Assembly: GCA_900318465.1 (NCBI GenBank) | Contig: ONKQ01000004.1 | Coordinates: 1 to 64,000, forward strand | Length of the DNA stretch: 64,000 nucleotides | DNA from: an uncultured Bacteroidales bacterium | GTDB taxonomy: Bacteria > Bacteroidota > Bacteroidia > Bacteroidales > F082 | Reading direction: 5' to 3' | Translations under genes and position numbers: made by a program | In this document: piece after piece, positions 1 through 64,000 of the stretch | How the letters are laid out: the number at the start of each line of letters is the position of its first letter | Numbering within the stretch: position 1 is the first letter of the stretch | Notes under the pieces: model-generated | Told to the model about the DNA's origin: nothing | Database searches by the model: none | Seen by the model: only the letters and a program-made list of their open reading frames with translations

Positions 1-102
1 GATTTCAACCACAAAATTACTGAAAATCAATAATATGTGCAACTTTTTATCCATTTATTTCGCTCTCTTTTCCCTCTTTTCTAATTCCGCCAACGGGTTA
101 AC

Positions 103-3100
103 TTGTATGCCATCTTGCCTGAGATGGAGAACTTGAACGGCAAATGGCTCACTCTTTATGCAAAAGCATTGAATGGAAGTAGTTCCTTTACTGTGGGTAT
201 GATGACCGATCCCGATGACATCGACTCTTTCATACCACTTCCAAACGGTGTCATATCCCCATCATCATCCGACTATGAAGAATTCATCTTTGTTCTTAGA
301 GAAGGTAACTATGTCGCCATCATGATGCCTCCAGGTGAAATATCCCAGAACCTTCGTGGCATTTACATTGACGACATCACCATCGACAATCCGCCGAGCT
401 GCATCAAACCTACTAATCTGAATGTGACTAGTTTTGGTCCAACTGCCACTGTTACTTGGGAAAGCGATGCCACACAATGGCAGGTGGCTCACGCCACCTC
501 GGACTCAGCCGACCCAAATGAAAACGGTGTGGCTATAGTAAATACCCAATCATACTCCATGCCAAACCTACCCTTTGGCGACCATTACTTCTGGGTACGC
601 ACAATATGCGCCCCCGACGACCAAAGCACTTGGAAAGGCCCCGTCAACGTGCATATCGGCTATTGCGAACCTGCCCCAGTAAGTGTTGATGGTAACGGCA
701 TCACCAATGTTAATTTCGGCATTGATGACCATATCGTCAACAACAACACACATCCAACGACTCAACCTGTCTATGCCGACTACACCGACCAAATTGGTAA
801 AGTGCAGGCGGGTGTTGCATCAACAATTTCCATTACCTATGCTACAGGATACCCTTACTATACTAACGTTTGGGTTGACCTTGACAACAGCTATACTTTT
901 GATGACAATGAACTTGTTGCTTCCGGCCGAAGCGGAAATGCTAATCCTACCACTCTGACACTCAATTTCACCATCCCTGTCACACAAACCTCGGGTGACT
1001 TCCGTATACGTATTGGTGGTACAATCAGTTATTTGGGCAACTACCCAGCTAACGTCGGCTCTTGCTTCACTGACGGTTACGGTATCTTCGAAGACTACAC
1101 CCTGCGTGTAATCGGGACTCCTCCGTGCGAAGTGCCCTACAACTTTGCATTGACTGCCGATGAAACTACTATCACAGCCTCTTGGGAAGGTGCCGCCTCT
1201 GCTTATAATATCGATATCAACGGCACTGTAACCAACAATGTCACCAACCCCTACACCTTCTCCGTTGTACCAGGCACATACACAGTGAAGGTGCAAGCCG
1301 ACTGCGAAAACGGCAATCTCAGCGATTGGACAGATGCCATCAGCATTACCATTGCTGAACCACCTGCGTGCAACACTCCTACGGACTTCACTATAACATA
1401 CGACGGCGATACAGAAGCCAACTTCAGCTGGACCAGCGATGCCACGGCATGGAATATCTATGTAAATGGTGTTGTGACCGCCATCACAGAGAATTCCTAT
1501 ACGCTCACCAACCTTGAACCATACGACATTTACGAAGTAAAGGTGCAAGCCGCTTGCAGTGGAGGCAGACTCAGCGACTGGTCCGAACCCATCAGATTCA
1601 TCACTGGCCTCTGCCCGTATGAAGAACAATGCGTAATCAGTTATGAACTCGCCGACAGCTACGGCGACGGCTGGAACGACAACACGCTCACTTTAGTGGA
1701 TGCCTTTACCCAACAAAATCTTATCACCTTGACTTTGGAGAACGGCTACTCCACCGCAGGTGTCATCCCTTTGTGCAATGGTCGTGACATCGATTTCGTT
1801 TGGGCTGGCGACAACTGGCCTGCCGAAAACTCCTTTACATTCTATACTGACAATGGAGAGATTATCTATCAACATCAAGAAGGAGAAGCCCCTTCGCAAG
1901 GCGTTTTGACCACCTATACTATGGCTTGTGACTTTAACTGCGATTCTCCCATAGGCCTTGAAGCATCTGGTATCCTTTCTCGTAGTGCAGTGTTGGGTTG
2001 GACCAGCGATGCCACGGCTTGGAACATTGATGTGAATGGCACTGTGACCGCCATCACAGAGAACCCTTATACTCTCACTGGTCTTATACCATCCACTGCC
2101 TACACAGTGAAGGTGCAAGCCGACTGCGGCAACAACAACCTCAGTGAATGGACCGATGCCGTCAACTTCACAACTCTTGGGTGTATCATGCCTGTAGATG
2201 TCGTTGTGAACTACAACGGCGACACCGAAGCCATCGTCAGCTGGATCAGCGATGCCGCATCATGGAACGTCAACGTGAACGGCACTGTAACCAATATTAC
2301 CGAAACTTCTTATACCATCACTGACATTGAACCCAACACCCTCTACACAGTGAAGGTACAAGCCTCCTGCATTGACGGCAGCCTCAGTGACTGGACTGAT
2401 GCCGTCAACTTCATCGCCGAAGAATGCCCCGATGACGCGGTTTGTATTGGTTGGTGTATTAACACAAATCGATATTTGCCTACCTACTCTTGGCATAATT
2501 ATTCGCTGACGCAGCAGATTTACACCGCCGATGAAATTGGCACTGCCGGTACAATCTTAAGTGTTGATTTCCACATGGTCTGCGATGCCAACAAATCCCG
2601 TTATATGGACATTTACATGGTGAGCACCGACAAAGAAACATTCGAAAATGGAAGCGACTGGATTAGCGTTACCTCCAATGACCTTGTTTACAGTGGAATG
2701 GTGACGTTTAATAATGATGCTTGGACCACTATTGAATTTGACACTCCATTCGTCTATGACGGCACAAGCAACGTGGTTATTATCATTAACGACAAAAATG
2801 GCACTTGGGGAACTTCCATGAATTTCTATGCCTTCAATGCCACAAGCCAAGCCATCTATGTTTACACCGACTATATGTCCTATAATCCTACTAATCCGAC
2901 CTACAATGGTTTTGTTGCCAACGTGAAAAACCGTGTGCGCTTCAGCATTGAAAGACCTTCTGAATGTGAAAAGCCAAGGAACCTCACTGCTACATACGAT
3001 GGCGGCACCCACGCTACCATTAGTTGGACCAGTGATGCCACGGCTTGGAAAATCGACGTGAACGGCATTGTGAGTGCCGTCATTGACAATCCCTATATAC

Positions 3101-5493
3101 TCACTGGCCTTGAGCCGAACACCTATTACGAAGTGAAAGTGCAAGCCAACTGCGGCGGAGGTAACCTCAGTGAATGGACAGATGTCGTCTGTTTCTCCAC
3201 TGCAGCGGAATGCCCAAAACCGACTAACTTGTCCGCCGATTTCATAGACTACAATGCCAACACCCTCAAATGGACTGGTGAAAGCAACACATACAACTTA
3301 CGCTACAGAACAGCTGAGAGTGCCGAAGGACGTTTCTCAGAGGACTTTGAACATGGCATGACCAACTGGACTGTAATCGATGCCGATGGTGACGGATATG
3401 GTTGGGTGCTAAGTTCAGAAACCAACCGTATCTATACTGTTAACGGCAATTTGGCTGGTTATGGTCATAACGCTTCGGAAGAGTTTGTGGTTTCAGGCTC
3501 TTACGCTCAACCCATGGAAAGCCCTCTCTCTCCCGACAACTATTTGGTTTCCCCCAAGGTGCCATTGGGCAGATTCTTATACTTTTGGGCTTGTGCACAA
3601 GACCCCATGTTCCCCAGCGATCACTTCGGTGTAGCTGTGTCCACCACTTCGAATTGCGATCCTGAAGCCTTCACCACCATCGCCGAATGGACAATGACCG
3701 CCAAAGCTGCTGATGCAAAGATGGATCCTGGCATAACCCGTAGTGGCAACCGATCTCAGGGCACGTGGTATAGATACTCCGTTGACCTTAGTGCATTCAT
3801 TGGCGAAGAAGGTTACATCGCCATCCGCCACTTCAACTGCAATGACATGTTCTTGCTCAACATTGATGATATCTATTACACTGGTGCCATCACCTTCCCT
3901 GCTGGCGAATGGCATACAATCAATGGCCTTACCAACACCCAATATGTGCTTGATGGCCTCGAAGAGAAAACTAATTATGAGTTTCAGGTCCAAGGTGTTT
4001 GCGAGGGCAACCTAAGCGATTGGAGTACCGCCATCTTCTCCACTTACGCCGACGAACCCATTGCCATTCTCGATGGCGGTTATTGGAATGTGCCTGAAAC
4101 ATGGGTCAATAATGGCGAACAAGTTCCTGAACCTGAACAGAATGTTACCATTGCTGGAAACGTCTTGATAGGAGAAGACCTTGTGGTCACTGGTGAAATC
4201 ACTATCGCTGAAGGTGCTTCATTGACCATTGAAGCAGGTGTCACGCTTAATGCCGGCACCATCATTGTCAGCAGCCCCGACCAACTCATCATCCAACCTG
4301 GTGCCAAATTGACGCATACCAACATCGTTTTTGCTACAATCATTCTTGATTATTCTTCCTCCGATGAAGATGAAGACAAAAACCGCGACGACATCTATGG
4401 CGACTACCGCCTGATTGCTTCTCCTGTTACTCCAAGTGTTACTGTCAACTCAACTGGATTGGTTCCCTTTGACAATGATGACCACTATCCATTTGTTGAC
4501 CTCTACTACTTCAACCAAACCGTTGGTGAAAAGGTATGGATCAATTTTAAGGATATTGACAATCATTTCTTCACCTTTGACATCACCAAGGGATACCTCT
4601 ATTCCAATACCCAAGATGTCCCTGCCACATTTGCAGGCAAGACCTTGCCAACAAACGAAGATGTGACCGTGAATTTGGATTATGTGGACGGCGTGAGATG
4701 GGCTGGTTGGAATCTTGTAGGCAACCCATTCACTTGCTTGGCTTACATTAACCGCCCATACTATAAGATAGATGCCACTGGCAACGCAATTGCACAAGCC
4801 GAAGGCAATAGCCTCGAAGTCTTTGAAGGTGTCTTCGTTGTGGCCGACGCAGAAGAAGGTAATCCAACCGTGACCTTCACTACCACAGAACCTACACCCA
4901 GAGCGAATCTCGCCCTTAACCTCAGCAACGACGAAGTTCTCATCGACCGCGCCATCGTCCGCTTCGACGAAGGCCGCCAGTTGCTCAAGTTACAAATGGG
5001 CAGCAGCGCCAAGGTCTACATCCCGAAGGACGGCAGCGACTACGCCATCGTGAGCAGTGACGACATGGGCGAGATGCCTGTCAGTTTCAAGGCCGAGAAC
5101 GACGGCACCTACACGATGAACTTCAGCAGCGAGAACGTCAACTTCAGCTACCTGCACCTCATCGACAACAAGACCGGTGACGACATCGACCTGCTTGAGA
5201 CCCCGAGCTACAGCTTCGAGGCCCGCACGACCGACTATGCCTCGCGCTTCAAGCTGGTGTTCTGCACGGGCAATACTATGGAAGACAACTTCGCCTTCTA
5301 CAGCAACGGCAGCTTCGTCATCAACAACGAGGGTGAAGCCACCTTGCAGGTGATCGACGTCACTGGCCGCATTGTGAAGAGCGAGAGCATCAACGGCAGC
5401 ACCAGCGTCAACGTGAACGCCGCTGCTGGTGTCTACATGCTCCGCCTCATCAACGGCAACGATGTCAAAGTCCAAAAGATTGTGGTGAGATAA
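103..5493 (+). CDS. Giant T9SS-secreted fibronectin-III/GEVED surface protein, 5' end broken
   Basis: Very large secreted adhesin-like protein, about 1796 residues visible. Order of parts: tail of a choice-of-anchor-J/MAM-like domain (residues 1-95), fibronectin-III-like domain (~100-190), GEVED domain (~197-338, ending FEDYTL), then several near-identical Fn3 repeats with the signature SWTSDATAWNI..VNGTVT and KVQA.C...LS(D/E)WTDAV. These are interrupted by an ADSYGDGWN module (~517), a second inserted module (~790-950) and a cleaved-adhesin-like domain (~1080-1262, starts EDFEHGMTNW). The last ~70 residues are a T9SS type A sorting domain (VIDVTGRIVK...AAGVYMLRL...KIVVR). The only in-frame start is TTG at 103, with a stop at 82-84, and no signal peptide is present, so the true N-terminus is missing. 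The Fn3 repeats suggest surface adhesion, but the substrate is unknown. Confidence 0.85.
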   Translation: MYAILPEMENLNGKWLTLYAKALNGSSSFTVGMMTDPDDIDSFIPLPNGVISPSSSDYEEFIFVLREGNYVAIMMPPGEISQNLRGIYIDDITIDNPPSCIKPTNLNVTSFGPTATVTWESDATQWQVAHATSDSADPNENGVAIVNTQSYSMPNLPFGDHYFWVRTICAPDDQSTWKGPVNVHIGYCEPAPVSVDGNGITNVNFGIDDHIVNNNTHPTTQPVYADYTDQIGKVQAGVASTISITYATGYPYYTNVWVDLDNSYTFDDNELVASGRSGNANPTTLTLNFTIPVTQTSGDFRIRIGGTISYLGNYPANVGSCFTDGYGIFEDYTLRVIGTPPCEVPYNFALTADETTITASWEGAASAYNIDINGTVTNNVTNPYTFSVVPGTYTVKVQADCENGNLSDWTDAISITIAEPPACNTPTDFTITYDGDTEANFSWTSDATAWNIYVNGVVTAITENSYTLTNLEPYDIYEVKVQAACSGGRLSDWSEPIRFITGLCPYEEQCVISYELADSYGDGWNDNTLTLVDAFTQQNLITLTLENGYSTAGVIPLCNGRDIDFVWAGDNWPAENSFTFYTDNGEIIYQHQEGEAPSQGVLTTYTMACDFNCDSPIGLEASGILSRSAVLGWTSDATAWNIDVNGTVTAITENPYTLTGLIPSTAYTVKVQADCGNNNLSEWTDAVNFTTLGCIMPVDVVVNYNGDTEAIVSWISDAASWNVNVNGTVTNITETSYTITDIEPNTLYTVKVQASCIDGSLSDWTDAVNFIAEECPDDAVCIGWCINTNRYLPTYSWHNYSLTQQIYTADEIGTAGTILSVDFHMVCDANKSRYMDIYMVSTDKETFENGSDWISVTSNDLVYSGMVTFNNDAWTTIEFDTPFVYDGTSNVVIIINDKNGTWGTSMNFYAFNATSQAIYVYTDYMSYNPTNPTYNGFVANVKNRVRFSIERPSECEKPRNLTATYDGGTHATISWTSDATAWKIDVNGIVSAVIDNPYILTGLEPNTYYEVKVQANCGGGNLSEWTDVVCFSTAAECPKPTNLSADFIDYNANTLKWTGESNTYNLRYRTAESAEGRFSEDFEHGMTNWTVIDADGDGYGWVLSSETNRIYTVNGNLAGYGHNASEEFVVSGSYAQPMESPLSPDNYLVSPKVPLGRFLYFWACAQDPMFPSDHFGVAVSTTSNCDPEAFTTIAEWTMTAKAADAKMDPGITRSGNRSQGTWYRYSVDLSAFIGEEGYIAIRHFNCNDMFLLNIDDIYYTGAITFPAGEWHTINGLTNTQYVLDGLEEKTNYEFQVQGVCEGNLSDWSTAIFSTYADEPIAILDGGYWNVPETWVNNGEQVPEPEQNVTIAGNVLIGEDLVVTGEITIAEGASLTIEAGVTLNAGTIIVSSPDQLIIQPGAKLTHTNIVFATIILDYSSSDEDEDKNRDDIYGDYRLIASPVTPSVTVNSTGLVPFDNDDHYPFVDLYYFNQTVGEKVWINFKDIDNHFFTFDITKGYLYSNTQDVPATFAGKTLPTNEDVTVNLDYVDGVRWAGWNLVGNPFTCLAYINRPYYKIDATGNAIAQAEGNSLEVFEGVFVVADAEEGNPTVTFTTTEPTPRANLALNLSNDEVLIDRAIVRFDEGRQLLKLQMGSSAKVYIPKDGSDYAIVSSDDMGEMPVSFKAENDGTYTMNFSSENVNFSYLHLIDNKTGDDIDLLETPSYSFEARTTDYASRFKLVFCTGNTMEDNFAFYSNGSFVINNEGEATLQVIDVTGRIVKSESINGSTSVNVNAAAGVYMLRLINGNDVKVQKIVVR

Positions 5494-5499
5494 TTGAAT

Positions 5500-5595
5500 C
5501 CCCCCTGCCCTCCTTAAAAGGGGGACGCGCAAAGCGGCGCAAGACAAGCGTCCGGCAGGCGTCCCCCTCTTGAGGGGGTGCCCGAAAGGGCGGGG
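5500..5595. repeat. GC-rich intergenic palindromic repeat
   Basis: The region between the giant adhesin and the next small gene has outward arms that read as inverted copies of a GGGGGACGC-type core (AAAAGGGGGACGC on the left, GCGTCCCCCTCTT on the right), with a GGCGCAA-rich centre. A similar GGGGGACGGCGCAAGG segment lies near 37155, so it looks like a dispersed repeat family rather than a gene. Confidence 0.5.
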
Positions 5596-5662
5596 AAGTC
5601 ATAAGACCCAAAACGAAACACGAACTAAACGAACAAACAATTAAACAAACACCATACATACA

Positions 5663-5932
5663 ATGAAGAAATTAGCACTGACAATCGCAATCGTCCTCGG
5701 CGTGGGCATGGCCTCTTTCGCCGAACCCACCAACGGAGGCTTGTTCCAACGTGGTGAAGCAATTGAAAACAACGGCGGTACCATCTATGGCTCGAATCGC
5801 GACGGCAACCCCATGCTGCCTGGCCACGGCCATGACAGCAACCAGCCTGCTGCTCCCCTCGGCAGTGGCATCGCCCTGCTGACAACCCTCGGCGCAGCCT
5901 ATCTCATAGGCAAACGCAAACAAGAGGATTAA
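5663..5932 (+). CDS. Small secreted protein with C-terminal hydrophobic anchor
   Basis: Protein of 89 residues. It has an N-terminal signal peptide (MKKLALTIAIVLGVGMASFA, cleavage probably after FA), a short polar middle rich in Gly, Asn and His, and a C-terminal hydrophobic stretch followed by a basic cluster (PLGSGIALLTTLGAAYLIGK then RKQED). Signal, linker, helix and positive tail is the layout of small sorting-tag or membrane-anchored proteins of Bacteroidota. I do not recognise a named family and assign no function. It follows the giant adhesin by 170 bp across a palindromic repeat and ends just before a strong terminator, so it could be co-transcribed with the adhesin or carry its own promoter in the repeat region. 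Confidence 0.7.
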   Translation: MKKLALTIAIVLGVGMASFAEPTNGGLFQRGEAIENNGGTIYGSNRDGNPMLPGHGHDSNQPAAPLGSGIALLTTLGAAYLIGKRKQED

Positions 5933-5965
5933 TACTGAATGTTTCCTTTTCACAACTTTTTCAAG

Positions 5966-5999
5966 AAGACTGGCGGCGCAAAGCTGCCAGTCTTTTTTG
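5966..5999 (+). terminator. Rho-independent terminator
   Basis: A 12-bp stem (AAGACTGGC paired with GCCAGTCTT, extended by a G-U and two G-C pairs) with a 5-nt loop is followed by a run of six T. It sits 33 bp after the small secreted protein and closes the plus-strand unit. Confidence 0.9.
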
Positions 6000-6031
6000 T
6001 CAAAAAAGCCTAAGGAAGACGGAACGGCCTC

Positions 6032-6475
6032 TTATCCTTTCATTTCCTCATAATCCGGTATATGATCCATGGCCTCCAAGGTGCCGCCGACTGACCTGAA
6101 ACAGCGGCAATCCTTTCCATTGAAGAGCAGGAGGAATTGGGGCTGCAAAGCTGAATAGTAACGAATGGCCTGGTCAAGCGTCTTCTCCGTGATTTTTACA
6201 GTTGAAGCCTTGCACTCCACAATCATTAGCGGACGAGCGTCGGTGCCAAAAACCACAGCGTCGGCTCGTTTGTCCAAGCCGTTCACCTTTACGGCATACT
6301 CCACCGCCAAGAGGCCTGCAGGCACATTGAGATGCTCCACCAAAAGATACAACACCTTTTGGCGCACCTCCTCCTCGGGCGTCAACGCCACAAAACGACG
6401 ACGCAACGGGTCGAAGACCATCATACGGCCTTCGCGCTCTTCCGTCTTGAACCATTGCAACTGTGGTGTTTCCAT
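6032..6475 (-). CDS. Stand-alone HsdR_N-type (PD-(D/E)xK) nuclease-fold protein
   Basis: Predicted 147-residue protein of the 'type I restriction enzyme R protein N-terminal domain' kind (HSDR_N_2). The PD-(D/E)xK core is visible: Glu59, RADAVVFG with Asp72, then PLMIVECKA giving Glu87-x-Lys89. This is the nuclease fold of HsdR without the helicase motor. Such short proteins are common in Bacteroidota and their role is not established; no HsdM or HsdS partner is adjacent. I place the start at 6475 (METPQLQW) rather than the longer in-frame ATG at 6526, because the longer start overlaps the -7 box of the divergent gene. Confidence 0.75.
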   Translation of the reverse strand: METPQLQWFKTEEREGRMMVFDPLRRRFVALTPEEEVRQKVLYLLVEHLNVPAGLLAVEYAVKVNGLDKRADAVVFGTDARPLMIVECKASTVKITEKTLDQAIRYYSALQPQFLLLFNGKDCRCFRSVGGTLEAMDHIPDYEEMKG

Positions 6476-6488
6476 GAAATCGTGTGTC

Positions 6489-6522
6489 TTTGCGCCGACA
6501 AAAGTAAAAAATCTTACCTTTG
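6489..6522 (+). promoter_or_regulatory. Bacteroidota-type promoter for the small lipoprotein gene
   Basis: TTTG at 6489-6492, a 22-bp spacer, then TACCTTTG at 6515-6522, matching the Bacteroidota -33/-7 consensus. The downstream ATG is at 6539. Confidence 0.75.
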
Positions 6523-6538
6523 CCACAAAATCAGTGCC

Positions 6539-6907
6539 ATGAAAAAGTCATTCCTAACGCTACTCAGCTTCGCAATTCTGACGGCAGCCTGCACCCACAA
6601 GCCCGAAACCCTCATTGGCGACTGGACCGTCGAGAAGGTCAATGTGCAGTTTGACGAAAACCGCACGACACCCGAATTGGTGAAACAGATTGGCGAGATG
6701 GAAAAACAGAACCGCATCAGCATCAGCAGCGATTCAACGTTAGTTTTCAAGACTTTGGACAACGAAACCCAAGGCCGCATGACCGTCGACAAACAAGGTG
6801 TCGTCTATTGTGACGGACAGAAGTTTGGTCTTTGGAAAGACGGGACGATTGTCACTGCGGTTCCATCGCCTTTAGGAGAAATTACCGTTACTTATCAGCA
6901 GGAATAA
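6539..6907 (+). CDS. Small lipocalin-like lipoprotein
   Basis: Predicted 122-residue lipoprotein. The signal peptide ends in a lipobox (LTAAC, Cys at ~18), followed by THKPETLIGDWTVEKVNVQF and then alternating beta strands ending GEITVTYQQE. The GxW near the mature N-terminus and the all-beta pattern resemble lipocalin-like proteins of Bacteroidota, which probably bind a ligand in the periplasm, but the match is structural intuition. The start is fixed by the promoter: the ATG is 16 nt after the -7 box, so the longer frame that opens upstream is not translated. Confidence 0.75.
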   Translation: MKKSFLTLLSFAILTAACTHKPETLIGDWTVEKVNVQFDENRTTPELVKQIGEMEKQNRISISSDSTLVFKTLDNETQGRMTVDKQGVVYCDGQKFGLWKDGTIVTAVPSPLGEITVTYQQE

Positions 6908-6923
6908 CTCATCTGCCGCTTTG

Positions 6924-7020
6924 CGTCATTGCAAGCGAAGCGCAGCCATCCAAAGATGGGGCTTCAAGACAAGCGACTTTATGTCTGGATTGCTTCGTCG
7001 CTTCGCTCCTCGCAATGACG
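6924..7020. repeat. REP/MITE-like palindrome with CGTCATTGC ends
   Basis: An element of about 97 bp starts CGTCATTGCAAGCGAAGCG and ends with the near-complementary CGCTTCGCTCCTCGCAATGACG type arm. It fills the space between the lipoprotein and the convergent DUF4837 gene. A diverged second copy lies at 53303-53390. Confidence 0.75.
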
Positions 7021-7035
7021 CTTGAAGCGTCGATA

Positions 7036-8043
7036 TTATTCTGCGTCCACAAATTTCAAGCTGTAGGCAATCGCCTCAAGCTGGAGCAAGGCATTGCGTT
7101 TCTTCTGGTTAGGCTCATAATAGTAGCCCTCCACCGTGACGAGGTTGCCCGTGCGGTTGTCGGCAAAGGTGTAAGACACGAAAGGTCCGCCCATGAAGTC
7201 GTTCTCCACCTTCCACATGCCGCGCATCTCCATCGTGTAGCCGGCTGGATAGTCGGCCACATAACTCACCAAAGGTGGCACAAACTCCGTCTCCGTCGAC
7301 ATGTAAGAGCCTTCCAAAGGGCCAGGGATGTGCTTGCCAACTATCATGTTGCGCATGGCAATGAGGCTCTCGCGACTAAATTGTACCGTGTCCTTATAAG
7401 GAATCTGGTAGATGACAATGCAAGCACTCGAGCGTTCCAGTTCCTTGCGAATCCACATGAAATCGGGTTCGTTTTTGCCGATGAAGAAACCCTGCGGTAC
7501 GGTGAGCGTGAAACCAAATTTCTTGGCGATGGCCTCGCTAATGTTATTGTCGGTGGTCGGGCGCAACACATTCAGGATGCGGTCGCGTTCCACCTTATTG
7601 AACCACTTGCGATAGACCTCTTTCTGCGCATCGAACAACTCCACCCATGCGGCAGTGGTAGGCGCAGTGATTTTCACATAACGCTGCGGCGCAGCCCAAG
7701 CATCGACGGCAGTCTCAGCCACGGCCTTTTCAGCCTTGGGGTCAATCACGACCTCAAGGATGCACTTGTGCTTGTGGAACAATTCAGAGAAAGCCGCTGT
7801 CTTGATGTGCAGCAAGTCGTTTTGTGCCTCAGGCTGCGGCAAGCCGTACTGATAGTCGAGGAAAAAATGCTTGATGGAATCGCCAATGACGCCATTCCAT
7901 TGGGCATCGTTCTGGGTGACGACGAGGATTTCGGAAATGTTGCCCGTCGAGCGGTCTTTCAACGAAGACTTTGTTTTCGGTTCGCAAGCCATCATCACGA
8001 CGGAAAGCATGACGACGGCCATAAGGATGTTGCGTGTTTTCAT
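7036..8043 (-). CDS. DUF4837 family lipoprotein
   Basis: Predicted lipoprotein of 335 residues. The signal peptide ends in the lipobox VVMMAC (Cys ~20) followed by EPKTKSSLKDRSTG. The ISEILVVTQNDAQWNGVIGD opening, the internal PQGFFIGKNEPDFMWIRKE segment and the C-terminal RGMWKVENDFMGGPFVSY are what I recognise as DUF4837, a Bacteroidota periplasmic or outer-membrane lipoprotein family without a known biochemical role. It starts 28 bp after the stop of the MltD-like gene, so the two probably form an operon and may both act on the cell wall. Confidence 0.8.
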   Translation of the reverse strand: MKTRNILMAVVMLSVVMMACEPKTKSSLKDRSTGNISEILVVTQNDAQWNGVIGDSIKHFFLDYQYGLPQPEAQNDLLHIKTAAFSELFHKHKCILEVVIDPKAEKAVAETAVDAWAAPQRYVKITAPTTAAWVELFDAQKEVYRKWFNKVERDRILNVLRPTTDNNISEAIAKKFGFTLTVPQGFFIGKNEPDFMWIRKELERSSACIVIYQIPYKDTVQFSRESLIAMRNMIVGKHIPGPLEGSYMSTETEFVPPLVSYVADYPAGYTMEMRGMWKVENDFMGGPFVSYTFADNRTGNLVTVEGYYYEPNQKKRNALLQLEAIAYSLKFVDAE

Positions 8044-8071
8044 GAAATTTATTTTTTTAGGTTATTGACTG

Positions 8072-9598
8072 TCACTTCTTTATCTTAAGTTTTTGGTTTA
8101 CCACCACCGTGTTGCCCTTCAGGTTGTTCCATTGTTTCAGTTGGGCCACGGTGCAGCCATATTTGTTCGCAATGGAGCTAAGTGTCTCGCCTTTCTTCAC
8201 CGTGTGAGTCCTGGTGGTCGTTGTCGATTTGCTTTGGCTTGAGCTGCTACTCTTGGAAACGCTTGAAGAGGACGACGAGCCACCCGAGCGATAGATGACA
8301 AGCCGCTGTCCGGGATGTACCACATCGCCTTTTAACTTGTTCCATTTCTTTATACTTGACACCAAGACGTGGTATTTCTTGGCAATGCTGCCCAAACTCT
8401 CGCCTCTCTTCACCGTGTGTGTAATGCTGCCGCTGGTTTCCTTCTTGATTTGCTGCTCAATCACCTTGTGGCGCAGGTCGGCTTGTTTGGCGAGGTTATA
8501 AATGCTATCTTCGAGCTGCACAAAGCGCAGGGCATATTTCATGGGCAAACGCAATGTGTGTTGCTTTTCGGGAGTGCCCGGAATGATTTTCTTGGTGTAT
8601 TGCGGATTGAAAAACTCCAAATCCCTCATCGGCACACCAATGCATTGGCTCACAAGGTTATAGCTTATGTATTCACGCACCTTCACCGTATCAGTGCCGT
8701 GCATCAACAAGCCGGGATTAAGTGGGTACAAGTTGTGGGCCGAGGCAAAATTCATCACGTATGTAACCGCAATGAAGGCAGGCACATAGCCACGTGTTTC
8801 CCTTGGCAGGTAAGGCCAAATAGCCCAATAGTTCCTAACGCCGCCCGCCCTCACAATGGCTTTGTTCACAGTGCCAGGCCCCGAATTGTAGGCCGCAAGC
8901 ACCAAGAACCAGTCGCCATAGCGGGCATAAAGACTTTGCAGGAACTGGCAGGCCGCCTCCGTTTCCTTCACTGGGTCATAACGGTCGTCATACAAGGTGG
9001 TCTGGCGCAAACCGTAGTTCTTTCCCGTTTCATACATGAACTGCCACAAGCCCTTCGCTCCAGCCCTTGAACCGGCCACGGGGTTCAGCGCCGACTCCAC
9101 CATAGCCAAATACTTCAACTCAAGCGGCAAATTATACTTGGAGAGATATTCCTCGAACATCGGAAAATAGACGTATGACAAGCCCAACATCCTGCTGCAC
9201 TGCTCACGTCTGCGGCAAGCATACAAATCAATGTAGGATTTCACTTTGCTGTTGAAAGTCAGAGGGATGGTCGTTTCACGAGCCAAAGCGCGGATGCGTT
9301 GCTCGTAAATGCTGTCAGGATAGGTTGGCACATCGTAAGAAGCCCAACCGTAAGGATTCCACAGCGACGAGTCAATATCCAAATACACGTCGCGGAAATA
9401 GGTGATGTTGCTGATCATGTCGAGCATCTCCATCATCGCCGACTGCTCCTCGCTGCCTACCACATCCGTATCGTAGTTGTCCAACGTGTCAGCAACATAA
9501 TTCAAGCTGTCGGGGTTGGAAAATTCGGGGTCGTAGTTTTGGGCAAACAGGCCGCTCATGGGAAGCAGCATAAGAACGATGAGACGCAGGTATTTCAT
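8072..9598 (-). CDS. mltD: MltD-like lytic murein transglycosylase with two LysM domains
   Basis: Periplasmic enzyme that cleaves the glycan strand of peptidoglycan to 1,6-anhydro ends. After a signal peptide (PMSGLFAQ) comes an SLT domain (~110-290) with the catalytic Glu in LAMVESALNP (Glu168), then SRAGAKGLWQFM and AYNSGPGTVNKA, both typical of family 1D. Two LysM peptidoglycan-binding domains follow (starts HTVKRGESLGSIA and HTVKKGETLSSIA), separated by a Ser-rich linker. The length of 508 residues is normal for the family. The start is ATG 9598: the longer in-frame start at 9643 lies upstream of the promoter box. The DUF4837 lipoprotein gene follows in the same operon. Confidence 0.92.
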   Translation of the reverse strand: MKYLRLIVLMLLPMSGLFAQNYDPEFSNPDSLNYVADTLDNYDTDVVGSEEQSAMMEMLDMISNITYFRDVYLDIDSSLWNPYGWASYDVPTYPDSIYEQRIRALARETTIPLTFNSKVKSYIDLYACRRREQCSRMLGLSYVYFPMFEEYLSKYNLPLELKYLAMVESALNPVAGSRAGAKGLWQFMYETGKNYGLRQTTLYDDRYDPVKETEAACQFLQSLYARYGDWFLVLAAYNSGPGTVNKAIVRAGGVRNYWAIWPYLPRETRGYVPAFIAVTYVMNFASAHNLYPLNPGLLMHGTDTVKVREYISYNLVSQCIGVPMRDLEFFNPQYTKKIIPGTPEKQHTLRLPMKYALRFVQLEDSIYNLAKQADLRHKVIEQQIKKETSGSITHTVKRGESLGSIAKKYHVLVSSIKKWNKLKGDVVHPGQRLVIYRSGGSSSSSSVSKSSSSSQSKSTTTTRTHTVKKGETLSSIANKYGCTVAQLKQWNNLKGNTVVVNQKLKIKK

Positions 9599-9631
9599 GA
9601 TTTCGTTTAAGCTATGATTTGGAATAAGGCG

Positions 9632-9639
9632 CAAAAATA
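9632..9639 (-). promoter_or_regulatory. -7 box for mltD-like operon
   Basis: TATTTTTG on the minus strand, about 34 nt upstream of the ATG. It fits the TAnnTTTG consensus; I could not pick out a clear -33 element. Confidence 0.6.
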
Positions 9640-9679
9640 ACAATTATGCACTATGTGAACGAAGCATGATGGTGAAAAA

Positions 9680-9711
9680 TTGCCATACATTTAAAAAAAT
9701 GGCTACTTTTG
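9680..9711 (+). promoter_or_regulatory. Promoter of AI-2E family gene, nearly touching the start codon
   Basis: TTG at 9680-9682, a 21-bp spacer, then TACTTTTG at 9704-9711. The start codon ATG is at 9716, only four bases after the box, so the transcript should begin at or next to the A of ATG. Confidence 0.7.
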
Positions 9712-9715
9712 TGGC

Positions 9716-10873
9716 ATGGAAAATGAGAAAAACACCGAAAAGTTGGCCGGCTACCTGATTAAATTGGGAGTCTTGGCCGCCATATTAGCCTTGTGCTGGT
9801 ACTTCAAGAACGTACTGATTTACATCATTATAGCCTTTGTCGTCTCCTTGATAGGCTACCCCATCATGACGCGTTTGCGGAAAATCAAAATCAAGGGCAA
9901 GTCGGCCCCCACTTGGCTTCTTACCATTCTGACCATCGTGCTCATCATTGTGTTGTTGGCCTTGCTCATCACGCAGATTATCCCACTGGTTTCCAACATC
10001 ATACACGATGTATCGGCCATGAGCAGTAGCACCTATTTCGAATCCAATCCCATCGAAAAGCTAAACGACTGGCTGATAGCCACTTTTCCCTCACTTGACC
10101 GCGACTTCGACGTGGCCGCCCTTTTAATGACCAAACTCAAGGAATTGGTGAGTTTCAGCAAGGTAAGCGACATTGTCGGCTCTGTGGCCTCGGTGGTTTC
10201 GAGTGCCTTTGTGGGCATGTTCTCGGTGGTGTTCATCTCGTTTTTCTTCATCAAGGACGACACCATGTTTGAGAAAATCGTCTGCGCCCTCGTCCCCGAC
10301 CGTCACGAGCAAGAGGTAAGCAAGACCTTGAACGACATCAAACATCTGTTGTCGCGCTATTTCGTCGGCCTGCTCATCGAGATGCTCGGTGTTGCCCTCA
10401 TCGATTTCCTCGGCTTGTGGCTCATCGCACGGTTGCCCGTCAGCTATGCGCTTGGCATCGCCTTCATTGCGGGCGTACTCAACGTGATTCCTTATGTCGG
10501 TCCGCTTATGAGCGAGGTCATCGGCGTGATTATCGGTGTGGTGCTGAAGTTTAGCATTGGCGTCGGCTTGGGTGTCAACATCTGGATTTTTGCCGGCATT
10601 GTCTTGGCTATCATGTTGGTGACGCAATTCATTGACAACATCATCTACCAGCCCATCATCTACTCCGCCAGCATCAAGGCGCATCCTTTGGAAATCTTCA
10701 TCGTTTTGCTCATTGCAGGCCACATTGGAGGCACCGTCGGGATGCTCGTCGCCATGCCCGCCTACACGGTGGTGCGCGTCATCGCCATCCGATTTTTCTA
10801 CCACCTCAAGCCCATACAACGACTCATCCCCGACTTGAGCGAGGAGGACAAAATTATCGAAAATGACGATTAA
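9716..10873 (+). CDS. AI-2E/PerM family transporter
   Basis: Integral inner-membrane protein of 385 residues. Two N-terminal helices (GVLAAILALCWYF, VLIYIIIAFVVSLIGYPI), a third helix (LTILTIVLIIVLLALLI), a central soluble segment and four or five C-terminal helices follow the usual topology. The C-terminal NVIPYVGPLMS and the ending PAYTVVRVIAIRFF are family hallmarks. Members export autoinducer-2 or act as Na+/H+ antiporters; the substrate cannot be read from sequence. The next in-frame Met lies after the first two helices, so the start at 9716 must be correct even though it leaves almost no 5' leader. Confidence 0.9.
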   Translation: MENEKNTEKLAGYLIKLGVLAAILALCWYFKNVLIYIIIAFVVSLIGYPIMTRLRKIKIKGKSAPTWLLTILTIVLIIVLLALLITQIIPLVSNIIHDVSAMSSSTYFESNPIEKLNDWLIATFPSLDRDFDVAALLMTKLKELVSFSKVSDIVGSVASVVSSAFVGMFSVVFISFFFIKDDTMFEKIVCALVPDRHEQEVSKTLNDIKHLLSRYFVGLLIEMLGVALIDFLGLWLIARLPVSYALGIAFIAGVLNVIPYVGPLMSEVIGVIIGVVLKFSIGVGLGVNIWIFAGIVLAIMLVTQFIDNIIYQPIIYSASIKAHPLEIFIVLLIAGHIGGTVGMLVAMPAYTVVRVIAIRFFYHLKPIQRLIPDLSEEDKIIENDD

Positions 10874-10909
10874 CTGGCTTATCGCTCTACGGCGATGCGA
10901 CGCAAAACC

Positions 10910-13159
10910 CTACATCATTTTGTCGTATAAACCTTTTGTTAAGTTCCTGATGGCATTCCAATCAGGGACACCCGATTTGTCACAAGGAAGTAATATTATT
11001 GTTTCATTCATTTTATCGAGGGTCCACTTGTCAAGAAATTGATATCTAATGCCCTCTTTCCTAAAAAGCGAAACAAAAAACAGGGCAATATAGAGATCCA
11101 TCTCAAACTTTGGATAGAATACATTCACATCATCAGATGCCCAAAAAGGCTCTTCCTGATAAAATGCAGAGCCAATGGAACCATTATAGCAAACGGTAAT
11201 TGTATTTGCTTGGTGCAAGTGTTCCGTGTTACCGATATGTGCGGTAACGCCGTTATTGAACGCCGAAGCACCTATGTATCTGATTCCGCCTTCTTTCATG
11301 TCCGCTTTGGTCAATCGCTCCCCTTTTTCAATGCGGAAAAGTGACTGATATTGGAAAGGTTTCCACGAAGAAGTATCAATTTTTGCTGTGTTTTTCCTAA
11401 TTGTAACAAGTTTCCTGTATTCTTCGGGAATCTCTTCATTATATAGCACCATATTTAGAACTTGTTCCTTAAAATCCTTTTCATCAATACCTTTTCTGTG
11501 AAGGATATGGTGCAACACACTTCTAACAAAATCAGCCTCCGTAATCTCCAAAGGTTCAAGCACTTCGCGATACCTAATGGATTGGCTTGGATCAATCCAT
11601 TGGATAGTGTCGCTACCGCTTTGCTTTCGAATCACATCCATCCAATAATCCTCTATGTCCTGCCAACGATTCTTGGTATCTTGCCTTCCTTGGTTCTTGA
11701 CTGTTTCCAAACCATCCTCTTCAATATAGCAAGCAAAGATACTTTTACCATTTTGTGGCACACCAGCAGTGAACACAAATACTGAAGTTGTCATGCTTAC
11801 ACTTTGAAAAGTATCCTTAGGCAACTTGATAATCTTTTCCAAACGATTATGTTTCAGTATTTTCTTGGTCGCTGAAGGATTCTTTTCCAATTTATTGTCA
11901 GGCAAAATGAAAGCACATTGTGTACCAATATCGACACTACGCAACACATTCATTACAATATCCAAACAACCATATTTGTTTTCAAATGGAGGATTCATCA
12001 ACACTTTTGTAATGGGTTTTGATTGAATCCACTTGGCAGCCTCTTCCGTTCGGCTATCAAGTAAAGCCAAGTTGGTCTTACCATCTTTATGAATTAACAT
12101 ATTAGCACAAGCCAATGCGAAAATCTCCTTGTCAAACTCAATACCATAAAGTTGGTTGTCCTTAATAGCCGAAGCTTGTTTCGTCCTAACACCTCCCGAC
12201 TCCTTAATCATATTGCACATCGCCTTTACCAAGAACGCACCCGAGCCACATGCCGCATCAAGCACAACTGAATTTTTGTCAACATCAATGAGTCTATACA
12301 TCAATGATGTAATATGGTCGGGAGTAAATACCTGTCCCTGTTCCGACTTACCTTTGTATCTGGTAAACTCATTAAAGAAAATGGCCATCACGTCCTCGCC
12401 ATTCCAAAAATCAGAATTAAGATTGTCAGATATTTTTGATACATTATCAATGAAATCATTAATTGACTGCTGCCGTGGAGTTGTGTTGACCTGTATGCTG
12501 GAATAAGTGTCAATTAAAATCTGTAGTTTGGCGTTCTTTTCCAAGTCCTTCAGAAGTGAGCTTCCCAAGGTGGTTTTGATGGAAGCCTGAAAAAGTTCCC
12601 ATTTCATATCATGCACCAACATAGCACCGAAACGTTTCGCAACTAACGTACAGGAAGTGAAAATCATTCTATGGTAAAGATTCTTTATTCCAAACTCAAA
12701 ATGAAGGGCATCATTGATTTTTTTTGTGAGTTGGTATATGCTTTTCTTGTCAATGCTGTTTTGTTGGAACAAGCCAAGATAGGCTTCTTTGTTTAATAAT
12801 AATCCACCAATTTCAACCTTCATGCCATCCTGAAAGACCTCAACATCATCACCGTTGTACAGGATACCAACTACATGAGCGTATCTTTTGTGGCAAATAT
12901 CGCAATTCGTCTTTAATTCCTGACGATCTTTGTCAATAATGGCATGGTTTTCAGCTTTCGTTTCCAAAATCAAAGCAGGAAAAGCGGTTTCATTCGGAAG
13001 ATACCAGCCATCGGGTTTATTGGATATTCCTTTGAACCCCAACTGATTGAATGTTGTTATTTGACCCACTCCTGACAAAGCAGTTTCTGTATTCTCCAAT
13101 CCTAATATTTCCTTGGCTTTGTCCCGAACTTGGTCTTCGGTAAGATAATGCTTTTCCAT
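10910..13159 (-). CDS. Single-chain restriction-methylation-specificity enzyme (type IIG/BcgI-like)
   Basis: A 749-residue fusion. N-terminal PD-(D/E)xK nuclease: NKPDGWYLP with Asp50, then ALILETKAE giving Glu66-x-Lys68. Adenine-N6 methyltransferase: motif I LDAACGSGAF (~300-309) and motif IV NPPF (389-392), with the GQVFTPDHI segment before it as in HsdM. The C-terminal ~150 residues (from SSWKPFQYQSLF) look like one type I-style target recognition half. Nuclease, methylase and DNA recognition in one chain match type IIG/IIB enzymes, which need no partner genes, and none is present. It is visibly more AT-rich than its neighbours, which suggests horizontal acquisition. The recognition sequence is unknown. 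Confidence 0.85.
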   Translation of the reverse strand: MEKHYLTEDQVRDKAKEILGLENTETALSGVGQITTFNQLGFKGISNKPDGWYLPNETAFPALILETKAENHAIIDKDRQELKTNCDICHKRYAHVVGILYNGDDVEVFQDGMKVEIGGLLLNKEAYLGLFQQNSIDKKSIYQLTKKINDALHFEFGIKNLYHRMIFTSCTLVAKRFGAMLVHDMKWELFQASIKTTLGSSLLKDLEKNAKLQILIDTYSSIQVNTTPRQQSINDFIDNVSKISDNLNSDFWNGEDVMAIFFNEFTRYKGKSEQGQVFTPDHITSLMYRLIDVDKNSVVLDAACGSGAFLVKAMCNMIKESGGVRTKQASAIKDNQLYGIEFDKEIFALACANMLIHKDGKTNLALLDSRTEEAAKWIQSKPITKVLMNPPFENKYGCLDIVMNVLRSVDIGTQCAFILPDNKLEKNPSATKKILKHNRLEKIIKLPKDTFQSVSMTTSVFVFTAGVPQNGKSIFACYIEEDGLETVKNQGRQDTKNRWQDIEDYWMDVIRKQSGSDTIQWIDPSQSIRYREVLEPLEITEADFVRSVLHHILHRKGIDEKDFKEQVLNMVLYNEEIPEEYRKLVTIRKNTAKIDTSSWKPFQYQSLFRIEKGERLTKADMKEGGIRYIGASAFNNGVTAHIGNTEHLHQANTITVCYNGSIGSAFYQEEPFWASDDVNVFYPKFEMDLYIALFFVSLFRKEGIRYQFLDKWTLDKMNETIILLPCDKSGVPDWNAIRNLTKGLYDKMM

Positions 13160-13185
13160 CTTCAGATTAAGTTTCGTTCAATTTG

Positions 13186-13193
13186 CAAAGTTA
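13186..13193 (-). promoter_or_regulatory. -7 box for the R-M gene
   Basis: TAACTTTG on the minus strand, 27 nt upstream of the ATG at 13159. Confidence 0.6.
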
Positions 13194-13213
13194 ATAAGAA
13201 AAACGAAATCAAG

Positions 13214-15769
13214 TCATTTTTCTAGAACAATCCGTTGCAAAACTTCCCCTTCAGCAGTCCTCACACGCAACAGATAGAGTCCTGAAACAGCATCCTGCAA
13301 GTCGATGACTACTTGTTCGCCATCAACGGTCTGTTCCAAAACACACTGACCCAAAACGTTGTACACCGAAACGTGGCTCATGTTTTCAGCCTCAATGGTG
13401 AGCAAGCCCTTTGTCGGATTGGGGTAAACCTTTACCGATGCTTCGTTTTCGTCCACACCTGTTGGCGAATAGTAGACATGTAGCTCGAAGACGTTGGGAT
13501 AGTAATGGCGGTTGGCTGGCGACGAAGTGCAGTCCAGGTCGCCGTAATAGGCATAAAGTCGGTAATAGTAATCGCCAGTCTGATTCACCGAATTGTCCGT
13601 ATAGGAAGTAGCCACCGCGCCTATTAACTTGACACGCTCAAACTCGCCATCCGCGCCCATTTTGCGATAGAGGAAATAACCCGAAAGCCCATCATGTGGC
13701 TCAGGTGTCTGCCATAACAGCTTGGGTTTATGGTTGTTGGCATATTCAAAATCGAGGTCGCGAGGCGGATAGCAAGGCCCGACGGAAGCGCATGACTCGT
13801 TGGAGTACTCGCCACTTTCGCCGCCATCGCACAACACACTGACGCAATAACAATGGCCGCCCAAGCCCAAATTGCCATCATAATACGAAGTTGCAGTACC
13901 GGCAGGAATGAGGCGATAAAGCAGTCCGTCGCGATAGAGGTTGTAGCCATAGCCCTCGTTTTCAACGGCATCCCAGCTGAGCATGATGCCCTCGTCGGTG
14001 GCCGTCGCCACAAGGTTGTCGGGGGTGCCGCAGGAAAGCTCGCCACCGCAGGTGTTGTTGGTGGCGAAGAAAATGCCCTCGTTCAGGTCGTCGGACGAAC
14101 CGGAGAAAGAGTAAACCGTTTGACCCTGCGAGTCTTTGATGACGAAACCCATTTGGTTGACAAATTCCTCAGGTGCCGTCCAGCCGAAGCTGACCTGTCC
14201 CAAAGGCAAGGCGGGTTCCACCATCACGCCAGCTGACGAGGTCATGGTGAACTGCGACAACTCGTGGCCGCTATTGTTATACACGGAGATGTGGCCGCCA
14301 CGCCAGCCTTGGAATGAAGTGGTAGTCATTAGGATTTGCCAATTGCAAGACGGCCCAACTTGCACCTGCATGACGTTGGCGTGCTTGCCGACGCGACCGT
14401 TGGCCAAGGCATACACGGCATAATGGTACACGTCGTAACGCGGCACGTCGGAATCTTCGATTTCCATAGTTGCGCCAGGAGTGACATCGGTCAAAGTCTG
14501 GATGATTTCGTTGTCGCGCAACACCATGATTTGCTCGATAGCACCAAGGGCGGTTCCATCCAAGGTTGTCGTAGGATTAGTCCACGTGAGGCGCGTCTTG
14601 AGTTCGGTGTCGGAAACGGGCATCACCATGAAATTCTCAGGAGCCGCTGGGGTGCTGTTATACACCGGAGCCGGCACAAAGTTGAACATGGCATCGGCGG
14701 GATGCGTATAAGGCGCGTCGTCGATGAGATACCAGCCATCGCTGCTGCCACCCCAACCCAAGTTGAAGTGGAACATGTCGTAGTCGTCGTAACCATCGCA
14801 CACAAAAGCGTGGCAGCCGTCATTCTCACAGCCACCATAGTACATCGGCCAGCCCATGTCGAACTGCTCGCGCACCATCGTCTTCCAGACCTCGGTCTCA
14901 AAGTCATCGCGACGAAGTTGCACGTTAGCTTCGGAATAATTGAAATAGGTATTCATAGCCCCAGGAATGGGTCCTGATGCACCGCCGCTGCCATCGGGGC
15001 CATAGCCCATATCAATGGTGACACCGCAATGGAAGCACAAGGTGCCTGTGGCTAATTTTTCCGCTTCTGAAGAATTGGCGTTCAGCACATTGGGCATGTT
15101 GTCCCAGTCGTAAGTCGTGTTGCCGAAATCGGCGCAAATCTGGCCATAGTCCTCGTGATTATAACAATGGCTGCCGATGCCTTGTGCAGGATAGGCCCAG
15201 AAACGCATCAGCTGCGACATGGCCGTAGCTAAGCAGCCCACGTATGTATGTCCTCCCGAGCCGGCAGGGTCTTCGGGGCAGCAATAATTATACGGATAGT
15301 CTTGGTTCCACTTGGTCGTGCAGAAATAGCCCGTTCCCCGACCACCATTGCGCGAGATGAGCTGTCCACGGGTAAGCACCGAGTTCCATTCCGCCGCCAC
15401 CAAAGGCGTGGCCGTGGCGTTGCCTTTTGTGCGCAAACGACCGACGCTCTCACTGATGCCATTGAGATAGTCTTGCAAGGCAGGTGGAATATTCGTTGCA
15501 TCAAACGCCGACTCGTCGGAATAGCCGATGACCGGTCGATAAGCGTCGTCGCCAGCAATGATGACGAAGCTGTTGGCATTGAGGTTGAAGACATAGAACG
15601 TCTCATTTTGACCCGTGTATACCAGTTCAGGCATTGCTCTTTCAATGGCAAGTTGCTTTGTGGCGAATTGTTGCGCCGCAGTCAGGGCCAAACTTCTATC
15701 TACGGGCTTGGCTTGAAGGGCCATTGTGCCAAAAATCAGCACAAGTGAAAATAGTATAGTCTTTTTCAT
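13214..15769 (-). CDS. C10 family (streptopain-like) cysteine protease with T9SS tail
   Basis: Secreted protease of 851 residues. Signal peptide ending ALQA, a Spi/prodomain-like inhibitory propeptide (~20-120, with YVFNLNANSFVIIAGDD), then the C10 catalytic domain: nucleophile Cys179 in GHTYVGCLATAMSQLMRFW and His320 in GCHAFVCDGYDD, with FNLGWGGSSDGWY following. The C-terminal half holds Fn3-like domains (TWTNPTTT, LSWDAVENEGYGYNLYRDG) and the last ~70 residues are a T9SS type A sorting signal (VKVYPNPTKG...NVLGQ...GLYLLRV). C10 proteases degrade extracellular host or dietary proteins. It begins 24 bp after the L,D-transpeptidase gene, probably in one transcript. Confidence 0.92.
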   Translation of the reverse strand: MKKTILFSLVLIFGTMALQAKPVDRSLALTAAQQFATKQLAIERAMPELVYTGQNETFYVFNLNANSFVIIAGDDAYRPVIGYSDESAFDATNIPPALQDYLNGISESVGRLRTKGNATATPLVAAEWNSVLTRGQLISRNGGRGTGYFCTTKWNQDYPYNYCCPEDPAGSGGHTYVGCLATAMSQLMRFWAYPAQGIGSHCYNHEDYGQICADFGNTTYDWDNMPNVLNANSSEAEKLATGTLCFHCGVTIDMGYGPDGSGGASGPIPGAMNTYFNYSEANVQLRRDDFETEVWKTMVREQFDMGWPMYYGGCENDGCHAFVCDGYDDYDMFHFNLGWGGSSDGWYLIDDAPYTHPADAMFNFVPAPVYNSTPAAPENFMVMPVSDTELKTRLTWTNPTTTLDGTALGAIEQIMVLRDNEIIQTLTDVTPGATMEIEDSDVPRYDVYHYAVYALANGRVGKHANVMQVQVGPSCNWQILMTTTSFQGWRGGHISVYNNSGHELSQFTMTSSAGVMVEPALPLGQVSFGWTAPEEFVNQMGFVIKDSQGQTVYSFSGSSDDLNEGIFFATNNTCGGELSCGTPDNLVATATDEGIMLSWDAVENEGYGYNLYRDGLLYRLIPAGTATSYYDGNLGLGGHCYCVSVLCDGGESGEYSNESCASVGPCYPPRDLDFEYANNHKPKLLWQTPEPHDGLSGYFLYRKMGADGEFERVKLIGAVATSYTDNSVNQTGDYYYRLYAYYGDLDCTSSPANRHYYPNVFELHVYYSPTGVDENEASVKVYPNPTKGLLTIEAENMSHVSVYNVLGQCVLEQTVDGEQVVIDLQDAVSGLYLLRVRTAEGEVLQRIVLEK

Positions 15770-15793
15770 ATTCTTTTGTGGTTTAATTTGTTG

Positions 15794-16405
15794 TCATTTG
15801 TCAGGAAGAATTACGACCCTCATACCGACGAAGGCATATTTCGCTTTCAATTGGTCTAAGTCGTTGTTACGGAGGCGGATACAACCCTCGCTACCACGTC
15901 CTGGAACGGAGTCTTCGTTGTTGGTGCTGCCGTGGATACCGATGCCCGTAAAGCCAGGCGTGGCGAGGCGCATGAACCAGTTGCCGTATGACAGAATCTC
16001 GCCGCGACCGTCGCCGAAGTCGTGTGTCCACTTGGAGGCATCGGTAATCTGCGTGATGGTGAAAGGCTTCTCGAAAGTGCTCTCAGGAGTGCGCATGTCG
16101 CCTTTTTTCTGCTTATGGCCTTTGTTCTTGCCCACGCAAACGGGATAATAGGCGCGACAAACTGTGTCATCTTCAATAGCCTCGCACACATAAAGGCGGT
16201 ATTCAGGTTTCGCGATGACGATGAAACAATTCTCTTTGGCCACCACTTCAGGGTCAAGGTTCAAGGTGTCGTAAAGCGATGTGCTTATTGTTGTGTCGAT
16301 CATTACCTCGACAGAAGTTTCTGTGGCCTTTATGCTGTTGTTATGGCAGGCGGGCATGGCCCAAAGTGCCGAAAGGAGAAGTAGAAGGAACATCATTTTT
16401 TTCAT
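15794..16405 (-). CDS. L,D-transpeptidase (YkuD) lipoprotein
   Basis: Predicted lipoprotein of 203 residues (lipobox AMPAC, Cys20). The YkuD catalytic motif is clear: GIGIHGST with His158 and SEGCIRLRN with the nucleophile Cys175. YkuD enzymes form 3-3 cross-links in peptidoglycan or attach proteins to it through a Cys acyl-enzyme. The stretch CFIVIAKPEYRLYVCE is the usual domain opening. It is transcribed from its own promoter and lies directly upstream of the C10 protease gene. Whether it cross-links murein or anchors a lipoprotein cannot be told from sequence. Confidence 0.9.
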   Translation of the reverse strand: MKKMMFLLLLLSALWAMPACHNNSIKATETSVEVMIDTTISTSLYDTLNLDPEVVAKENCFIVIAKPEYRLYVCEAIEDDTVCRAYYPVCVGKNKGHKQKKGDMRTPESTFEKPFTITQITDASKWTHDFGDGRGEILSYGNWFMRLATPGFTGIGIHGSTNNEDSVPGRGSEGCIRLRNNDLDQLKAKYAFVGMRVVILPDK

Positions 16406-16429
16406 CAGTTAATAGGTGTTTTCGATGCA

Positions 16430-16437
16430 CAAAAATA
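16430..16437 (-). promoter_or_regulatory. -7 box for the L,D-transpeptidase/C10 protease unit
   Basis: TATTTTTG on the minus strand, 25 nt upstream of the ATG at 16405. Confidence 0.6.
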
Positions 16438-16461
16438 GGAAAAAGTATACAAACGGAGAAA

Positions 16462-16863
16462 TTATGGCCTAACAATTTCCCAATGGCCGCCTTTGTCGGG
16501 ACCTACACGACGAATTTGGTTGTCAGCCCGTAGATTACGAATGATTTTCTTTACACCACTTTCTGATAATCCCGTCAACTCTTGAAGATCCTTGATTGTA
16601 ATCACAGAATTTTTTGATATAGCTTCCAGTATTTTCTGGTCACTTTTCTGGTTACTTTCTGTTTTCTGGTCACTTTTCTGGTCACTTTTCTGGTTACTTT
16701 CAGTTTCCGGTCCACTATTCAGTCCACTTTCTGTATGGTTTTCCGTTTCCAGTCCACTTTTCTGGTTACTTTCAGTTTTCAGTCCACTTTTCTGTATGGT
16801 TTCCCTTTCTTGTTGTTTCACCAAATCTTCAATCAAGAGCGTGGCTTCCACCCGTGCTGGCAT
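16462..16863 (-). CDS. Small winged-helix protein with QKS-repeat linker
   Basis: A 133-residue protein with a short helical N-terminus (PARVEATLLIEDL), a low-complexity middle with about ten SNQKS/SDQKS/SGL-type repeats (residues ~25-75), and a C-terminal winged helix (ILEAISKNSVITIKDLQELT, then SGVKKIIRNLRADNQIRRVG and GGHWEIV). This tail is what I know from the C-termini of Bacteroidota Fic proteins and divergent-AAA (RecG-like) regulators, where NQK repeats precede the same winged helix. Here the catalytic part is missing, so this may be a remnant of such a protein. It has its own -7 box, which favours an independently expressed DNA-binding protein. Confidence 0.65.
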   Translation of the reverse strand: MPARVEATLLIEDLVKQQERETIQKSGLKTESNQKSGLETENHTESGLNSGPETESNQKSDQKSDQKTESNQKSDQKILEAISKNSVITIKDLQELTGLSESGVKKIIRNLRADNQIRRVGPDKGGHWEIVRP

Positions 16864-16904
16864 TTGATGCTCAATACTACCGTGAAAAATGCCATAATGA
16901 AGTA

Positions 16905-16912
16905 CAAAAATA
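16905..16912 (-). promoter_or_regulatory. -7 box for the winged-helix gene
   Basis: TATTTTTG on the minus strand, about 42 nt upstream of the ATG at 16863. Confidence 0.5.
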
Positions 16913-17073
16913 GAAAAAAATTAGGCAATCGGAGAGAATTTGAAAGAAAAAAGCCTTTTGTTTATAGAGCCAAAAACTTTTCCTTTATAATATCGGTTCG
17001 CTTAGTGGTCGGACAAAACATTTGTTATCGGCGAATGTTACGAATTTCGCGAATTTTTTGGTGGCAGCCACGA

Positions 17074-17141
17074 TGTGACAGCCCTACAACGCCGCGTCTG
17101 AAAGACGCAACTTCGCGTAACCGTAGGTCGCGACCTACGGC
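17074..17141. repeat. Intergenic palindromes with a perfect 20-bp core
   Basis: Part of a 480-bp gene-free stretch. GCGTCT-GAA-AGACGC forms a small hairpin near 17095, and 17121-17140 is a perfect palindrome, CCGTAGGTCGCGACCTACGG. A near-copy of this palindrome is at 37136-37155. I see no ORF here with a coding look on either strand. Confidence 0.7.
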
Positions 17142-17204
17142 AGCCACGACTCCACAACCCGGCAGGCCGCATCTGCCATGTATGCCTTAGCAACATACAC
17201 AAAA

Positions 17205-17240
17205 AAACAGAGACGCGCCTTGGCACGTCTCTACAACTAT
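17205..17240. repeat. GAGACG...CGTCTC intergenic hairpin repeat
   Basis: GAGACGCGCCTTGGCACGTCTC followed by TACAACTAT. A related hairpin with CTACAATAAG on the same side occurs at 45838-45865, so this belongs to a dispersed family. Confidence 0.6.
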
Positions 17241-17248
17241 CGGATGGG

Positions 17249-17340
17249 AATTGCAAATTCCCTTCTCACGGCTTCCGAATGGCATATTCGGAAGAACGGG
17301 TGAACGGGAAAATGGGTAGCTTTGACACCACCCTTTTCCC
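17249..17340. other. Three consecutive hairpins downstream of the lipoprotein operon
   Basis: GGGAATT-GCA-AATTCCC, then CTTCCGAAT-GGCAT-ATTCGGAAG (17272-17294), then GGGAAAAtGGGT paired with ACCCtTTTCCC (17306-17340). The last one sits 8 bp beyond the stop of the minus-strand lipoprotein gene, so it may stabilise or end that transcript, but there is no T-run on that strand. Confidence 0.5.
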
Positions 17341-17347
17341 CATATCA

Positions 17348-18370
17348 TTAGTTTTTCAGTTTTATTGGACGAATTCTCAATGATCCAAAAGTTGAATTAC
17401 TTACCACTCCGTTTGCGAAATCAACACTATAATAGAAATCAACATTACCATATCCCCCTATATACGACGAGTGATGGTACGTAGAACTCCAATATTTAAC
17501 TTCATCAAAACCTTTAATAGTATTTTTATTTGCATACATTTGAACCAATTCACCACATGTTGGCATTCTCCATCCTGTCAAATCTTGAAAAGTTAAATTA
17601 TTACAATATGATTTTGCCGCTTCCCATTGTAAATCAATTCCTGGATCAGGAGCTACGTAAAAGGTGTGCCCCTCATATTGAAATGTCGGCAAAATCGGTG
17701 CTGTTGTAATTGATTTCATTTCGCTATAAACAACCGTATCAACTGTTTGAGCGTAAGCTCTTACATAATACTTAGTCATTTCCGTCAATCCACTTATTAT
17801 GCCCGTATATTCTCCTATTCCCGAACCATATTCAGCAGCATGATTGGAAATCGTCGGATTCTGATTAGAAGACGACCAGCAGAACCCTCTCTTTGTGACA
17901 TTTACATCCGTTCCTGCGATAATTTCTGCCTTGCAACCAGCGGAATACGCTGTAAATGAGGTTATCTCAAAAGAGACCACAGACAATCCATCAGTTTCAA
18001 TAGAATTGTACAGAATGATATCGGTGTAGTCATACATTTCCATACCCATTCCACGCAACTCGCTCTTCTTGGTTTTTATCGCAGTTCCACCATCCATCAA
18101 AAGATAATAGTCCTTGCCAAGCTTGTCGAAATTCACCTGCAACTCAAAATTGCCATCCTCTTTTGTTGTATAAGAGGCATAGGTGCGCGAGCCGTTGGTT
18201 ATTGACACTTTCACATCTGCAACAGGCCTTTGGGTAGATTCCTCTATTACACGGCCTATCAAAGTGGTGGTTTCGCTGAAGTTTTCTTTTGAAAGGTCTT
18301 TCACGCAGCCGCTAAATCCAATGGCCAAGGCTGCCAAGACTAATATCAACCCTTTTTTCATAGTTTTCAA
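17348..18370 (-). CDS. Lipoprotein with carboxypeptidase-regulatory-like and DUF1566-type domains
   Basis: Predicted lipoprotein of 340 residues (lipobox GFSGC, Cys ~22). Domains: CarboxypepD_reg-like beta sandwich (~37-120, TTLIGRVIEESTQRPVADVKVSI), an Fn3-like region (~128-228, with the GFCWSSSNQNPTIS pattern), and a C-terminal module (~232-340) with WEAAKSYCNNLTFQDLTGWRMPT and a terminal FGSLRIRPI, matching the DUF1566/fibrobacter-succinogenes major paralogous domain. The start overlaps the stop of the upstream gene in ATGA, so it is translationally coupled to the LPP20/transglutaminase operon and is its last gene. A cell-surface binding role is inferred. Confidence 0.8.
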   Translation of the reverse strand: MKTMKKGLILVLAALAIGFSGCVKDLSKENFSETTTLIGRVIEESTQRPVADVKVSITNGSRTYASYTTKEDGNFELQVNFDKLGKDYYLLMDGGTAIKTKKSELRGMGMEMYDYTDIILYNSIETDGLSVVSFEITSFTAYSAGCKAEIIAGTDVNVTKRGFCWSSSNQNPTISNHAAEYGSGIGEYTGIISGLTEMTKYYVRAYAQTVDTVVYSEMKSITTAPILPTFQYEGHTFYVAPDPGIDLQWEAAKSYCNNLTFQDLTGWRMPTCGELVQMYANKNTIKGFDEVKYWSSTYHHSSYIGGYGNVDFYYSVDFANGVVSNSTFGSLRIRPIKLKN

Positions 18371-19191
18371 AATTTATAGGTTAAACAAATGCCCATTGCC
18401 ATACTGTTGTCAGCAGGCATGATTACTGGATTAAACGCAAAACTGTCACTGTATTTCGGTCTGGCAGCGTATGCACGGTAAAGGTTAAAAGCATACAATG
18501 CGGCAGCTGCACTATAGCAGGCGATATTGACAGTCTTTAACGTACTATGTTTATCACGGGCAGTCATATAGTCTGTATAGTTCGTGTTGACATTCCTCAT
18601 AATGTCCAACTGATTTTGAGCCATCATATAGGAACCAACACCACCACCTAACAAAACCACTTCACCGAGAAGAGTAATGACACCTTCGGTAATATGTCGT
18701 TTGCCTATCTGCCCCAAGCCAGGAAGCAATGCAGATTTCAACAATGCAGTCGTATTATTATACTGCCTCACATCGTAGCAACCATTGAATTCGTAATCGA
18801 AATCCACCACGATATTACCTGCTCTGGCGGCTTGGCAAAGGATGTAAACACGACAACCCTCTGCATTCTTTTCAGTGTATTCGCAAACCTTATTGATAGG
18901 GATATTGTACTGTGCAGAAATCACATTGAAATCCTTACCGCTTTGTACGGCACGGTTGATTTCATCAGAATTGATGGGTTGGCCCAAGCGCATGGCTGTG
19001 GATTGGAACAAACGGGCAAAGGCTTGGTTTCGGGCTTCAAGTTCAGACGTTCCCGTAGCCGATTCCACCACATAAAGGTAACTACTGTTCGTAGGCGTGG
19101 GCTTGTTGTAAATCCAGCCCGGCTTCTCCTGCGCAAAAGACGATAGTCCGATCAGCACAAATACAATTGTAATAATGTTTTGTTTTTTCAT
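18367..19191 (-). CDS. LPP20-like periplasmic protein with C-terminal DUF5683-like membrane region
   Basis: Protein of 274 residues with a signal peptide (VLIGLSSFAQ). The N-terminal half has the pattern PGWIYNKPTPTNSSYLYVVE, repeated A-rich helix and NIPINKVCEYTE, which it shares almost residue for residue with the next upstream gene; I read it as an LPP20-type domain. The C-terminal half (LLKSALLPGLGQIGKRHITE onwards) has two or three hydrophobic helices and the PGLGQ motif typical of DUF5683. It overlaps the following lipoprotein gene by 4 nt. The paralog at 19207 keeps the front domain but has a different membrane tail, so the front domain is the constant part. Confidence 0.75.
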   Translation of the reverse strand: MKKQNIITIVFVLIGLSSFAQEKPGWIYNKPTPTNSSYLYVVESATGTSELEARNQAFARLFQSTAMRLGQPINSDEINRAVQSGKDFNVISAQYNIPINKVCEYTEKNAEGCRVYILCQAARAGNIVVDFDYEFNGCYDVRQYNNTTALLKSALLPGLGQIGKRHITEGVITLLGEVVLLGGGVGSYMMAQNQLDIMRNVNTNYTDYMTARDKHSTLKTVNIACYSAAAALYAFNLYRAYAARPKYSDSFAFNPVIMPADNSMAMGICLTYKF

Positions 19192-19206
19192 ATTGGTATA
19201 ATTCTT

Positions 19207-20166
19207 TTAAAAACTAAAAGTCAAATATATGCCATTACCCGTCAGGCCATAATCTATCTCCACGCTTTGCGAATACATCCTACCATTATTGTAAAGATTA
19301 ACAGCTTTGCGGATTTTAGCTCTACCAGATGAAAGCACAGCTTTTTCCATTAAATTCTCTGCTACGATCAACACAGCACCTCCTCCAATCAACCATATCC
19401 CCGTTATTGCAAACTCTTTATATTTATTTGCCTTTTCTAAATATTCCTCATTAGTACTATAATGAATATAAGACCACGTAGATTTTTTCTTCGCATCTGC
19501 ATGCAAAGGCCAAAAAACTCCTTGAAATATACTCCCAACAACTATAGAAGTTACACCTAAACCTATTGACCATCCATGAATAGCCTCAAAATCTGTATTC
19601 CAAATCCTTATTCCTTCATCATATAAACTATATGAATTGGAATTTGCAAACAAAGTCCTAATTTCATGGTCGCTCAACTTTTTCCCATTCTGCGAAATGG
19701 AAAAACCGTCCGCATACAACGCCTCGTCAGCAAAATACTTGTTGGCACCTTCAAAGCAAGCATTGAAATCATCGAACTCCACGCGAATGTTTCCAGTTTT
19801 GGCTACTTGGCAAAGCACATAAACACGGCAAGGCGAAGTCTTGTTATCAGTGTATTCGCACACTTTGTTTATGGGGACGTTGTATTGCGATGAAATCACA
19901 TAATACTCCGTTCCTTTCTGCAAAGCCCTATTGATTTCCTCCGAATCAATAGGCTGCCCAATGCGCATGGCCGTGGTGCGGAACACCTCTCCTATGGCTC
20001 GGTTTCGTGCTTGCATTTCTGTTTGTCCAGTGGCGGATTCCACCACATAAAGATAGGTGCTGTTGGTTGGGGTTGGTTTGTTGATAATCCAATCCGGTAG
20101 TTTTTGCGCTGAGGATACTATTCCTATCATTAAAAGAACAATGGTTAAGACGATTTCCTTTTTCAT
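19207..20166 (-). CDS. LPP20-like periplasmic protein with membrane tail (paralog)
   Basis: Protein of about 319 residues. I start at 20166 (MKKEIVLTIVLLMIGIVSSAQ), which gives a proper signal peptide; the longer frame adds ten residues and no better site. The front domain matches its neighbour: PDWIINKPTPTNSTYLYVVE, SEEINRALQKGTEYYVISSQ and NVPINKVCEYTD. The rear part has two hydrophobic segments (WSIGLGVTSIVVGSIFQGV, EFAITGIWLIGGGAVLIVAE) and a strand-rich end (GLTGNGIYLTFSF). Fifteen bp separate it from the downstream paralog. No enzyme motif is visible. Its function is unknown beyond being an envelope protein. Confidence 0.75.
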   Translation of the reverse strand: MKKEIVLTIVLLMIGIVSSAQKLPDWIINKPTPTNSTYLYVVESATGQTEMQARNRAIGEVFRTTAMRIGQPIDSEEINRALQKGTEYYVISSQYNVPINKVCEYTDNKTSPCRVYVLCQVAKTGNIRVEFDDFNACFEGANKYFADEALYADGFSISQNGKKLSDHEIRTLFANSNSYSLYDEGIRIWNTDFEAIHGWSIGLGVTSIVVGSIFQGVFWPLHADAKKKSTWSYIHYSTNEEYLEKANKYKEFAITGIWLIGGGAVLIVAENLMEKAVLSSGRAKIRKAVNLYNNGRMYSQSVEIDYGLTGNGIYLTFSF

Positions 20167-20207
20167 ATCATTCAGATTTAAAGATTTAATATTCAATAAT
20201 TTAAAGA

Positions 20208-21671
20208 TTACAATTTATAGACTACAGGAGTTGCATTTTTATATTGAGGCATACAAAAACCAACAAATGCATCCATATAGGTTGGGTCGCTAACGTAATA
20301 GGTCTTGCCCTCAAACTCAAAGCAGTCGCCGCCTAATTTTTCGGTATAGTGAACTGCCGTGGCCAAATGGTCAGGGTAATGCAACAGAACCACATCAAGG
20401 CCAAGCAAGTCACGTATGAGAATGGAAAACAAGATAGCACGGTCTTCGCAGTCGCTGTAAGGATAGAAGAAAGTCTCGTCACCAAAAAGCGGACGCTCGC
20501 AGCCAAATTGGTTTTGGTCGGTCTTGTATTCAAAAGCCGTTTGCACGAAGTTGATGATGCGGTTGGCGGCCCCAATTTGGCTCTCCCCCTCTATGCTTTT
20601 GCGCAACATGGGATATAGTTTCTCTTTCACCTCATCGCTCAATCCTGCCCAAGCGTAATAGGTCCAGTCGCAATAGGGATATCCGTTGTAGAAATCCGTC
20701 AAGTTTTGGTTGGTGGAGAAGGTAACGGTCATGTCAGGATAGCGTCTGGAGGTATATGTCCTACTCTTGTTAGGAATGAAAGCAAACTTGGGTGGGCTGG
20801 TCATTCTGAGCGACATCACGCGCTCGTTATCCGAAAACTTCCTGTTGAACAAATATATTTTGCCACTATCGTTGTTCCCAATGATACAAAACCGTTCACC
20901 CTCAATCCTGACACCGCTCTGCTCATACACCGTCCCGTCGAAAGCCAAAAGCGTGACAATGTGGCCGTTCTTATGGCCTATCCTCACCTTATAACCCGAC
21001 TGGACCAATAGATAAACCTGCATCAGCGTGGCTTCATCGGTGCCTTTGCCTAAAAACGCATCCGTAAGGTCGCGCAACAAGCAATAATAACCCCAGTCGC
21101 CCAAAACCATTTCTTCACGCAAGTCGAGGCAATCGGCAAGAAGCAGGTCAATGTATTCCGTGGACAATTCCAGCCAAGCATCGGCCACAGAGTTCTCCGA
21201 AATGTCTTTCAGCTTGAACCTCAAACTGTTGTCCAACTGCACTTCGCATGGCGTTCCAAAACAGGTGAAAGTAAACTTGTTCATGTTTGGGACTTGCGAA
21301 GGTTGAGGCACGTCAGGCCGCTTGATGGGTTGAATCGGGTCTGGTGCAGGTGTGGGGATGGGTTTGTAAGGTATCGGATTGGGTAATTCCGGTATCGGTT
21401 TGTCACCATCAAATTTGAAGGGTTGAGGCGGTTCTGGCAATTCTGGCTTTGGATCACCTTTCACCGCTTGAAACGACTCCCAGCGCTCGCGCATGAACTG
21501 GGCATATTGTTCATTGGCTTGGCGACGAAACTCGTCGTAACTCTGTTTCAGCGAATCAGCGTATTGCCGCTTTTCCTTGTTCTTGTTCTTGATATACTCC
21601 TCTTTGGCATTTTGGGCTTGCAAGGAAAAAGCAACGAAAACTATCGCTAAAGTTATGATAATCTGTTTCAT
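20208..21671 (-). CDS. Secreted transglutaminase-like protein
   Basis: Protein of 487 residues with a signal peptide (FVAFSLQAQ), a charged coiled-coil-like stretch (~22-70), a proline-rich linker (~74-128, repeated PELPxPxP and PIPTPAPDP) and a large C-terminal domain with the transglutaminase-type triad: Cys408 in YSDCEDRAILFSILIRDLL, His435/His441 in PDHLATAVH, and Asp462 in YYVSDPTYMD. The family includes transglutaminases, peptidases and inactive scaffolds. In bacteria a DCxDxA site of this kind often belongs to cysteine proteases that process peptides or surface proteins. It sits in the middle of the LPP20-like operon with short gaps on both sides, so its substrate may be one of those proteins. 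Confidence 0.8.
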   Translation of the reverse strand: MKQIIITLAIVFVAFSLQAQNAKEEYIKNKNKEKRQYADSLKQSYDEFRRQANEQYAQFMRERWESFQAVKGDPKPELPEPPQPFKFDGDKPIPELPNPIPYKPIPTPAPDPIQPIKRPDVPQPSQVPNMNKFTFTCFGTPCEVQLDNSLRFKLKDISENSVADAWLELSTEYIDLLLADCLDLREEMVLGDWGYYCLLRDLTDAFLGKGTDEATLMQVYLLVQSGYKVRIGHKNGHIVTLLAFDGTVYEQSGVRIEGERFCIIGNNDSGKIYLFNRKFSDNERVMSLRMTSPPKFAFIPNKSRTYTSRRYPDMTVTFSTNQNLTDFYNGYPYCDWTYYAWAGLSDEVKEKLYPMLRKSIEGESQIGAANRIINFVQTAFEYKTDQNQFGCERPLFGDETFFYPYSDCEDRAILFSILIRDLLGLDVVLLHYPDHLATAVHYTEKLGGDCFEFEGKTYYVSDPTYMDAFVGFCMPQYKNATPVVYKL

Positions 21672-21685
21672 GCTACATTATGTTT

Positions 21686-22132
21686 TTACTTGTCACATTT
21701 ATTAAAGTTCTCAAACAATGGGTCTTCCAAAGCATTGTTGGCCACCTGCCATAACACATAAAGCTTTACGCCCATTGCACTTGTCTTGCTTTCCTCAAAT
21801 TCACACACCTTATTGATGGGCAACCTCATTTGGCCCGAAATGGTGGATATGGATTCGGCGATGCTCTTTTCAATCTCGTCCTCCGAGCTGTTGATGCTCA
21901 CCGCAATGCCTTCCAAACGCGAATAGCTTTCATAGACCGCCATGGCAAAGGCTTTCGTGTAGGCACTCTCATAGTCCTTGCCCTCCGCTATGGTTACCCG
22001 ATAATAGAAGTTCCCCTTCTTTGGCTTTGGTGGATTCTTAATCCACGAGGGACGATGTGAGGTTTGGGCACTGAGAGCCAGTGCCCAACCAAACACCAAT
22101 AGTAATAATAACGGAAGCCTTTTCATTATCAA
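21686..22132 (-). CDS. Short LPP20-like periplasmic protein
   Basis: Protein of 148 residues with a signal peptide (LALSAQ) and a single LPP20-like domain: PSWIKNPPKPKKGNFYYRVT, an A-rich helix (AYTKAFAMAVYESYSRLEG), a charged helix and LPINKVCEFEES. The PINKVCE motif is the strongest link to the two longer paralogs downstream. It starts within the stop of the lipoprotein gene upstream (ATGA overlap) and ends 14 bp before the transglutaminase-like gene. Confidence 0.75.
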   Translation of the reverse strand: MIMKRLPLLLLLVFGWALALSAQTSHRPSWIKNPPKPKKGNFYYRVTIAEGKDYESAYTKAFAMAVYESYSRLEGIAVSINSSEDEIEKSIAESISTISGQMRLPINKVCEFEESKTSAMGVKLYVLWQVANNALEDPLFENFNKCDK

Positions 22133-22731
22133 TTATTGCCTTGATTCTGGGCTTTCTTCATTTCTTCCATGCGCTCCTTGGCGAACTTGCGGAACTGGTC
22201 GCGGTTGAACTCGATTTCCAATTCCTCGTTCTCCGTAAGGGTATTCAGCATATCGTCCATCATTTTCTTCTTGGGAATCTGGATGGCAATATACGATTGG
22301 TACTCACCCGTTTTCAGTTGGCTGAACTTCTCGCAGGTTTTTGAGGCATCGTTCACCATCTTTTCAACGATTTTGTCCATTTCGCCCTCCATCAAGCGTT
22401 GAACTTTGTCGGCGGGTGCCTGACCTGCAACCGTGCGGCTATAATCGGTCGCAAGGCCTTGGATGAAACCGCCAAGGCGTTTTTGCAGCATACTTTGGGC
22501 TGCATCCATTGCCGCAGTACGGGCACTTTGGAGATTGACGTGTGTGCCAACGCCCAAGCCCTTGAAATACTCGTCATCATCCAACGAAGCATCCACACAC
22601 GGCAAATCATAGAAAGTACCAAATGGAGTGTTTTCAGGATTTTGATTTGAAGTCGCTTGTTTGTTGCTCCCGCATCCAGCAAGGGCAAGCATGGCCAGCA
22701 TCGCCATTCCGAATTTGATTGATGTTTTCAT
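22129..22731 (-). CDS. LPP20 family lipoprotein
   Basis: Predicted lipoprotein of 200 residues (lipobox LALAGC, Cys ~20). The EYFKGLGVGTHVNLQSARTA opening and the A/M/Q-rich helices (AAMDAAQSMLQKRLGG) are the classical LPP20 layout seen in outer-membrane lipoproteins such as those around the flagellar or Lpo systems. The C-terminus is a charged helix (FRKFAKERMEEMKKAQ). It is the first gene of the operon that runs down to 17348, behind a long leader. Cellular role unknown. Confidence 0.8.
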   Translation of the reverse strand: MKTSIKFGMAMLAMLALAGCGSNKQATSNQNPENTPFGTFYDLPCVDASLDDDEYFKGLGVGTHVNLQSARTAAMDAAQSMLQKRLGGFIQGLATDYSRTVAGQAPADKVQRLMEGEMDKIVEKMVNDASKTCEKFSQLKTGEYQSYIAIQIPKKKMMDDMLNTLTENEELEIEFNRDQFRKFAKERMEEMKKAQNQGNN

Positions 22732-23044
22732 TTTGTTGATATTTAATTGTTTATGAGTTTATATAGTGCTCTTTTTCCATAAGTAAACACAACAAAAAAA
22801 AGCGTGAAACTCGACTGTTTCCCGCTGTTCAAGGTATTTGGCGTAACCCGTAAATCCGTGAAAAAGTCCAGCTCACGCTATGCGTGAGCATTTCGACCAA
22901 ACCACAAGATTTACTATCCGTTAAAATCGCCAAATTTTAGAACAGATGAAATTCGTCTCTATGCTTGCTTATTTATGATGTCTACTTGTTTCTTTTGTTT
23001 TAATTCTTGTTCGTTTTGTCCTACAATTCCGTTAATTCAATTTG
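22732..23044 (-). promoter_or_regulatory. Long 5' leader of the LPP20/transglutaminase operon
   Basis: About 310 nt lie between the promoter and the first ATG. It contains a perfect 8-bp hairpin, GCTCACGC-TAT-GCGTGAGC (22871-22889), and otherwise AT-rich sequence; no ORF with a coding look was found. It could hold a regulatory RNA element, but it matches no riboswitch class I know. Confidence 0.45.
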
Positions 23045-23074
23045 CAAATATAGTCTTTTTTTCAACTAACCAAA
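23045..23074 (-). promoter_or_regulatory. Promoter of the LPP20/transglutaminase operon
   Basis: Minus strand: TTTG (23071-23074), 18-bp spacer, TATATTTG (23045-23052). Confidence 0.65.
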
Positions 23075-23120
23075 CAATTTCATTAAAAAATGGTGTTGCA
23101 AAATGACAAAAGACATTCCG

Positions 23121-24398
23121 TTATGCCTTCAAGCACCCAATGGGCACCACAAACACGGCATCATCCCTTTGGTAAGGAAAATCACCTATTCCGGTCAGCA
23201 CCATCATAAACGCGGGTGATTTCATGCGCGTAGTGTCAATATCAGCAGCCAACTCCGTGAGCGATTTCGCACCTGCCTCAATCAAGTCATCGCCTCCAAG
23301 CTTGATTTCAACAAGCCCGTAAGAGCCATTCCTTAAATGAATGACGGCATCACACTCCAAGCCTTTCTTGTCGCGGTAGTGATACACCTGACCATCCAAG
23401 GTGTCGGCATACACCCTGAGATCACGCACAGCAAGCGTTTCAAACATCAGCCCCATGGTTTCCAAGTCGTTCAACAGGTCATTCGGACTCGCTCCCAACG
23501 CAGCGATGGCAATGCTGGGGTCGATGAAATAGTGGTTGTCGCTGGTGCGTATGGCCGTCTTGCTCCTGAGGTTGGGATTCCAAGCAGGCATATCCTCAAT
23601 GACAAAAATTTTCTTCAATGCTTTAATGTAATCATAAACCGTATTGTCAGACAGGCTGCTGGCTTCATTGGCTTTCAAATCGGCAAGTATGGTGCCAACG
23701 GTGGCCATAGTGCCTTGATGACGGGCATAGGAACGCATAAGTAACTTGACCCTTTGCGGGTCGCGCTGTACGTCGTCAATACGCGAAATGTCGCTGTTAC
23801 AAACCACATCATAATAGTCGTATGCCTGAGCAAGGGCATCGCTCTCTTCCATGTCCAATGCGCCCGGCCATCCGCCTCGGCAAATCAAATGCGCCAAACG
23901 GTTGATGTCTATAAGGCTATTGCCTTCAATGGGTCTTTTTTCGGCAGCGAACAAGTTAGCTAAACTGACCGTACCCGTTGATTCTCCAGATTCATAAAGT
24001 GACATCGTACGCATCTTCAGCTTGGCGAAACGACCAGTGCCAGAATGAAATATCTCATCGGCTTTGGGTGGCACACTGCTTCCTGTAAGAATGAAATGCC
24101 CATAGCCTTTACGGTGATCCACCTCAAACCTTACGCTATCCCACAACGAAGGCGCAATCTGCCATTCGTCAATAAGTCGTGGTGTGTCGCCCGAAAGGAG
24201 TTGTCCAACATTGATTTTGGCAGCTTGAAGGTTTTGTTGCTTGCGAATAGGATCGGCCATATACAAGATGCTTGCGGCTTGTTGCTCGGCAGTGGTAGTC
24301 TTTCCACACCATTTGGGGCCTTCTATCAACACGGCTCCTTTTCTCCTTAATCTGGCTGCCAACATTTGGTCAGCAATTCGTGGCTTGTAAGCGTCCAT
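23121..24398 (-). CDS. AAA ATPase with DUF4143 domain
   Basis: Protein of 425 residues. Walker A is EGPKWCGKTTTAEQQAAS near the N-terminus and the LIDEWQIAPSLWDSVR stretch is the Walker B region, with HFILTGSS as sensor. The C-terminal DUF4143 nuclease-like part has the ECDAVIHLRNGSYGLVEIKLG core (D, E-x-K). These proteins are abundant in Bacteroidota and variable between strains; their role is unsettled (suggested links to toxin or defence systems are inference). I chose ATG 24398 because the earlier in-frame start at 24425 lies inside the -7 box. Confidence 0.88.
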   Translation of the reverse strand: MDAYKPRIADQMLAARLRRKGAVLIEGPKWCGKTTTAEQQAASILYMADPIRKQQNLQAAKINVGQLLSGDTPRLIDEWQIAPSLWDSVRFEVDHRKGYGHFILTGSSVPPKADEIFHSGTGRFAKLKMRTMSLYESGESTGTVSLANLFAAEKRPIEGNSLIDINRLAHLICRGGWPGALDMEESDALAQAYDYYDVVCNSDISRIDDVQRDPQRVKLLMRSYARHQGTMATVGTILADLKANEASSLSDNTVYDYIKALKKIFVIEDMPAWNPNLRSKTAIRTSDNHYFIDPSIAIAALGASPNDLLNDLETMGLMFETLAVRDLRVYADTLDGQVYHYRDKKGLECDAVIHLRNGSYGLVEIKLGGDDLIEAGAKSLTELAADIDTTRMKSPAFMMVLTGIGDFPYQRDDAVFVVPIGCLKA

Positions 24399-24422
24399 AA
24401 CATCTACGTTTGAATTACGCCG

Positions 24423-24430
24423 CAAAAATA
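24423..24430 (-). promoter_or_regulatory. -7 box for the DUF4143 ATPase gene
   Basis: TATTTTTG on the minus strand, 24 nt upstream of ATG 24398. It fixes the start codon of that gene. Confidence 0.65.
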
Positions 24431-24469
24431 CTATATATGAACCAATTAAACAAGTTTTTTTGCACTTAT

Positions 24470-24538
24470 TTGGGAACTTGGCCTAATTTCACTTGGGAAC
24501 TTGGCTTGATTTTGCTTGGGAACTTGGCCTAATCTTGA
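24470..24538. repeat. Three tandem 23-bp repeats
   Basis: Three contiguous units of exactly 23 bp begin at 24470, 24493 and 24516, each opening TTGGGAACTTGGC and diverging only in the last 10 bases. The third overlaps the last codons and stop of the EamA gene. It is too short and too uniform in period to be a CRISPR array. Confidence 0.85.
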
Positions 24539-25455
24539 TGAGGCATCGCTGCCCGGCTCTGGTTAACAATCCAAACGCCGGTGAAAACCAAGACCATGGC
24601 GAGGCATTTTTTCCAATTCAGATGGTCAAGGCCGATGACGATGCTGATGATGGTGGCGATGATGGGCTGGATGTAGTTATACATGCTGACCAAGGTGGGG
24701 CGCAGCCTTTTCTGCCCGACGGGAATCAGGAAATAGGCGATGAAGGTGGCAAAAACCACCACGTAGGCCACCTGCCACAGCACCTTGCTTTCCATCTCGG
24801 CAAAGGGCAAGGTGAAGAAATGCCTCGCATTGAAGGGCAAGGCCACCAACATCGAAAACAGGAACATCCACTTCATGAAGGTGACCACGTTGTATTTCGA
24901 GATTAAGGGGCGGAAGATGCCAAGATACATGGCAAAGGTGAGGCCGTTGGCCACGGCAAGCACAATGCCCATCGGCTTGGTTTCGGAAGCTCCGCCACCC
25001 AAACCCACCGAATTGAATATCAAGAACAAAACGCCCGCAAGACTCACCAAAACACCACCAATTTTCTTGAATGTGATAGGCTCCTTCAGGACAATGGCGG
25101 CCACAAACATAGTCATGATGGGCGTACAAGTGTTGGCAATGCTAAGGTCGATGGAGGTCGTCATGGTGATGGCCTTCAGGAAACTCATCTGGGTCAGGAA
25201 GAGGCCGAGCATGGATGCCACGAAGATTTGCATCAAGTCATTCAGCGGCACTTTTTCCTTGGGCATGAAAAGCGACAGCAGCCAAAACAAGAGGGTGGCT
25301 CCCGTCGCCCGCAGGCAAAACAAGTCCATGGGCGTCAACACGTTGGCGTTGGAAATGTTCTTGCAACAAACGATGTTAAGCCCAAAGATGCAGTAGGCAC
25401 CAAAACACGCGAGGTGTCCGACGAGGATGGAAGACTTATTCAATCCAATAGACAT
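24529..25455 (-). CDS. EamA/DMT family transporter
   Basis: Inner-membrane protein of 308 residues with ten predicted helices in two EamA repeats. The first repeat opens GHLACFGAYCIFGLNIVCC, and the second contains GIVLAVANGLTFAMYLGIF and ends PIIATIISIVIGLDHLNW...VFTGVWIVNQ. The RATGATLLFWLLSL and SIDLSIANTCTPIMTMFVAA segments are typical. Drug/metabolite transporters of this type export small metabolites; the substrate is unknown. Its start overlaps the end of the nitroreductase gene by 20 nt, so they form one operon. The 3' end runs into a tandem repeat, which may have replaced the original last codons. Confidence 0.88.
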   Translation of the reverse strand: MSIGLNKSSILVGHLACFGAYCIFGLNIVCCKNISNANVLTPMDLFCLRATGATLLFWLLSLFMPKEKVPLNDLMQIFVASMLGLFLTQMSFLKAITMTTSIDLSIANTCTPIMTMFVAAIVLKEPITFKKIGGVLVSLAGVLFLIFNSVGLGGGASETKPMGIVLAVANGLTFAMYLGIFRPLISKYNVVTFMKWMFLFSMLVALPFNARHFFTLPFAEMESKVLWQVAYVVVFATFIAYFLIPVGQKRLRPTLVSMYNYIQPIIATIISIVIGLDHLNWKKCLAMVLVFTGVWIVNQSRAAMPHQD

Positions 25456-26071
25456 AGTTCTCCTTGCGCGGCCTGGCTTCGGGATATTCGCCGTTCACGT
25501 AGCCGAGGATGCAGTTGCCAATGCCGACGTATTTGTCCGCATCGATGCCCAATTCTTTGAGGATGGCCTTGCCTTCCTCGGTCTCGAAGACCTCCTTGGC
25601 GCGGTGAATCCAGCACGAGCCGAGGCCTTTGGCGTGGGCGGCATTGAGCAAGTTGCCCATGACGAGCGATCCGTCTTCCTTCCAGGTCATGGCAGCGGTG
25701 GTGTCGGCCAAGACCACCAGCACGACGGGCGCGCCATAGAACGGGTCGTTGTCGTTGTCGGGACCGAAGACGGCGGCGTTGAGCTTGCTCAATCTGTCGC
25801 GCACCTCGCGGTTGGTGACGGCAACGATGATGGGGGCTTGTCGGTTCATGCCCGTGGGGGCGTAAGTGCCTGCCTTGCAGATTTCTTCGATGACCTCCTT
25901 AGGCGGAATCTGGTCGGTGTAGCTGCGGATGCTGCGGCGTGTCAGCAGGTCTTGCATAGTTGTGTTCATAGTTGTTTCTTGTTTTGTGTTCTCGTTTGAA
26001 CAGTTTTCCTTGTTGCAACAGCCACAAATGATTATGGCCAAAGCTGCGATGATGAGTGCGTACTTCTTCAT
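25436..26071 (-). CDS. Nitroreductase family protein with lipoprotein-type N-terminus
   Basis: A 211-residue FMN-dependent oxidoreductase fold. The nitroreductase domain starts at MQDLLTRRSIRSYTD and has GTYAPTGMNRQAPIIVAVTN, NLLNAAHAKGLGSCWIHRA and GNCILGYVNGEYPEARPRKE. Upstream of it is MKKYALIIAALAIIICGCCN, a signal peptide with a lipobox, followed by a short polar linker. Most nitroreductases are cytoplasmic, so a lipid-anchored form would be unusual, but the -7 box 20 nt before this ATG supports it as the real start. The reaction (NAD(P)H reduction of nitro or quinone compounds) is inferred from the family. Confidence 0.8.
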   Translation of the reverse strand: MKKYALIIAALAIIICGCCNKENCSNENTKQETTMNTTMQDLLTRRSIRSYTDQIPPKEVIEEICKAGTYAPTGMNRQAPIIVAVTNREVRDRLSKLNAAVFGPDNDNDPFYGAPVVLVVLADTTAAMTWKEDGSLVMGNLLNAAHAKGLGSCWIHRAKEVFETEEGKAILKELGIDADKYVGIGNCILGYVNGEYPEARPRKENYVYWIE

Positions 26072-26091
26072 GTTTAATACGTTTAGAGCGG

Positions 26092-26099
26092 CAAAGTTA
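26092..26099 (-). promoter_or_regulatory. -7 box for the nitroreductase/EamA operon
   Basis: TAACTTTG on the minus strand, 20 nt before ATG 26071. The divergent plus-strand gene has a weaker box, CATCTTTG, at about 26113-26120. Confidence 0.6.
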
Positions 26100-26140
26100 C
26101 GCATTATTTTCGCATCTTTGCAGCCCCAAATTGGATTTGT

Positions 26141-27064
26141 ATGCAAAAAATCTATGTCATTGCGAACAAAATACGGCAATATGTTCTACCTATCGCCATC
26201 GTGCTTGGCCTGTTGTTGCACGAGTACTGTGCCGCCTTCAATGTCGTAGTGCCTTATATCATCTTCACCATCCTTCTGCTGACGTTCACTGCCGTCGACA
26301 TCACAAAGCTGCGCTTCAAGCCTTTGTTCGTGTGGATTATTCTCTTTCAAGTTGTGGTAAGCCTTGGAAGTTATGCCTTGTTGAAGGCGTTGGGTGCCAA
26401 TGAGATAATAGCCGAAGGCATCTTGGTAGGCATATTGTGTCCCGTGGCGGCATCGGTGGCGGTGGTGAGTACCATGCTGGGTGCCGACCGCGAGACGGTG
26501 ACCTCCTACGCCATCATCGGCAACCTGATGGTTTCCATCGTGGCTCCCGTCTATTTTTCTTTCATCGGTGTCAACCAGGAGATGCCTTTTCTCGATTCTT
26601 TCTTGCAGATTTTGAGGCGCATCGGCACGGTCATCGGTCTGCCGTTCTTTTTGGCGTTGGGGTTACAGTTGCTTTGGCCCAAGGCCAACCGCGTCATCAG
26701 TCGCTACAAGGGCCTTGCGTTCTACCTATGGGCCGTGGCCTTGTTCCTCACTTTGGGCCAAACCATCCACTTCATTTTCCTTAACGGCAAGGGCAACTGG
26801 AGCAGCATCGGTTGGCTCGGTATTTCGGCATTGCTGTTCTGCATCGTCCAATTTGGGTTGGGCAAATGGATCGGGCACAAATACGGCGACACCATCGCAG
26901 GCGGCCAGCTGATGGGACAGAAAAACTCGGCTATGGGCATTTGGATGGCCAATCATTATCTGCATCCCTTGGCCTCGGTTTATTTGGCTTTCTATTCCGT
27001 GCTCCAAAACCTCTTCAACAGCTGGCAGCTTTGGAGAAAAGACCACAAAAAAGGCCGCCCGTAA
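26141..27064 (+). CDS. Bile acid:sodium symporter family (BASS-like) membrane protein
   Basis: Integral membrane protein of 307 residues with nine or ten helices. The GILCPVAASVAVVSTMLGAD segment and the GGQLMGQKNSAMGIWMANHY and LHPLASVYLAFYSVLQNLFN segments fit the Bacteroidota 'bile acid:sodium symporter/transporter' group. Family members take up organic anions with Na+; the substrate here is unknown. It is divergent from the nitroreductase operon, with the two promoters packed into about 70 bp. The product starts at ATG 26141 without a signal peptide, and no other start gives a better N-terminus. Confidence 0.75.
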   Translation: MQKIYVIANKIRQYVLPIAIVLGLLLHEYCAAFNVVVPYIIFTILLLTFTAVDITKLRFKPLFVWIILFQVVVSLGSYALLKALGANEIIAEGILVGILCPVAASVAVVSTMLGADRETVTSYAIIGNLMVSIVAPVYFSFIGVNQEMPFLDSFLQILRRIGTVIGLPFFLALGLQLLWPKANRVISRYKGLAFYLWAVALFLTLGQTIHFIFLNGKGNWSSIGWLGISALLFCIVQFGLGKWIGHKYGDTIAGGQLMGQKNSAMGIWMANHYLHPLASVYLAFYSVLQNLFNSWQLWRKDHKKGRP

Positions 27065-27370
27065 ATGAATTTTTCATGGGATGGGTTTTCAGGTTGATGG
27101 GGGCAAAGATCAGTAGATGAGCAAACAGTAGACTGCAAGGCATTGGCTTGTGACTATGACTTTGCAGAGCTGTTAGCTATTGGCAATTAGCTTTTAGCTG
27201 AGTGGCTACCAAGCTAATAGCTAACGGCTAAAAGCCAATCAAAGCGCTCATGGTCATTGGTCATGGTAAAAAGTTCCCGAAGTCCCTTGTCCCGAAGTCC
27301 CGAAGTCAAAAAGTATTGCAGTGCAATTTTGAACACTTCCTAACACATATTTAATGGAATGTGAAGAAAG
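27065..27370. repeat. Gene-free stretch with inverted and GTCCCGA-type repeats
   Basis: 27171-27240 is an inverted repeat made of TTAGCTATT/CTTTTAGC elements (for example GTTAGCTATTGGC against GCCAATC-GGCTAAAAG on the other arm). 27278-27310 has CCCGAAGTCCC units like those at 32031-32195, 37195-37235 and 53540-53585. I see no gene here. Confidence 0.6.
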
Positions 27371-27403
27371 TTTGGGATGAAACGGATAATTGTTGTAATT
27401 TTG
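27371..27403 (+). promoter_or_regulatory. Promoter for the duplicated-domain membrane protein
   Basis: TTTG (27371-27374), 21-bp spacer, TAATTTTG (27396-27403). Confidence 0.65.
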
Positions 27404-27445
27404 CGCAATCATTAATGAACATCTGTCTTAAACAAGATTTGAGTT

Positions 27446-28390
27446 ATGAGTATTGAAGCATGGGTAACAACTATTGTCGGCGCATTCATCGCTCTGTTGG
27501 TTTATTTTCTTCAGAAAAGGGATAATAAGAAAGAAAAAGAAGAGAAGAAGGAAGAGAAGCCTAAGGGAACGGAGGCGATAGATATTAATTCTCCAATTAC
27601 AGTATCTGAAAAAGTAGATGAAAATCCAGAAAAGGAATTGCCTGTAGATAATAAGATGTCAGAAGATGATGTAACTCCACAAAAGGAGATGGCGACTGAA
27701 GAAGGGATTACTGTTGAAGAGAAAGAAAAAGACCAGCAGGTAAAAGGAAGCCAAGGACAACACTCTAATTTTATTACTATCCTGAGAGTTATTGGTAATA
27801 ACACTTATGTTGTTGAGGTTAGGTATGATGGAGAGCGTCATATCAATGTCGATATAGTTATGGAGGAGCAAGATATATGTTCTCTTCGTAATGACAAGAC
27901 TCGGTATTCTTTATATAAAGGAAGTAGTTTTCTTGTCACACTTGAGAAAAAGATTTACAGCGAATTTGTAATATCCTGGTTTACTATAAATTGGAATGAT
28001 TTTGGTGACCATTCTGAAATTGTAATAATAAATACTAATAGTAATAGCATAATACAAAAGGACAAGAATGAAAAACTAGTCCATAGAGAAGGATCTGTTT
28101 TTAATACCTTTTTGAGAATTTCTAACAATAACACTTATGTCGTCGAGGTTGTGTACGTTGGAGAGCGTCATATCAATGTCGATATAGTTATGGAGGAGCA
28201 AGATATATGTTCTCTTCGTAATGACAAGACTCGGTATTCTTTGTATAAAGGAAGTAGTTTTCTTGTCACACTTGATAAAAAGATTTACAGCGAATTTGTA
28301 ATATCATGGTTTACTATTAATTGGAGTGATTTTGGTGATCATTCTGAAATTGTAAAAATAGATACTATCAGAAATGTTTTAACTCTTTAA
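27446..28390 (+). CDS. Unknown membrane protein with a duplicated ~110-residue domain
   Basis: Protein of 314 residues that I do not recognise. One N-terminal membrane helix (WVTTIVGAFIALLVYFLQ) is followed by a Lys/Glu-rich charged linker (~27-105), then two copies of a beta-rich domain. Each copy contains NNTYVVEV, GERHINVDIVMEEQDICSLR, the RYSLYKGSSFLVTL strand, KIYSEFVISWFTINW and DFGDHSEIV. The copies are about 90 percent identical over their core and sit 330 bp apart in DNA, so the duplication is recent. The gene is AT-rich compared with its surroundings and is followed head-on by a nuclease gene. No catalytic residues stand out. A sensing or binding role at the inner face of the membrane is a guess. 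Confidence 0.75.
   Translation: MSIEAWVTTIVGAFIALLVYFLQKRDNKKEKEEKKEEKPKGTEAIDINSPITVSEKVDENPEKELPVDNKMSEDDVTPQKEMATEEGITVEEKEKDQQVKGSQGQHSNFITILRVIGNNTYVVEVRYDGERHINVDIVMEEQDICSLRNDKTRYSLYKGSSFLVTLEKKIYSEFVISWFTINWNDFGDHSEIVIINTNSNSIIQKDKNEKLVHREGSVFNTFLRISNNNTYVVEVVYVGERHINVDIVMEEQDICSLRNDKTRYSLYKGSSFLVTLDKKIYSEFVISWFTINWSDFGDHSEIVKIDTIRNVLTL
27785..28372 (+). repeat. Tandem 330-bp duplication inside the unknown membrane protein gene
   Basis: Unit one is about 27785-28042 and unit two about 28115-28372. Long runs are identical at the nucleotide level (for example around 27831-27930 and 28161-28260), including synonymous sites. Confidence 0.9.
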
Positions 28391-28400
28391 AACCGCCTGC

Positions 28401-29369
28401 CTATTTGTTATTGTCGCCTTGCATCAACCGTTTCATTTCCTCCTCGGGCGGCAGCAGTTCGCGCAAGCGATTTTGCATCTGTTGATAGGTGGCCACTCCC
28501 ATAGGTTTTATGTAGTCCTGCAACACATACTCCACATACGCCTTGTCTGCTTTCATGCAAAGGATGATACCCACAGAAGGATTCTCCCCAGGAAGCTTCT
28601 CGTCGTCGTCCAAAATGCGAAGATATGCGGCAAGTTGCCCCAAGTAGGATGTTTTGAATTCTCCTTTTTTCAATTCCACGACCACCAAAGCCTGTAGTTC
28701 GCGGTTGAAGAAAAGCAGGTCTATCCAATGGTCATGCCCAAGTTTGTCATAATGTACCTGATGCCCTTTGTAGGTGAACGAGCGTCCGAAGGTCATAATG
28801 AAATTTTTGATATTCATTACAATGCTCTGCTCTATCACTCTCTCGTCCACATCTATGGGGTCGGATGCATCTATATCCTCCACATTGATGTAGTCCAAAA
28901 GGTATGAATCCTTGAACATTTGCAGTGTGCGCAATGCTAAGGTTCGGTCGGGAATGGCTTTGAAAAAATTGTTCGGCAGCGCATTACGATGTTCATAAAC
29001 ATTTGCTTTGATAATGTCCTCCAAATCGTCTGCCTTCATTCGTTGCTGATAGGCCAGTTGGATATAGTATTTCCGTTCGTCATAGTCTTTCGCATAGCGG
29101 AAAATGGCAACATGATGCGTAAATGATAAGTTCAGGAAAGCCGTCAGCGGAAAATCTTCGTCATGGGTCAGACGCAAACCTCGTATTGTAAGTGGTTTTG
29201 TTACAGGTTTTTGCAATTCGGTAGTTTCAACTACCGAATTTGTCGGCAAGGCTCGAAGGCCAGAATTCTCCATTTCGGTAGTTTCGACTACCGGATTCAC
29301 TTCAAGGTCTTTCCATGCTTCATAGAAACGACGCATCAGTTTGATGTTTTCGGCAGAGAAACCTCGCAA
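28401..29369 (-). CDS. YhcG/DUF1016-type PDDEXK nuclease, 5'-truncated
   Basis: About 322 residues of a YhcG-like protein. The C-terminal PDDEXK nuclease is intact: HWIDLLFFNRELQALVVVELKKGEF (Asp, then Glu-x-Lys) and the preceding GHQVHYDKLG. The N-terminal DUF1016_N helical domain survives only from GFSAENIKLMRRFYEAW; the usual 60-70 residues before it are missing. The track-style start is a TTG; open frame continues upstream through DVNAYGLLKAELPG to the TGA of the neighbouring gene at 29448, without an ATG. The two short motifs V(V)ETTEMENSGL / VVETTELQKPV in the linker are a small internal repeat. It may be a pseudogene or may use the TTG or the internal ATG at 29336. Confidence 0.7.
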   Translation of the reverse strand: MRGFSAENIKLMRRFYEAWKDLEVNPVVETTEMENSGLRALPTNSVVETTELQKPVTKPLTIRGLRLTHDEDFPLTAFLNLSFTHHVAIFRYAKDYDERKYYIQLAYQQRMKADDLEDIIKANVYEHRNALPNNFFKAIPDRTLALRTLQMFKDSYLLDYINVEDIDASDPIDVDERVIEQSIVMNIKNFIMTFGRSFTYKGHQVHYDKLGHDHWIDLLFFNRELQALVVVELKKGEFKTSYLGQLAAYLRILDDDEKLPGENPSVGIILCMKADKAYVEYVLQDYIKPMGVATYQQMQNRLRELLPPEEEMKRLMQGDNNK

Positions 29370-29447
29370 GCCTGGCAGTTCGGCTTTCAGCAGTCCATAC
29401 GCATTGACATCGACAATGTCAAAAGTTGGATTTTGGAAGTTTTGAAA

Positions 29448-31991
29448 TCATTCCACCACCAATTTCCGCGTCACCAAGCTGCCGCCAAGCATCTGCAAGG
29501 TGTAAACCCCAGCAGGCAGACGGCTCACGTCGATGGTGCGCTGGCCTTCCACGGTGAAGAACATCACCATTTGCCCCTGCATATTGAGCATCATCACACT
29601 GACGGCCCCCTTGTCGTAGTCGGTGCGGAGGGTGAATTGTCCCTTGGCGGGATTGGGGAAGATGTCGGCGGTGAAGGCTGGCTCGGCGTGTGTTTCGTGG
29701 AGGCCCACCAAAAGGCCCTCGTCATTGCTGAAGGTGACCACCTTGCCCGCCACGCGCAACACCGGGTTGTCGGGGGCGGCACACTCGGTGCAGGTCACGC
29801 CGTCGATGCAGTCGGGGTGGTTGGGGTGGCAGAGGTCGAGATAGGTCGGGTCGAACTGGTAGAACAACTCGGCTTGTCCGGCGGCGAGGTATTCCGAAAG
29901 GTCGAAGTCCCACACGAGGCCGATGCTGCCTGGGCACCATCCGCTACGGTCGTAAATCCAAGTGCCGTTTTGCGGTTGGCAGCCTGCCGGATTGGGGTTG
30001 CAGGTGCGCCACAGGTGCTGGTCGTACTTGTTCTGCCCGTTCACGAGAATGTGGTGCGTGGCCTCGTAGAACTCGGCGGCGTTGCCCGTGTTGTAGCAGT
30101 TGTTGGTGCCGCTGCTCCAGTTGTGGCCGGTCGTCGTGATTTTCAGTTTGGCGGATTGCGCCTTGTCGCTAAACTCATAGTTCACCACGGGCACGGGCTG
30201 CTGGTTGGCGTAGTCGCCGAAAGCATAGATGTCGAACCAAATCTCATCCACATCGGCGTAGAGGTAGTTGGGCGTGCCTTTGGTGAAACTGAAAATCAGC
30301 GTGGGGTTGTAGCCGCTGCCGCCCCAACTTTCCATGTAGTATTCAAACTCGACCAAGCCCTGTAATAAAGAGGTGTAATCGGTCATATCCAAATCGTCGT
30401 CGCACTGCACGCCGAAGGGGGTGGTGTAGCGGAACAGTTCCACCCACTCACCGCGATAGTTGCGCACCTTCACACCGCCAACGCGGTCGTAGGGGTCGCA
30501 ATTGTTGTTCACGCAAGTGTGGTCGTAGTGGGCCAAAATCTCGCTGAACGCGCCCACATGCGTAGGCATCACATATTCGCCTTTCGCGCTATGCACCGTC
30601 GGGGTGCAAACGAGGTCGCCGTTCATCGTTACGATGTCCAAATGGTTGTCAATCTGGTTGGTCACTTCAAAATTAGTGTGGTAGGTCGTCGTTTTCCCGC
30701 CGCTTTGGGTCACACTGACGCTCAAGCCATAGTTGGTGAAGCCCAAGGGGGTGAAGAAACCATAATAATAGCCGTTTTCAGGGTTGTCGGGATAGTCGGT
30801 CTTCAAAGGGATGTCCACTCCATCGACGCTCGCCGTGATTTCGGTGAATTTGATGACTTCGGGATGCTCAATGTAGGCCGAAACGACAATCATAACTGGT
30901 TGGATTTCATTCAAATAAACCTTCGTTCCCTCATACGGACGACGGATCTTCACTTCAGGCTCGTAGGCATCGGGGTCGACCACTTCAAACGATTTCACCA
31001 CATCAGGGGCGGGCAGCCAGTTGGCGTTGCCGGCTTGGGTGGCCTTTAGCTTCACGATGCCCGTTTCGCCCGTCAAGGTCAAGATGTTGCCATTAATCGT
31101 GGCGGGGCCTTCCATTAATTCAAAGGAAACGGGCAGTCCCGAAGAGGCCGTTGCCTGCAAGGTAATCGGATCGTTGAAAACCAATTGGTTCGGGATGTCG
31201 GCCATTTCGATGAGTTGGGCGTTGCCGTCGGGCTGCTGGCGTACAAGGAGGTTGTCGAAGCCGCCCGTGCCGCCTTGCGAGTGGAAGAAAATGCCGTCCC
31301 ACACTTGGTAGTCGTTCTTGTCGCCGCTGCCGGGCGTGAGGTTCATGCAGACGTTGGTGCAGCCCGCCATCTGTAGCCATTCGCCTTCGCAACCGGGTTT
31401 CACGAACACCGTCACCGCGCCTGCGCCGTCGTAAGCTGTGAAGTCAAACGACATCTTGTAGCGCGTCCACCCACCTTCCTCGTAGTCGAAGGGAATGGAA
31501 GTGCCGTCGGGCAGGTGTACGCGAGCGTGGCCGCTGTCGCCTTGGCTCTTGATGAAGAGGTAAACACCGCCGTCGGGGTCGGTCATGCCGGGAAGGATGT
31601 GGCCGTCGCCGTCGGCATCGAAGCCCACGCCGAAGAAACTGCCCCACCATGTGCGGTTCATGTCGATTTCAAGGTCCATGATGCCGCCGTTCTGGAAGTT
31701 GAAGTTGAAATTGTCGGAAGCCTTGCGTGTGGCGGTGCGACCTACGCCCGAGCCGCCGTAAGGATACCAGATAGCCATAGTCTCGTCAGGGGCCATGTCG
31801 GAGCCGCAAACATACGAAACATCAAAGTCTTGCGATGAAGTCGCGGTCTGGTAATGTGTCTTCCAGCCGTCCTGACCGTTGAGGTTTTGCGAGCCTTCAG
31901 CGAGGCTGTTGAAGTCGTAAACGTATTCCACTTGGGCCGTTGCAGCGAAGGCCATGAGCATTAATGCTGCGAGTAAAGTGATTCTTTTCAT
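29448..31991 (-). CDS. T9SS-secreted PNGase F-like glycosidase
   Basis: Secreted protein of 847 residues. Signal peptide MKRITLLAALMLMAFAATAQ (start 31991; the 104 extra residues of the longer frame are encoded by leader repeats). N-terminal jelly-roll or LamG-like region (~20-260), a bacterial Ig-like segment (LPVSFELMEGPATINGNILT), another Ig-like segment (RRPYEGTKVYLNE), then a domain like PNGase F (~440-770): GHNWSSGTNNCYNTGNAAEF, HHILVNGQNKYDQHLWRTC and GTWIYDRSGWCPGS. PNGase F removes N-glycans from Asn. The end is a T9SS type A signal (IFPNPAKGQFTLRTD...GVYTLQML...KLVVE). A likely job is stripping N-glycans from host glycoproteins. Confidence 0.85.
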   Translation of the reverse strand: MKRITLLAALMLMAFAATAQVEYVYDFNSLAEGSQNLNGQDGWKTHYQTATSSQDFDVSYVCGSDMAPDETMAIWYPYGGSGVGRTATRKASDNFNFNFQNGGIMDLEIDMNRTWWGSFFGVGFDADGDGHILPGMTDPDGGVYLFIKSQGDSGHARVHLPDGTSIPFDYEEGGWTRYKMSFDFTAYDGAGAVTVFVKPGCEGEWLQMAGCTNVCMNLTPGSGDKNDYQVWDGIFFHSQGGTGGFDNLLVRQQPDGNAQLIEMADIPNQLVFNDPITLQATASSGLPVSFELMEGPATINGNILTLTGETGIVKLKATQAGNANWLPAPDVVKSFEVVDPDAYEPEVKIRRPYEGTKVYLNEIQPVMIVVSAYIEHPEVIKFTEITASVDGVDIPLKTDYPDNPENGYYYGFFTPLGFTNYGLSVSVTQSGGKTTTYHTNFEVTNQIDNHLDIVTMNGDLVCTPTVHSAKGEYVMPTHVGAFSEILAHYDHTCVNNNCDPYDRVGGVKVRNYRGEWVELFRYTTPFGVQCDDDLDMTDYTSLLQGLVEFEYYMESWGGSGYNPTLIFSFTKGTPNYLYADVDEIWFDIYAFGDYANQQPVPVVNYEFSDKAQSAKLKITTTGHNWSSGTNNCYNTGNAAEFYEATHHILVNGQNKYDQHLWRTCNPNPAGCQPQNGTWIYDRSGWCPGSIGLVWDFDLSEYLAAGQAELFYQFDPTYLDLCHPNHPDCIDGVTCTECAAPDNPVLRVAGKVVTFSNDEGLLVGLHETHAEPAFTADIFPNPAKGQFTLRTDYDKGAVSVMMLNMQGQMVMFFTVEGQRTIDVSRLPAGVYTLQMLGGSLVTRKLVVE

Positions 31992-32029
31992 AGTGTTGTT
32001 CTTTATAAGTGATTGTTCAAGATTATCTT

Positions 32030-32195
32030 TTTGACTTCGGGACGAGGGACGAGGGACTTCGGGACAAGGGACGAGGGACTTGGGACTTGGGACGAGGGAC
32101 TTGGGGTATTTGTTTGACTCGTAGTCTCGCAGTCCCGCAGACTCGTGTCCAATTTGTTTGACTCGTAGTCCCGCAGTCCCGCAGACTTGTGTCCA
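32030..32195. repeat. GGGACGAGGGACTT simple repeats and a 42-bp direct repeat in the leader
   Basis: 32035-32105 is a run of GGGAC-A/GAGGGACTT-type units. It is followed by two copies of a 42-bp direct repeat (32109-32150 and 32153-32194, start TTTGTTTGACTCGTAGTC), which differ at two positions. Both lie in the ~240-nt leader of the PNGase F-like gene. Confidence 0.85.
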
Positions 32196-32236
32196 TAATA
32201 TGTAATTAAACATGCCCATCCGCGTAATTGAAAGGA

Positions 32237-32294
32237 CAAAAATAGAAATAATTGCAAAATTATTTGCACGATAAGAAAAAAAATCCGACTTTTG
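32237..32294. promoter_or_regulatory. Divergent promoter pair between the PNGase F-like and lipoprotein genes
   Basis: Minus strand: TATTTTTG at 32237-32244 for the glycosidase gene. Plus strand: TTTG at 32263-32266, 20-bp spacer, GACTTTTG at 32287-32294 (one mismatch to TAnnTTTG) for the lipoprotein gene. Confidence 0.55.
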
Positions 32295-32318
32295 CCCTGT
32301 CATTAAAAATTGCTCAAC

Positions 32319-33377
32319 ATGAAAAACGCATATTTTATACCTGTTTTATTGCTTTTCATTGCAATATTTTCCTCATGCAGCACCAAAGTGGATCTGTATG
32401 CCGACTATAAGGATGTAGCCATCGTTTATGCCATGCTCGACACCAAGGCCGACACCAATTTCGTCAAAATCATACGCGCCTACTGCGGCACCAACGACAA
32501 CCCGATTGATGCCACCGAAGTGGCCTTGATTGCCGACTCGAACAACTATCCCGGCAAATTGGATGCCCGCATCATTGAGCTGAAAAACTCGCACGGCGGT
32601 CCCTACGAACCCACCGGCCGCGTGATTCCGCTCGACACCATCACGATTCACGACAAACAAGAAGGCACTTTTTATGCGCCCGACCAAAAGCTTTACTATA
32701 CCACCGAACCACTCCTTTCGGGTTCGGCTGAAAGCAATTACAAATACCGCCTCGTTGCAGTAAAACCAAACGGTGACTCGCTCACCGCCCTGACCAACAC
32801 AGTCGGCAATGAGGAATTCGCCATCACCTCCAGTAGTATCGGCTTTCAACAGAAACCAAGCCAAGATATGTTGAGTATCTACTTTAGGGCCGACGGCATG
32901 GCATCGTTCTACGAAATCCAGATGCAGTTCAACTACCGTGAAAAGATAGCCGGACAAGCAATGAAACACAAACACGTCAGCCGCAATTTCGGCACAAAGA
33001 TGCTGAGTGAATACAAATTTCTTGAAGAGAGCGAAAACACTTATTATCAAGAATATGGCGTGAATTGGCTGTTTAATGCCCTAAAGACGGCCATCGGAAG
33101 CGACACGGTGGTCAACCCGAATCATCCCAATGTGGTGCGCTACATCGACGACTTCGTCATCACCATCAGCGCGGCTGGCGACGAATTGGCCTTGTACTAC
33201 ACTGCACACCAAGCGCAATTGAACAGCGTGGCACCCGTAGTCATACCCTATACCAACATTGTTGGCGGTTTCGGCCTTTTCTCATCGCGAACCACCATAG
33301 ACAGAGTGGTCAAATTGTCAAGAGGCACCAAAATAGACCTTTTCGGCCAGACCTCTTGGGGCTTCAAGGAAGAATAA
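32319..33377 (+). CDS. Bacteroidota lipoprotein, tandem paralog 1
   Basis: Predicted outer-membrane lipoprotein of 352 residues (lipobox IFSSC, Cys ~19), followed by STKVDLYADYKDVAIVYAML. It is largely beta-rich, with ITSSSIGFQQ and a C-terminal PYTNIVGGFGLFSSR. It shares this whole layout with the next gene, at an identity I judge near 45 percent. I do not recognise a named domain; DUF4249-like is a possibility. ATG 32319 is used because the upstream TTG has no support. No enzymatic motif is visible. Confidence 0.75.
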   Translation: MKNAYFIPVLLLFIAIFSSCSTKVDLYADYKDVAIVYAMLDTKADTNFVKIIRAYCGTNDNPIDATEVALIADSNNYPGKLDARIIELKNSHGGPYEPTGRVIPLDTITIHDKQEGTFYAPDQKLYYTTEPLLSGSAESNYKYRLVAVKPNGDSLTALTNTVGNEEFAITSSSIGFQQKPSQDMLSIYFRADGMASFYEIQMQFNYREKIAGQAMKHKHVSRNFGTKMLSEYKFLEESENTYYQEYGVNWLFNALKTAIGSDTVVNPNHPNVVRYIDDFVITISAAGDELALYYTAHQAQLNSVAPVVIPYTNIVGGFGLFSSRTTIDRVVKLSRGTKIDLFGQTSWGFKEE

Positions 33378-33412
33378 TTTGACCAAATCTCTTCCGCTTC
33401 AGAAATAATTTC

Positions 33413-33420
33413 TATTTTTG
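33413..33420 (+). promoter_or_regulatory. -7 box for lipoprotein paralog 2 (and perhaps yicC)
   Basis: TATTTTTG, 26 nt before ATG 33447. yicC follows the lipoprotein gene by 15 bp and is probably read from here. Confidence 0.6.
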
Positions 33421-33446
33421 CGGGTTCAAAATTAGAAGTCATAACC

Positions 33447-34472
33447 ATGAAAAAGATTCAGATCATCCTCTCCTTGACCTTGCTGTTAGGCATTTTCGCC
33501 TCGTGCAGCTCCAAGGTCGACCTTTACGCCGACTATAAAGACATCCCCGTGATTTACGGCCTGTTGGATGCCACATTAGACACCAACTATGTCAAGATTG
33601 TGCGCGCCTTCTCGGGCAGCGACGAAGCGACGGTTGATGCAACGCAGGTAGCCCTCATCGCCGACTCGTGCAACTATCCGGGCAAGCTCGATGCCAAGAT
33701 TTACCGCTACAAGAGCCGTTACGGCGGTGAATACCAACTTGATGGCATGATCGAGCTTGACACCATGACCATCAACGACAAGGAAGAAGGAACGTTCTAT
33801 TTCCCCAATCAAAAGGTGTATTTCACCAAGGAAGGCATCCTGCCCAACACCGCGTCCGAAACCTACAGCTATCGCCTCGAAATCATCAAAGGCAACGACA
33901 CCGTTACCTCCGAGACGGGCATTGTGGGCGGCGAAACCTTCAAGATTACCAACAGCAGCGTCAGCTTCGTCTCCGAGGAGACCGACAAGACCGAGAGAAT
34001 AAAATTCATGCCCGCCGACAACGCCGCTGTCTACGACTTGGAGATACATTTCCTCTACAAGGAAACCTTGCAAGGCGTAAGCACCTTCAAGACCGTGCAC
34101 TATTCGTTTGGCATGAGAAACGTCGAAAGCCTGAACGAAGAAAACGGAGTCTTTTCCATCTCCTACAGCCAAAACCTGTTGTTCAACCTGCTCAGGACGG
34201 CCATGGCCAACAACCCCGAACAAACCCACTACACCTACGACCCCAGCCAATCCTTCACCGTCACCTTGGCCGCTGGCGGCGATGAGCTTTACAACTACAT
34301 CCAAATCAACCAAAACGCCGGAGGCCTGTCGCAAAGCATCCCCGACTACACCAACATCGTTGGCGGCTACGGTGTGTTCTCCTCAAGAATCAATATCGAG
34401 AAGACACTCCGACTCTCGGCCCGCACCCAAAGCGACATGACCTCGTTTGGTTTCACTCCTGAAGACTTTTAA
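33447..34472 (+). CDS. Bacteroidota lipoprotein, tandem paralog 2
   Basis: Predicted lipoprotein of 341 residues (lipobox IFASC, Cys ~20), then SSKVDLYADYKDIPVIYGLL and ending IPDYTNIVGGYGVFSSRINI. It is colinear with the gene just upstream: both have a conserved DTxxVKIxRAxxG segment, a CNYPGKLDA/NNYPGKLDA motif and the GGxGxFSSR motif. It is followed closely by yicC, which seems to be a chance operon partner. Function unknown; presumably an outer-membrane lipoprotein. Confidence 0.75.
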   Translation: MKKIQIILSLTLLLGIFASCSSKVDLYADYKDIPVIYGLLDATLDTNYVKIVRAFSGSDEATVDATQVALIADSCNYPGKLDAKIYRYKSRYGGEYQLDGMIELDTMTINDKEEGTFYFPNQKVYFTKEGILPNTASETYSYRLEIIKGNDTVTSETGIVGGETFKITNSSVSFVSEETDKTERIKFMPADNAAVYDLEIHFLYKETLQGVSTFKTVHYSFGMRNVESLNEENGVFSISYSQNLLFNLLRTAMANNPEQTHYTYDPSQSFTVTLAAGGDELYNYIQINQNAGGLSQSIPDYTNIVGGYGVFSSRINIEKTLRLSARTQSDMTSFGFTPEDF

Positions 34473-34487
34473 CCAATTGCCTTATCT

Positions 34488-35360
34488 ATGATTCGTTCCA
34501 TGACCGGCTATGGCATAGCCGAACAAACCTATCTTTCAAAAAAAATCACGGTCGAAATCAAGACCTTGAACAGCAAGCAACTCGACCTGCAAATTAAGTT
34601 GCCCAACGAACTGCGGGCTGCCGAACTCGACTTCCGCAACCAAATAGGCGCGAAGATGCTGCGCGGCAAAATCGACGTGGTCATCACCATCGCCGACACC
34701 GATTTGACCCAGACCTACCACATCGACCAAGACGTCGTGAAGGCCTACAAGGAACAGATTGAAGCCGTTTCGATACAGTTGGGCATCGCCCCCGCCGACG
34801 ACATGGCCTCCATCCTTTTCCGTATGCCCGGCATTTTCAACGTCCCGGTGGAGAACTACGACGAGGCTTTCGTCAACAAAGTCAGCGAAACCCTCGACCA
34901 AGCCCTCAACATCGTCGACGGCTTCCGCATCCAGGAAGGACAGACCCTGAAAAAGGACTTGCTGCACCGCGTGGAATTGATTCTCAGCCTCTTGGAACAG
35001 GTGGAGCCTTACGAGAAAAACCGCCACGAAGTCATCAAGCAACGCCTCACGAAGAACCTCGCCGAACTGACCACAGCAGGCCAATACGACGAGAACCGCT
35101 TCGAGCAGGAATTGATTTATTACCTTGAGAAATTGGACATTACCGAGGAGAAAGTGCGCCTGCGCCAACATTGCAACTACTTCAACGAGAGCTGCGACGA
35201 AGACCAAGCCGGCAAGAAGTTGGGCTTCATCACGCAAGAAATGGGCCGCGAAATCAACACTTTAGGCTCAAAGGCCAACGAGGTGAACATCCAGAAATTG
35301 GTCGTCATGATGAAGGACGAATTGGAGAAGATTAAGGAACAGGGGTGTAATATTCTATAG
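34488..35360 (+). CDS. yicC: YicC/YloC family endoribonuclease
   Basis: Protein of 290 residues, the family's normal length. The N-terminus MIRSMTGYG and VEIKTLNSKQLDLQIKLP is diagnostic, as is the C-terminus GKKLGFITQEMGREINTLGS and KDELEKIKEQ. YicC proteins are RNA endonucleases implicated in small-RNA turnover and stationary-phase survival. As in many bacteria it lies just before gmk, although here a four-helix-bundle gene is wedged in between. It is probably transcribed with the lipoprotein upstream. Confidence 0.95.
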   Translation: MIRSMTGYGIAEQTYLSKKITVEIKTLNSKQLDLQIKLPNELRAAELDFRNQIGAKMLRGKIDVVITIADTDLTQTYHIDQDVVKAYKEQIEAVSIQLGIAPADDMASILFRMPGIFNVPVENYDEAFVNKVSETLDQALNIVDGFRIQEGQTLKKDLLHRVELILSLLEQVEPYEKNRHEVIKQRLTKNLAELTTAGQYDENRFEQELIYYLEKLDITEEKVRLRQHCNYFNESCDEDQAGKKLGFITQEMGREINTLGSKANEVNIQKLVVMMKDELEKIKEQGCNIL

Positions 35361-35361
35361 T

Positions 35362-35419
35362 TGAAAGTTGAAAGTTGAGAGTTGAGAGTTGAAAGTTGAA
35401 AGTTAAGAGTTGAAAGTTG
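35362..35419. repeat. Heptamer array (TTGAAAG)n, left arm
   Basis: Eight or so tandem 7-bp units, TTGAAAG/TTGAGAG, begin right after the yicC stop and end at the ribosome-binding region of the next gene. It is the inverted complement of the array at 35785. Confidence 0.9.
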
Positions 35420-35425
35420 GAGGAA

Positions 35426-35779
35426 ATGGAAAATTTTGGAGATTTCTTGAGGCAAAAGTGCATGGATTTCGCTGTGGATATTGTAAATCTGTACAAATAT
35501 CTTTGCGAAACCAAAAAGGAATATGTTTTGTCAAAACAAATGCTTAGAAGCGGAACTAGTATCGGGGCAAATTTGGTTGAAGCTCAAAACGGCATCAGTC
35601 GAAAGGATTTTGTGTCAAAAGTGTTTATCTCCTTGAAAGAATGTTCCGAAACAGACTTTTGGCTTGAACTGCTTTTTAGGACCAACTATTTGACTCAACA
35701 AGAATACGATGGAATTAATTACAAATGTAAGGAAATCACAAAAATCCTTACAAGTATAGCCAAAAACTCCCGCCAATAA
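35426..35779 (+). CDS. Four-helix-bundle protein (TIGR02436 / 23S rRNA IVS-type)
   Basis: Protein of 117 residues. The family pattern is clear: LRQKCMDFAVDIVNLYKYL, then LSKQMLRSGTSIGANLVEAQ and FVSKVFISLKECSETDFWLELL. These small helical proteins occur in intervening sequences of 23S rRNA genes and beside diversity-generating retroelements; the stand-alone copies have unknown function, possibly nucleic-acid binding. I use ATG 35426, preceded by GGAGGAA. The gene is flanked by inverted heptamer arrays and splits the yicC-gmk pair, as a mobile cassette would. Confidence 0.9.
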   Translation: MENFGDFLRQKCMDFAVDIVNLYKYLCETKKEYVLSKQMLRSGTSIGANLVEAQNGISRKDFVSKVFISLKECSETDFWLELLFRTNYLTQQEYDGINYKCKEITKILTSIAKNSRQ

Positions 35780-35784
35780 CTCCC

Positions 35785-35822
35785 AACTCTCAACTATCAA
35801 CTATCAACTGTCAACTGTCAAC
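35785..35822. repeat. Heptamer array (TCAACTA)n, right arm
   Basis: Five tandem 7-bp units (TCAACTA/TCAACTG) run up to the gmk start codon. They are in inverted orientation relative to the array at 35362. Confidence 0.9.
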
Positions 35823-35823
35823 T

Positions 35824-36396
35824 ATGAAAAAGGGTAAACTTCTAATCTTCAGTGCCCCTTCAGGCTCAGGCAAGACCACCTTGCTCAATTATGTGATGAG
35901 CCAAATCCCTGAGATGGCCTTTTCGGTTTCGGCCACCACGCGCCCGCCACGCGGCGAGGAGGTGAACGGCAAGGAATACTATTTCCTGACGATGGACGAC
36001 TTCAAACAGCGCGTCGCTAACGGCGAGTTCCTCGAATGGGAAGAGGTCTATCCGGGCCGCTGCTACGGCACCCTGCTCTCAGTGGTGGAGCAGATGCAAC
36101 TCGACGGCAAGCATGTGGCCTTCGATGTGGATGTGTGCGGTGCCGTGAACATCAAGAAACACTACGGCGACCAAGCCCTTTCCATCTTCATCCAAGCGCC
36201 TTCAATTGAGGTGTTGCGCGAAAGATTAATCAACCGGCAGACCGATTCGATGGAGGAAATCGAGAAGCGCATTGCCAAGGCCGCATGGGAAACCGAGTTC
36301 GCCCAAGGCAAGTTCGACCGCACCATCATCAACGACGACCTTGAGACTGCCAAGCGCGAAATCCTCGAAGTGGTTAAAGCGTTTGTGGAGCTTTAA
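35824..36396 (+). CDS. gmk: Guanylate kinase
   Basis: Cytoplasmic ATP:GMP phosphotransferase of 190 residues, needed for dGTP and GTP synthesis. P-loop FSAPSGSGKTTLL at residues ~9-21, GMP-binding SATTRPPRGEEVNGKEYYFL and GEFLEWEEVYPGRCYGT, and the lid segment RLINRQTDSMEEIEKRI are all present. The array of heptamers ends immediately before the ATG, so initiation there must tolerate it. nadD follows after 100 bp of repeats. Confidence 0.97.
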   Translation: MKKGKLLIFSAPSGSGKTTLLNYVMSQIPEMAFSVSATTRPPRGEEVNGKEYYFLTMDDFKQRVANGEFLEWEEVYPGRCYGTLLSVVEQMQLDGKHVAFDVDVCGAVNIKKHYGDQALSIFIQAPSIEVLRERLINRQTDSMEEIEKRIAKAAWETEFAQGKFDRTIINDDLETAKREILEVVKAFVEL

Positions 36397-36404
36397 GCTG
36401 TAAG

Positions 36405-36498
36405 CAATAAGCATTCAACATTCTGCATTCAATATTCCGCATTCAACTGTCAACTCTCAACTGTCAACTTTCAACTCTCAACTGTCAACTCTCAACTC
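36405..36498. repeat. Mixed ATTC-GCATTC and TCAACT(N) arrays before nadD
   Basis: 36409-36445 is CATTCAACATTCTGCATTC-type units; 36442-36498 is eight tandem 7-bp TCAACTN units ending at the nadD start codon. The same ATTC-GCATTC sequence appears inside the coding sequence near 38980. Confidence 0.85.
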
Positions 36499-37074
36499 AT
36501 GAAAAAACTCGGCATATACTCAGGCTCCTTCAATCCCATCCATCACGGCCATGTGATGTTGGCCAACTATTTGGTTGAGTTTTCCGACTTGGATGAGTTG
36601 TGGTTTGTGGTCACACCGCAAAACCCGCTGAAGCAGAAAGCCGAGCTGCTTGACGATGCCGAGCGCCTGAAGATGGTGCAGTTGGCCGTGGCCGACGACC
36701 CGCGTTTCCGCGTCAGCGACATTGAGATGCACCTGCCCCGACCTTCCTACACCATTAATACATTGACTGCCCTTTCGGAACAACACCCTGACTGCCAGTT
36801 TGTTTTCATCTGCGGCATGGATAGCCTGCAAAACTTCAAGAACTGGCGCGAATACCAGAAAATCTTGGACAACTACAAGCTCCTCGTGTTTCCACGCGAG
36901 GGCTACGACGGCGGCGACTTGGCGCAACATCCTTCCGTGACCCTCCTGAAAACGCCTATCATAGAAATTTCGTCCACCTTCATCCGCCAAAGCATCAAGG
37001 AGGGGCGCGACGTGCGGCATTTTGTGCCAGAGAAAGTGTTTCGTTACATGACCGAGAAGCGGTTTTTCGTCTAA
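36499..37074 (+). CDS. nadD: Nicotinate-nucleotide adenylyltransferase
   Basis: Cytoplasmic enzyme of 191 residues that joins nicotinate mononucleotide and ATP to deamido-NAD. The nucleotidyl-transferase signatures are GIYSGSFNPIHHGHVMLANY at the N-terminus and PIIEISSTFIRQSIKEGRDV near the C-terminus; ICGMDSLQNFKNW is the usual middle motif. The gmk-nadD order is common in Bacteroidales. Length is normal. Confidence 0.97.
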   Translation: MKKLGIYSGSFNPIHHGHVMLANYLVEFSDLDELWFVVTPQNPLKQKAELLDDAERLKMVQLAVADDPRFRVSDIEMHLPRPSYTINTLTALSEQHPDCQFVFICGMDSLQNFKNWREYQKILDNYKLLVFPREGYDGGDLAQHPSVTLLKTPIIEISSTFIRQSIKEGRDVRHFVPEKVFRYMTEKRFFV

Positions 37075-37079
37075 TGACG

Positions 37080-37235
37080 GCGCGAAGCGACGCGGAAAGT
37101 GGGTCCAACGTCCTGAAGGGACGACATCCTATTAACCGTAGGTCGTGACCTACGGGGGACGGCGCAAGGCGGCGCGGGGGAGTCAAAAGACCCTCAGTCC
37201 CATGTCCCGCAGTCCCACGTCCCACGACCCGAAGT
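37080..37235. repeat. Intergenic palindromes and CCCGCAGTCCC units
   Basis: 37136-37155 is CCGTAGGTCGTGACCTACGG, a one-mismatch version of the perfect palindrome at 17121. 37150-37180 has a GGCGCAAGGCGGCGC segment like that at 5521. 37195-37235 has CCCGCAGTCCCACGTCCC units. No gene seen. Confidence 0.75.
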
Positions 37236-37242
37236 CCGAATC

Positions 37243-40200
37243 TCAGAAATCCAAACTAAACGAGAGATAGAACCGTGGCTTGTTGCTGATTCTACCTTCC
37301 TCGATGCCCCATGCCACGTCGCCACGCACGAAATAGCCCAAGAGCGTGGTACGCAAGCCCACCCCTATGCCGCCCACCAACGGCTCCTTCATCTCGGTGA
37401 CGAGAATGTCCAAATTGCCATCGGTGATGTGGGAGTTGTAGAGCGAATTGCTCGGTGCGTAAGGGTTCCAGCCCGTCCATGCGGTGCCAAGGTCGCCAAA
37501 AGCCACGATTTGGAAGTCGCGGATGAACTTGTAGTTGATGGGCTGGTTGATGAAATAGCTGAACAAGGGGAAACGCAACTCGCTGTTAATGACGATGAAA
37601 TTGTTGCCGTTTCGGATGTTTTGATGGAAGCCGCGCATGTTGGTGGCCAAAGTCTGATAGGCATAATTCTGCGTGTAGTCAACCGGGGTGCCCGTGTCGA
37701 AAGAGGCCCAAATCCAATTGTCGACACCGCCCATGTAATACATCAACTTTTGCTGCCCGAATGAGGAGCTGCCCGCGATGCGGTTGGCCCAGATGAAATT
37801 GCGGCTGATGCGGGTGTAGTGGCGGTAGTCGAAACCAACCACGACCATGTTGGCCGTATTTTTCGCGATGCGTTGGAAATATTCCGCAAAGATTTTGCCC
37901 CTCGCCCCCACCAAAAGGTTGGTACCAATCTTTTTGGAATTGTCGTAAACCAGCTCGGCGCGCAGTCCGCCCCAATGTTCAAACACGTCGCGGTCGGCAA
38001 GGCTGTAGTCGTCGATGGCCAGATTCACCCTTTGGTCGTTGCGGTAGATGGCCGTGCCGCGCAAACTCAGTATCTCGCTGAAGGGATAGCTCAACATGTA
38101 GAAACCCTCGTTGGTGTAGGTGCGGTAATAATAACCTATGTAGTTCTCGGTCACGTAACGGTGCAAGGTGATCGACTTGTCCAACCGTTTGCTGAAGTCG
38201 CTGAACCGCAAAAGATACTCATTGTTGACGAGGGTCGTGTTGAGTTTCACGCCAATCTCAATCTTATAGTCTTCCATCAAGTCTTTCATCTTGGTACCGA
38301 GGAAGATGTTGATGCCCGAATTAAGGTAAATGGGAGAAACGCCGCCCGTGAAAGGTTGGTAGCTGTAGTTCATGCTTGAGAAATCGATTTGGCTCATCAG
38401 CTGGTCGGCGAAGAGTTCCACATAGTAGTTGTTGGGCCTTTCAATGGTGTCTTTTTGAGGCGGTTGGGGAGGTGGTGCATCTTGGGCAACGAATTGTGTA
38501 GTGTCGTCCAAGGCTCCGCCAACAGGTTTCTTCCGTCTGGCATACCGATAGCTGGCCTTGAAACGGTGGTTCGAGATAGGCTCTATTATGGTATCTTTCT
38601 CTTTCTGTATCAGCTCGTTATAGATGCGTTTTTGGGCGTAGGGATTCAGTTGGCTGATGTTTGTTTCGTGTCCGCGCAGGATGGGCGACATATAGAATTT
38701 TTCGCCGTTTTGGTCAGACATAAGCATGGCCACTTTGTGGTCGCGGGGCTGGTAGCTGTAGTCGATGATGTTGGTGGAATAGTCCGTAAGTTGCTCTTGC
38801 TTACTGAAATAGCGGTAATGCACAGTGGTATCGATATGGCTGATGGCACTGTCGAAACGGATTTGGAAAAGGTTGTAGTAGCCACTTGTATCGTTCAGGT
38901 AGAGCAGGCTGCCGTCTTTCAGGGGCTCGGGCAGAATGTTATTACTAATACGCTGATTGGTAAGGTTTTGCAACACTATACATTCTGCATTCCGCATTCT
39001 GTATTCCGCATTATAATTATAGGCATACAGATTGAATTGTTTGCCTTGGAAGCTGATTTCGGCGTCAGGCTTTAATGTGTCGTTGTTTCGGTTCGAGCTG
39101 AAAACGATTTGGCGGTCATCGAAGGTGAACACTGGGTTCAGGTCGGTGTGCCAGTCGTTGGTGATTTGCTCCAAAGTGTTGGAAAACAGGTTGTAAACAT
39201 AAACATCGGGCTTGCCCATGCGCGTGGCAGCCAACACAATTTTGCGGCTCTTGTGGGCGTATGAGAACGAACTTACTTTCTGGAAATCAAAAAGATAAAC
39301 GTTGGCTTTTTGGCCTGAATTAATGTCCAAATTGTAAAGTTGGATTTTGCCCTCTTCCTCAAGGATGAACGACAAGATCTCGCCATTGGGATGCCAAGCC
39401 AGAAGAGGAAACGAAGTGTCGATGTTTTCGTCGGAGTGATAGCCCGCGCTGAACAGCTGCTGACGCTTGCCAGTTTGCAAGTCCTCAAGCCAAAGGCGGA
39501 TTTTGCCCTCGTCGTTGCTGACATAGGCGATATGCTTTCCATTGGGACTGATGCTCGGCTGGGTGAAAGTGCGGTACTTCCTGTATTTCAGCTTCATCGG
39601 GTCAGTGGGGCGGTTGGTCACTAAGGTCTCGTAGCGAGCCTTGTAGAAAGCATACCATTCATCCACCAATTCCTTGTATTCCTTGCCCGTTACATAAAGC
39701 AGGGCCTTGCGGACGTTTTTGGAGCTTTCGGCCAAAGTCAGAATGTCGGTGAACGATTTGCTGCTATAACGCTCATCGATGAAGTTCCAAAACGAATAAC
39801 CCGCAATCAAGGCATCATCATCGCGCAGATGGTTGATTTTCTTGTAGTTGCCCGACAAGATACCTTGTTGCAACTGGCTTTCCTTTTGACTGACCCAATT
39901 GCCTGCGATGTAGGCCACCAAACCATCTTGAAACCACAGCGGGATGTCGTAGCGGAAAGAACTGCGGATTTGGGAGCCAACCGAAACGCCGTTCATCACT
40001 TGGCTGAAGAGCAACTTTGTGATGCCCTCGCGAATCTGACCCTCAAAGTGGGTATAGTCGCCATCGAAGTAAAGGATGACTTTCGAACCGATGATTTTGG
40101 TGATGCCGCCCGTGTTGCCGTTTTCCTCCTCCTCAAGCCCGATGTTGCTCTGCTTGAAATCCCCTTTGCTGTTGAAGACGATGAACTGTATTTTCTTGCG

Positions 40201-40470
40201 GAAACGGCTGTTGAGGCGGGTTTCAAGGCGCGGAATCTGGTCTTTGGCGTAGGCTTGGGCATATTTGGCGAGGTCGTTGCCGCCTTGGTAGAAATACACG
40301 TCGAAATTGTCGTTCATGTAATACGACCAATGAAAATCCGTCCATTGCACACGGTTCTTCCCGAAAGGCATGTTCATGCCGTTGTAGAACTGGGCATGGG
40401 CTATTGGAATCACTGCCATGAACAGTACTAAAAGAAAAACTTTTATTATCCGAAATGGATTTAACTTCAT
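37243..40470 (-). CDS. Outer-membrane protein: peptidase-MA-like, TolB-like propeller and beta-barrel
   Basis: Protein of 1075 residues with a signal peptide (VIPIAHAQ). Part one (~40-300) resembles the non-catalytic peptidase-MA/gluzincin-like fold (IREGITKLLFSQVMNG, PLWFQDGLVAYIAG) but I see no HExxH. Part two (~300-520) has TolB/WD-like propeller repeats (FTQPSISPNGKHIAYVSNDE, PVFTFDDRQIVFSSNRN). Part three (~690-1075) is an Omp85-like 16-strand barrel ending GGIGVGLRTTLLGYFVRGDV and the terminal Phe of FYLSFSLDF. The role is unknown; a transport or assembly function at the outer membrane fits. A repeat-derived insertion interrupts residues ~486-497. It starts 25 bp after the CotH gene, likely in one operon. 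Confidence 0.82.
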   Translation of the reverse strand: MKLNPFRIIKVFLLVLFMAVIPIAHAQFYNGMNMPFGKNRVQWTDFHWSYYMNDNFDVYFYQGGNDLAKYAQAYAKDQIPRLETRLNSRFRKKIQFIVFNSKGDFKQSNIGLEEEENGNTGGITKIIGSKVILYFDGDYTHFEGQIREGITKLLFSQVMNGVSVGSQIRSSFRYDIPLWFQDGLVAYIAGNWVSQKESQLQQGILSGNYKKINHLRDDDALIAGYSFWNFIDERYSSKSFTDILTLAESSKNVRKALLYVTGKEYKELVDEWYAFYKARYETLVTNRPTDPMKLKYRKYRTFTQPSISPNGKHIAYVSNDEGKIRLWLEDLQTGKRQQLFSAGYHSDENIDTSFPLLAWHPNGEILSFILEEEGKIQLYNLDINSGQKANVYLFDFQKVSSFSYAHKSRKIVLAATRMGKPDVYVYNLFSNTLEQITNDWHTDLNPVFTFDDRQIVFSSNRNNDTLKPDAEISFQGKQFNLYAYNYNAEYRMRNAECIVLQNLTNQRISNNILPEPLKDGSLLYLNDTSGYYNLFQIRFDSAISHIDTTVHYRYFSKQEQLTDYSTNIIDYSYQPRDHKVAMLMSDQNGEKFYMSPILRGHETNISQLNPYAQKRIYNELIQKEKDTIIEPISNHRFKASYRYARRKKPVGGALDDTTQFVAQDAPPPQPPQKDTIERPNNYYVELFADQLMSQIDFSSMNYSYQPFTGGVSPIYLNSGINIFLGTKMKDLMEDYKIEIGVKLNTTLVNNEYLLRFSDFSKRLDKSITLHRYVTENYIGYYYRTYTNEGFYMLSYPFSEILSLRGTAIYRNDQRVNLAIDDYSLADRDVFEHWGGLRAELVYDNSKKIGTNLLVGARGKIFAEYFQRIAKNTANMVVVGFDYRHYTRISRNFIWANRIAGSSSFGQQKLMYYMGGVDNWIWASFDTGTPVDYTQNYAYQTLATNMRGFHQNIRNGNNFIVINSELRFPLFSYFINQPINYKFIRDFQIVAFGDLGTAWTGWNPYAPSNSLYNSHITDGNLDILVTEMKEPLVGGIGVGLRTTLLGYFVRGDVAWGIEEGRISNKPRFYLSFSLDF
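38980..39013. repeat. Intergenic-type repeat inserted in frame in a coding sequence
   Basis: ATTCTGCATTCCGCATTCTG and a further ATTCCGCATT unit, read on the minus strand, encode the odd segment AEYRMRNAECI of the barrel protein. The same units occur in the intergenic array at 36409-36445. Confidence 0.8.
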
Positions 40471-40495
40471 TTCTACTTATAAAATGGTGTTGATT

Positions 40496-42157
40496 TTAGT
40501 TTTTTATGACACCAATCTTCGTGAGTTTTTTACGAATACGTCGAATCTGAACCTCGCGTTTGGTAGGTTCTCGTTTTCGAAGTTCTAACACTTGTGCCGA
40601 ATGGAATACGGTTCCTTTAGGAACGATAGAATCTGTCCCAGCATAATACAACTCATAAACAGGTGCTTTATTGTATAGCATTTTTGATTGCGGCGCATCA
40701 ATAGTTTTTTCTATTGGATAATAAAACCTGCGGATTTCTCCATTGGACATTTTATAAGTAACAAGCACTCGTTCTTCCTCAGTTGATGAATAGTACCAAT
40801 CAAAAAAATCAATTCTTTCTCGCAAAAAATCTGTTGCTATAGAAGTGGCAGTTTTGTAGTCTTTGCTTTTACGTATATTGTATATACTATTATCTTTATC
40901 TGCTTCATGAAAAAGCAAAGTAACGAGGCTGTCGATAGTGTTTTCTGAAAGATAATTATGGCAAACAGAGCTTATTTCATTCAAATAGCAATTTCTAACT
41001 TCTTGCCTAAAATCCTCATGTTTGCATAAATGATAAAGCAAACCTCCCGAATGAGATACTCCTGGTTGTCCTTTTTTCTTATTTACATATAACTCGTTAA
41101 ACATAATGATTTCGTTCCCTTGAAAATTAGGGTTATATAACGTCCTATCAAAGTCCCAAGCCGGACCAGCATATATCTTAGAGTCTTTGGTATCAGTATC
41201 TTTATACATCATAAAACTCGACCATCCCCCATCCCAATTTAACAACAACTCGTTTAATAAATAATAACGTGCAAACGATTTAACATCAATATAATGCGTA
41301 TAATGCAAACCTGTTTCATGATTGATTCCGTCAGCAGCAAGAACGGCACTTTCCATTTCGTTGTAGCGTTTGGCAATATATTCTACCTCTTGAGGTGATG
41401 CGTATTTAGGTGACCGAATTCGTATATTGTCATTAGCATTCGAAGCAAAACCACTTATTTCCCTAGTGTAAGCTGGAATTGGTCCTGTATTATCAAGTAA
41501 ATAACCACCTGTAATATCATCAGGATTTCGGTCAAGCAAAACACCTTTGCGTTGAATTACCTGCTTTTTTCTTCCATATCCAAACCACTCAAACTCCTCA
41601 CACGGCTTCGAATTGGCTAACTCGTTTAGCTTTTCAAGATTGGTAATACGCAAATAACCTCCAACATCTACTTTATTGGTCAACTGATACAGTCCTTTAT
41701 AAGAATCGTTAATATATAGTGAAAAATAAGCATATCGAGAAGCCGGTATCCCAAAAGCACGGGCAAGATCCAAACCTATGGCATTGCGGATGTAACTCTC
41801 GTCACAGGCATTGGCTAACAAAATATAAGTCTTACTTCTTTCAAGTCCAAACAAATATTGTTTTTGAGGGAATTTTATCGCAAAGGGTTTTTTTGGCTCC
41901 TTAAAAGAAGTGTTGCCTCTAGTTTTTATATAAATTAGATTACCCTCATACAATGTATCACCATTGGAATCAATAATCAAAGCAAAAGCTGCCACCTTGT
42001 TGTCGCGATCTGCAAGAATAGAATCCAATTCTTTTGAAGTCATAGTAATATGCAACGAAGGCAACTTAGGATAATCTTGTTGCTGCTCTGTTTCACGACA
42101 ACCAATGAATGCGAAAGCAAACAAGACCATTGCCATTAATAGTATTCGTTTTGACAT
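40496..42157 (-). CDS. CotH-kinase family lipoprotein
   Basis: Predicted lipoprotein of 553 residues (lipobox FIGC, Cys ~20). CotH signatures: IKTRGNTSFKEPKKPFAIKF, LLANACDESYIRNAIGLDL, LNWDGGWSSFMMYKD and AGPAWDFDRTLYN. CotH proteins have an atypical kinase fold and can phosphorylate spore-coat proteins; the role of bacterial secreted ones is unclear. The gene is more AT-rich than its neighbours, and its C-terminal ~150 residues carry an extra strand-rich module. It probably shares a transcript with the barrel protein downstream. Confidence 0.88.
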   Translation of the reverse strand: MSKRILLMAMVLFAFAFIGCRETEQQQDYPKLPSLHITMTSKELDSILADRDNKVAAFALIIDSNGDTLYEGNLIYIKTRGNTSFKEPKKPFAIKFPQKQYLFGLERSKTYILLANACDESYIRNAIGLDLARAFGIPASRYAYFSLYINDSYKGLYQLTNKVDVGGYLRITNLEKLNELANSKPCEEFEWFGYGRKKQVIQRKGVLLDRNPDDITGGYLLDNTGPIPAYTREISGFASNANDNIRIRSPKYASPQEVEYIAKRYNEMESAVLAADGINHETGLHYTHYIDVKSFARYYLLNELLLNWDGGWSSFMMYKDTDTKDSKIYAGPAWDFDRTLYNPNFQGNEIIMFNELYVNKKKGQPGVSHSGGLLYHLCKHEDFRQEVRNCYLNEISSVCHNYLSENTIDSLVTLLFHEADKDNSIYNIRKSKDYKTATSIATDFLRERIDFFDWYYSSTEEERVLVTYKMSNGEIRRFYYPIEKTIDAPQSKMLYNKAPVYELYYAGTDSIVPKGTVFHSAQVLELRKREPTKREVQIRRIRKKLTKIGVIKN

Positions 42158-42193
42158 TGTGTTTTGTTTTAGCGGACAAAGATAGGCAAATTC

Positions 42194-42225
42194 TTGATAA
42201 TGCTTTCAAAAAATCCTTACCTTTG
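42194..42225 (+). promoter_or_regulatory. Promoter for metallo-hydrolase gene
   Basis: TTG (42194-42196), 21-bp spacer, TACCTTTG (42218-42225). The leader to ATG 42284 contains CCCGCGTCTCGCAGTCCCGC, another copy of the GTCCCGA-type repeat. Confidence 0.7.
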
Positions 42226-42283
42226 CCCCGAAATAGTGGGTAGGGCGTCCCGCGTCTCGCAGTCCCGCGTCAAAAAGAAAACT

Positions 42284-42922
42284 ATGCTCAAAATAGAATC
42301 CTTCGTCTTCAATCCTTTTTCGGAAAACACCTACGTCCTTTACGACGACACCAAGGAATGCGTCATCATCGACCCTGGCTGCTCAACAACGGGTGAGGAA
42401 AACCAACTCTTCGGCTTCATCGACAGCCACAACCTCAAGCCATTAATGGCCATCAACACGCATGGCCACGTGGATCATATCATCGGCAACGAGGCCGTGA
42501 AAAAACGCTATGGCATCCCATTGGCGGCACACCCCGACACAAATCCTGACTTCATTCAAGCCAAACACCACGGCGCGTGGCTCGGCCTTTCTCCTGATGG
42601 CGAGTTTCCGTTGCCCGACATTGACCTGAAAGACAACGAAATCATCAAAGTGGGAGAGAGCACTTTGGAGGTGATTTGCACGCCGGGCCATGCCCGAGGC
42701 AGCGTCAGTCTTTATGCCGAAATCGAGGGCTGGGTCTTCACTGGCGACGCGCTTTTCAATCGCAGCATCGGGCGCACCGACCTCGCGGGCGGCGACTTCA
42801 AGCAACTTATCGAGAGCATAAAAGTGCGGCTTTTCCGCTTGCCCGACGACACGGAGGTCTTCTCAGGCCACGGCGAAAGCACCACCATTTTCGACGAGCA
42901 ACGCTACAACATGTTTCTTTGA
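42284..42922 (+). CDS. MBL-fold metallo-hydrolase (glyoxalase II-like)
   Basis: Cytoplasmic hydrolase of 212 residues. Metal ligands: HGHVDH (His60, His62, Asp64, His65), GHARGSVSLY (third metal His) and the bridging Asp in FTGDALF; GHGES supplies the last His. GRTDLAGGDF after the bridging Asp is typical of the hydroxyacylglutathione hydrolase-like branch in Bacteroidota. Substrate not certain; thioester or persulfide hydrolysis is usual. The ATG 42284 is chosen because the upstream part of the frame is repeat-derived leader. The TPR gene begins in the stop codon (TGATG overlap), so the two are co-translated. Confidence 0.92.
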   Translation: MLKIESFVFNPFSENTYVLYDDTKECVIIDPGCSTTGEENQLFGFIDSHNLKPLMAINTHGHVDHIIGNEAVKKRYGIPLAAHPDTNPDFIQAKHHGAWLGLSPDGEFPLPDIDLKDNEIIKVGESTLEVICTPGHARGSVSLYAEIEGWVFTGDALFNRSIGRTDLAGGDFKQLIESIKVRLFRLPDDTEVFSGHGESTTIFDEQRYNMFL

Positions 42923-44352
42923 TGAAACGGCTGTTGATCATATTGGTTTTCTTTGGGTTGAGTGTCCCCGCTTTTGCTCAGGAGGAGACACGTATCATCG
43001 ACAGCTTGCAAGATGTTCTGGCCACACAGGAGGGACGCGACAAAGTGCTTACCATGATTGAGCTGACATGGGATTTCCATGACTTTTCATACGACGACTG
43101 CCTCGACTGGGGTGAACGAGCCATAAAGGAAGCGCAGACCTTGGGCTATGCCGACTTGGAAGCAAAGGCGAACTATGTGCTTGGCATCCAATATGCTTAT
43201 CACGGCGACTTGGACTTGGCAAAGGAGTATTTGCAAACGTCGTATGACCAGTTCATAGAACTTGACGATTTGGGCAATGCCTTCGAAGCTTTGTGGAACA
43301 TCGCCACATACGAACTCACCTTGGGAAGTATCGATACCGCCTATCAAGTGTATGAAAAGGCTGAGGTTGTGGCAGAGCAGTTGAACGACACTTCCGCTTG
43401 GGCTTTTGTCATCTCCAACAAGGCCATGATTTTGTATTATAAAGGTGAATTGGAGGAGGCATACGATGATTTCATTGAAGCTGAGCGTTTGTTTAGGTCT
43501 ATCGGCGACGATTTGAGAACGGCACGTATGGAATCGAGTTTGGCCACCTTACTTGTGGATAAGGGTCAGGTTGTCAAAGCAAAAAACCTGTTTCAGAAGG
43601 TTATCCCAGTATTTGAGGAGTTTGGCGACAATTATCATTTATTGGGTGTGTATAAGAATTTGGGTCATATCTTTGAATACGAGTTGGTTAATTACGATTC
43701 GGCATTGTATTTTTTGCAACAGGCCTTGGATTACTCCAGCATGACCGCGCTCAACAAAAGCAGTGAAGTGTTGGCCAACAACGAAAAGTCGAATGTGATT
43801 ACCGAAATGGCCAACATCATGGTTTGCCAAGGTGATTTCAAAGGAGCCATTGAACGGTATGAGGAAGCCTTGAGCTTGGCCGAATCGAATGCCTATCTTC
43901 ATGGTCAGCAAACGGCTTGCCAAGCCTTGGGAAAGGTCTATTCCCAACTGGGTCAGGCCGCGAAGTCGCTTCAATATTTTCAGCGTTACCTGCAATTGGA
44001 GGAGGCTTCCGGCATCACCAATATGAGGTCGTTGATTCGTGTGCCGCTTATGATGGACTATGCCCGTCTGGGTAGGTTCGACGAAATGCGGAAAGAACTT
44101 GAAACCTTTGAGGAAGAGTATGCTGCCCTTATGCGCGAAAATGCGGATATTTACGAACAAAACAGGAATTTGAAGTACGATGCTGAACAGCTTCTCCGCC
44201 AACATGAACTGCAAAACCGACAAATCACCGACCTCCAAACCCTGTGCAAACATTACCGTCTTGCCTTCTTCGGCATGTTAGCCATCATGTTCTTTGCGCT
44301 GGTTTTTTTCGTGTCCTACAAAATTGTTCGGAAAAATAAGGCCAAAAAGTGA
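42922..44352 (+). CDS. TPR-repeat membrane protein
   Basis: Protein of 476 residues. A signal peptide (FGLSVPAFAQ), then about nine tetratricopeptide-like helix pairs across ~20-400 (for example LEAKANYVLGIQYAYHGDLD, AWAFVISNKAMILYYKGELEE, ACQALGKVYSQLGQAAKSLQ), a coiled coil (~400-435) and a C-terminal membrane helix (LAFFGMLAIMFFALVFFVSY). The layout is that of the sensor half of Bacteroidota hybrid kinases or TPR-LuxR proteins, but no kinase or DNA-binding domain follows. It likely scaffolds a protein complex in the periplasm. Its first codon overlaps the MBL hydrolase stop. Confidence 0.85.
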   Translation: MKRLLIILVFFGLSVPAFAQEETRIIDSLQDVLATQEGRDKVLTMIELTWDFHDFSYDDCLDWGERAIKEAQTLGYADLEAKANYVLGIQYAYHGDLDLAKEYLQTSYDQFIELDDLGNAFEALWNIATYELTLGSIDTAYQVYEKAEVVAEQLNDTSAWAFVISNKAMILYYKGELEEAYDDFIEAERLFRSIGDDLRTARMESSLATLLVDKGQVVKAKNLFQKVIPVFEEFGDNYHLLGVYKNLGHIFEYELVNYDSALYFLQQALDYSSMTALNKSSEVLANNEKSNVITEMANIMVCQGDFKGAIERYEEALSLAESNAYLHGQQTACQALGKVYSQLGQAAKSLQYFQRYLQLEEASGITNMRSLIRVPLMMDYARLGRFDEMRKELETFEEEYAALMRENADIYEQNRNLKYDAEQLLRQHELQNRQITDLQTLCKHYRLAFFGMLAIMFFALVFFVSYKIVRKNKAKK

Positions 44353-44371
44353 AATCTTGAAAATAAAACCC

Positions 44372-44379
44372 TACCTTTG
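44372..44379 (+). promoter_or_regulatory. -7 box for ornithine aminotransferase gene
   Basis: TACCTTTG, 55 nt upstream of the ATG at 44434. Confidence 0.6.
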
Positions 44380-44433
44380 CAACCCGAATTTTGATTTTAA
44401 ATCTTTAAATCTTAAATCCTTAAATAACTAATC

Positions 44434-45666
44434 ATGATCGAAAAAATCACATCATCGCAACAAGCTATGGACCTCGAAGCCAAGTACGGGGCCCACAATT
44501 ATCACCCGCTGCCGGTCGTCCTCGCCAAAGGTAAGGGCGCCAAAGTGTGGGACGTCGAAGGAAAAGAATATTTCGACTTCCTGTCGGCCTATTCCGCTGT
44601 CAACCAAGGCCATTGCCACCCGAAAATCCTGAAGGCCTTGACCGACCAAGCCGAGCGCCTCACCCTCAGCAGCCGCGCTTTCTATAACGACGCACTCGGC
44701 GTGTGGGAAAAATATGTGACCGAATACTTCGGCTACGACAAGGTGCTGCCCATGAACTCGGGCGCCGAAGCCGACGAAACGGGCCTGAAGCTCGCCCGCC
44801 GTTGGGGTGTCGTCAAGAAGGGTATTCCGAACGACAAGGTGAAAATCGTGTGCTGCGAAGGCAACTTCCACGGCCGCACCATCACCATCATCACCATGAG
44901 CAACGACCCCGAGAGCTATGCCAACTACGGCCCCATGACTCCCGGCTTCATCCGTATCCCTTACAACGACCCCGATGCTCTTGAGAAAGTGCTTGAGAAA
45001 GAAGGCAACGAAATCGCCGGTTTCCTGCTTGAACCCATCCAAGGCGAGGCTGGCGTTTACGTTCCCGATGAAGGCTACCTGAAGAAGTGCTACGACATCT
45101 GCAAGAAGCACAACGTGCTGTTTATGGCCGACGAGGTGCAGTGCGGTATCGCCCGTACGGGTAAGATGTTGGCTTGCGACCACGAAGGCGTGCGCCCCGA
45201 CATCCTCATCTTGGGCAAGGCCCTCGGTGGCGGTGTGGTGCCGGTTTCCTGCGTCTTGGCCGACGACGACATCATGCTGAACATCAAGCCCGGTGAGCAC
45301 GGCTCCACCTTCGGCGGCAACCCGATTGCAGCCCGCGTTTCCATCGCCGCCCTTGAGGTCATCAAGGAAGAGCATCTGATGGAGAACGCCGAGCGTCTTG
45401 GTAAGATTTTCCGCGAGGAAATCGGCAAGATCAAGAGCCCAATGATTGAGAAAGTGCGTGGTAAAGGTTTGCTCAATGCCGTGATCATCAAACCTAAAGA
45501 CGGCAAGGAAGCTTGGGATGTGTGCCTCAAGATGCGTGACCTCGGCCTGTTGGCCAAGCCCACCCACCAGCACATCATCCGCTTCGCTCCGCCCTTGGTC
45601 ATCACCGAGGCCGAGCTCCGCGAAGCCATCGAAATCATCAAGAAGGCTATTGCCTCATTTGAATGA
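44434..45666 (+). CDS. rocD: Ornithine aminotransferase
   Basis: PLP enzyme of 410 residues, ornithine + 2-oxoglutarate to glutamate-semialdehyde + glutamate. Motifs: [20 protein letters not shown] near the start, [32 protein letters not shown], the PLP-binding [16 protein letters not shown], the Schiff-base Lys in [13 protein letters not shown], and [10 protein letters not shown]. It is alone in its unit, closed by a strong terminator. No arginine-degradation genes are nearby. Confidence 0.97.
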
Positions 45667-45682
45667 TTTTGTCGGATGAATG

Positions 45683-45713
45683 AAAAAAAGCCTCTCGCAA
45701 GGGAGGCTTTTTT
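45683..45713. terminator. Bidirectional Rho-independent terminator
   Basis: AAAAAAGCCTCTC-GCAA-GGGAGGCTTTTTT: a stem of about 13 bp with a GNRA tetraloop and T-runs on both strands. It lies 17 bp after rocD and could also stop minus-strand readthrough. Confidence 0.93.
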
Positions 45714-45726
45714 AGTGCATAAGAAA

Positions 45727-45926
45727 GGGCAACCCTGATGGATTGCCCTAAAAACATGGTTCTGCGTCAATGTCGGGTGGTAAAAATGACATGTAACCTT
45801 GCCTTCGTGATGCGTATCGGCGTAACGATGCATAAAAGTGCCTGCCTCGGCACGAACTCTACAATAAGTTGTGTGTGGCTTACTCCTCAGCCACAGAGCT
45901 GATCATTCGCCCGCAGAACACATGCC
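45727..45926. repeat. Gene-free stretch with several hairpins
   Basis: GGGCAA-N10-TTGCCC (45727-45748), GTGCC-N6-GGCAC (45838-45853) followed by ACTCTACAATAAG, and GTGGCT-N8-AGCCAC (about 45876-45895). The middle hairpin and its CTACAA flank resemble 17211-17240. I see no tRNA and no ORF here. Confidence 0.55.
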
Positions 45927-46376
45927 TTATAATTCTGTCAACCAGTTGGTTTCCTGAATGGTGTTATCCACTTTGCGCAACTCTTTACTCAAGCGGTCGG
46001 CCTCCTTTTGCAAAACGGGCACGTCCACGGCACTTAAAATCTTGATTTCGGTGCGAACGGCACGTTGCGCCAAACGGCTGGCGTTGTTGATTAGCTCGTG
46101 GTAGGCTTCGATTCGCAAGCTTAGACTATCGCGCTTGGCAAGCAATTCAGTGAGTGTTAGTCCATTGACGACAGTTCGACTATTTACTAAGTTGATTTGC
46201 GCAATCAATTGCTCCTGCTGGTCGATGCAGAGGTTCAGTTCGGTCAGCAAGGCCGTTGGTTCCTCAGCGGTTTTTTCGCCTTCCTGCACTGTGGCGTTCA
46301 TCGAAAGGCGTGAGCGTAGCTGTGCAATGCGTTGGCTTAGGTCGGAGCGTTCTTGTAATGCTTCTGCTAATTTCAT
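45927..46376 (-). CDS. DIP1984-like helical protein
   Basis: Protein of 149 residues, mostly helical and cytoplasmic. The opening MKLAEALQERSDLSQRIAQL and the RLSMNATVQEGEKTAEEP break, followed by TLTELLAKRDSLSLRIEAY, match the DIP1984/septicolysin-like family. No biochemical role is established for the family, and I do not assign one. It follows Dus by 3 bp and ends the lnt-dus unit. Confidence 0.82.
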   Translation of the reverse strand: MKLAEALQERSDLSQRIAQLRSRLSMNATVQEGEKTAEEPTALLTELNLCIDQQEQLIAQINLVNSRTVVNGLTLTELLAKRDSLSLRIEAYHELINNASRLAQRAVRTEIKILSAVDVPVLQKEADRLSKELRKVDNTIQETNWLTEL

Positions 46377-46379
46377 GAT

Positions 46380-47339
46380 TTATTGGATTAATTTGTTGTT
46401 CATAAAAACATATTCTACTGCATCTTCGTATTCCTTCAAAGCATTAATCTTCTTAATTTTCCGCCAAACCACCTGCGGCTCCTCAAAACTGTTCATCAGA
46501 TACGACCACAATTCCTTCATTCGTCCCAAGACCTTTGGACTGCCTCCGGCATGGCGTAGCCTATCCTCATAAAGGTCAACGATGTATGCGTATAGCCGTG
46601 CGATCCGTTCCGGCGCATTCCATGCGCCCCCTCGAATCTCCTCCGCCAAAAACGGATTGGCCAAAATCCCTCGTCCCAGCATGAATTGGTTCACCGACTG
46701 AACCTGCTCCCTAATGTGCCCAAAACTTTCCCTCGAAAAAATATCTCCATTATAAACTAACGGCGCATTAATATAAGGTATTAATGCTTTGAACCGCTCC
46801 ACATCGGCCTCTCCTTTGTATAATTGCTTCCCAATGCGGGGATGGATGATTAATTCGCTCAACGGAAATCGGTTGAAAATTGGGATGATGGCCTCAATTT
46901 CTTCAGGGCTGAAATAACCCAAACGGCATTTCACGCTGAATTTTATGTCAATTTCCTCGAAAACTCTTTCAAACATCGCTTCCACCATGTCAGGGTAAGG
47001 CAGGAGGCCACAGCCGCGTTTCTTGTTGGCCACTCTTGGGAACGGGCAACCCATGTTGAGGTTGATTTCCTTGTAGCCCAACTGTTTGCATTGCTTGGTG
47101 AAACGCAAAATTTCCTCTGCATCAGTGCTGAGAATTTGGGGCGTGAGGGTCTCCACATCATTGAATTTCGGGTCTATTTCCTCGCCTTGCAGGTTCTTGG
47201 CATGGTCTTCTTTGTGAATGCCCGTAAAAAAAGGCGTGTAAAACTTGTCGATGCCGCCGAAGTGCCGCTTGAACACGTTGCGGAATGGTGCGTCGGTGAT
47301 GCCTTGGAAAGGACCCAAAGAAAGCAGAATGTCGCTCAT
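46380..47339 (-). CDS. dus: tRNA-dihydrouridine synthase
   Basis: FMN enzyme of 319 residues that reduces uridine to dihydrouridine in tRNA. LGPFQGITDAPFRNVFKRHF opens the TIM barrel; NLNMGCPFPRVANKK holds the catalytic Cys; VKCRLGYFSPEE and LSELIIHPRIGKQLYKGEAD bind FMN and substrate; NGDIFS and LGRGILANPF close it. The start is ATG 47339 (MSDILLSLG), overlapping the lnt stop in ATGA. The longer frame runs into lnt coding sequence and is not used. Confidence 0.95.
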   Translation of the reverse strand: MSDILLSLGPFQGITDAPFRNVFKRHFGGIDKFYTPFFTGIHKEDHAKNLQGEEIDPKFNDVETLTPQILSTDAEEILRFTKQCKQLGYKEINLNMGCPFPRVANKKRGCGLLPYPDMVEAMFERVFEEIDIKFSVKCRLGYFSPEEIEAIIPIFNRFPLSELIIHPRIGKQLYKGEADVERFKALIPYINAPLVYNGDIFSRESFGHIREQVQSVNQFMLGRGILANPFLAEEIRGGAWNAPERIARLYAYIVDLYEDRLRHAGGSPKVLGRMKELWSYLMNSFEEPQVVWRKIKKINALKEYEDAVEYVFMNNKLIQ

Positions 47340-48988
47340 TTCTTCTTTTTCTTGTTGGCCTTCTTGACCGGTTTTTCTCCAGCTTGGTTCCATCGGATGA
47401 TGCTCATGGCCATCCAAGAAATGAGCAACACTAAAGTGAGATAGACTGCAATGCGGCTCAAATAGTCACCATGTTTAGCATAAAAGGTGACTTTAGTGTT
47501 GGCCTTCAGGGTCTCACGGATGGCATCAGGCACCCAATAATGGGTTTGTTGCAGCACATCACCGCGTTGATTAATAAAGCCTGAACGTCCCGTATTGGCC
47601 GATCGAGCCACACAACGACGGTTTTCGATGGCTCTTAATTTGGAGAACTCGAAGTGCTGGCGGTATCCTGGCGTGTCTCCCCACCAACCATCATTGGTGA
47701 TGACAAAAAGCAGGTCGGCACCTTTCTTGCAGAAATTGCTGACATATTCGCCGAAAGCCGACTCATAACAGATAGGCACACCGACGAGATGCTTACCAAA
47801 TCTCATCGTATAAGCTTCTGGGTCAGTCTTCAAAGTGCCACGCGCAATGCCCATGGTGATGCTATAGTTCTTCAAAAAGCCCATCCATTCCGGGATGGCT
47901 TCCACCGCTGGCGTGAGTTGCGACTTGTTGCGGTGCTGCATATTAATGGTGTCGATGAGCAGGGCGGAGTTATGGCAATAATAGTAGCGGTCGCTGTTGC
48001 CGACTTGCCTTGCTGGAAAGTCGTCTTCCATACCTTTTGGCACCCATTCGTATGTAGTGCCGCCTATAACAAAAGCCATCTGAGGATGTTTCTGGATGTA
48101 ATCATGCAAAGTCCGCAAAGCCCGAACTTTATCGGTTTCATGCAGCCAAATCCCTTCCTGAATGGCCGACTCTGAACTGACCACAAAGCGCGTTTTCTCA
48201 GTGACCAAAGGCAACGAGAGTGCCAAATTGTTTTGGATGACTTGGTCATAGAAATGCGCATCAAACTGTTCATTCCACGGGTCGCAATTCTGCTGCACTA
48301 CAATGACTTCCGTGTCGGTGCCTTGGTCTTCATAATGCCGGTAGATGCTCTTGCCAATTAAAATCGGGAAGATAAGCACCATCGTCGAGGCCCCTATATT
48401 AATAAAGGTGTATTTTGCCGCTTTTGCCTTGGCAAACAGGATAACATTGGTTATCAGTATGTTGACCAAAAGCACCCAAAGCGTACCGCCTGCCACGCCT
48501 GTCACCTCGTACCATTGTATCCAGCTATGGCAAGTCGAAAACACATTGCCCAAGTTGAGCCAAGGCCATTTGACCGACCAATGGTAGGTAAGCAGCTCAA
48601 AGGCCATCCAATAAGGGATAAGGAAGAAGTTGCCCCAAGGTTTGTTGCACACTTTTTTCTTGGTTTGATGAAACACATTGAAAACAATGGTCATGAAAAG
48701 CGCATTCAGAATCCAAGCCAATGTTGCAGCAGGCGTGGCGTTCCATACCCACCACGTCGTTACCACGTTCCAAACGAAAAAAGATAGGAACGAAAGCCAA
48801 AACAACCTGCCCTTTTCGCCTTGCGCAATGCGATCCTCCAGCAAAAGCAAGGGAACAAAACCCAAGAATACTAATGGCGCCAAGCCCCAAGTGGGCCAAG
48901 CCGCCGACAGCAGTCCCCCGCTCAATAAAGCCAATAGTATTCGGAAGCCTTTTCCGTCCCGCGTCGCACGTTTATGATTCTTTGCCAT
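47336..48988 (-). CDS. lnt: Apolipoprotein N-acyltransferase
   Basis: Inner-membrane enzyme of 550 residues that adds the third acyl chain to lipoproteins. Several N-terminal helices (GGLLSAAWPTWGLAPLVFLG), then a periplasmic nitrilase domain with Glu in FVVSSESAIQEG, a downstream Lys and the nucleophile Cys in VGVPICYESAFGEYVSNFC; GDTPGYRQHFEFSKLRAIEN and NTGRSGFINQRG are conserved. One C-terminal helix anchors it. The last ~18 residues are Lys-rich. The many lipoproteins in this window are its substrates. Its promoter is at 49008-49015. Confidence 0.96.
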   Translation of the reverse strand: MAKNHKRATRDGKGFRILLALLSGGLLSAAWPTWGLAPLVFLGFVPLLLLEDRIAQGEKGRLFWLSFLSFFVWNVVTTWWVWNATPAATLAWILNALFMTIVFNVFHQTKKKVCNKPWGNFFLIPYWMAFELLTYHWSVKWPWLNLGNVFSTCHSWIQWYEVTGVAGGTLWVLLVNILITNVILFAKAKAAKYTFINIGASTMVLIFPILIGKSIYRHYEDQGTDTEVIVVQQNCDPWNEQFDAHFYDQVIQNNLALSLPLVTEKTRFVVSSESAIQEGIWLHETDKVRALRTLHDYIQKHPQMAFVIGGTTYEWVPKGMEDDFPARQVGNSDRYYYCHNSALLIDTINMQHRNKSQLTPAVEAIPEWMGFLKNYSITMGIARGTLKTDPEAYTMRFGKHLVGVPICYESAFGEYVSNFCKKGADLLFVITNDGWWGDTPGYRQHFEFSKLRAIENRRCVARSANTGRSGFINQRGDVLQQTHYWVPDAIRETLKANTKVTFYAKHGDYLSRIAVYLTLVLLISWMAMSIIRWNQAGEKPVKKANKKKKK

Positions 48989-49007
48989 ACCTTTCGAATT
49001 TTCTGTG

Positions 49008-49015
49008 CAAAAGTA
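49008..49015 (-). promoter_or_regulatory. -7 box for lnt-dus unit
   Basis: TACTTTTG on the minus strand, 20 nt upstream of ATG 48988. Confidence 0.65.
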
Positions 49016-49088
49016 CTGTTTTTTGGCATTTCAGCAGGAAAAGGAAACCCTTTTTAACCAAAACAAACAGTCCTATCAATAAAAAACG

Positions 49089-49096
49089 TATTTTTG
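49089..49096 (+). promoter_or_regulatory. -7 box for the RiPP-like operon
   Basis: TATTTTTG, 17 nt before ATG 49114; it drives the kinase-peptidase-PqqD-nucleotidyltransferase operon. Confidence 0.65.
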
Positions 49097-49113
49097 CGCA
49101 AAATTTTTGTCAG

Positions 49114-49986
49114 ATGAAAAAGACTTACAAAGTAGCTGGACATAAGTTCAATGTTATAATGCCCGATAGACATTTGGCATGGCATGAGTTGCAGAATTAC
49201 GAACCCTTTTTGGTCGAAGAGTCAGATGAATGCATTTTTACGGCCAGAATGCTGGATTTCCTGCCTGATACAACAACTAAGCAATTGGTGACGGTAAGTT
49301 GCCCAGGAGACGATTTCTCGAGAATTGAACTGTATAAATGGAACGACAAGTGGATGATGAGTGTAGCCCCTGTAAAAGAGGCCCCTGCTGCTGTACATTT
49401 ATTTGTCAACAAGAATTTTACGGATGTAGGCTTTTTTATCTCCGACAGTTTGAAATTCTCTCTTAACACAGTTTTGATGCTGATGTTTGCCCTTTCCACA
49501 GCGTGTAAGAATACACTACTAATGCATGCTTCTGTGACAATGCATAATGGCAAAGGCTATGTCTTCCTTGGCAAGAGCGGCACAGGCAAAAGCACGCACA
49601 GCCAACTATGGATTAATAATATAGAGAATTGCGAACTGCTCAACGACGACAACCCAATATTGCGAGTTGAAGACAACGGCGAGGTTCGTGTCTATGGTTC
49701 GCCTTGGAGTGGCAAGACTCCTTGCTACCGCAACCTTGACGTCCCGGTAGGTGCCATTGTCGACTTACATCAGGCCAAAAAGAACGTGATTAAGCGACAG
49801 TCATTACCCAACGCATACGCTTCGATTTATGTTTCGTTCTCAGGTTATCGATTCATCAAAGAGCAAGCCGACGGATTCCACGACACCAACGTAAAGATTG
49901 TCAGTACAGTACCTTGCTATTCTCTCGACTGCTTGCCCAATGCCGATGCTGCCTTCCTTTGTCATCAAACCGTAACGCAACAATGA
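49114..49986 (+). CDS. HPr-kinase-like (HprK-related) kinase of a RiPP-like cluster
   Basis: Protein of 290 residues. The kinase fold of HprK is recognisable: P-loop FLGKSGTGKSTHSQLW (Walker A, residues ~153-161), LLNDDNP (metal-binding acidic pair, ~176-181) and GSPWSGKTPCYRN with VPVGAIVDLHQAKKN. The N-terminal ~110 residues (LPDTTTKQLVTVSC, FVNKNFTDVGFFIS) are specific to this subgroup. Related kinases are found beside lasso-peptide genes, where they phosphorylate the precursor peptide. It overlaps the next gene by 4 nt and opens an operon with an S24/S26 peptidase, PqqD and a nucleotidyltransferase. It is not the carbon-catabolite HPr kinase, since no HPr gene is here. Confidence 0.85.
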   Translation: MKKTYKVAGHKFNVIMPDRHLAWHELQNYEPFLVEESDECIFTARMLDFLPDTTTKQLVTVSCPGDDFSRIELYKWNDKWMMSVAPVKEAPAAVHLFVNKNFTDVGFFISDSLKFSLNTVLMLMFALSTACKNTLLMHASVTMHNGKGYVFLGKSGTGKSTHSQLWINNIENCELLNDDNPILRVEDNGEVRVYGSPWSGKTPCYRNLDVPVGAIVDLHQAKKNVIKRQSLPNAYASIYVSFSGYRFIKEQADGFHDTNVKIVSTVPCYSLDCLPNADAAFLCHQTVTQQ

Positions 49987-50417
49987 AAAAGGCAATACTT
50001 GACGAACAAACCCCTGCTGAATTGAAAAAATGGATTGAAGAGGGTTGCACCGTTATCATCAATCCAAAAGGCATCAGTATGCTACCGTTCATCCACGAGG
50101 GGAAAGACAAAGTCCTCTTAAGTATACCTAACACCCTTAAAACGGGCGACATTGTTTTGATAAGCCTCAACGGACGGTATCTCATGCACCGCATTTATGC
50201 CATTGATGGTGACAATCTCACTCTGATGGGCGACGGCAACCTTAAAGGCAACGAGTACTGCAAAAAGTCGGATGTGGTTGGTCTTGTATCTGAAATCATC
50301 GACGAGAAAGGCAACCACCGAAAACCTGGAAAAGCATGGCTGTGGCGACACACCGTAGGCCTTCGCAAATACCAATTGAAAGCCTATAGAAAGTGCAAAA
50401 AACTATTGAAATCATAA
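49983..50417 (+). CDS. Small S24/S26-type signal-peptidase-like protein
   Basis: Protein of 144 residues. The signal-peptidase box PKGISMLPFIHEG gives the nucleophile Ser32, and TGDIVLISLNGRYLMHRIYA gives His69 where the bacterial type would have Lys; a Ser-His pair is characteristic of the SipW/archaeal branch. LTLMGDGNLKGNEYC is the usual third box (D). I see no membrane helix, so it may be soluble. In this operon it could cleave the small precursor peptide. Start ATG 49983 overlaps the kinase stop (ATGA). Confidence 0.85.
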   Translation: MKKAILDEQTPAELKKWIEEGCTVIINPKGISMLPFIHEGKDKVLLSIPNTLKTGDIVLISLNGRYLMHRIYAIDGDNLTLMGDGNLKGNEYCKKSDVVGLVSEIIDEKGNHRKPGKAWLWRHTVGLRKYQLKAYRKCKKLLKS

Positions 50418-50437
50418 TATCCTAAATACTTACACTC

Positions 50438-50707
50438 ATGAAAACAAAAAAAGGCTTTACGCTTCGTTCCTTGGGCAATGAACATCTTCTTGTGGCTGAA
50501 AGTGTGGAAATGACTAACTTCAACCGCATGATTTCGATGAACGAAAGTGCTGCCATGCTCTGGAAGGAGATTGATGGCAAAGACTTCGATGCCGAAACTT
50601 TGACCAATCTCCTTATGGAAAACTACGACATTAATCGCGATGTGGCTGAGCACGATGTGACAGCTTTGCTAAAGTCATGGAAAGAAGCGGGTATCATTGA
50701 GGATTAA
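50438..50707 (+). CDS. PqqD-family protein (RiPP recognition element)
   Basis: Protein of 89 residues with the PqqD winged-helix fold: LRSLGNEHLLVAESVEM and FNRMISMNESAAMLWKEIDG form the beta wing and first helix, and DVTALLKSWKEAGIIED the last helix. PqqD proteins bind the leader part of a ribosomally made peptide and present it to modifying enzymes. The ATG is 21 bp after the peptidase gene, and the nucleotidyltransferase starts 4 bp after the stop. This is the gene that marks the operon as peptide-modifying. Confidence 0.88.
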   Translation: MKTKKGFTLRSLGNEHLLVAESVEMTNFNRMISMNESAAMLWKEIDGKDFDAETLTNLLMENYDINRDVAEHDVTALLKSWKEAGIIED

Positions 50708-50710
50708 ACC

Positions 50711-51841
50711 ATGACCACCACCGAACAGCAATATTTTGCCCTCATGCGTGCCGCTCTATGGCAGCAACCCGTTGAATTTAATGGGGCTCCCGACTGGAAA
50801 GGCATCATGGGCATCGCACGTCATCATACCACTGAGGTATTAGTGGCCGATGTGGCCTCACGTCTTTCTGGAGATAACGCACCCTCTGATGCTTTGCTTC
50901 GTGAGATGAAAGCCTCCATGCGCGCGAATCTTATTAATCAATTGGAGCTGAAACAAATTCTCACCACAGCTATCACAGCCTTGAAAAACAAAGGCATCGA
51001 GCCGGTATTGCTTAAAGGTTTCGGTTTGGCTTTACTTTATCCCAATCCCAACTTGCGGCAGTTTGGCGACATCGACCTTTTTGTGGGTTTGCAACAGTTC
51101 CACGAAGCCTGCAAAGTGTTGCGCACACTTCCTGGAGGCTACAATTGGGGCGACGAGGTAGATTCAGGACGGCACTACAATATTGAGTTCGGGCATCATC
51201 CTATGGAAGTGCATCGCGTAAGTGCCGACTTCGTTAATTCAAAAGACTTGGCCGTCTATGCTAATATCGAACAAGACGGTTTGGTCAACAATAGGCAAAC
51301 CTTCGATTTCGAGGGATTCCCTCTACCTGTGCCTTCCAATGAGTTCACGGTATTCTTCACTTTCCTTCATGCATGGGAACATTTTACGTCCTCAGGCGTA
51401 GGTTGGCGACAAATCTCTGATGTGGCAATGGCTTTGCATACCTATTTGGGTACATCTGCGGATTCGCAAACAGCATCTTTCGACCTCAACAAACTACACA
51501 CATGGATCACAGCCATGCATCTTATGAAACCCTGGCAAACCTTTGGGTGGCTGATGGTTGCCTATCTTGGTCTGCCCGAAGCGGAAATGCCATTCTACAA
51601 TTCCTCATGCCGCCGAAAGGCGCAGAAGCTCTATGCCAGAGTGATGGCTGAGGGGAATTTCCGCCGTCCAAACCGCTACAAACACAACAAACCCAAAGGG
51701 CGCATTGCCAAGAAAGCCCATTCTTTTATTGGCATTTTCGTTGACTTTTTCCAATTGGCTAAAGTATTTCCAGCACAAGCATTCCGACAACTGAGTACCG
51801 CATTAAAAACAAGTTTTTCGAAAAATTTTCAAAAAAAATGA
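50711..51841 (+). CDS. Nucleotidyltransferase family protein (NTP_transf_5-like)
   Basis: Protein of 376 residues. The nucleotidyltransferase core is PVLLKGFGLALLYPNPNLRQ followed by FGDIDLFV (Gly119-Asp120-x-Asp122), with EFGHHPMEVH as a likely third acidic/histidine site. PF14907-type proteins occur with PqqD-like genes and kinases in lasso and related clusters, where their reaction is unknown; transferring a nucleotide or phosphate group to the peptide or a partner is inferred. The C-terminus is strongly basic (ALKTSFSKNFQKK). It is the last gene of the first transcription unit, followed by the peptide gene's own promoter. Confidence 0.85.
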   Translation: MTTTEQQYFALMRAALWQQPVEFNGAPDWKGIMGIARHHTTEVLVADVASRLSGDNAPSDALLREMKASMRANLINQLELKQILTTAITALKNKGIEPVLLKGFGLALLYPNPNLRQFGDIDLFVGLQQFHEACKVLRTLPGGYNWGDEVDSGRHYNIEFGHHPMEVHRVSADFVNSKDLAVYANIEQDGLVNNRQTFDFEGFPLPVPSNEFTVFFTFLHAWEHFTSSGVGWRQISDVAMALHTYLGTSADSQTASFDLNKLHTWITAMHLMKPWQTFGWLMVAYLGLPEAEMPFYNSSCRRKAQKLYARVMAEGNFRRPNRYKHNKPKGRIAKKAHSFIGIFVDFFQLAKVFPAQAFRQLSTALKTSFSKNFQKK

Positions 51842-51871
51842 TTTTTTTTCGCAGCGTATGAATTAATTGTC

Positions 51872-51879
51872 TATTTTTG
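51872..51879 (+). promoter_or_regulatory. -7 box for the small peptide gene
   Basis: TATTTTTG, 30 bp after the nucleotidyltransferase stop, giving an ~80-nt leader to ATG 51965. A strong separate promoter is what a precursor-peptide gene would have. Confidence 0.65.
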
Positions 51880-51964
51880 CAGCGAAAAAGACGTGAATAG
51901 GAAACACGACAACACAACTAACTAAATAACAAACTTAAAGTCTAACAATTAAAACTTAAACAAA

Positions 51965-52081
51965 ATGAAGACAATGAACAACAACTACGAAGCCCCTATG
52001 GCTGAAATGATTGAGCTGACTGCACAAGCTGTCTTAACCGCATCCAATGACTGGGGTATTACTCCCGTTATTAGCGAGTAA
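51965..52081 (+). CDS. 38-residue putative precursor peptide
   Basis: Short gene encoding 38 residues, beginning MKTMNNNYEAPMAEMIEL and ending DWGITPVISE. The leader-like front has Y8-x2-P11, the Tyr-x-x-Pro element that PqqD-type proteins recognise in lasso leaders, then an acidic-hydrophobic stretch (EMIEL) and a small-residue segment TAQAVLTAS that would suit cleavage. The last 11 residues (NDWGITPVISE) could be the core, with a penultimate Ser that an HprK-like kinase could phosphorylate. An ATG with no classical Shine-Dalgarno is normal in this phylum. Short peptides with this Y-x2-P-x2-E pattern are widespread beside Bacteroidota lipoproteins, but I know of no characterised product. Function is inferred from neighbours. 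Confidence 0.7.
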   Translation: MKTMNNNYEAPMAEMIELTAQAVLTASNDWGITPVISE

Positions 52082-52134
52082 AAAAAGCTAACAACCAGTA
52101 ACAGAAAACAAAACTGAACAAAAAAAAAAGCGAA

Positions 52135-53208
52135 ATGAAAGTAATTAGATTAGCATGTATGGTATGTGCGTTAGGAGCAATGTTCCTGACGGTTTCCTCT
52201 TGCAAAAAGCAAAATGACCAAACCACATTCAATCTCGGTATCAGCGAATGGCAAAGCGAAGACGATGAAAGAATGTACATCGATTTCCAAACCCATAAAC
52301 CAAAATGGAATGGTTTGGATGAAGTAATGGTCTACAACCTCGATTTTGAGGATGGAGAAAATTCGGTGTTTGATGTGTACAGAACTAATGCGGCTGCCGA
52401 AGGCCAAGATAGAGCTTCCTTCGTCGGATCAGTTGGTCCGGTGAAAGACGGTTATTTCACTTTCTATCCTGCCCAGATTACTGGCAGCTACGATGGTGAT
52501 GCTATGAATGTAGACAACAGAGAATCATTCCACGTCGATCCTGTTCAACATCTCACAATCTTCAAAAAGGGTAATAATTGGCTGAACACCATCGATCCTC
52601 TTGGATTTGCTGTTGCCCACAATCCTACAAACTTGACAAGCTTCGATTTCAGGCATATCTTTGGTATGCTTAGATTAGCTTTCCGTGGAGAGGATAATTT
52701 GATAATTGATCATGTCGAACTTATTGACAATCGCCACAATTTGTCAGGTGATGTCTCTCTCAAGTTGCCCAGAGTGGACACCGAAAAGCTTACCAATTTA
52801 ATCAATTATCTTAAGAATAGCCAGCTGGAAGATTTTGCCAATCTTTATCAAAGCTACGCCATCGAAGATCTTGGATTCGAAGTTACTCAAAATCAGTACT
52901 TGGGCAGAATGCTTACGCTCGACTGCTCATCTCATCCTGAACAATGCACGTTCCAAGATGGTTTCGCCAGAGATATGTATCTTGGCATTCGTCCTGGTGC
53001 ATTGACTGATGGTTTCAAATTGAAAGTTTATTTCCAGGGTGACAGAGCTGTATACGTTAAGCAATTCCTTGCGCCAAATTATGCCAAATGCTCCAAGCCT
53101 GGTGTGATTAGAACTATTAGTCCTACTTTCTTCTCCGAAGAGTTGTATGATGGTTCAGAAAATGCTCCTGGTGTATTTGGAAGTTGGGCTGAAGTTGAAG
53201 CTATGTAA
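52135..53208 (+). CDS. Fimbrillin-like outer-membrane lipoprotein
   Basis: Predicted lipoprotein of 357 residues (lipobox TVSSC, Cys ~23). The mature part is beta-rich with VMVYNLDFEDGENSV, FTFYPAQITGSYDGDAM and FRHIFGMLRLAFRG (the HxFxxLxF pattern of fimbrillin-fold proteins). The C-terminus IRTISPTFFSEELYDGSE fits the same group. It is 53 bp downstream of the small peptide gene, with no promoter between, so the pair is co-transcribed. It may be a pilus subunit, a tip protein or the surface carrier for the peptide; the choice cannot be made from sequence. A terminator closes the unit. Confidence 0.72.
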   Translation: MKVIRLACMVCALGAMFLTVSSCKKQNDQTTFNLGISEWQSEDDERMYIDFQTHKPKWNGLDEVMVYNLDFEDGENSVFDVYRTNAAAEGQDRASFVGSVGPVKDGYFTFYPAQITGSYDGDAMNVDNRESFHVDPVQHLTIFKKGNNWLNTIDPLGFAVAHNPTNLTSFDFRHIFGMLRLAFRGEDNLIIDHVELIDNRHNLSGDVSLKLPRVDTEKLTNLINYLKNSQLEDFANLYQSYAIEDLGFEVTQNQYLGRMLTLDCSSHPEQCTFQDGFARDMYLGIRPGALTDGFKLKVYFQGDRAVYVKQFLAPNYAKCSKPGVIRTISPTFFSEELYDGSENAPGVFGSWAEVEAM

Positions 53209-53227
53209 TCAACTAAGTTTCCAAAAC

Positions 53228-53261
53228 AAAAAGCGCTTTCCTTTCGGGAGGCGCTTTTTTT
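53228..53261 (+). terminator. Rho-independent terminator
   Basis: AAAAAGCGCTTTCC-TTTC-GGGAGGCGCTTTTT followed by further T. It ends the peptide/lipoprotein unit 20 bp after the stop. Confidence 0.92.
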
Positions 53262-53302
53262 ATTTGAATTTTGTGACGTAGATTTGAAATCATGTCGTAT
53301 TG

Positions 53303-53390
53303 CGTCAATGCGAGGCATGAAGCAGTCCAAGCGATGACTATCTAAAGAAAAGGTCTTGGATTGCTTCGTCGTACCTTACGCAAAGACTCA
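53303..53390. repeat. Second copy of the CGTCATTGC palindromic repeat (diverged)
   Basis: Starts GCGTCAATGCGAGGCATGAA, contains GGATTGCTTCGTCG and ends near TTACGCAAAGAC. The internal GGATTGCTTCGTCG and the GCAGTCCAAG arm match 6924-7020. Confidence 0.7.
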
Positions 53391-53628
53391 AAGCGGCTCA
53401 ATAATTGCACGACCGATTATGTCAATTGGTTTTGAATGATTACTTGATACAAAAGGATAGTCAAAGTCAAAGAGTAATAAAAAGATGAGCATATTTTGTT
53501 TACATAAAAGACGCGAGACTACGAGACTGCGAGACTATTAGACATTGGCTTGTCTCGAAGTCCCGAAGTCCCGTGTCCCAAAGTCAAATAATGTAGTATT
53601 TTGATTTTGAACTGTTACTTAGAATACT
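53391..53628. repeat. Gene-free stretch with GAGACTACGAGACTGCGAGAC and GTCCCGA units
   Basis: 53512-53540 has tandem GCGAGACTAC-type units and 53552-53582 has CCCGAAGTCCCGAAGTCCCG units. These match the family seen near 27280, 32100, 37200 and 42250. No coding region seen. Confidence 0.65.
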
Positions 53629-54912
53629 TTAAAGTATATTCAACCGGTTGGCGTCTTGCTTGACGAAGATGGCCAACATGACTGTAAAGGCCAACATACT
53701 TGAACCACCATAGCTCAGGAAAGGCAACGGAATGCCGATGACGGGCATCAGGCCAATGGTCATGCCGATATTAATGGCCACATGAACAAAGAAGATGCCT
53801 GCAATGCCGTAGCCATACACACGGCTGAAAGTTGAACGCTGCCGCTCGGCAAGCATGATGATACGCAAAAGCAAAGCCACATAAAGAATCATCACAGCCG
53901 CAGTGCCAAGAAAACCGCCCTCCTCTCCTATCGTACAGAAAATGAAGTCGGTATGCTGCTCAGGCACAAAGTCGTATTTGGTTTGCGTGCCTTGCAGAAA
54001 ACCTTTTCCTGAAAAACCTCCCGAACCGATGGCTATCTTCGACTGATAGACATTGTAGCCCACACCTTTAGGGTCGTCGAGCTGACCAAGCAGCACCAAG
54101 ACACGGTTCTGCTGATGTTCCTGCAACACATGATTGAAAGCATAATCCACCGAGAACACCATGCCAAAACCCATCCCAAACACGAGAATGACAGGAACGA
54201 TGGCATCGCGTTTTTTGTTGAGGAATAAGTAAAGCAAAGTGAGCAGCAACAGCGAGCCAAGGATGAAATACATCACCTTCTGCGACCACACGAGGGTGAA
54301 GATGAACAGCAAAGCCGCCACCACGCCGATAACCATCAGCCAGCCCGCACCCGGCATTCCCTCGCGGTATAGCACAAAGATGAACGATACGAATACGATG
54401 GCCGACCCTGTATCGTTTTGCAACAATACAAGTGCCATGGGAACCAGAATAAGTGCGAAACTCACAATCTGCTCCTTGCGTTTCCGCAGATCCACATCGA
54501 GGCGACCAAGGTAACCTGCGAGGGCCAAGGCCGTACCCATTTTGGCAAACTCAGAAGGCTGAAACTTGACGGGACCAAACTCAATCCACGACATGGCACC
54601 TTTGGTAGCCTTGCCGTACACCAATACCGCCACCAACGAAGCCAGGAAAAAGAAATAAATCCAGAGCGAAAAAGCATTGAAAAACTTCGCATCGATGAGC
54701 AAAATAATAAAACCGGCAAGCAAGGCAATGCCAATCCAAATAAGCTGTTTGCCGTATTCCATAGAAAAGTCGAAGATGCTGGGGTGCAACTCGTTGTACT
54801 TGGCAGAAAATATGCTAAACCAACCTATGAGCACCAGAGTAAAATAAATCAGCAACGTCACCCAGTCGAGACGGCCTATGATTCGGTTTCTATTGTCGTT
54901 GTCGTCGATCAT
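53629..54912 (-). CDS. rodA: Rod-shape determining SEDS glycosyltransferase RodA
   Basis: Inner-membrane peptidoglycan polymerase of 427 residues. Ten helices; GAMSWIEFGPVKFQPSEFAK, LQNDTGSAIVFVSF, GFLQGTQTKYDFVPEQHTDF and GIPLPFLSYGGSSMLAFTVM are diagnostic of FtsW/RodA/SpoVE, and the order next to PBP2 makes it RodA rather than FtsW. It polymerises lipid II during elongation with PBP2. Its start overlaps the mrdA stop by 4 nt. Confidence 0.96.
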   Translation of the reverse strand: MIDDNDNRNRIIGRLDWVTLLIYFTLVLIGWFSIFSAKYNELHPSIFDFSMEYGKQLIWIGIALLAGFIILLIDAKFFNAFSLWIYFFFLASLVAVLVYGKATKGAMSWIEFGPVKFQPSEFAKMGTALALAGYLGRLDVDLRKRKEQIVSFALILVPMALVLLQNDTGSAIVFVSFIFVLYREGMPGAGWLMVIGVVAALLFIFTLVWSQKVMYFILGSLLLLTLLYLFLNKKRDAIVPVILVFGMGFGMVFSVDYAFNHVLQEHQQNRVLVLLGQLDDPKGVGYNVYQSKIAIGSGGFSGKGFLQGTQTKYDFVPEQHTDFIFCTIGEEGGFLGTAAVMILYVALLLRIIMLAERQRSTFSRVYGYGIAGIFFVHVAINIGMTIGLMPVIGIPLPFLSYGGSSMLAFTVMLAIFVKQDANRLNIL

Positions 54913-56762
54913 CTTTCGTTCTTATAAGTGATGCGGCCTTCCATCATGCGCTCCTCAAGTTCCTCGCGCACAGTGTAGCCACGTATGTATTTCTCTATCA
55001 TCAAACTGGCAATGGGAGCTGCCCATGTGGCGCCGTAGCCACCATTCTCAATGATGACAGCCAAGGCAATCTTGGGGTCGTCAGCAGGAGCAAAGGCAAT
55101 AAAGTTGGAGTGGTGGTTGCCATGAGGATTCTGAGCCGTGCCAGTCTTGCCGCATTGGGGAATGTCCTTCATCTCATATCGCCGAGCAGTGCCTGCCGGA
55201 CCGCTGAACACGGTACGCAAACCTTGTTTCATCACACGCACATACCTACGGTCGATGCCCGACTCTACTCGAGTAGTCATCACCTCGGGGATAGCGGTGG
55301 TGTCGCCAAAGCATTTGATAAGATGAGGAGGATAATAATAGCCCTCGTTGGCAATGAGAGCCGCAATGTTGGCCAACTGCAAAGGCGTCACCAACACCTC
55401 ACCCTGACCGATGCCCAACGAGCGGATAGTCACTGAGTTCCATTGGCCTTTGTACATCTTGTCGTAATACTCTCGCGAAGGGATGTTGCCTGAACGCTCG
55501 TATGGAATGTCGGTGCCAAAAGTATGGCCGAGACCCATTTTGGAGGTCATCCCTTTCCAATACTCGTAACCTTTCTTGATGTTTCCGAACTTGGGATTAT
55601 TAATCGTAGCCTTAAATGCCTCATAGAAGTAAGGATTGCACGAATTCATGATGGCGTTGGCGAAGTCGGGGCTGGGACCATGAGAGTGAGTACATTTGAT
55701 AGGCAACGATGCGGCACCACTGCAATGAAACACAGTGGCCGGCGTGATGGTGCCGCTCTGCATGGCAATCATGCCCACCACGGTCTTGAAGGTAGATCCA
55801 GGAGGATAAGTGCCGCTGATGGCACGATTAATCAAAGGCTTCATCGGGTCTTTTTGTAATTCCTGATAGTTTTTGCCACGTTCACGGCCCACAAGTAAGT
55901 TAGGGTCGTAGGAAGGACTGGAAACGAAAGCGAGAATTTGCCCCGTCTTCGGCTCGATGGCAACAATAGAGCCAATTTTGCCCACCATCAGCCGCTCTCC
56001 ATAAGCTTGAAGGTCGGCATCCATGCCAAGATAGATGTCCTTGCCCGCCACAGGGTCGCGGTCGAGGGCTCCATCATCAAAACTACCCATCTCGCGATTA
56101 TGCACGTCAACCATCATCACCCGTAGACCCTTCACGCCACGCAACTCTTTCTCATAAGACCGCTCAATGCCTGACTTGCCAATATAGTCGCCCTGACGAT
56201 AATAGCCTTCCTGGTCTTTCTCCAACTCATTAGGACTGATTTCACCGATGTCGCCAAGCGTGTGGGCCGCGATGGCATTGGGATAGTGACGCACGGTACG
56301 CGTCTGGAAATAGAAGCCTGGGTAACGATACAACACCTCCGCAATATGGGCATAATTCTCCTTTGAAACAGCCGACAAGAAAGTCGAAGGCTTCAGATAT
56401 GACTCTTTTTTGGCCTTGTTCATTCGCTCTATAAACGAAGCTTTGTCGATGTCCAAAAGGCGGCAGAAGTTGAGCGTGTCGAAAGGGCGCAACGTGTCGC
56501 GCTTCATGGCTTGCTTGGGAATGACCATAAGGTCGTAAACGGCCTCGTTGAAAACCAAAAGTTTGCCGTTACGGTCGTAAATCTTACCACGAGCAGGATA
56601 TTGGGTAACAAAGCGCAAGGCATTGTTGTCGGCCAACTGCTTGTAATCCTTGTCAATAACTTGAAGCAAGAAAAGCCTGATAAGATACACGACTCCCACG
56701 GCGACGAACACAGTCATCACCAATAACTTCCTGTTTGACAAATTGTTGTATCTTCTGCTCAT
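54909..56762 (-). CDS. mrdA: Penicillin-binding protein 2
   Basis: Elongation-specific D,D-transpeptidase of 617 residues. One N-terminal helix (LVMTVFVAVGVVYLIRLFL), a dimerisation domain with QYPARGKIYDRNGKLLVFNE, and a transpeptidase domain with the three active-site motifs: SGTYPPGSTFKTVVGM (Ser323-x-x-Lys326), MNSCNPYF (Ser374-x-Asn376) and QCGKTGTAQNPHG (Lys539-Thr-Gly-Thr). It works with RodA, encoded next. The promoter box TACCTTTG at 56780-56787 is 18 nt upstream of the ATG, so mreBCD are not in this operon. Confidence 0.97.
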   Translation of the reverse strand: MSRRYNNLSNRKLLVMTVFVAVGVVYLIRLFLLQVIDKDYKQLADNNALRFVTQYPARGKIYDRNGKLLVFNEAVYDLMVIPKQAMKRDTLRPFDTLNFCRLLDIDKASFIERMNKAKKESYLKPSTFLSAVSKENYAHIAEVLYRYPGFYFQTRTVRHYPNAIAAHTLGDIGEISPNELEKDQEGYYRQGDYIGKSGIERSYEKELRGVKGLRVMMVDVHNREMGSFDDGALDRDPVAGKDIYLGMDADLQAYGERLMVGKIGSIVAIEPKTGQILAFVSSPSYDPNLLVGRERGKNYQELQKDPMKPLINRAISGTYPPGSTFKTVVGMIAMQSGTITPATVFHCSGAASLPIKCTHSHGPSPDFANAIMNSCNPYFYEAFKATINNPKFGNIKKGYEYWKGMTSKMGLGHTFGTDIPYERSGNIPSREYYDKMYKGQWNSVTIRSLGIGQGEVLVTPLQLANIAALIANEGYYYPPHLIKCFGDTTAIPEVMTTRVESGIDRRYVRVMKQGLRTVFSGPAGTARRYEMKDIPQCGKTGTAQNPHGNHHSNFIAFAPADDPKIALAVIIENGGYGATWAAPIASLMIEKYIRGYTVREELEERMMEGRITYKNER

Positions 56763-56779
56763 TTTAGAATTGTGGATTA

Positions 56780-56787
56780 CAAAGGTA
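56780..56787 (-). promoter_or_regulatory. -7 box for mrdA-rodA
   Basis: TACCTTTG on the minus strand, 18 nt before ATG 56762. Confidence 0.7.
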
Positions 56788-56892
56788 CATGATTTTCTCC
56801 GTATGCCCGCAAGGGTTTGGCCGAAATATTTTCAAAAAAATATCTTTTCTATGAAATTGGGGCTAATATGGAAGAATTTAAAGGTTTTTTCA

Positions 56893-56900
56893 TACCTTTG
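56893..56900 (+). promoter_or_regulatory. -7 box for gldH and the polysaccharide export genes
   Basis: TACCTTTG, 25 nt before ATG 56925. Confidence 0.7.
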
Positions 56901-56924
56901 CACGGTTTTATGGACTCATCAGAA

Positions 56925-57389
56925 ATGAAAAGACCTATCATTATCGCATTTGCATTGTGCCTCCTCTGCATTGGCTGCCAAAACCAAAAGGACAACGGAG
57001 ACATACTGCACCGTAAGTTTTACCAGACTGTTTGGGAGCGTTTCGACTTTGTCAGCAACAACATTGAAATCGAAGAACCTACCACTTTCAATCTTGGAAT
57101 GCGCATCAGTTTCACAGATGAATATTCCTATGAGTACATCTCTTTGGTTTTCACCGTGTTCACTTCAGATAACACGCCTTACCGCAGCAAAGGCTACAAG
57201 TTTCGTCTAAAAGACAAACAAGGCAACTGGAACTCTGAACTCGTCAACGGATGCTATACTTTTGAGTTACCAATCAACAAGGCCCTGCAACTTACCGAAT
57301 CAGGCATTTATCGTTTCCAAATTGAGCAAACCATGCCCGTCACTCCAATAGTGGGCGTTAAGGAATTGACATTATTCGATAACAAATAA
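56925..57389 (+). CDS. gldH: Gliding motility lipoprotein GldH
   Basis: Predicted lipoprotein of 154 residues (lipobox CIGC, Cys ~18). The family pattern is CQNQKDNGDILHRKF at the front, TTFNLGMRISFTDEYSYEYISL in the middle and YRFQIEQTMPVTPIVGVKEL at the end. GldH is needed for gliding in Flavobacterium and is found widely in Bacteroidota, including non-gliders, with the T9SS. ATG 56925 is used; an earlier in-frame ATG at 56910 would add five residues. It precedes the export genes by 8 bp. Confidence 0.85.
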   Translation: MKRPIIIAFALCLLCIGCQNQKDNGDILHRKFYQTVWERFDFVSNNIEIEEPTTFNLGMRISFTDEYSYEYISLVFTVFTSDNTPYRSKGYKFRLKDKQGNWNSELVNGCYTFELPINKALQLTESGIYRFQIEQTMPVTPIVGVKELTLFDNK

Positions 57390-57396
57390 TAAATCT

Positions 57397-58200
57397 ATGA
57401 AGAACAATTTCAATAAAATCGCCATTCTCATCATCATTTTCTCTGTCGGTTTAGCCTCGTGCGTACCGCAGAAAAAGATGCTTTATCTGAAAGAAGCCCA
57501 GATGGCAGCCGAGAACATCTCGAAGGAATACGTCAACGACCGCAGCGTCACCTACCGTCTTCAACCTGGAGACAATCTTTACATTCGTGCCATCAATACT
57601 ATTGACGAGCGTGGTGCTGCTGCCATTAATGGTGAAACCTCAATGCGCACCACACAGTTAAGCAGTGATGGTGGAATCTACCTCCAGTCACATACTGTAG
57701 CTGAAGATGGTTGCATTGAATTACCTCTTGTGGGTCGTGTGGAAGTGCGTAATCTCACCGTCGAGGAAGCTAAAGAAAGACTACAGACAGAGCTCAACAA
57801 GTATGTCAACCAAACCATGCTCATCGTCAAGCTGTCGAACTTCAACTTGACTGTACTTGGCGAAGTGACCCGTCCTGGTATGTATAAAGTCTATCAATCA
57901 CAAATCAATCTTTTTGAGGCCATCTCTATGGCAGGCAACATGACCAGTTTTGCCAAAAACGACGAGGTTAGAATCATCCGCCAAACTGACAATGGCTCCG
58001 AAATCGTAACTGTCAATATGGGTCAGGCCGATATCCTCGCATCGCCGTATTACTACCTGAAACCCAACGACATCATTTATGTGGAGCCGCTTAAAATCAA
58101 ACAATGGGGCTTCACTACATTCCCGTATTCCACTGTATTGTCGGTCGTCACTCTCGCCCTTACTATGCTTAGCCTTTACTTAAACAACAGAAACAAGTAA
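57397..58200 (+). CDS. Polysaccharide export lipoprotein (Wza-like)
   Basis: Outer-membrane lipoprotein of 267 residues (lipobox GLASC, Cys ~22). The Poly_export domain (YRLQPGDNLYIRAINTI), then SLBB-type segments (ELPLVGRVEVRNLTVEEA, TVLGEVTRPGMYKVYQSQI, EPLKIKQWGFTTFPYS) and a final hydrophobic helix. It is the secretion channel partner of the Wzc kinase encoded 12 bp downstream; the polymer is a capsule or exopolysaccharide. Confidence 0.93.
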   Translation: MKNNFNKIAILIIIFSVGLASCVPQKKMLYLKEAQMAAENISKEYVNDRSVTYRLQPGDNLYIRAINTIDERGAAAINGETSMRTTQLSSDGGIYLQSHTVAEDGCIELPLVGRVEVRNLTVEEAKERLQTELNKYVNQTMLIVKLSNFNLTVLGEVTRPGMYKVYQSQINLFEAISMAGNMTSFAKNDEVRIIRQTDNGSEIVTVNMGQADILASPYYYLKPNDIIYVEPLKIKQWGFTTFPYSTVLSVVTLALTMLSLYLNNRNK

Positions 58201-58212
58201 ACACAACTCACC

Positions 58213-60693
58213 ATGGCAAACGAAAAAACACGCATCCCACAACAAACCAACGAAGAGCAAAGTGTTGATATTAAACAATTGGTCTTCATAGCTTTGGATC
58301 ATTGGTATTTATTCGTCATTTTTGTAATGGCAGCTTTAGCCTGTGGTTTCATTATCAACCGTTATTCGACCAAGGTCTACCAAACAACGGGTACTGTCCT
58401 CATCAATGAAGGAGGTAAAAATTCATACGATCCAACGGCCATTATGACCTCTATGAACTTCGGTAGTTTCCAGAACATCGACAATGAGATAGCCATTCTC
58501 CAATCGTATACCCTCCGCGAGCGTGTCATCAAAAAGATGGGCATTGAAGTGACTTACCTTGAAAAAGGCCGCATTGCTTCCACTGAATTATACAAATGCG
58601 CACCTTTCCATGTAGAGTTTGAGCGCAGTGTGCCTCAGGCCGTAGGATTATCGTATGAGATAAGCTTCCTCGATAATGGCAACATCCAACTCCATGCCAT
58701 AGGCGAAGGCCTCTACAAATATGACTACATCCTCTGTCAATCAGCAGGGAGTGACCCCTTCGCTAAAATCGACACTATCGGAGAATACAAACAAGGTGAA
58801 TGGATTGACAATGGTTACAATCGCATCCGTATTACACAAATCGAGAATTTCAATCCTGAAATGATCAGGGGAAAAAGATTGGTGTTTTGGCTTAACAGCT
58901 ATCCGTCACTTGTCTCGCAGTTAAGTAATTTCTCCGTAAGTCCTATCTCCAAACAGGCTTCGGTGGCCTCTGTAATGGTGAAAGGCAACGACAAACGTAA
59001 AATTGTCGAGTTTGCCAATCTGCTTATGAACGAATATGTGAATCGTGGTTTGGAGAAAAAGAATCTTGTGTCGGAAAACACTATCGAGTTTATCGACAAC
59101 GAGTTAACTGGCATCCAAGAATCATTAGGCCAGGCTGAGACCGAACTGAAAGAATTCCGTCAGCAAAACGACTTGATGAACCTTGACTTACAAGCTAACC
59201 AAGTTTACACCAACCTGCAAGCTTTGGAAAAGGAGAGAGCCGAGAAGTCTGTCAACCTGAAGATTTACCAGCGAATGCAGGATTATATCCAAGTACAAAT
59301 TAACGACCCTGAAAATCTGGCATCTCCCAGCACAATGGGTATTAATGACCCGTTGCTTAACCAGTTAGCTCGCGACCTTGTCACTCTGTCACAAACCAAG
59401 GCCACTCAACTGCTTACCCAAACCGAGCAACACCCTCAAATTCAAAAGCTTAACGAACAAATCATCACTACGAAAAAGGCCTTATTGGAAACCATCAACA
59501 ATCTCGTCGACAACGCTCAAATGAGCCTTAATGAGATTTATGGCCGCATCGCCCGACTTGAAAATGAGTCGAAAAAACTGCCAGGCAAACAACAACAACT
59601 TATCAATTACCAACGTAATTACCAATTCACTGATGATACATACAAGTATTTGATGCAGCGTCGTGCCGAGGCCCAGATTTTGCGCGCCTCCAACACACCC
59701 GACAACGAAATTCTCGATGAAGCACGACTTGAGCGCACCTATCTTATCTCTCCTCGCACTTCGATGAATTATCTCATCGCCATTATTATCGGTCTGCTCA
59801 TCCCGTCCGTGTTTCTCTTCTTGAAGAACTTCTTCAACAACACTATTACCGACCGCAAGGACGTGGAAAAGCTGACCCGTTTCCCCATTGTTGGAATGGT
59901 GGCACAAAACAATTCGAAAAATCCTCTCCTTGTCATCAACAACCCCAAATCACCAGTATCGGAGGCTTTCCGCTCCATACGTACCAATGTCGAATACCTC
60001 TCCCAAAGCAAGACACCTTGCACCGTCCTTGTCACAGGCGATACCCAAAGCATTGGCAAGACCTTCAACAGTATCAACATTGCTTCGATTTATGCTCTTT
60101 ACGGCAAGAAGACAATTTTGCTCGGTTTCGACATGAGAAAACCCAAGCTCTTCCAAGAATTTGACCTTAACAATAATATTGGCCTGAGCAGTTACCTCTC
60201 CAATAAGGAATCTCTTGACAGCATCATACAAACCTCAAACAAGATACCCACTCTCGATATTATCACCTCCGGTCCCATCCCGCCCAACCCAGCTGAGCTG
60301 ATTGCTTCTGACAAGTGCAACGAATTGTTCACCGAGTTGAAGAAACGTTATGACTATATTGTCATCGACACGCCGCCCATCGCCCTTGTCACCGACGCTT
60401 TGTTGCTCATGCGCTATTCCGATGCCAATCTGTTCGTTGTGCGTCAAGGCGTGACTAACAAAAACGCTTTCGGCAGCATTATCAAAGACCTTGAGGAACG
60501 CGATATGCAGTTTGCCATTGTCCTCAACGGCCTTAAAGTCGAAAAGGGTTATGGCTATCGCTACGGTGGCGAGAAGTATGGCTATGGTTACGGCTACGGC
60601 TATGGTTATGGCTACGGAAGTGACTACTACGGCGAGATTGAAGATGACGACAAGAAAAAGAAACATCGCAAAAACCATAAAAGCAACAAGTAA
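58213..60693 (+). CDS. Wzc-like tyrosine autokinase / polysaccharide copolymerase
   Basis: Inner-membrane protein of 826 residues. Wzz domain with first helix (ALDHWYLFVIFVMAALACGF), long coiled-coil periplasmic region with GNVR-type LPGKQQQLINYQRNY, second helix (YLIAIIIGLLIPSVFLFLK), then BY-kinase domain: Walker A VTGDTQSIGKTFNS, Walker A' ILLGFDMRKPKL, Walker B YDYIVIDTPP. The tail is extraordinarily Tyr-rich (KGYGYRYGGEKYGYGYGYG then more GY), the expected autophosphorylation cluster, and then Lys-rich. It controls chain length and export with the Wza-like protein. The P-loop GDTQSIGKT is a slight variation of the usual GEGKT. Confidence 0.94.
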   Translation: MANEKTRIPQQTNEEQSVDIKQLVFIALDHWYLFVIFVMAALACGFIINRYSTKVYQTTGTVLINEGGKNSYDPTAIMTSMNFGSFQNIDNEIAILQSYTLRERVIKKMGIEVTYLEKGRIASTELYKCAPFHVEFERSVPQAVGLSYEISFLDNGNIQLHAIGEGLYKYDYILCQSAGSDPFAKIDTIGEYKQGEWIDNGYNRIRITQIENFNPEMIRGKRLVFWLNSYPSLVSQLSNFSVSPISKQASVASVMVKGNDKRKIVEFANLLMNEYVNRGLEKKNLVSENTIEFIDNELTGIQESLGQAETELKEFRQQNDLMNLDLQANQVYTNLQALEKERAEKSVNLKIYQRMQDYIQVQINDPENLASPSTMGINDPLLNQLARDLVTLSQTKATQLLTQTEQHPQIQKLNEQIITTKKALLETINNLVDNAQMSLNEIYGRIARLENESKKLPGKQQQLINYQRNYQFTDDTYKYLMQRRAEAQILRASNTPDNEILDEARLERTYLISPRTSMNYLIAIIIGLLIPSVFLFLKNFFNNTITDRKDVEKLTRFPIVGMVAQNNSKNPLLVINNPKSPVSEAFRSIRTNVEYLSQSKTPCTVLVTGDTQSIGKTFNSINIASIYALYGKKTILLGFDMRKPKLFQEFDLNNNIGLSSYLSNKESLDSIIQTSNKIPTLDIITSGPIPPNPAELIASDKCNELFTELKKRYDYIVIDTPPIALVTDALLLMRYSDANLFVVRQGVTNKNAFGSIIKDLEERDMQFAIVLNGLKVEKGYGYRYGGEKYGYGYGYGYGYGYGSDYYGEIEDDDKKKKHRKNHKSNK

Positions 60694-60705
60694 CAAACCT
60701 TTTTG

Positions 60706-61275
60706 ATGAACCAAAACAACGAGAATAAGAGCATTGATGAAAAATATTGGCATGCGCTTTATGTCAGGTCAAGGGCTGAAAAGAAAGTATTCGACCAGCT
60801 CCAAGATAAAGGCATTGAGTCGTATCTGCCCATGTTGACTCGTATCAAGCAGTGGAGCGACCGCAAGAAAAAGGTGGAAGAGCCATTGTTTCGCTCGTAT
60901 GTGTTTGTCCGCAACAATGAAAGACAGCATTACGTTGTCCTCGGTGTTTATGGTGTGGTGCGTTTCGTCACTTTTGAGCATAAGCCAGTCATCGTGCCCG
61001 ACAAGCAAATCATTGCCATCAAGAAATACCTCGATAATCCCGTTGAGGATGAAGACGATCTGAAAAACATTGATCTGAAGGAAGGCCAATTGGTTAGGAT
61101 TACCAACGGCTCGATGCAAGGACTTACTGGACGATTGGTTTCGGTGAAAAGCAAACGGCGCCTCTTGGTCAATATAGATGTGGTGGGGCAGTCAATTCCC
61201 GTCAGCATCCCCCGCACCAAGGTGGAGCCGATCCAAGAAAAACAAGAAGTTTCCATCACATACGACAATAATTAA
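60706..61275 (+). CDS. NusG-like antiterminator (UpxY/RfaH type)
   Basis: Protein of 189 residues. The NusG N-terminal domain is clear: YWHALYVRSRAEKKVFDQLQ and GIESYLPMLTRIKQWSDRKK, and the C-terminal KOW region is GQLVRITNGSMQGLTGRLVS. Specialised NusG paralogs of this kind (UpxY in Bacteroides) antiterminate capsule operons. Here it lies inside the export module instead of at its front. ATG 60706 is used; the upstream TTG is not needed. It follows the kinase by 12 bp. Confidence 0.92.
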   Translation: MNQNNENKSIDEKYWHALYVRSRAEKKVFDQLQDKGIESYLPMLTRIKQWSDRKKKVEEPLFRSYVFVRNNERQHYVVLGVYGVVRFVTFEHKPVIVPDKQIIAIKKYLDNPVEDEDDLKNIDLKEGQLVRITNGSMQGLTGRLVSVKSKRRLLVNIDVVGQSIPVSIPRTKVEPIQEKQEVSITYDNN

Positions 61276-61306
61276 TGTTTCTCTGCAACATCAAAAATCA
61301 CATACT

Positions 61307-62239
61307 ATGGATTTAGAAGAAAGAATGAAAAAGAAAGCCATCCGCAATAAGAACTTGCTATTTGCAGCCTTGGCTGCCCTATTGTTGGCTTTGGTGTTTG
61401 TCATCATTTTGGCGGTCAAGAATTCGGCTATCAAGGATGACCTGCAAACACTTGAGGCTGAGAAAGAAATGCAACGCCGCGACTTCCAAGCCGAGGTCGA
61501 CAGCCTGATGAAAGTTCACAACGAACTGAAAGAAAGTTACGGTGAACTGAGCCAAGAATTGGCCGAGAAAGACAGCATCATCCAAGCCGATGCCGTTGAA
61601 ATCAAGCGGCTTCTCGATTCACAATGGGACTACTACCGTATCAAGAAGAAATTAGCTTCGTTGCAAGAGATTTCGCAGAAATACGTGCGTCAAATGGACT
61701 CGCTCTATACCGTCAACCGCGAATTGGTGGCTGAAAACGAGCGCATCCGTGAGGAATACCAAGCCGAAAAACGCGTGAACACCAATCTCACCCGCCGCAA
61801 CGACGAACTGACCGGTAAGGTGAACCTCGCCGCTACGATGAAAATCCACAACCTGACTGCCAACGCCGTACGCTTCAAGGGTAACTCGAAAGAGGCCACC
61901 ACCGACCGCGCCAATCGCGCCGAACGCATCATGGTCGACTTCACCGTGGCACAAAACGACCTCGTCGAAGCTGGCACAAAAGTCTTCTACCTCCGCATCG
62001 CCGACCCCACCAAGGTCGTCATCAGCAAAGGAAGTGGCGACGAGTATTCGTTCAAATCCAATGGCGAGTCGCTGCAATATACCGAGCAGGTGCGCTTCAA
62101 TTATGATGGCAAGGATGCCGCAGTGCGCGCCTACTACATCAAGCCTTCTGGCATTGAGTTCATGCCTGGCCGCTACTACATCGATGTGTATGAGCAAGGG
62201 GGAAAACTCATCGGACAGACTTCGCTTGAATTGCGATAA
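61307..62239 (+). CDS. Coiled-coil membrane protein of unknown function
   Basis: Protein of 310 residues. A short cytoplasmic front, one membrane helix (NLLFAALAALLLALVFVIIL), a long coiled coil (~40-180, LQTLEAEKEMQRRDFQAEVD) and a C-terminal beta-rich domain (~185-310, LTANAVRFKGNSKEAT, PGRYYIDVYEQGGKLIGQTS). It resembles a Bacteroidota family sometimes named 'chromosome segregation' only for its coiled coil. Its place behind the export and NusG genes hints at an envelope role, but nothing shows which. ATG 61307 gives the compact N-terminus; the longer frame lies over the NusG gene. Confidence 0.75.
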   Translation: MDLEERMKKKAIRNKNLLFAALAALLLALVFVIILAVKNSAIKDDLQTLEAEKEMQRRDFQAEVDSLMKVHNELKESYGELSQELAEKDSIIQADAVEIKRLLDSQWDYYRIKKKLASLQEISQKYVRQMDSLYTVNRELVAENERIREEYQAEKRVNTNLTRRNDELTGKVNLAATMKIHNLTANAVRFKGNSKEATTDRANRAERIMVDFTVAQNDLVEAGTKVFYLRIADPTKVVISKGSGDEYSFKSNGESLQYTEQVRFNYDGKDAAVRAYYIKPSGIEFMPGRYYIDVYEQGGKLIGQTSLELR

Positions 62240-62285
62240 TACTAAGACTTACCGCTCCTTGCAGTAACGCGAAGCGACTTACAAA

Positions 62286-63011
62286 TTACTCCAATACAGA
62301 CCGTAATACTTCATGCGACTTGAAGCCCTTCATCACGGGGGCATGAAGTCGCATGAAAGTTATTATGCCGTCAAGCATCTCGCGGCGACGACGGGCATTG
62401 AGTGAAATGCGACAAGCCTCGTCAATACTGTTGTCAAGCAAACGTGAAAGCAAGGCCGCATTTTCAGCATCAAAATAATAAGGATGCACTGGATAATCGT
62501 GGGCGAAATGCCCTTCCATCATGTCAAAACAAAAGCCTTGCGTGTAGTTGGTTTTGGGATAAAACCCGAGATGTCGTGTCAGCTCAAGGGTGAAATACAA
62601 AGGGAAATTGGCATAGTCAGCTTCCACCAGATCAAGCCAAAGAATGCTTTGCTCGATGAAGTCGTACAATGATGGGTTAGCTTCGGGTTCCGTCAAGGTT
62701 TTTGAAAGCAACTCGCTGACATACATCATAATGGCACTTTTATTCATCACATAAGGCAGGCTGTGGTAGACGGTTTTCAATTGCACGTCCTTCATATAAC
62801 CCAAAGAAGACTGACGCATGTTGCCGACCTCCACATAATTAATAAGGTGTAGATTTTGGAACAAGGCCACTCGGTTTTTGGCGTTGCGGTTGAACGCGCC
62901 TTTCACCATATAAGATTTTAGACCTGATTCGCGTGTGTATACCTTGACAATCAGGCTTGTGTCGCCGTAGCGCAACGATTGTAGGACGATGCCTTGGGTT
63001 TTGTCATCCAT
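62286..63011 (-). CDS. recO: DNA repair protein RecO
   Basis: Protein of 241 residues. N-terminal OB fold with TQGIVLQSLRYGDTSLIVKV and LKSYMVKGAFN, then helical domain MNKSAIMMYVSELLSKTLTE, LYFTLELTRHLGFYPKTNYT. The zinc-binding Cys residues of some RecO proteins are not present here, as in other Bacteroidota. RecO loads RecA on SSB-coated DNA with RecR. It starts 5 bp after the porZ stop and is co-transcribed with it. Confidence 0.93.
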   Translation of the reverse strand: MDDKTQGIVLQSLRYGDTSLIVKVYTRESGLKSYMVKGAFNRNAKNRVALFQNLHLINYVEVGNMRQSSLGYMKDVQLKTVYHSLPYVMNKSAIMMYVSELLSKTLTEPEANPSLYDFIEQSILWLDLVEADYANFPLYFTLELTRHLGFYPKTNYTQGFCFDMMEGHFAHDYPVHPYYFDAENAALLSRLLDNSIDEACRISLNARRRREMLDGIITFMRLHAPVMKGFKSHEVLRSVLE

Positions 63012-63016
63012 CGCCT

Positions 63017-64000
63017 TTATTGAACCAAAATCTTGGTAGCGAAGCGGTTCTTGCCGAATTTGTCGCTGGTGAAAATGAAATAGACACCAGGCGTGACGCG
63101 CTGACCATCAATGTTATTGAGATCCCAAACTGCCTGACCGCCTTCCGACATCAGTTGGGTGACAAAACTGCCATCGACGGTGGTGATGCGCACCAATGAA
63201 TTGGCTACCAAGCCCTTGATGCCCACATAGCCTGTATAACCTTGCCTTACGGGATTGGGATAAGCCACCACATCGCTGACTTGCGGATCAGGCTCCGACG
63301 ACTCGCCTTTGTAAGAAATTACACCGTTAGCCGTGCCAAAAAACACCTCACCGTCGGCGGAGATGGCCATAGTGGTGACAGAGTTTTCGAACAAGGGACT
63401 ATTGTCGGTAGTGAAATAATGGATTTCCTGCAGCTTATTGGCAAACGACATGAGGCATACCCCTGACTCAAGGCCAAACCAAATCTGATTGGCACCGTCG
63501 ACGGCCATTGAAAGCACACTGGAACCTTTAAAGAGCGCGTCCCATTGGTCGGTGCCGTCATTGCGAGGCACCTGTTTCACACTTGCGGTGTAGTTGCTTT
63601 CCGTGAAAATCTTGCGCGAGTCGGCGAAATAGCAAGGACCGTCGGTAGTACCTACCCATACCACGCCATCCTTATCGACAACAAGGCAGTTGGCCGTACC
63701 TAACAATCCGCCCGAGGTGCTACCTGTATTCAGGAAAGCCACTTGGTCGTCAGAGGTATCGTCGAGGGTACCGCCGTCGTTGAAGACCATCAACTCGCCA
63801 TTGCGTTTCAAAATCCATTTATAGTCATTGTCGTCGACAATCATCACGCCAATGTCGTTACCGCTGGTGTTTCCGCCGAGGCTGAACGAGTGCCAAGTGC
63901 CGTCAGGCTCCATCGCCGACAGCAAATGATTGGCACCCGAGTTGGCCACCCAAAGGTTGTGATGGCTATCGAAACCGAGACCGCTGATATTAATCAAGTT
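63017..64000 (-). CDS. porZ: T9SS component PorZ, 3' part (runs off the window)
   Basis: C-terminal 326-328 residues of a PorZ-like protein; its 5' end lies beyond base 64000. Propeller repeats of the two-component-regulator type (GLGFDSHHNLWVANSGANHL, NCLVVDKDGVVWVGTTDG, MAVDGANQIWFGLESGV, MAISADGEVFFGTANGV) are followed by a C-terminal domain with VVAYPNPVRQGYTGYVGIKG and GVYFIFTSDKFGKNRFATKI. PorZ is part of the cell-surface attachment complex of T9SS with PorU, PorV and PorQ and binds A-LPS in Porphyromonas. Next to recO, as in Bacteroidales. The CTD resembles cargo tails. Confidence 0.88.
   Translation of the reverse strand, partial: NLINISGLGFDSHHNLWVANSGANHLLSAMEPDGTWHSFSLGGNTSGNDIGVMIVDDNDYKWILKRNGELMVFNDGGTLDDTSDDQVAFLNTGSTSGGLLGTANCLVVDKDGVVWVGTTDGPCYFADSRKIFTESNYTASVKQVPRNDGTDQWDALFKGSSVLSMAVDGANQIWFGLESGVCLMSFANKLQEIHYFTTDNSPLFENSVTTMAISADGEVFFGTANGVISYKGESSEPDPQVSDVVAYPNPVRQGYTGYVGIKGLVANSLVRITTVDGSFVTQLMSEGGQAVWDLNNIDGQRVTPGVYFIFTSDKFGKNRFATKILVQ

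Follow-up and report, generated by a model that had tools for sequence, protein, structure and literature searches.

An LPP-like gene cassette in Bacteroidales whose precursor peptide genes are mostly dispersed and paired with lipoprotein genes

Linear polyphosphorylated peptides (LPPs) were described in May 2026 from the lppAKBSDN genes of Paenibacillus alginolyticus (PMC13381572). In that paper, the LPP set is composed of an HprK-like kinase, an S26-type peptidase, a PqqD-like RRE, an NTP transferase, a precursor with a YxxP motif and an MsbA-like exporter, and its core has no lasso protease. Work in Bacillus subtilis and cleavage assays demonstrated phosphorylation and S26-type removal of the leader; the phosphosite of LppA is a Ser found 18 residues past the leader Tyr by our count from the paper's numbering. 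The authors report between one and three precursors in a cluster, regard the role of LPPs as unknown, and present the family as restricted to Bacillota, with a main sequence cluster that is 'predominantly' from this phylum (PMC13381572). A search of one library of open-access literature found no LPP system from Bacteroidota, in agreement with their statement.

The window, i.e. the whole stretch of 64,000 nucleotides of Bacteroidales DNA analysed here, carries a six-gene locus that the initial annotation proposed to be an undescribed RiPP-type system. The six genes are present as it described them, and a RiPP-type assignment is supported. The system can no longer be called undescribed, as the May 2026 paper on LPPs already reports this set of enzymes (PMC13381572). 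LPP is the closest published system, a likeness drawn from published descriptions; 9X8Z had no match among the PDB sequences searched. The features of the locus are the following:

49114..49986, + strand: HprK/PEPCK-like peptide kinase (LppK-like), 290 aa; H138, P-loop K159, D178-D179
49983..50417, + strand: S26/S24-type peptidase (LppS-like), 144 aa; S32 (SMLP), H69 (HR), D84 (GDG)
50438..50707, + strand: discrete RRE (PqqD family, LppB-like), 89 aa; N35, D73
50711..51841, + strand: PF14907 nucleotidyltransferase-like enzyme (LppN-like), 376 aa; G119-D120-x-D122
51872..51879, + strand: TAnnTTTG promoter box, starting 93 nt 5' of the peptide start
51965..52081, + strand: precursor peptide, 38 aa (38 codons); YEAP at residues 8-11 (51986-51997), candidate phospho-acceptor Ser27 (52043-52045)
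52135..53208, + strand: lipoprotein, partner gene of the peptide, 357 aa; Cys23 followed by KK
53228..53259, + strand: terminator-like hairpin of 14 pairs with a T run

The kinase and peptidase genes share a 4-bp ATGA overlap, and gaps of 20 bp and 3 bp separate the peptidase gene from the PqqD gene and the latter from the PF14907 gene. The order kinase, peptidase, RRE, PF14907 enzyme, peptide and lipoprotein is identical in 10 of the 11 other genomes of the genus whose loci were fetched, namely those with a PF14907 match, showing that the arrangement is not due to chance. The peptide and lipoprotein genes had been credited with their own promoter and terminator. As to the promoter, a TAnnTTTG box, which we take to be the consensus -7 promoter box of Bacteroidota, starts 73-94 nt 5' of the peptide start in all 11 linked loci inspected (the window and 10 others). 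The terminator part is less secure, since the 14-pair hairpin is one of three terminator-like sites in the region while shuffled sequences have a mean of 4.6, i.e. there is no excess.

The window kinase has no Pfam or NCBIfam match above cut-off; its best scores are 19.2 bits for PEPCK_ATP, 21.9 for ScmC and 20.9 for HprK_rel_A. It is distantly related to the HprK_rel_A (TIGR04352) and ScmC (TIGR04249) kinases, scoring far under the 200 and 125 bits, respectively, that these curated models require. Its closest PDB sequence is a PEPCK (E 0.0021), and H138, K159, D178 and D179 are invariant in 13/13 aligned sequences. Kinase homologues occur at 34 of the 40 RRE loci retrieved from Bacteroidales outside the genus; 30 of these 34 have the strict motif pattern, and the His and D-D residues are visible by eye in the other four. 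The peptidase matches PF00717 (26.2 bits, cut-off 23.3) and is closest to LexA and SEC11A in the PDB. Residues S32, H69 and D84, invariant in 12/12 aligned sequences, provide the predicted Ser-His-Asp catalytic set of an SpI-like leader peptidase. Homologues are found at 34/40 order-level loci, all 34 with SMxP and 33 with SMxP-HR-GD (the exception, L113, has HRY).

The RRE is a PqqD family member (PF05402, 59 bits) that also matches TfuB1 in the PDB (E 0.0014). Its N35 and D73, invariant in 13/13 aligned sequences, are equated here with N33 and D70 of LppB and are candidates for a leader-binding role. The PF14907 enzyme scores 123 bits in the window and has an invariant G119-D120-x-D122 motif (13/13 aligned sequences). 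A homologue is present at 23/40 order-level loci, and LppN probably belongs to the same family.

The conserved co-occurrence of the enzyme genes, set in the initial annotation as a point on which its proposal could fail, was observed not only in the six-gene order of the genus but also in the order, where kinase, peptidase and RRE are found together at 33/40 loci. The 40 loci were fetched from 55 RRE matches outside the genus, and some end at contig ends; a search of genome contigs with one RRE query sequence had yielded two loci only. In the window's genus an RRE of at least 130 bits is found in 34/99 genomes. The peptide model matches exactly these 34 genomes and none of the 65 others, and 22 of the 34 contributed no sequence to the model. 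Divergent RREs were detected in three of the 65 genomes without a strong one (G093, G116, G533), of which G093 was also part of a set of 20 negative genomes. In the order sample at least 56/393 genomes have an RRE, at most 13 candidates per genome being scored, and six of the seven peptide-match genomes are also RRE genomes (in G228, 17 of 25 candidates were scored); G408 has a peptide match without an RRE match. The hypergeometric probability is 4e-5, or 0.0015 without G000 and G051, relatedness being ignored.

A clade artefact was checked in two ways. By aminotransferase identity, 21 of the 65 genomes without a strong RRE are close relatives with an enzyme at least 95% identical to that of the window; G541, whose aminotransferase is split (93% and 99%), was omitted from this count. 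In the analysis of 24 genomes based on lnt and dus, the best tree requires four changes of the cassette label, with no fewer than three on well-supported branches. For the pair test on this tree the cassette label was paired with itself, since these 24 genomes are labelled identically for peptide presence, and three independent contrasts resulted (p 0.25). The RRE-peptide association is thus exact, but the independent events behind it are few.

The peptide family of the genus has 103 members, 31 linked to a cassette and 72 unlinked; the latter are spread over 26 genomes, and one genome can have up to eight peptide genes. Three of the 34 cassette genomes (G090, G507, G536) have no linked peptide. 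All 103 peptides have the YxxP leader motif, followed by variable C termini. A Ser is found at +19 from the leader Tyr in 69/72 unlinked peptides and within +18 to +20 in 72/72. Among linked peptides a Ser occupies +19 in only 14/31; the window peptide has it, 17 lack it, and 11/31 have no Ser or Thr at all at +18 to +20. Short YxxP peptides are also found downstream in homologous loci, as anticipated in the initial annotation. At order level such candidates were chosen by eye from a regular-expression listing (9/40 loci and L026); eight peptide loci were scanned, of which three gave no ORF through the filter. Other short ORFs with YxxP occur in a cassette-less genome.

The short ORF, usually directly 5' of the lipoprotein gene and probably on one transcript with it, could be a mere regulatory leader or uORF rather than a substrate. 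Such a role is very unlikely. In the leader of the linked set, variation is greatest at third codon positions (0.45 versus 0.23 and 0.08), as in translated sequence, and the ORF co-occurs exactly with the RRE genome-wide, unlinked copies included, keeping YxxP in every case.

A lipoprotein gene lies directly 3' of the peptide in 31/31 linked and 58/72 unlinked cases, which supports the view that the two genes belong together. The 58 are made of 55 identified by a strict lipoprotein pattern, two of them at a greater distance (276 and 324 nt downstream), and three with an AQC/SQC lipobox recognised by eye (G509:C95, G507:C277, G507:C289). In the remaining 14/72 no lipoprotein start is recognisable within 330 nt: six peptides are followed by a different ORF (the first copy of G511:C139, the first of G112:C52, G548:C18, G509:C104, G542:C85 and G537:C22) and for eight an ORF of 100 aa is lacking over this distance, three of them being at contig ends. 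There is usually one lipoprotein per peptide.

The window lipoprotein, whose lipobox was read by eye as ..SSC-KK, has no Pfam match, and its description as fimbrillin-like finds little sequence support. Mfa_like_1 is matched by 1/11 aligned lipoproteins (E 0.014), and the best PDB matches of the lipoprotein profile are weak: a ribosomal protein (E 0.038) and then 4k4k, a 'putative cell adhesion protein' (E 0.1). Several partner lipoproteins are long (465-1223 aa). Domain scanning of six of them found above cut-off one fn3 and one InlB-type repeat, the latter in a protein that also has a weak Fib_succ_major match below cut-off.

The variable C termini, the up to eight peptide genes per genome, usually with one lipoprotein each, and the patchy presence (four changes on the 24-genome tree, at least three on well-supported branches) would suit peptide-immunity pairs, in which a bacteriocin or contact toxin is accompanied by an adjacent lipoprotein that shields the envelope of the producer. 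We hold this to be rather unlikely, as partners of 465-1223 aa with fn3 or InlB-type repeats are more adhesin-like, and a close lipoprotein relative persists without the peptide in three of the 25 cassette-less genomes searched. The peptide-lipoprotein pairing, with several pairs in many genomes, is also consistent with a role of the peptide as pheromone or signal, the lipoprotein next to it serving as surface receptor or carrier; we judge this improbable.

No MsbA-like exporter is found among the eight flanking genes scanned beside the window cassette. Among the candidates listed (24 of 28-56 per genome were scored), an LPP-type ABC transporter (>600 bits) is present in 4/34 cassette genomes and was not found in the other 30, so that no dedicated exporter can be assigned there: 25 have only a transporter of ~218-230 bits, like cassette-less genomes, and five have no ABC transporter match at E 1e-60. 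This is a point against the LPP reading, and also against exported toxins with immunity partners. An ABC gene is present at 30/40 order-level RRE loci, counted with a model that also catches general ABC transporters.

Of the lasso genes reported as missing, the B2 family PF13471 is found in 0/34 cassette genomes of the genus, and an asparagine-synthetase-like cyclase is absent from the six cassette genes and the eight flanking window genes scanned. Above cut-off, PF13471 occurs in 4/39 order-level RRE genomes, never at the cassette: in three it lies on another contig and in one 368 kb away. A lasso cluster whose B2 and cyclase genes lie at another place in the genome would explain the kinase, RRE, nucleotidyltransferase-type enzyme and YxxP-like leader, which paeninodin-type clusters also have (PMC9266682, PMC13381572). 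The PF13471 result largely refutes it for B2, and this origin is rejected as extremely improbable.

From what was observed (the set of genes and their catalytic residues, the motif of the leader, the spacing of the Ser, the co-distribution and the pairing), we consider it likely that the locus is a Bacteroidales variant of the LPP system, mostly exporter-less, that acts in trans on dispersed peptide-lipoprotein pairs. The RRE would bind the YxxP leader and present the peptide to the kinase and peptidase. By analogy with the LPP work, the kinase would (poly)phosphorylate the Ser ~19 residues past the leader Tyr, which in the window peptide is Ser27, and the S26-type Ser-His-Asp peptidase would remove the leader; chemistry and cleavage site are predicted, as is the function. 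The PF14907 enzyme probably then adds a group to the phosphate, much as hexoses on phospho-pseudomycoidin have been linked to PsmN; the absence of effect of lppN deletion in the published host (PMC13381572) counts against this step. One cassette per genome would serve all peptides of the family, each produced from its own small unit, usually with the lipoprotein that is its most likely working partner at the cell envelope. Tentatively, the peptides may be structural parts of the envelope, phosphorylated and possibly glycosylated, that act as ligand, cap or cofactor of their own lipoprotein and not as a diffusible product.

The Bacteroidales systems carry the LPP-type gene set into a second phylum. 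The tie of most peptides to a partner gene makes the question of LPP function directly testable and offers a way to approach it. Cluster mining would miss such precursor genes, the majority being distant from the enzyme genes; a rule to find them is YxxP, a Ser 19 residues on and then a lipoprotein gene.

The paeninodin and pseudomycoidin lasso systems (PadeK, PsmK, PsmN) share with this one the His-Lys-Asp-Asp kinase, the RRE and a nucleotidyltransferase-type enzyme. Their acceptor Ser is C-terminal (PMC9266682), and in place of the B2 protease, not found here, there is an S26-type peptidase. LPP systems come from Bacillota, while the host here is a member of Bacteroidales in which 72/103 precursors lie away from the cassette, most followed by a lipoprotein gene; the MsbA-like exporter of LPP has no counterpart in 30/34 cassette genomes among the candidates listed, and linked peptides are often without Ser at the fixed place. 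Common to LPP and the window system are the kinase, the discrete RRE, the SpI/S26-type Ser-His-Asp peptidase and the NTP transferase, a core set without lasso cyclase, and a YxxP leader, behind which a Ser lies at a fixed distance (18 residues in LPP, 19 in most unlinked peptides here).

Gene calls at the cassette of the window (49114-51841, forward strand), which belongs to contig C60 of the 3.67 Mb genome G000, agree with the six-gene layout proposed in the initial annotation. The genes code in turn for the HprK-like kinase, the S24/S26 peptidase, the PqqD-family recognition element (RRE) and the PF14907 enzyme; the first two overlap by 4 bp, and gaps of 20 bp and 3 bp precede the third and the fourth. 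A 38-codon ORF and then a lipoprotein gene come next. The Pfam scan gave matches above cut-off to PF00717, PF05402 and PF14907 and none for the kinase and the lipoprotein. NCBIfam matches were all sub-cut-off, those of the kinase being to ScmC, HprK_rel_A and HprK_rel_B, those of the PqqD protein to GeoRSP and lasso chaperones, and that of the peptidase to signal peptidase I. Neighbouring genes code for a class-III aminotransferase, Dus, an apolipoprotein N-acyltransferase (gene called lnt here), a FtsW/RodA-type protein and a penicillin-binding protein. Positions 57397-60690 (forward strand), at a distance of about 4 kb, encode a PF02563 polysaccharide export protein together with a Wzz/GNVR/AAA_31 protein whose carboxyl terminus is Gly-Tyr-rich; capsule loci often adjoin loci for linear polyphosphorylated peptides (LPP) in Bacilli, according to the excerpted LPP study (PMC13381572).

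The enzymes display invariant residues in the aligned sequences. Kinase H138, K159 and D178-D179 (13/13) fit the His-Lys-Asp-Asp motif carried by lasso kinases (PMC9266682, excerpt), while peptidase S32, H69 and D84 (12/12) fit S29, H68 and D93 of LppS, the LPP peptidase (PMC13381572, excerpt). RRE N35 and D73 (13/13) are provisionally equated, by position and a TfuB1 match, with N33 and D70 of the LPP recognition element LppB, described in the same excerpt as holding the Pro and Tyr of the leader. The G119-D120-x-D122 motif of the PF14907 enzyme is also invariant (13/13).

A PF14907 search matched 12 of 119 genomes of the family, the window genome counted, all from one genus. The order kinase-peptidase-RRE-PF14907-peptide-lipoprotein is kept in 10 of the 11 others, and the downstream short peptide, whose presence in homologous loci the initial annotation had proposed to check, is thus conserved. 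In the exception, genome G090, PF14907 comes first and then kinase, peptidase and RRE, with an ABC transporter gene behind them; locus L026 has the order RRE-PF14907-ABC with the kinase on the opposite strand. Among 40 RRE loci fetched at the level of the order, some of which stop at contig ends, kinase and peptidase genes accompany the RRE in 33; PF14907, the fourth gene in the co-occurrence check proposed in the initial annotation, is present in 23, and an ABC gene in 30, using a model that also catches general ABC transporters. In three genomes of the window genus (G533, G093 and G116; loci L178, L179 and L180), RRE, kinase and peptidase form a divergent trio that lacks PF14907, and no peptide was detected. 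Candidate precursors are found in five distant Bacteroidales cassettes (L139, L140, L141, L144 and L146, the kinase not being found in the latter), positioned between RRE and kinase in the first four. They have in common Y..P, a D at +11 counted from the Tyr, a LIM-like hydrophobic stretch and then Ser or Thr at +20.

The lasso B2 protease (PF13471), noted as missing in the initial annotation, had no match in the 34 cassette genomes of the genus, and the lasso peptide reading was dropped on this basis. At order level PF13471 was above cut-off in 4 of 39 RRE genomes and below it in 2 more; three of the four matches are not on the RRE contig and one is 368 kb distant. With at most 24 candidates scored per genome, a clustered-ABC-transporter model gave a strong match (>600 bits) in only 4 of the 34 cassette genomes (G090, G507, G509 and G542). 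Of the other 30, 25 have only a transporter of ~218-230 bits, as in cassette-less genomes, and 5 have no transporter match at E 1e-60.

The distribution of the peptides follows that of the RRE. At E 0.1 the linked-peptide profile, built on peptides near the cassette, matched 12/12 PF14907-positive and 0/20 negative genomes, with weaker matches away from the cassette in positive genomes only. A second profile, built from those distant matches, detected 12/12 positives and 1/20 negatives, the latter being a weak match (E 0.002) in G098. The G098 contig with this match bears other YxxP ORFs adjoining surface-protein-like genes. In L174 (G098:C69), from this cassette-less genome, YxxP short ORFs at 1355-1653 and 3268-3405 lie beside such genes and hint that the peptides may belong to a larger family independent of the cassette RRE. 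The RRE scored at least 130 bits in 34 of 99 genus genomes, was divergent (~50 bits) in 3 and was not found in 62. The combined peptide profile, built from 12 of the 34 cassette genomes, matched exactly these 34, including 22/22 held out, and 0/65 others, 21 of which are close relatives with an aminotransferase at least 95% identical to that of the window. In an order sample of 393 genomes the RRE was present in 56 and peptides in 7. Six of these 7 carry the RRE; the remaining one, G408, belongs to the same genus as RRE-bearing genomes.

The cassette label requires 4 changes on the lnt + dus tree, at least 3 of them on well-supported branches. Unrelated genes lie behind lnt in 6 of 7 cassette-less loci inspected. 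The seventh (G560), as well as G515 and G546, has a lipoprotein relative (251-256 bits) beside lnt, with a TAnnTTTG box and without cassette or peptide (3 of 25 cassette-less genomes searched). Peptide and enzymes are therefore gained and lost together, while the lipoprotein at the cassette site can occur alone.

The 34 cassette genomes encode 103 peptides, 1 to 8 per genome: 31 (31 genomes) are within 5 kb of the RRE (linked) and 72 (26 genomes) are farther away (unlinked). The next ORF carries a strict lipobox in 31/31 linked and 55/72 unlinked cases, and an AQC or SQC lipobox in 3 further unlinked ones; of the 86 strict cases, 84 have a gap of at most 72 nt to the lipoprotein gene. KKN or KKD are the commonest residues behind the lipobox Cys. 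Partners measured have 282 to 1223 amino acids, and among six scanned for domains fn3 was above cut-off in one and an InlB-type repeat in another. Outside the genus, a lipoprotein-like ORF lies no more than 22 nt behind each of the two peptides of G324; no ORF of 100 amino acids was found within 250 nt downstream in G228 (two peptides) and G408. The YxxP ORF of L026 directly precedes an ORF with a lipoprotein-like start and leucine-rich repeats. We favour the reading that peptide and lipoprotein are a working pair at the envelope. Chief among the rivals to this envelope partnership, and less probable, is the reading of the two genes as a peptide-immunity pair.

Linked peptides have a constant leader (~MKKMNKxYEAPKAEVIE) and variable ends. 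Over 11 codons from the motif, differences at codon positions 1/2/3 amount to 0.23/0.08/0.45 of comparisons in the linked and 0.26/0.15/0.58 in the unlinked set, as expected for translated sequence. In unlinked peptides Ser is found at +19 from the leader Tyr in 69/72 and at +20 in the remaining 3, whose spacer is one residue longer, and at any other offset between 12 and 29 in at most 19/72. Cys occupies +17, two residues ahead of the usual Ser, in 63/72. Many unlinked peptides end in TESM...D..W(P) (e.g. L095 1117-1269 and L105 5039-5206). Ser is also at +19 in 5/5 recovered order-level peptides, and in 9/10 candidate precursors beside more distant cassettes, read by eye, Ser or Thr falls within +18 to +20. 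The phosphorylated Ser3 of the LPP precursor LppA is 18 residues past Tyr-16, counted here from the numbering in the excerpt of PMC13381572. Among the observations, this Ser spacing points most strongly to a putative fixed phosphorylation site, and it is the linked peptides that depart from it most: Ser is at +19 in 14/31, including Ser27 of the window peptide, Ser or Thr within +18 to +20 in 20/31, and either residue from +15 onward in 31/31.

The LPP set described in the excerpted study (PMC13381572) has an MsbA-like exporter in addition to the four proteins encountered here. Multiple phosphorylation depends there on the kinase and leader removal on the peptidase and RRE, while deletion of lppN had no effect; its authors consider LPP to be restricted to Bacillota, with a role that is unknown. 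The comparison with LPP being made through this published description, the window system is filed as a new variant rather than as an established LPP clade member. The two have in common the kinase, the peptidase, the NTP transferase and the YxxP leader. An MsbA-like exporter, which is an LPP feature, was not found beside the window cassette, and the window system differs from LPP also by its phylum, its scattered precursors and its lipoprotein partner.
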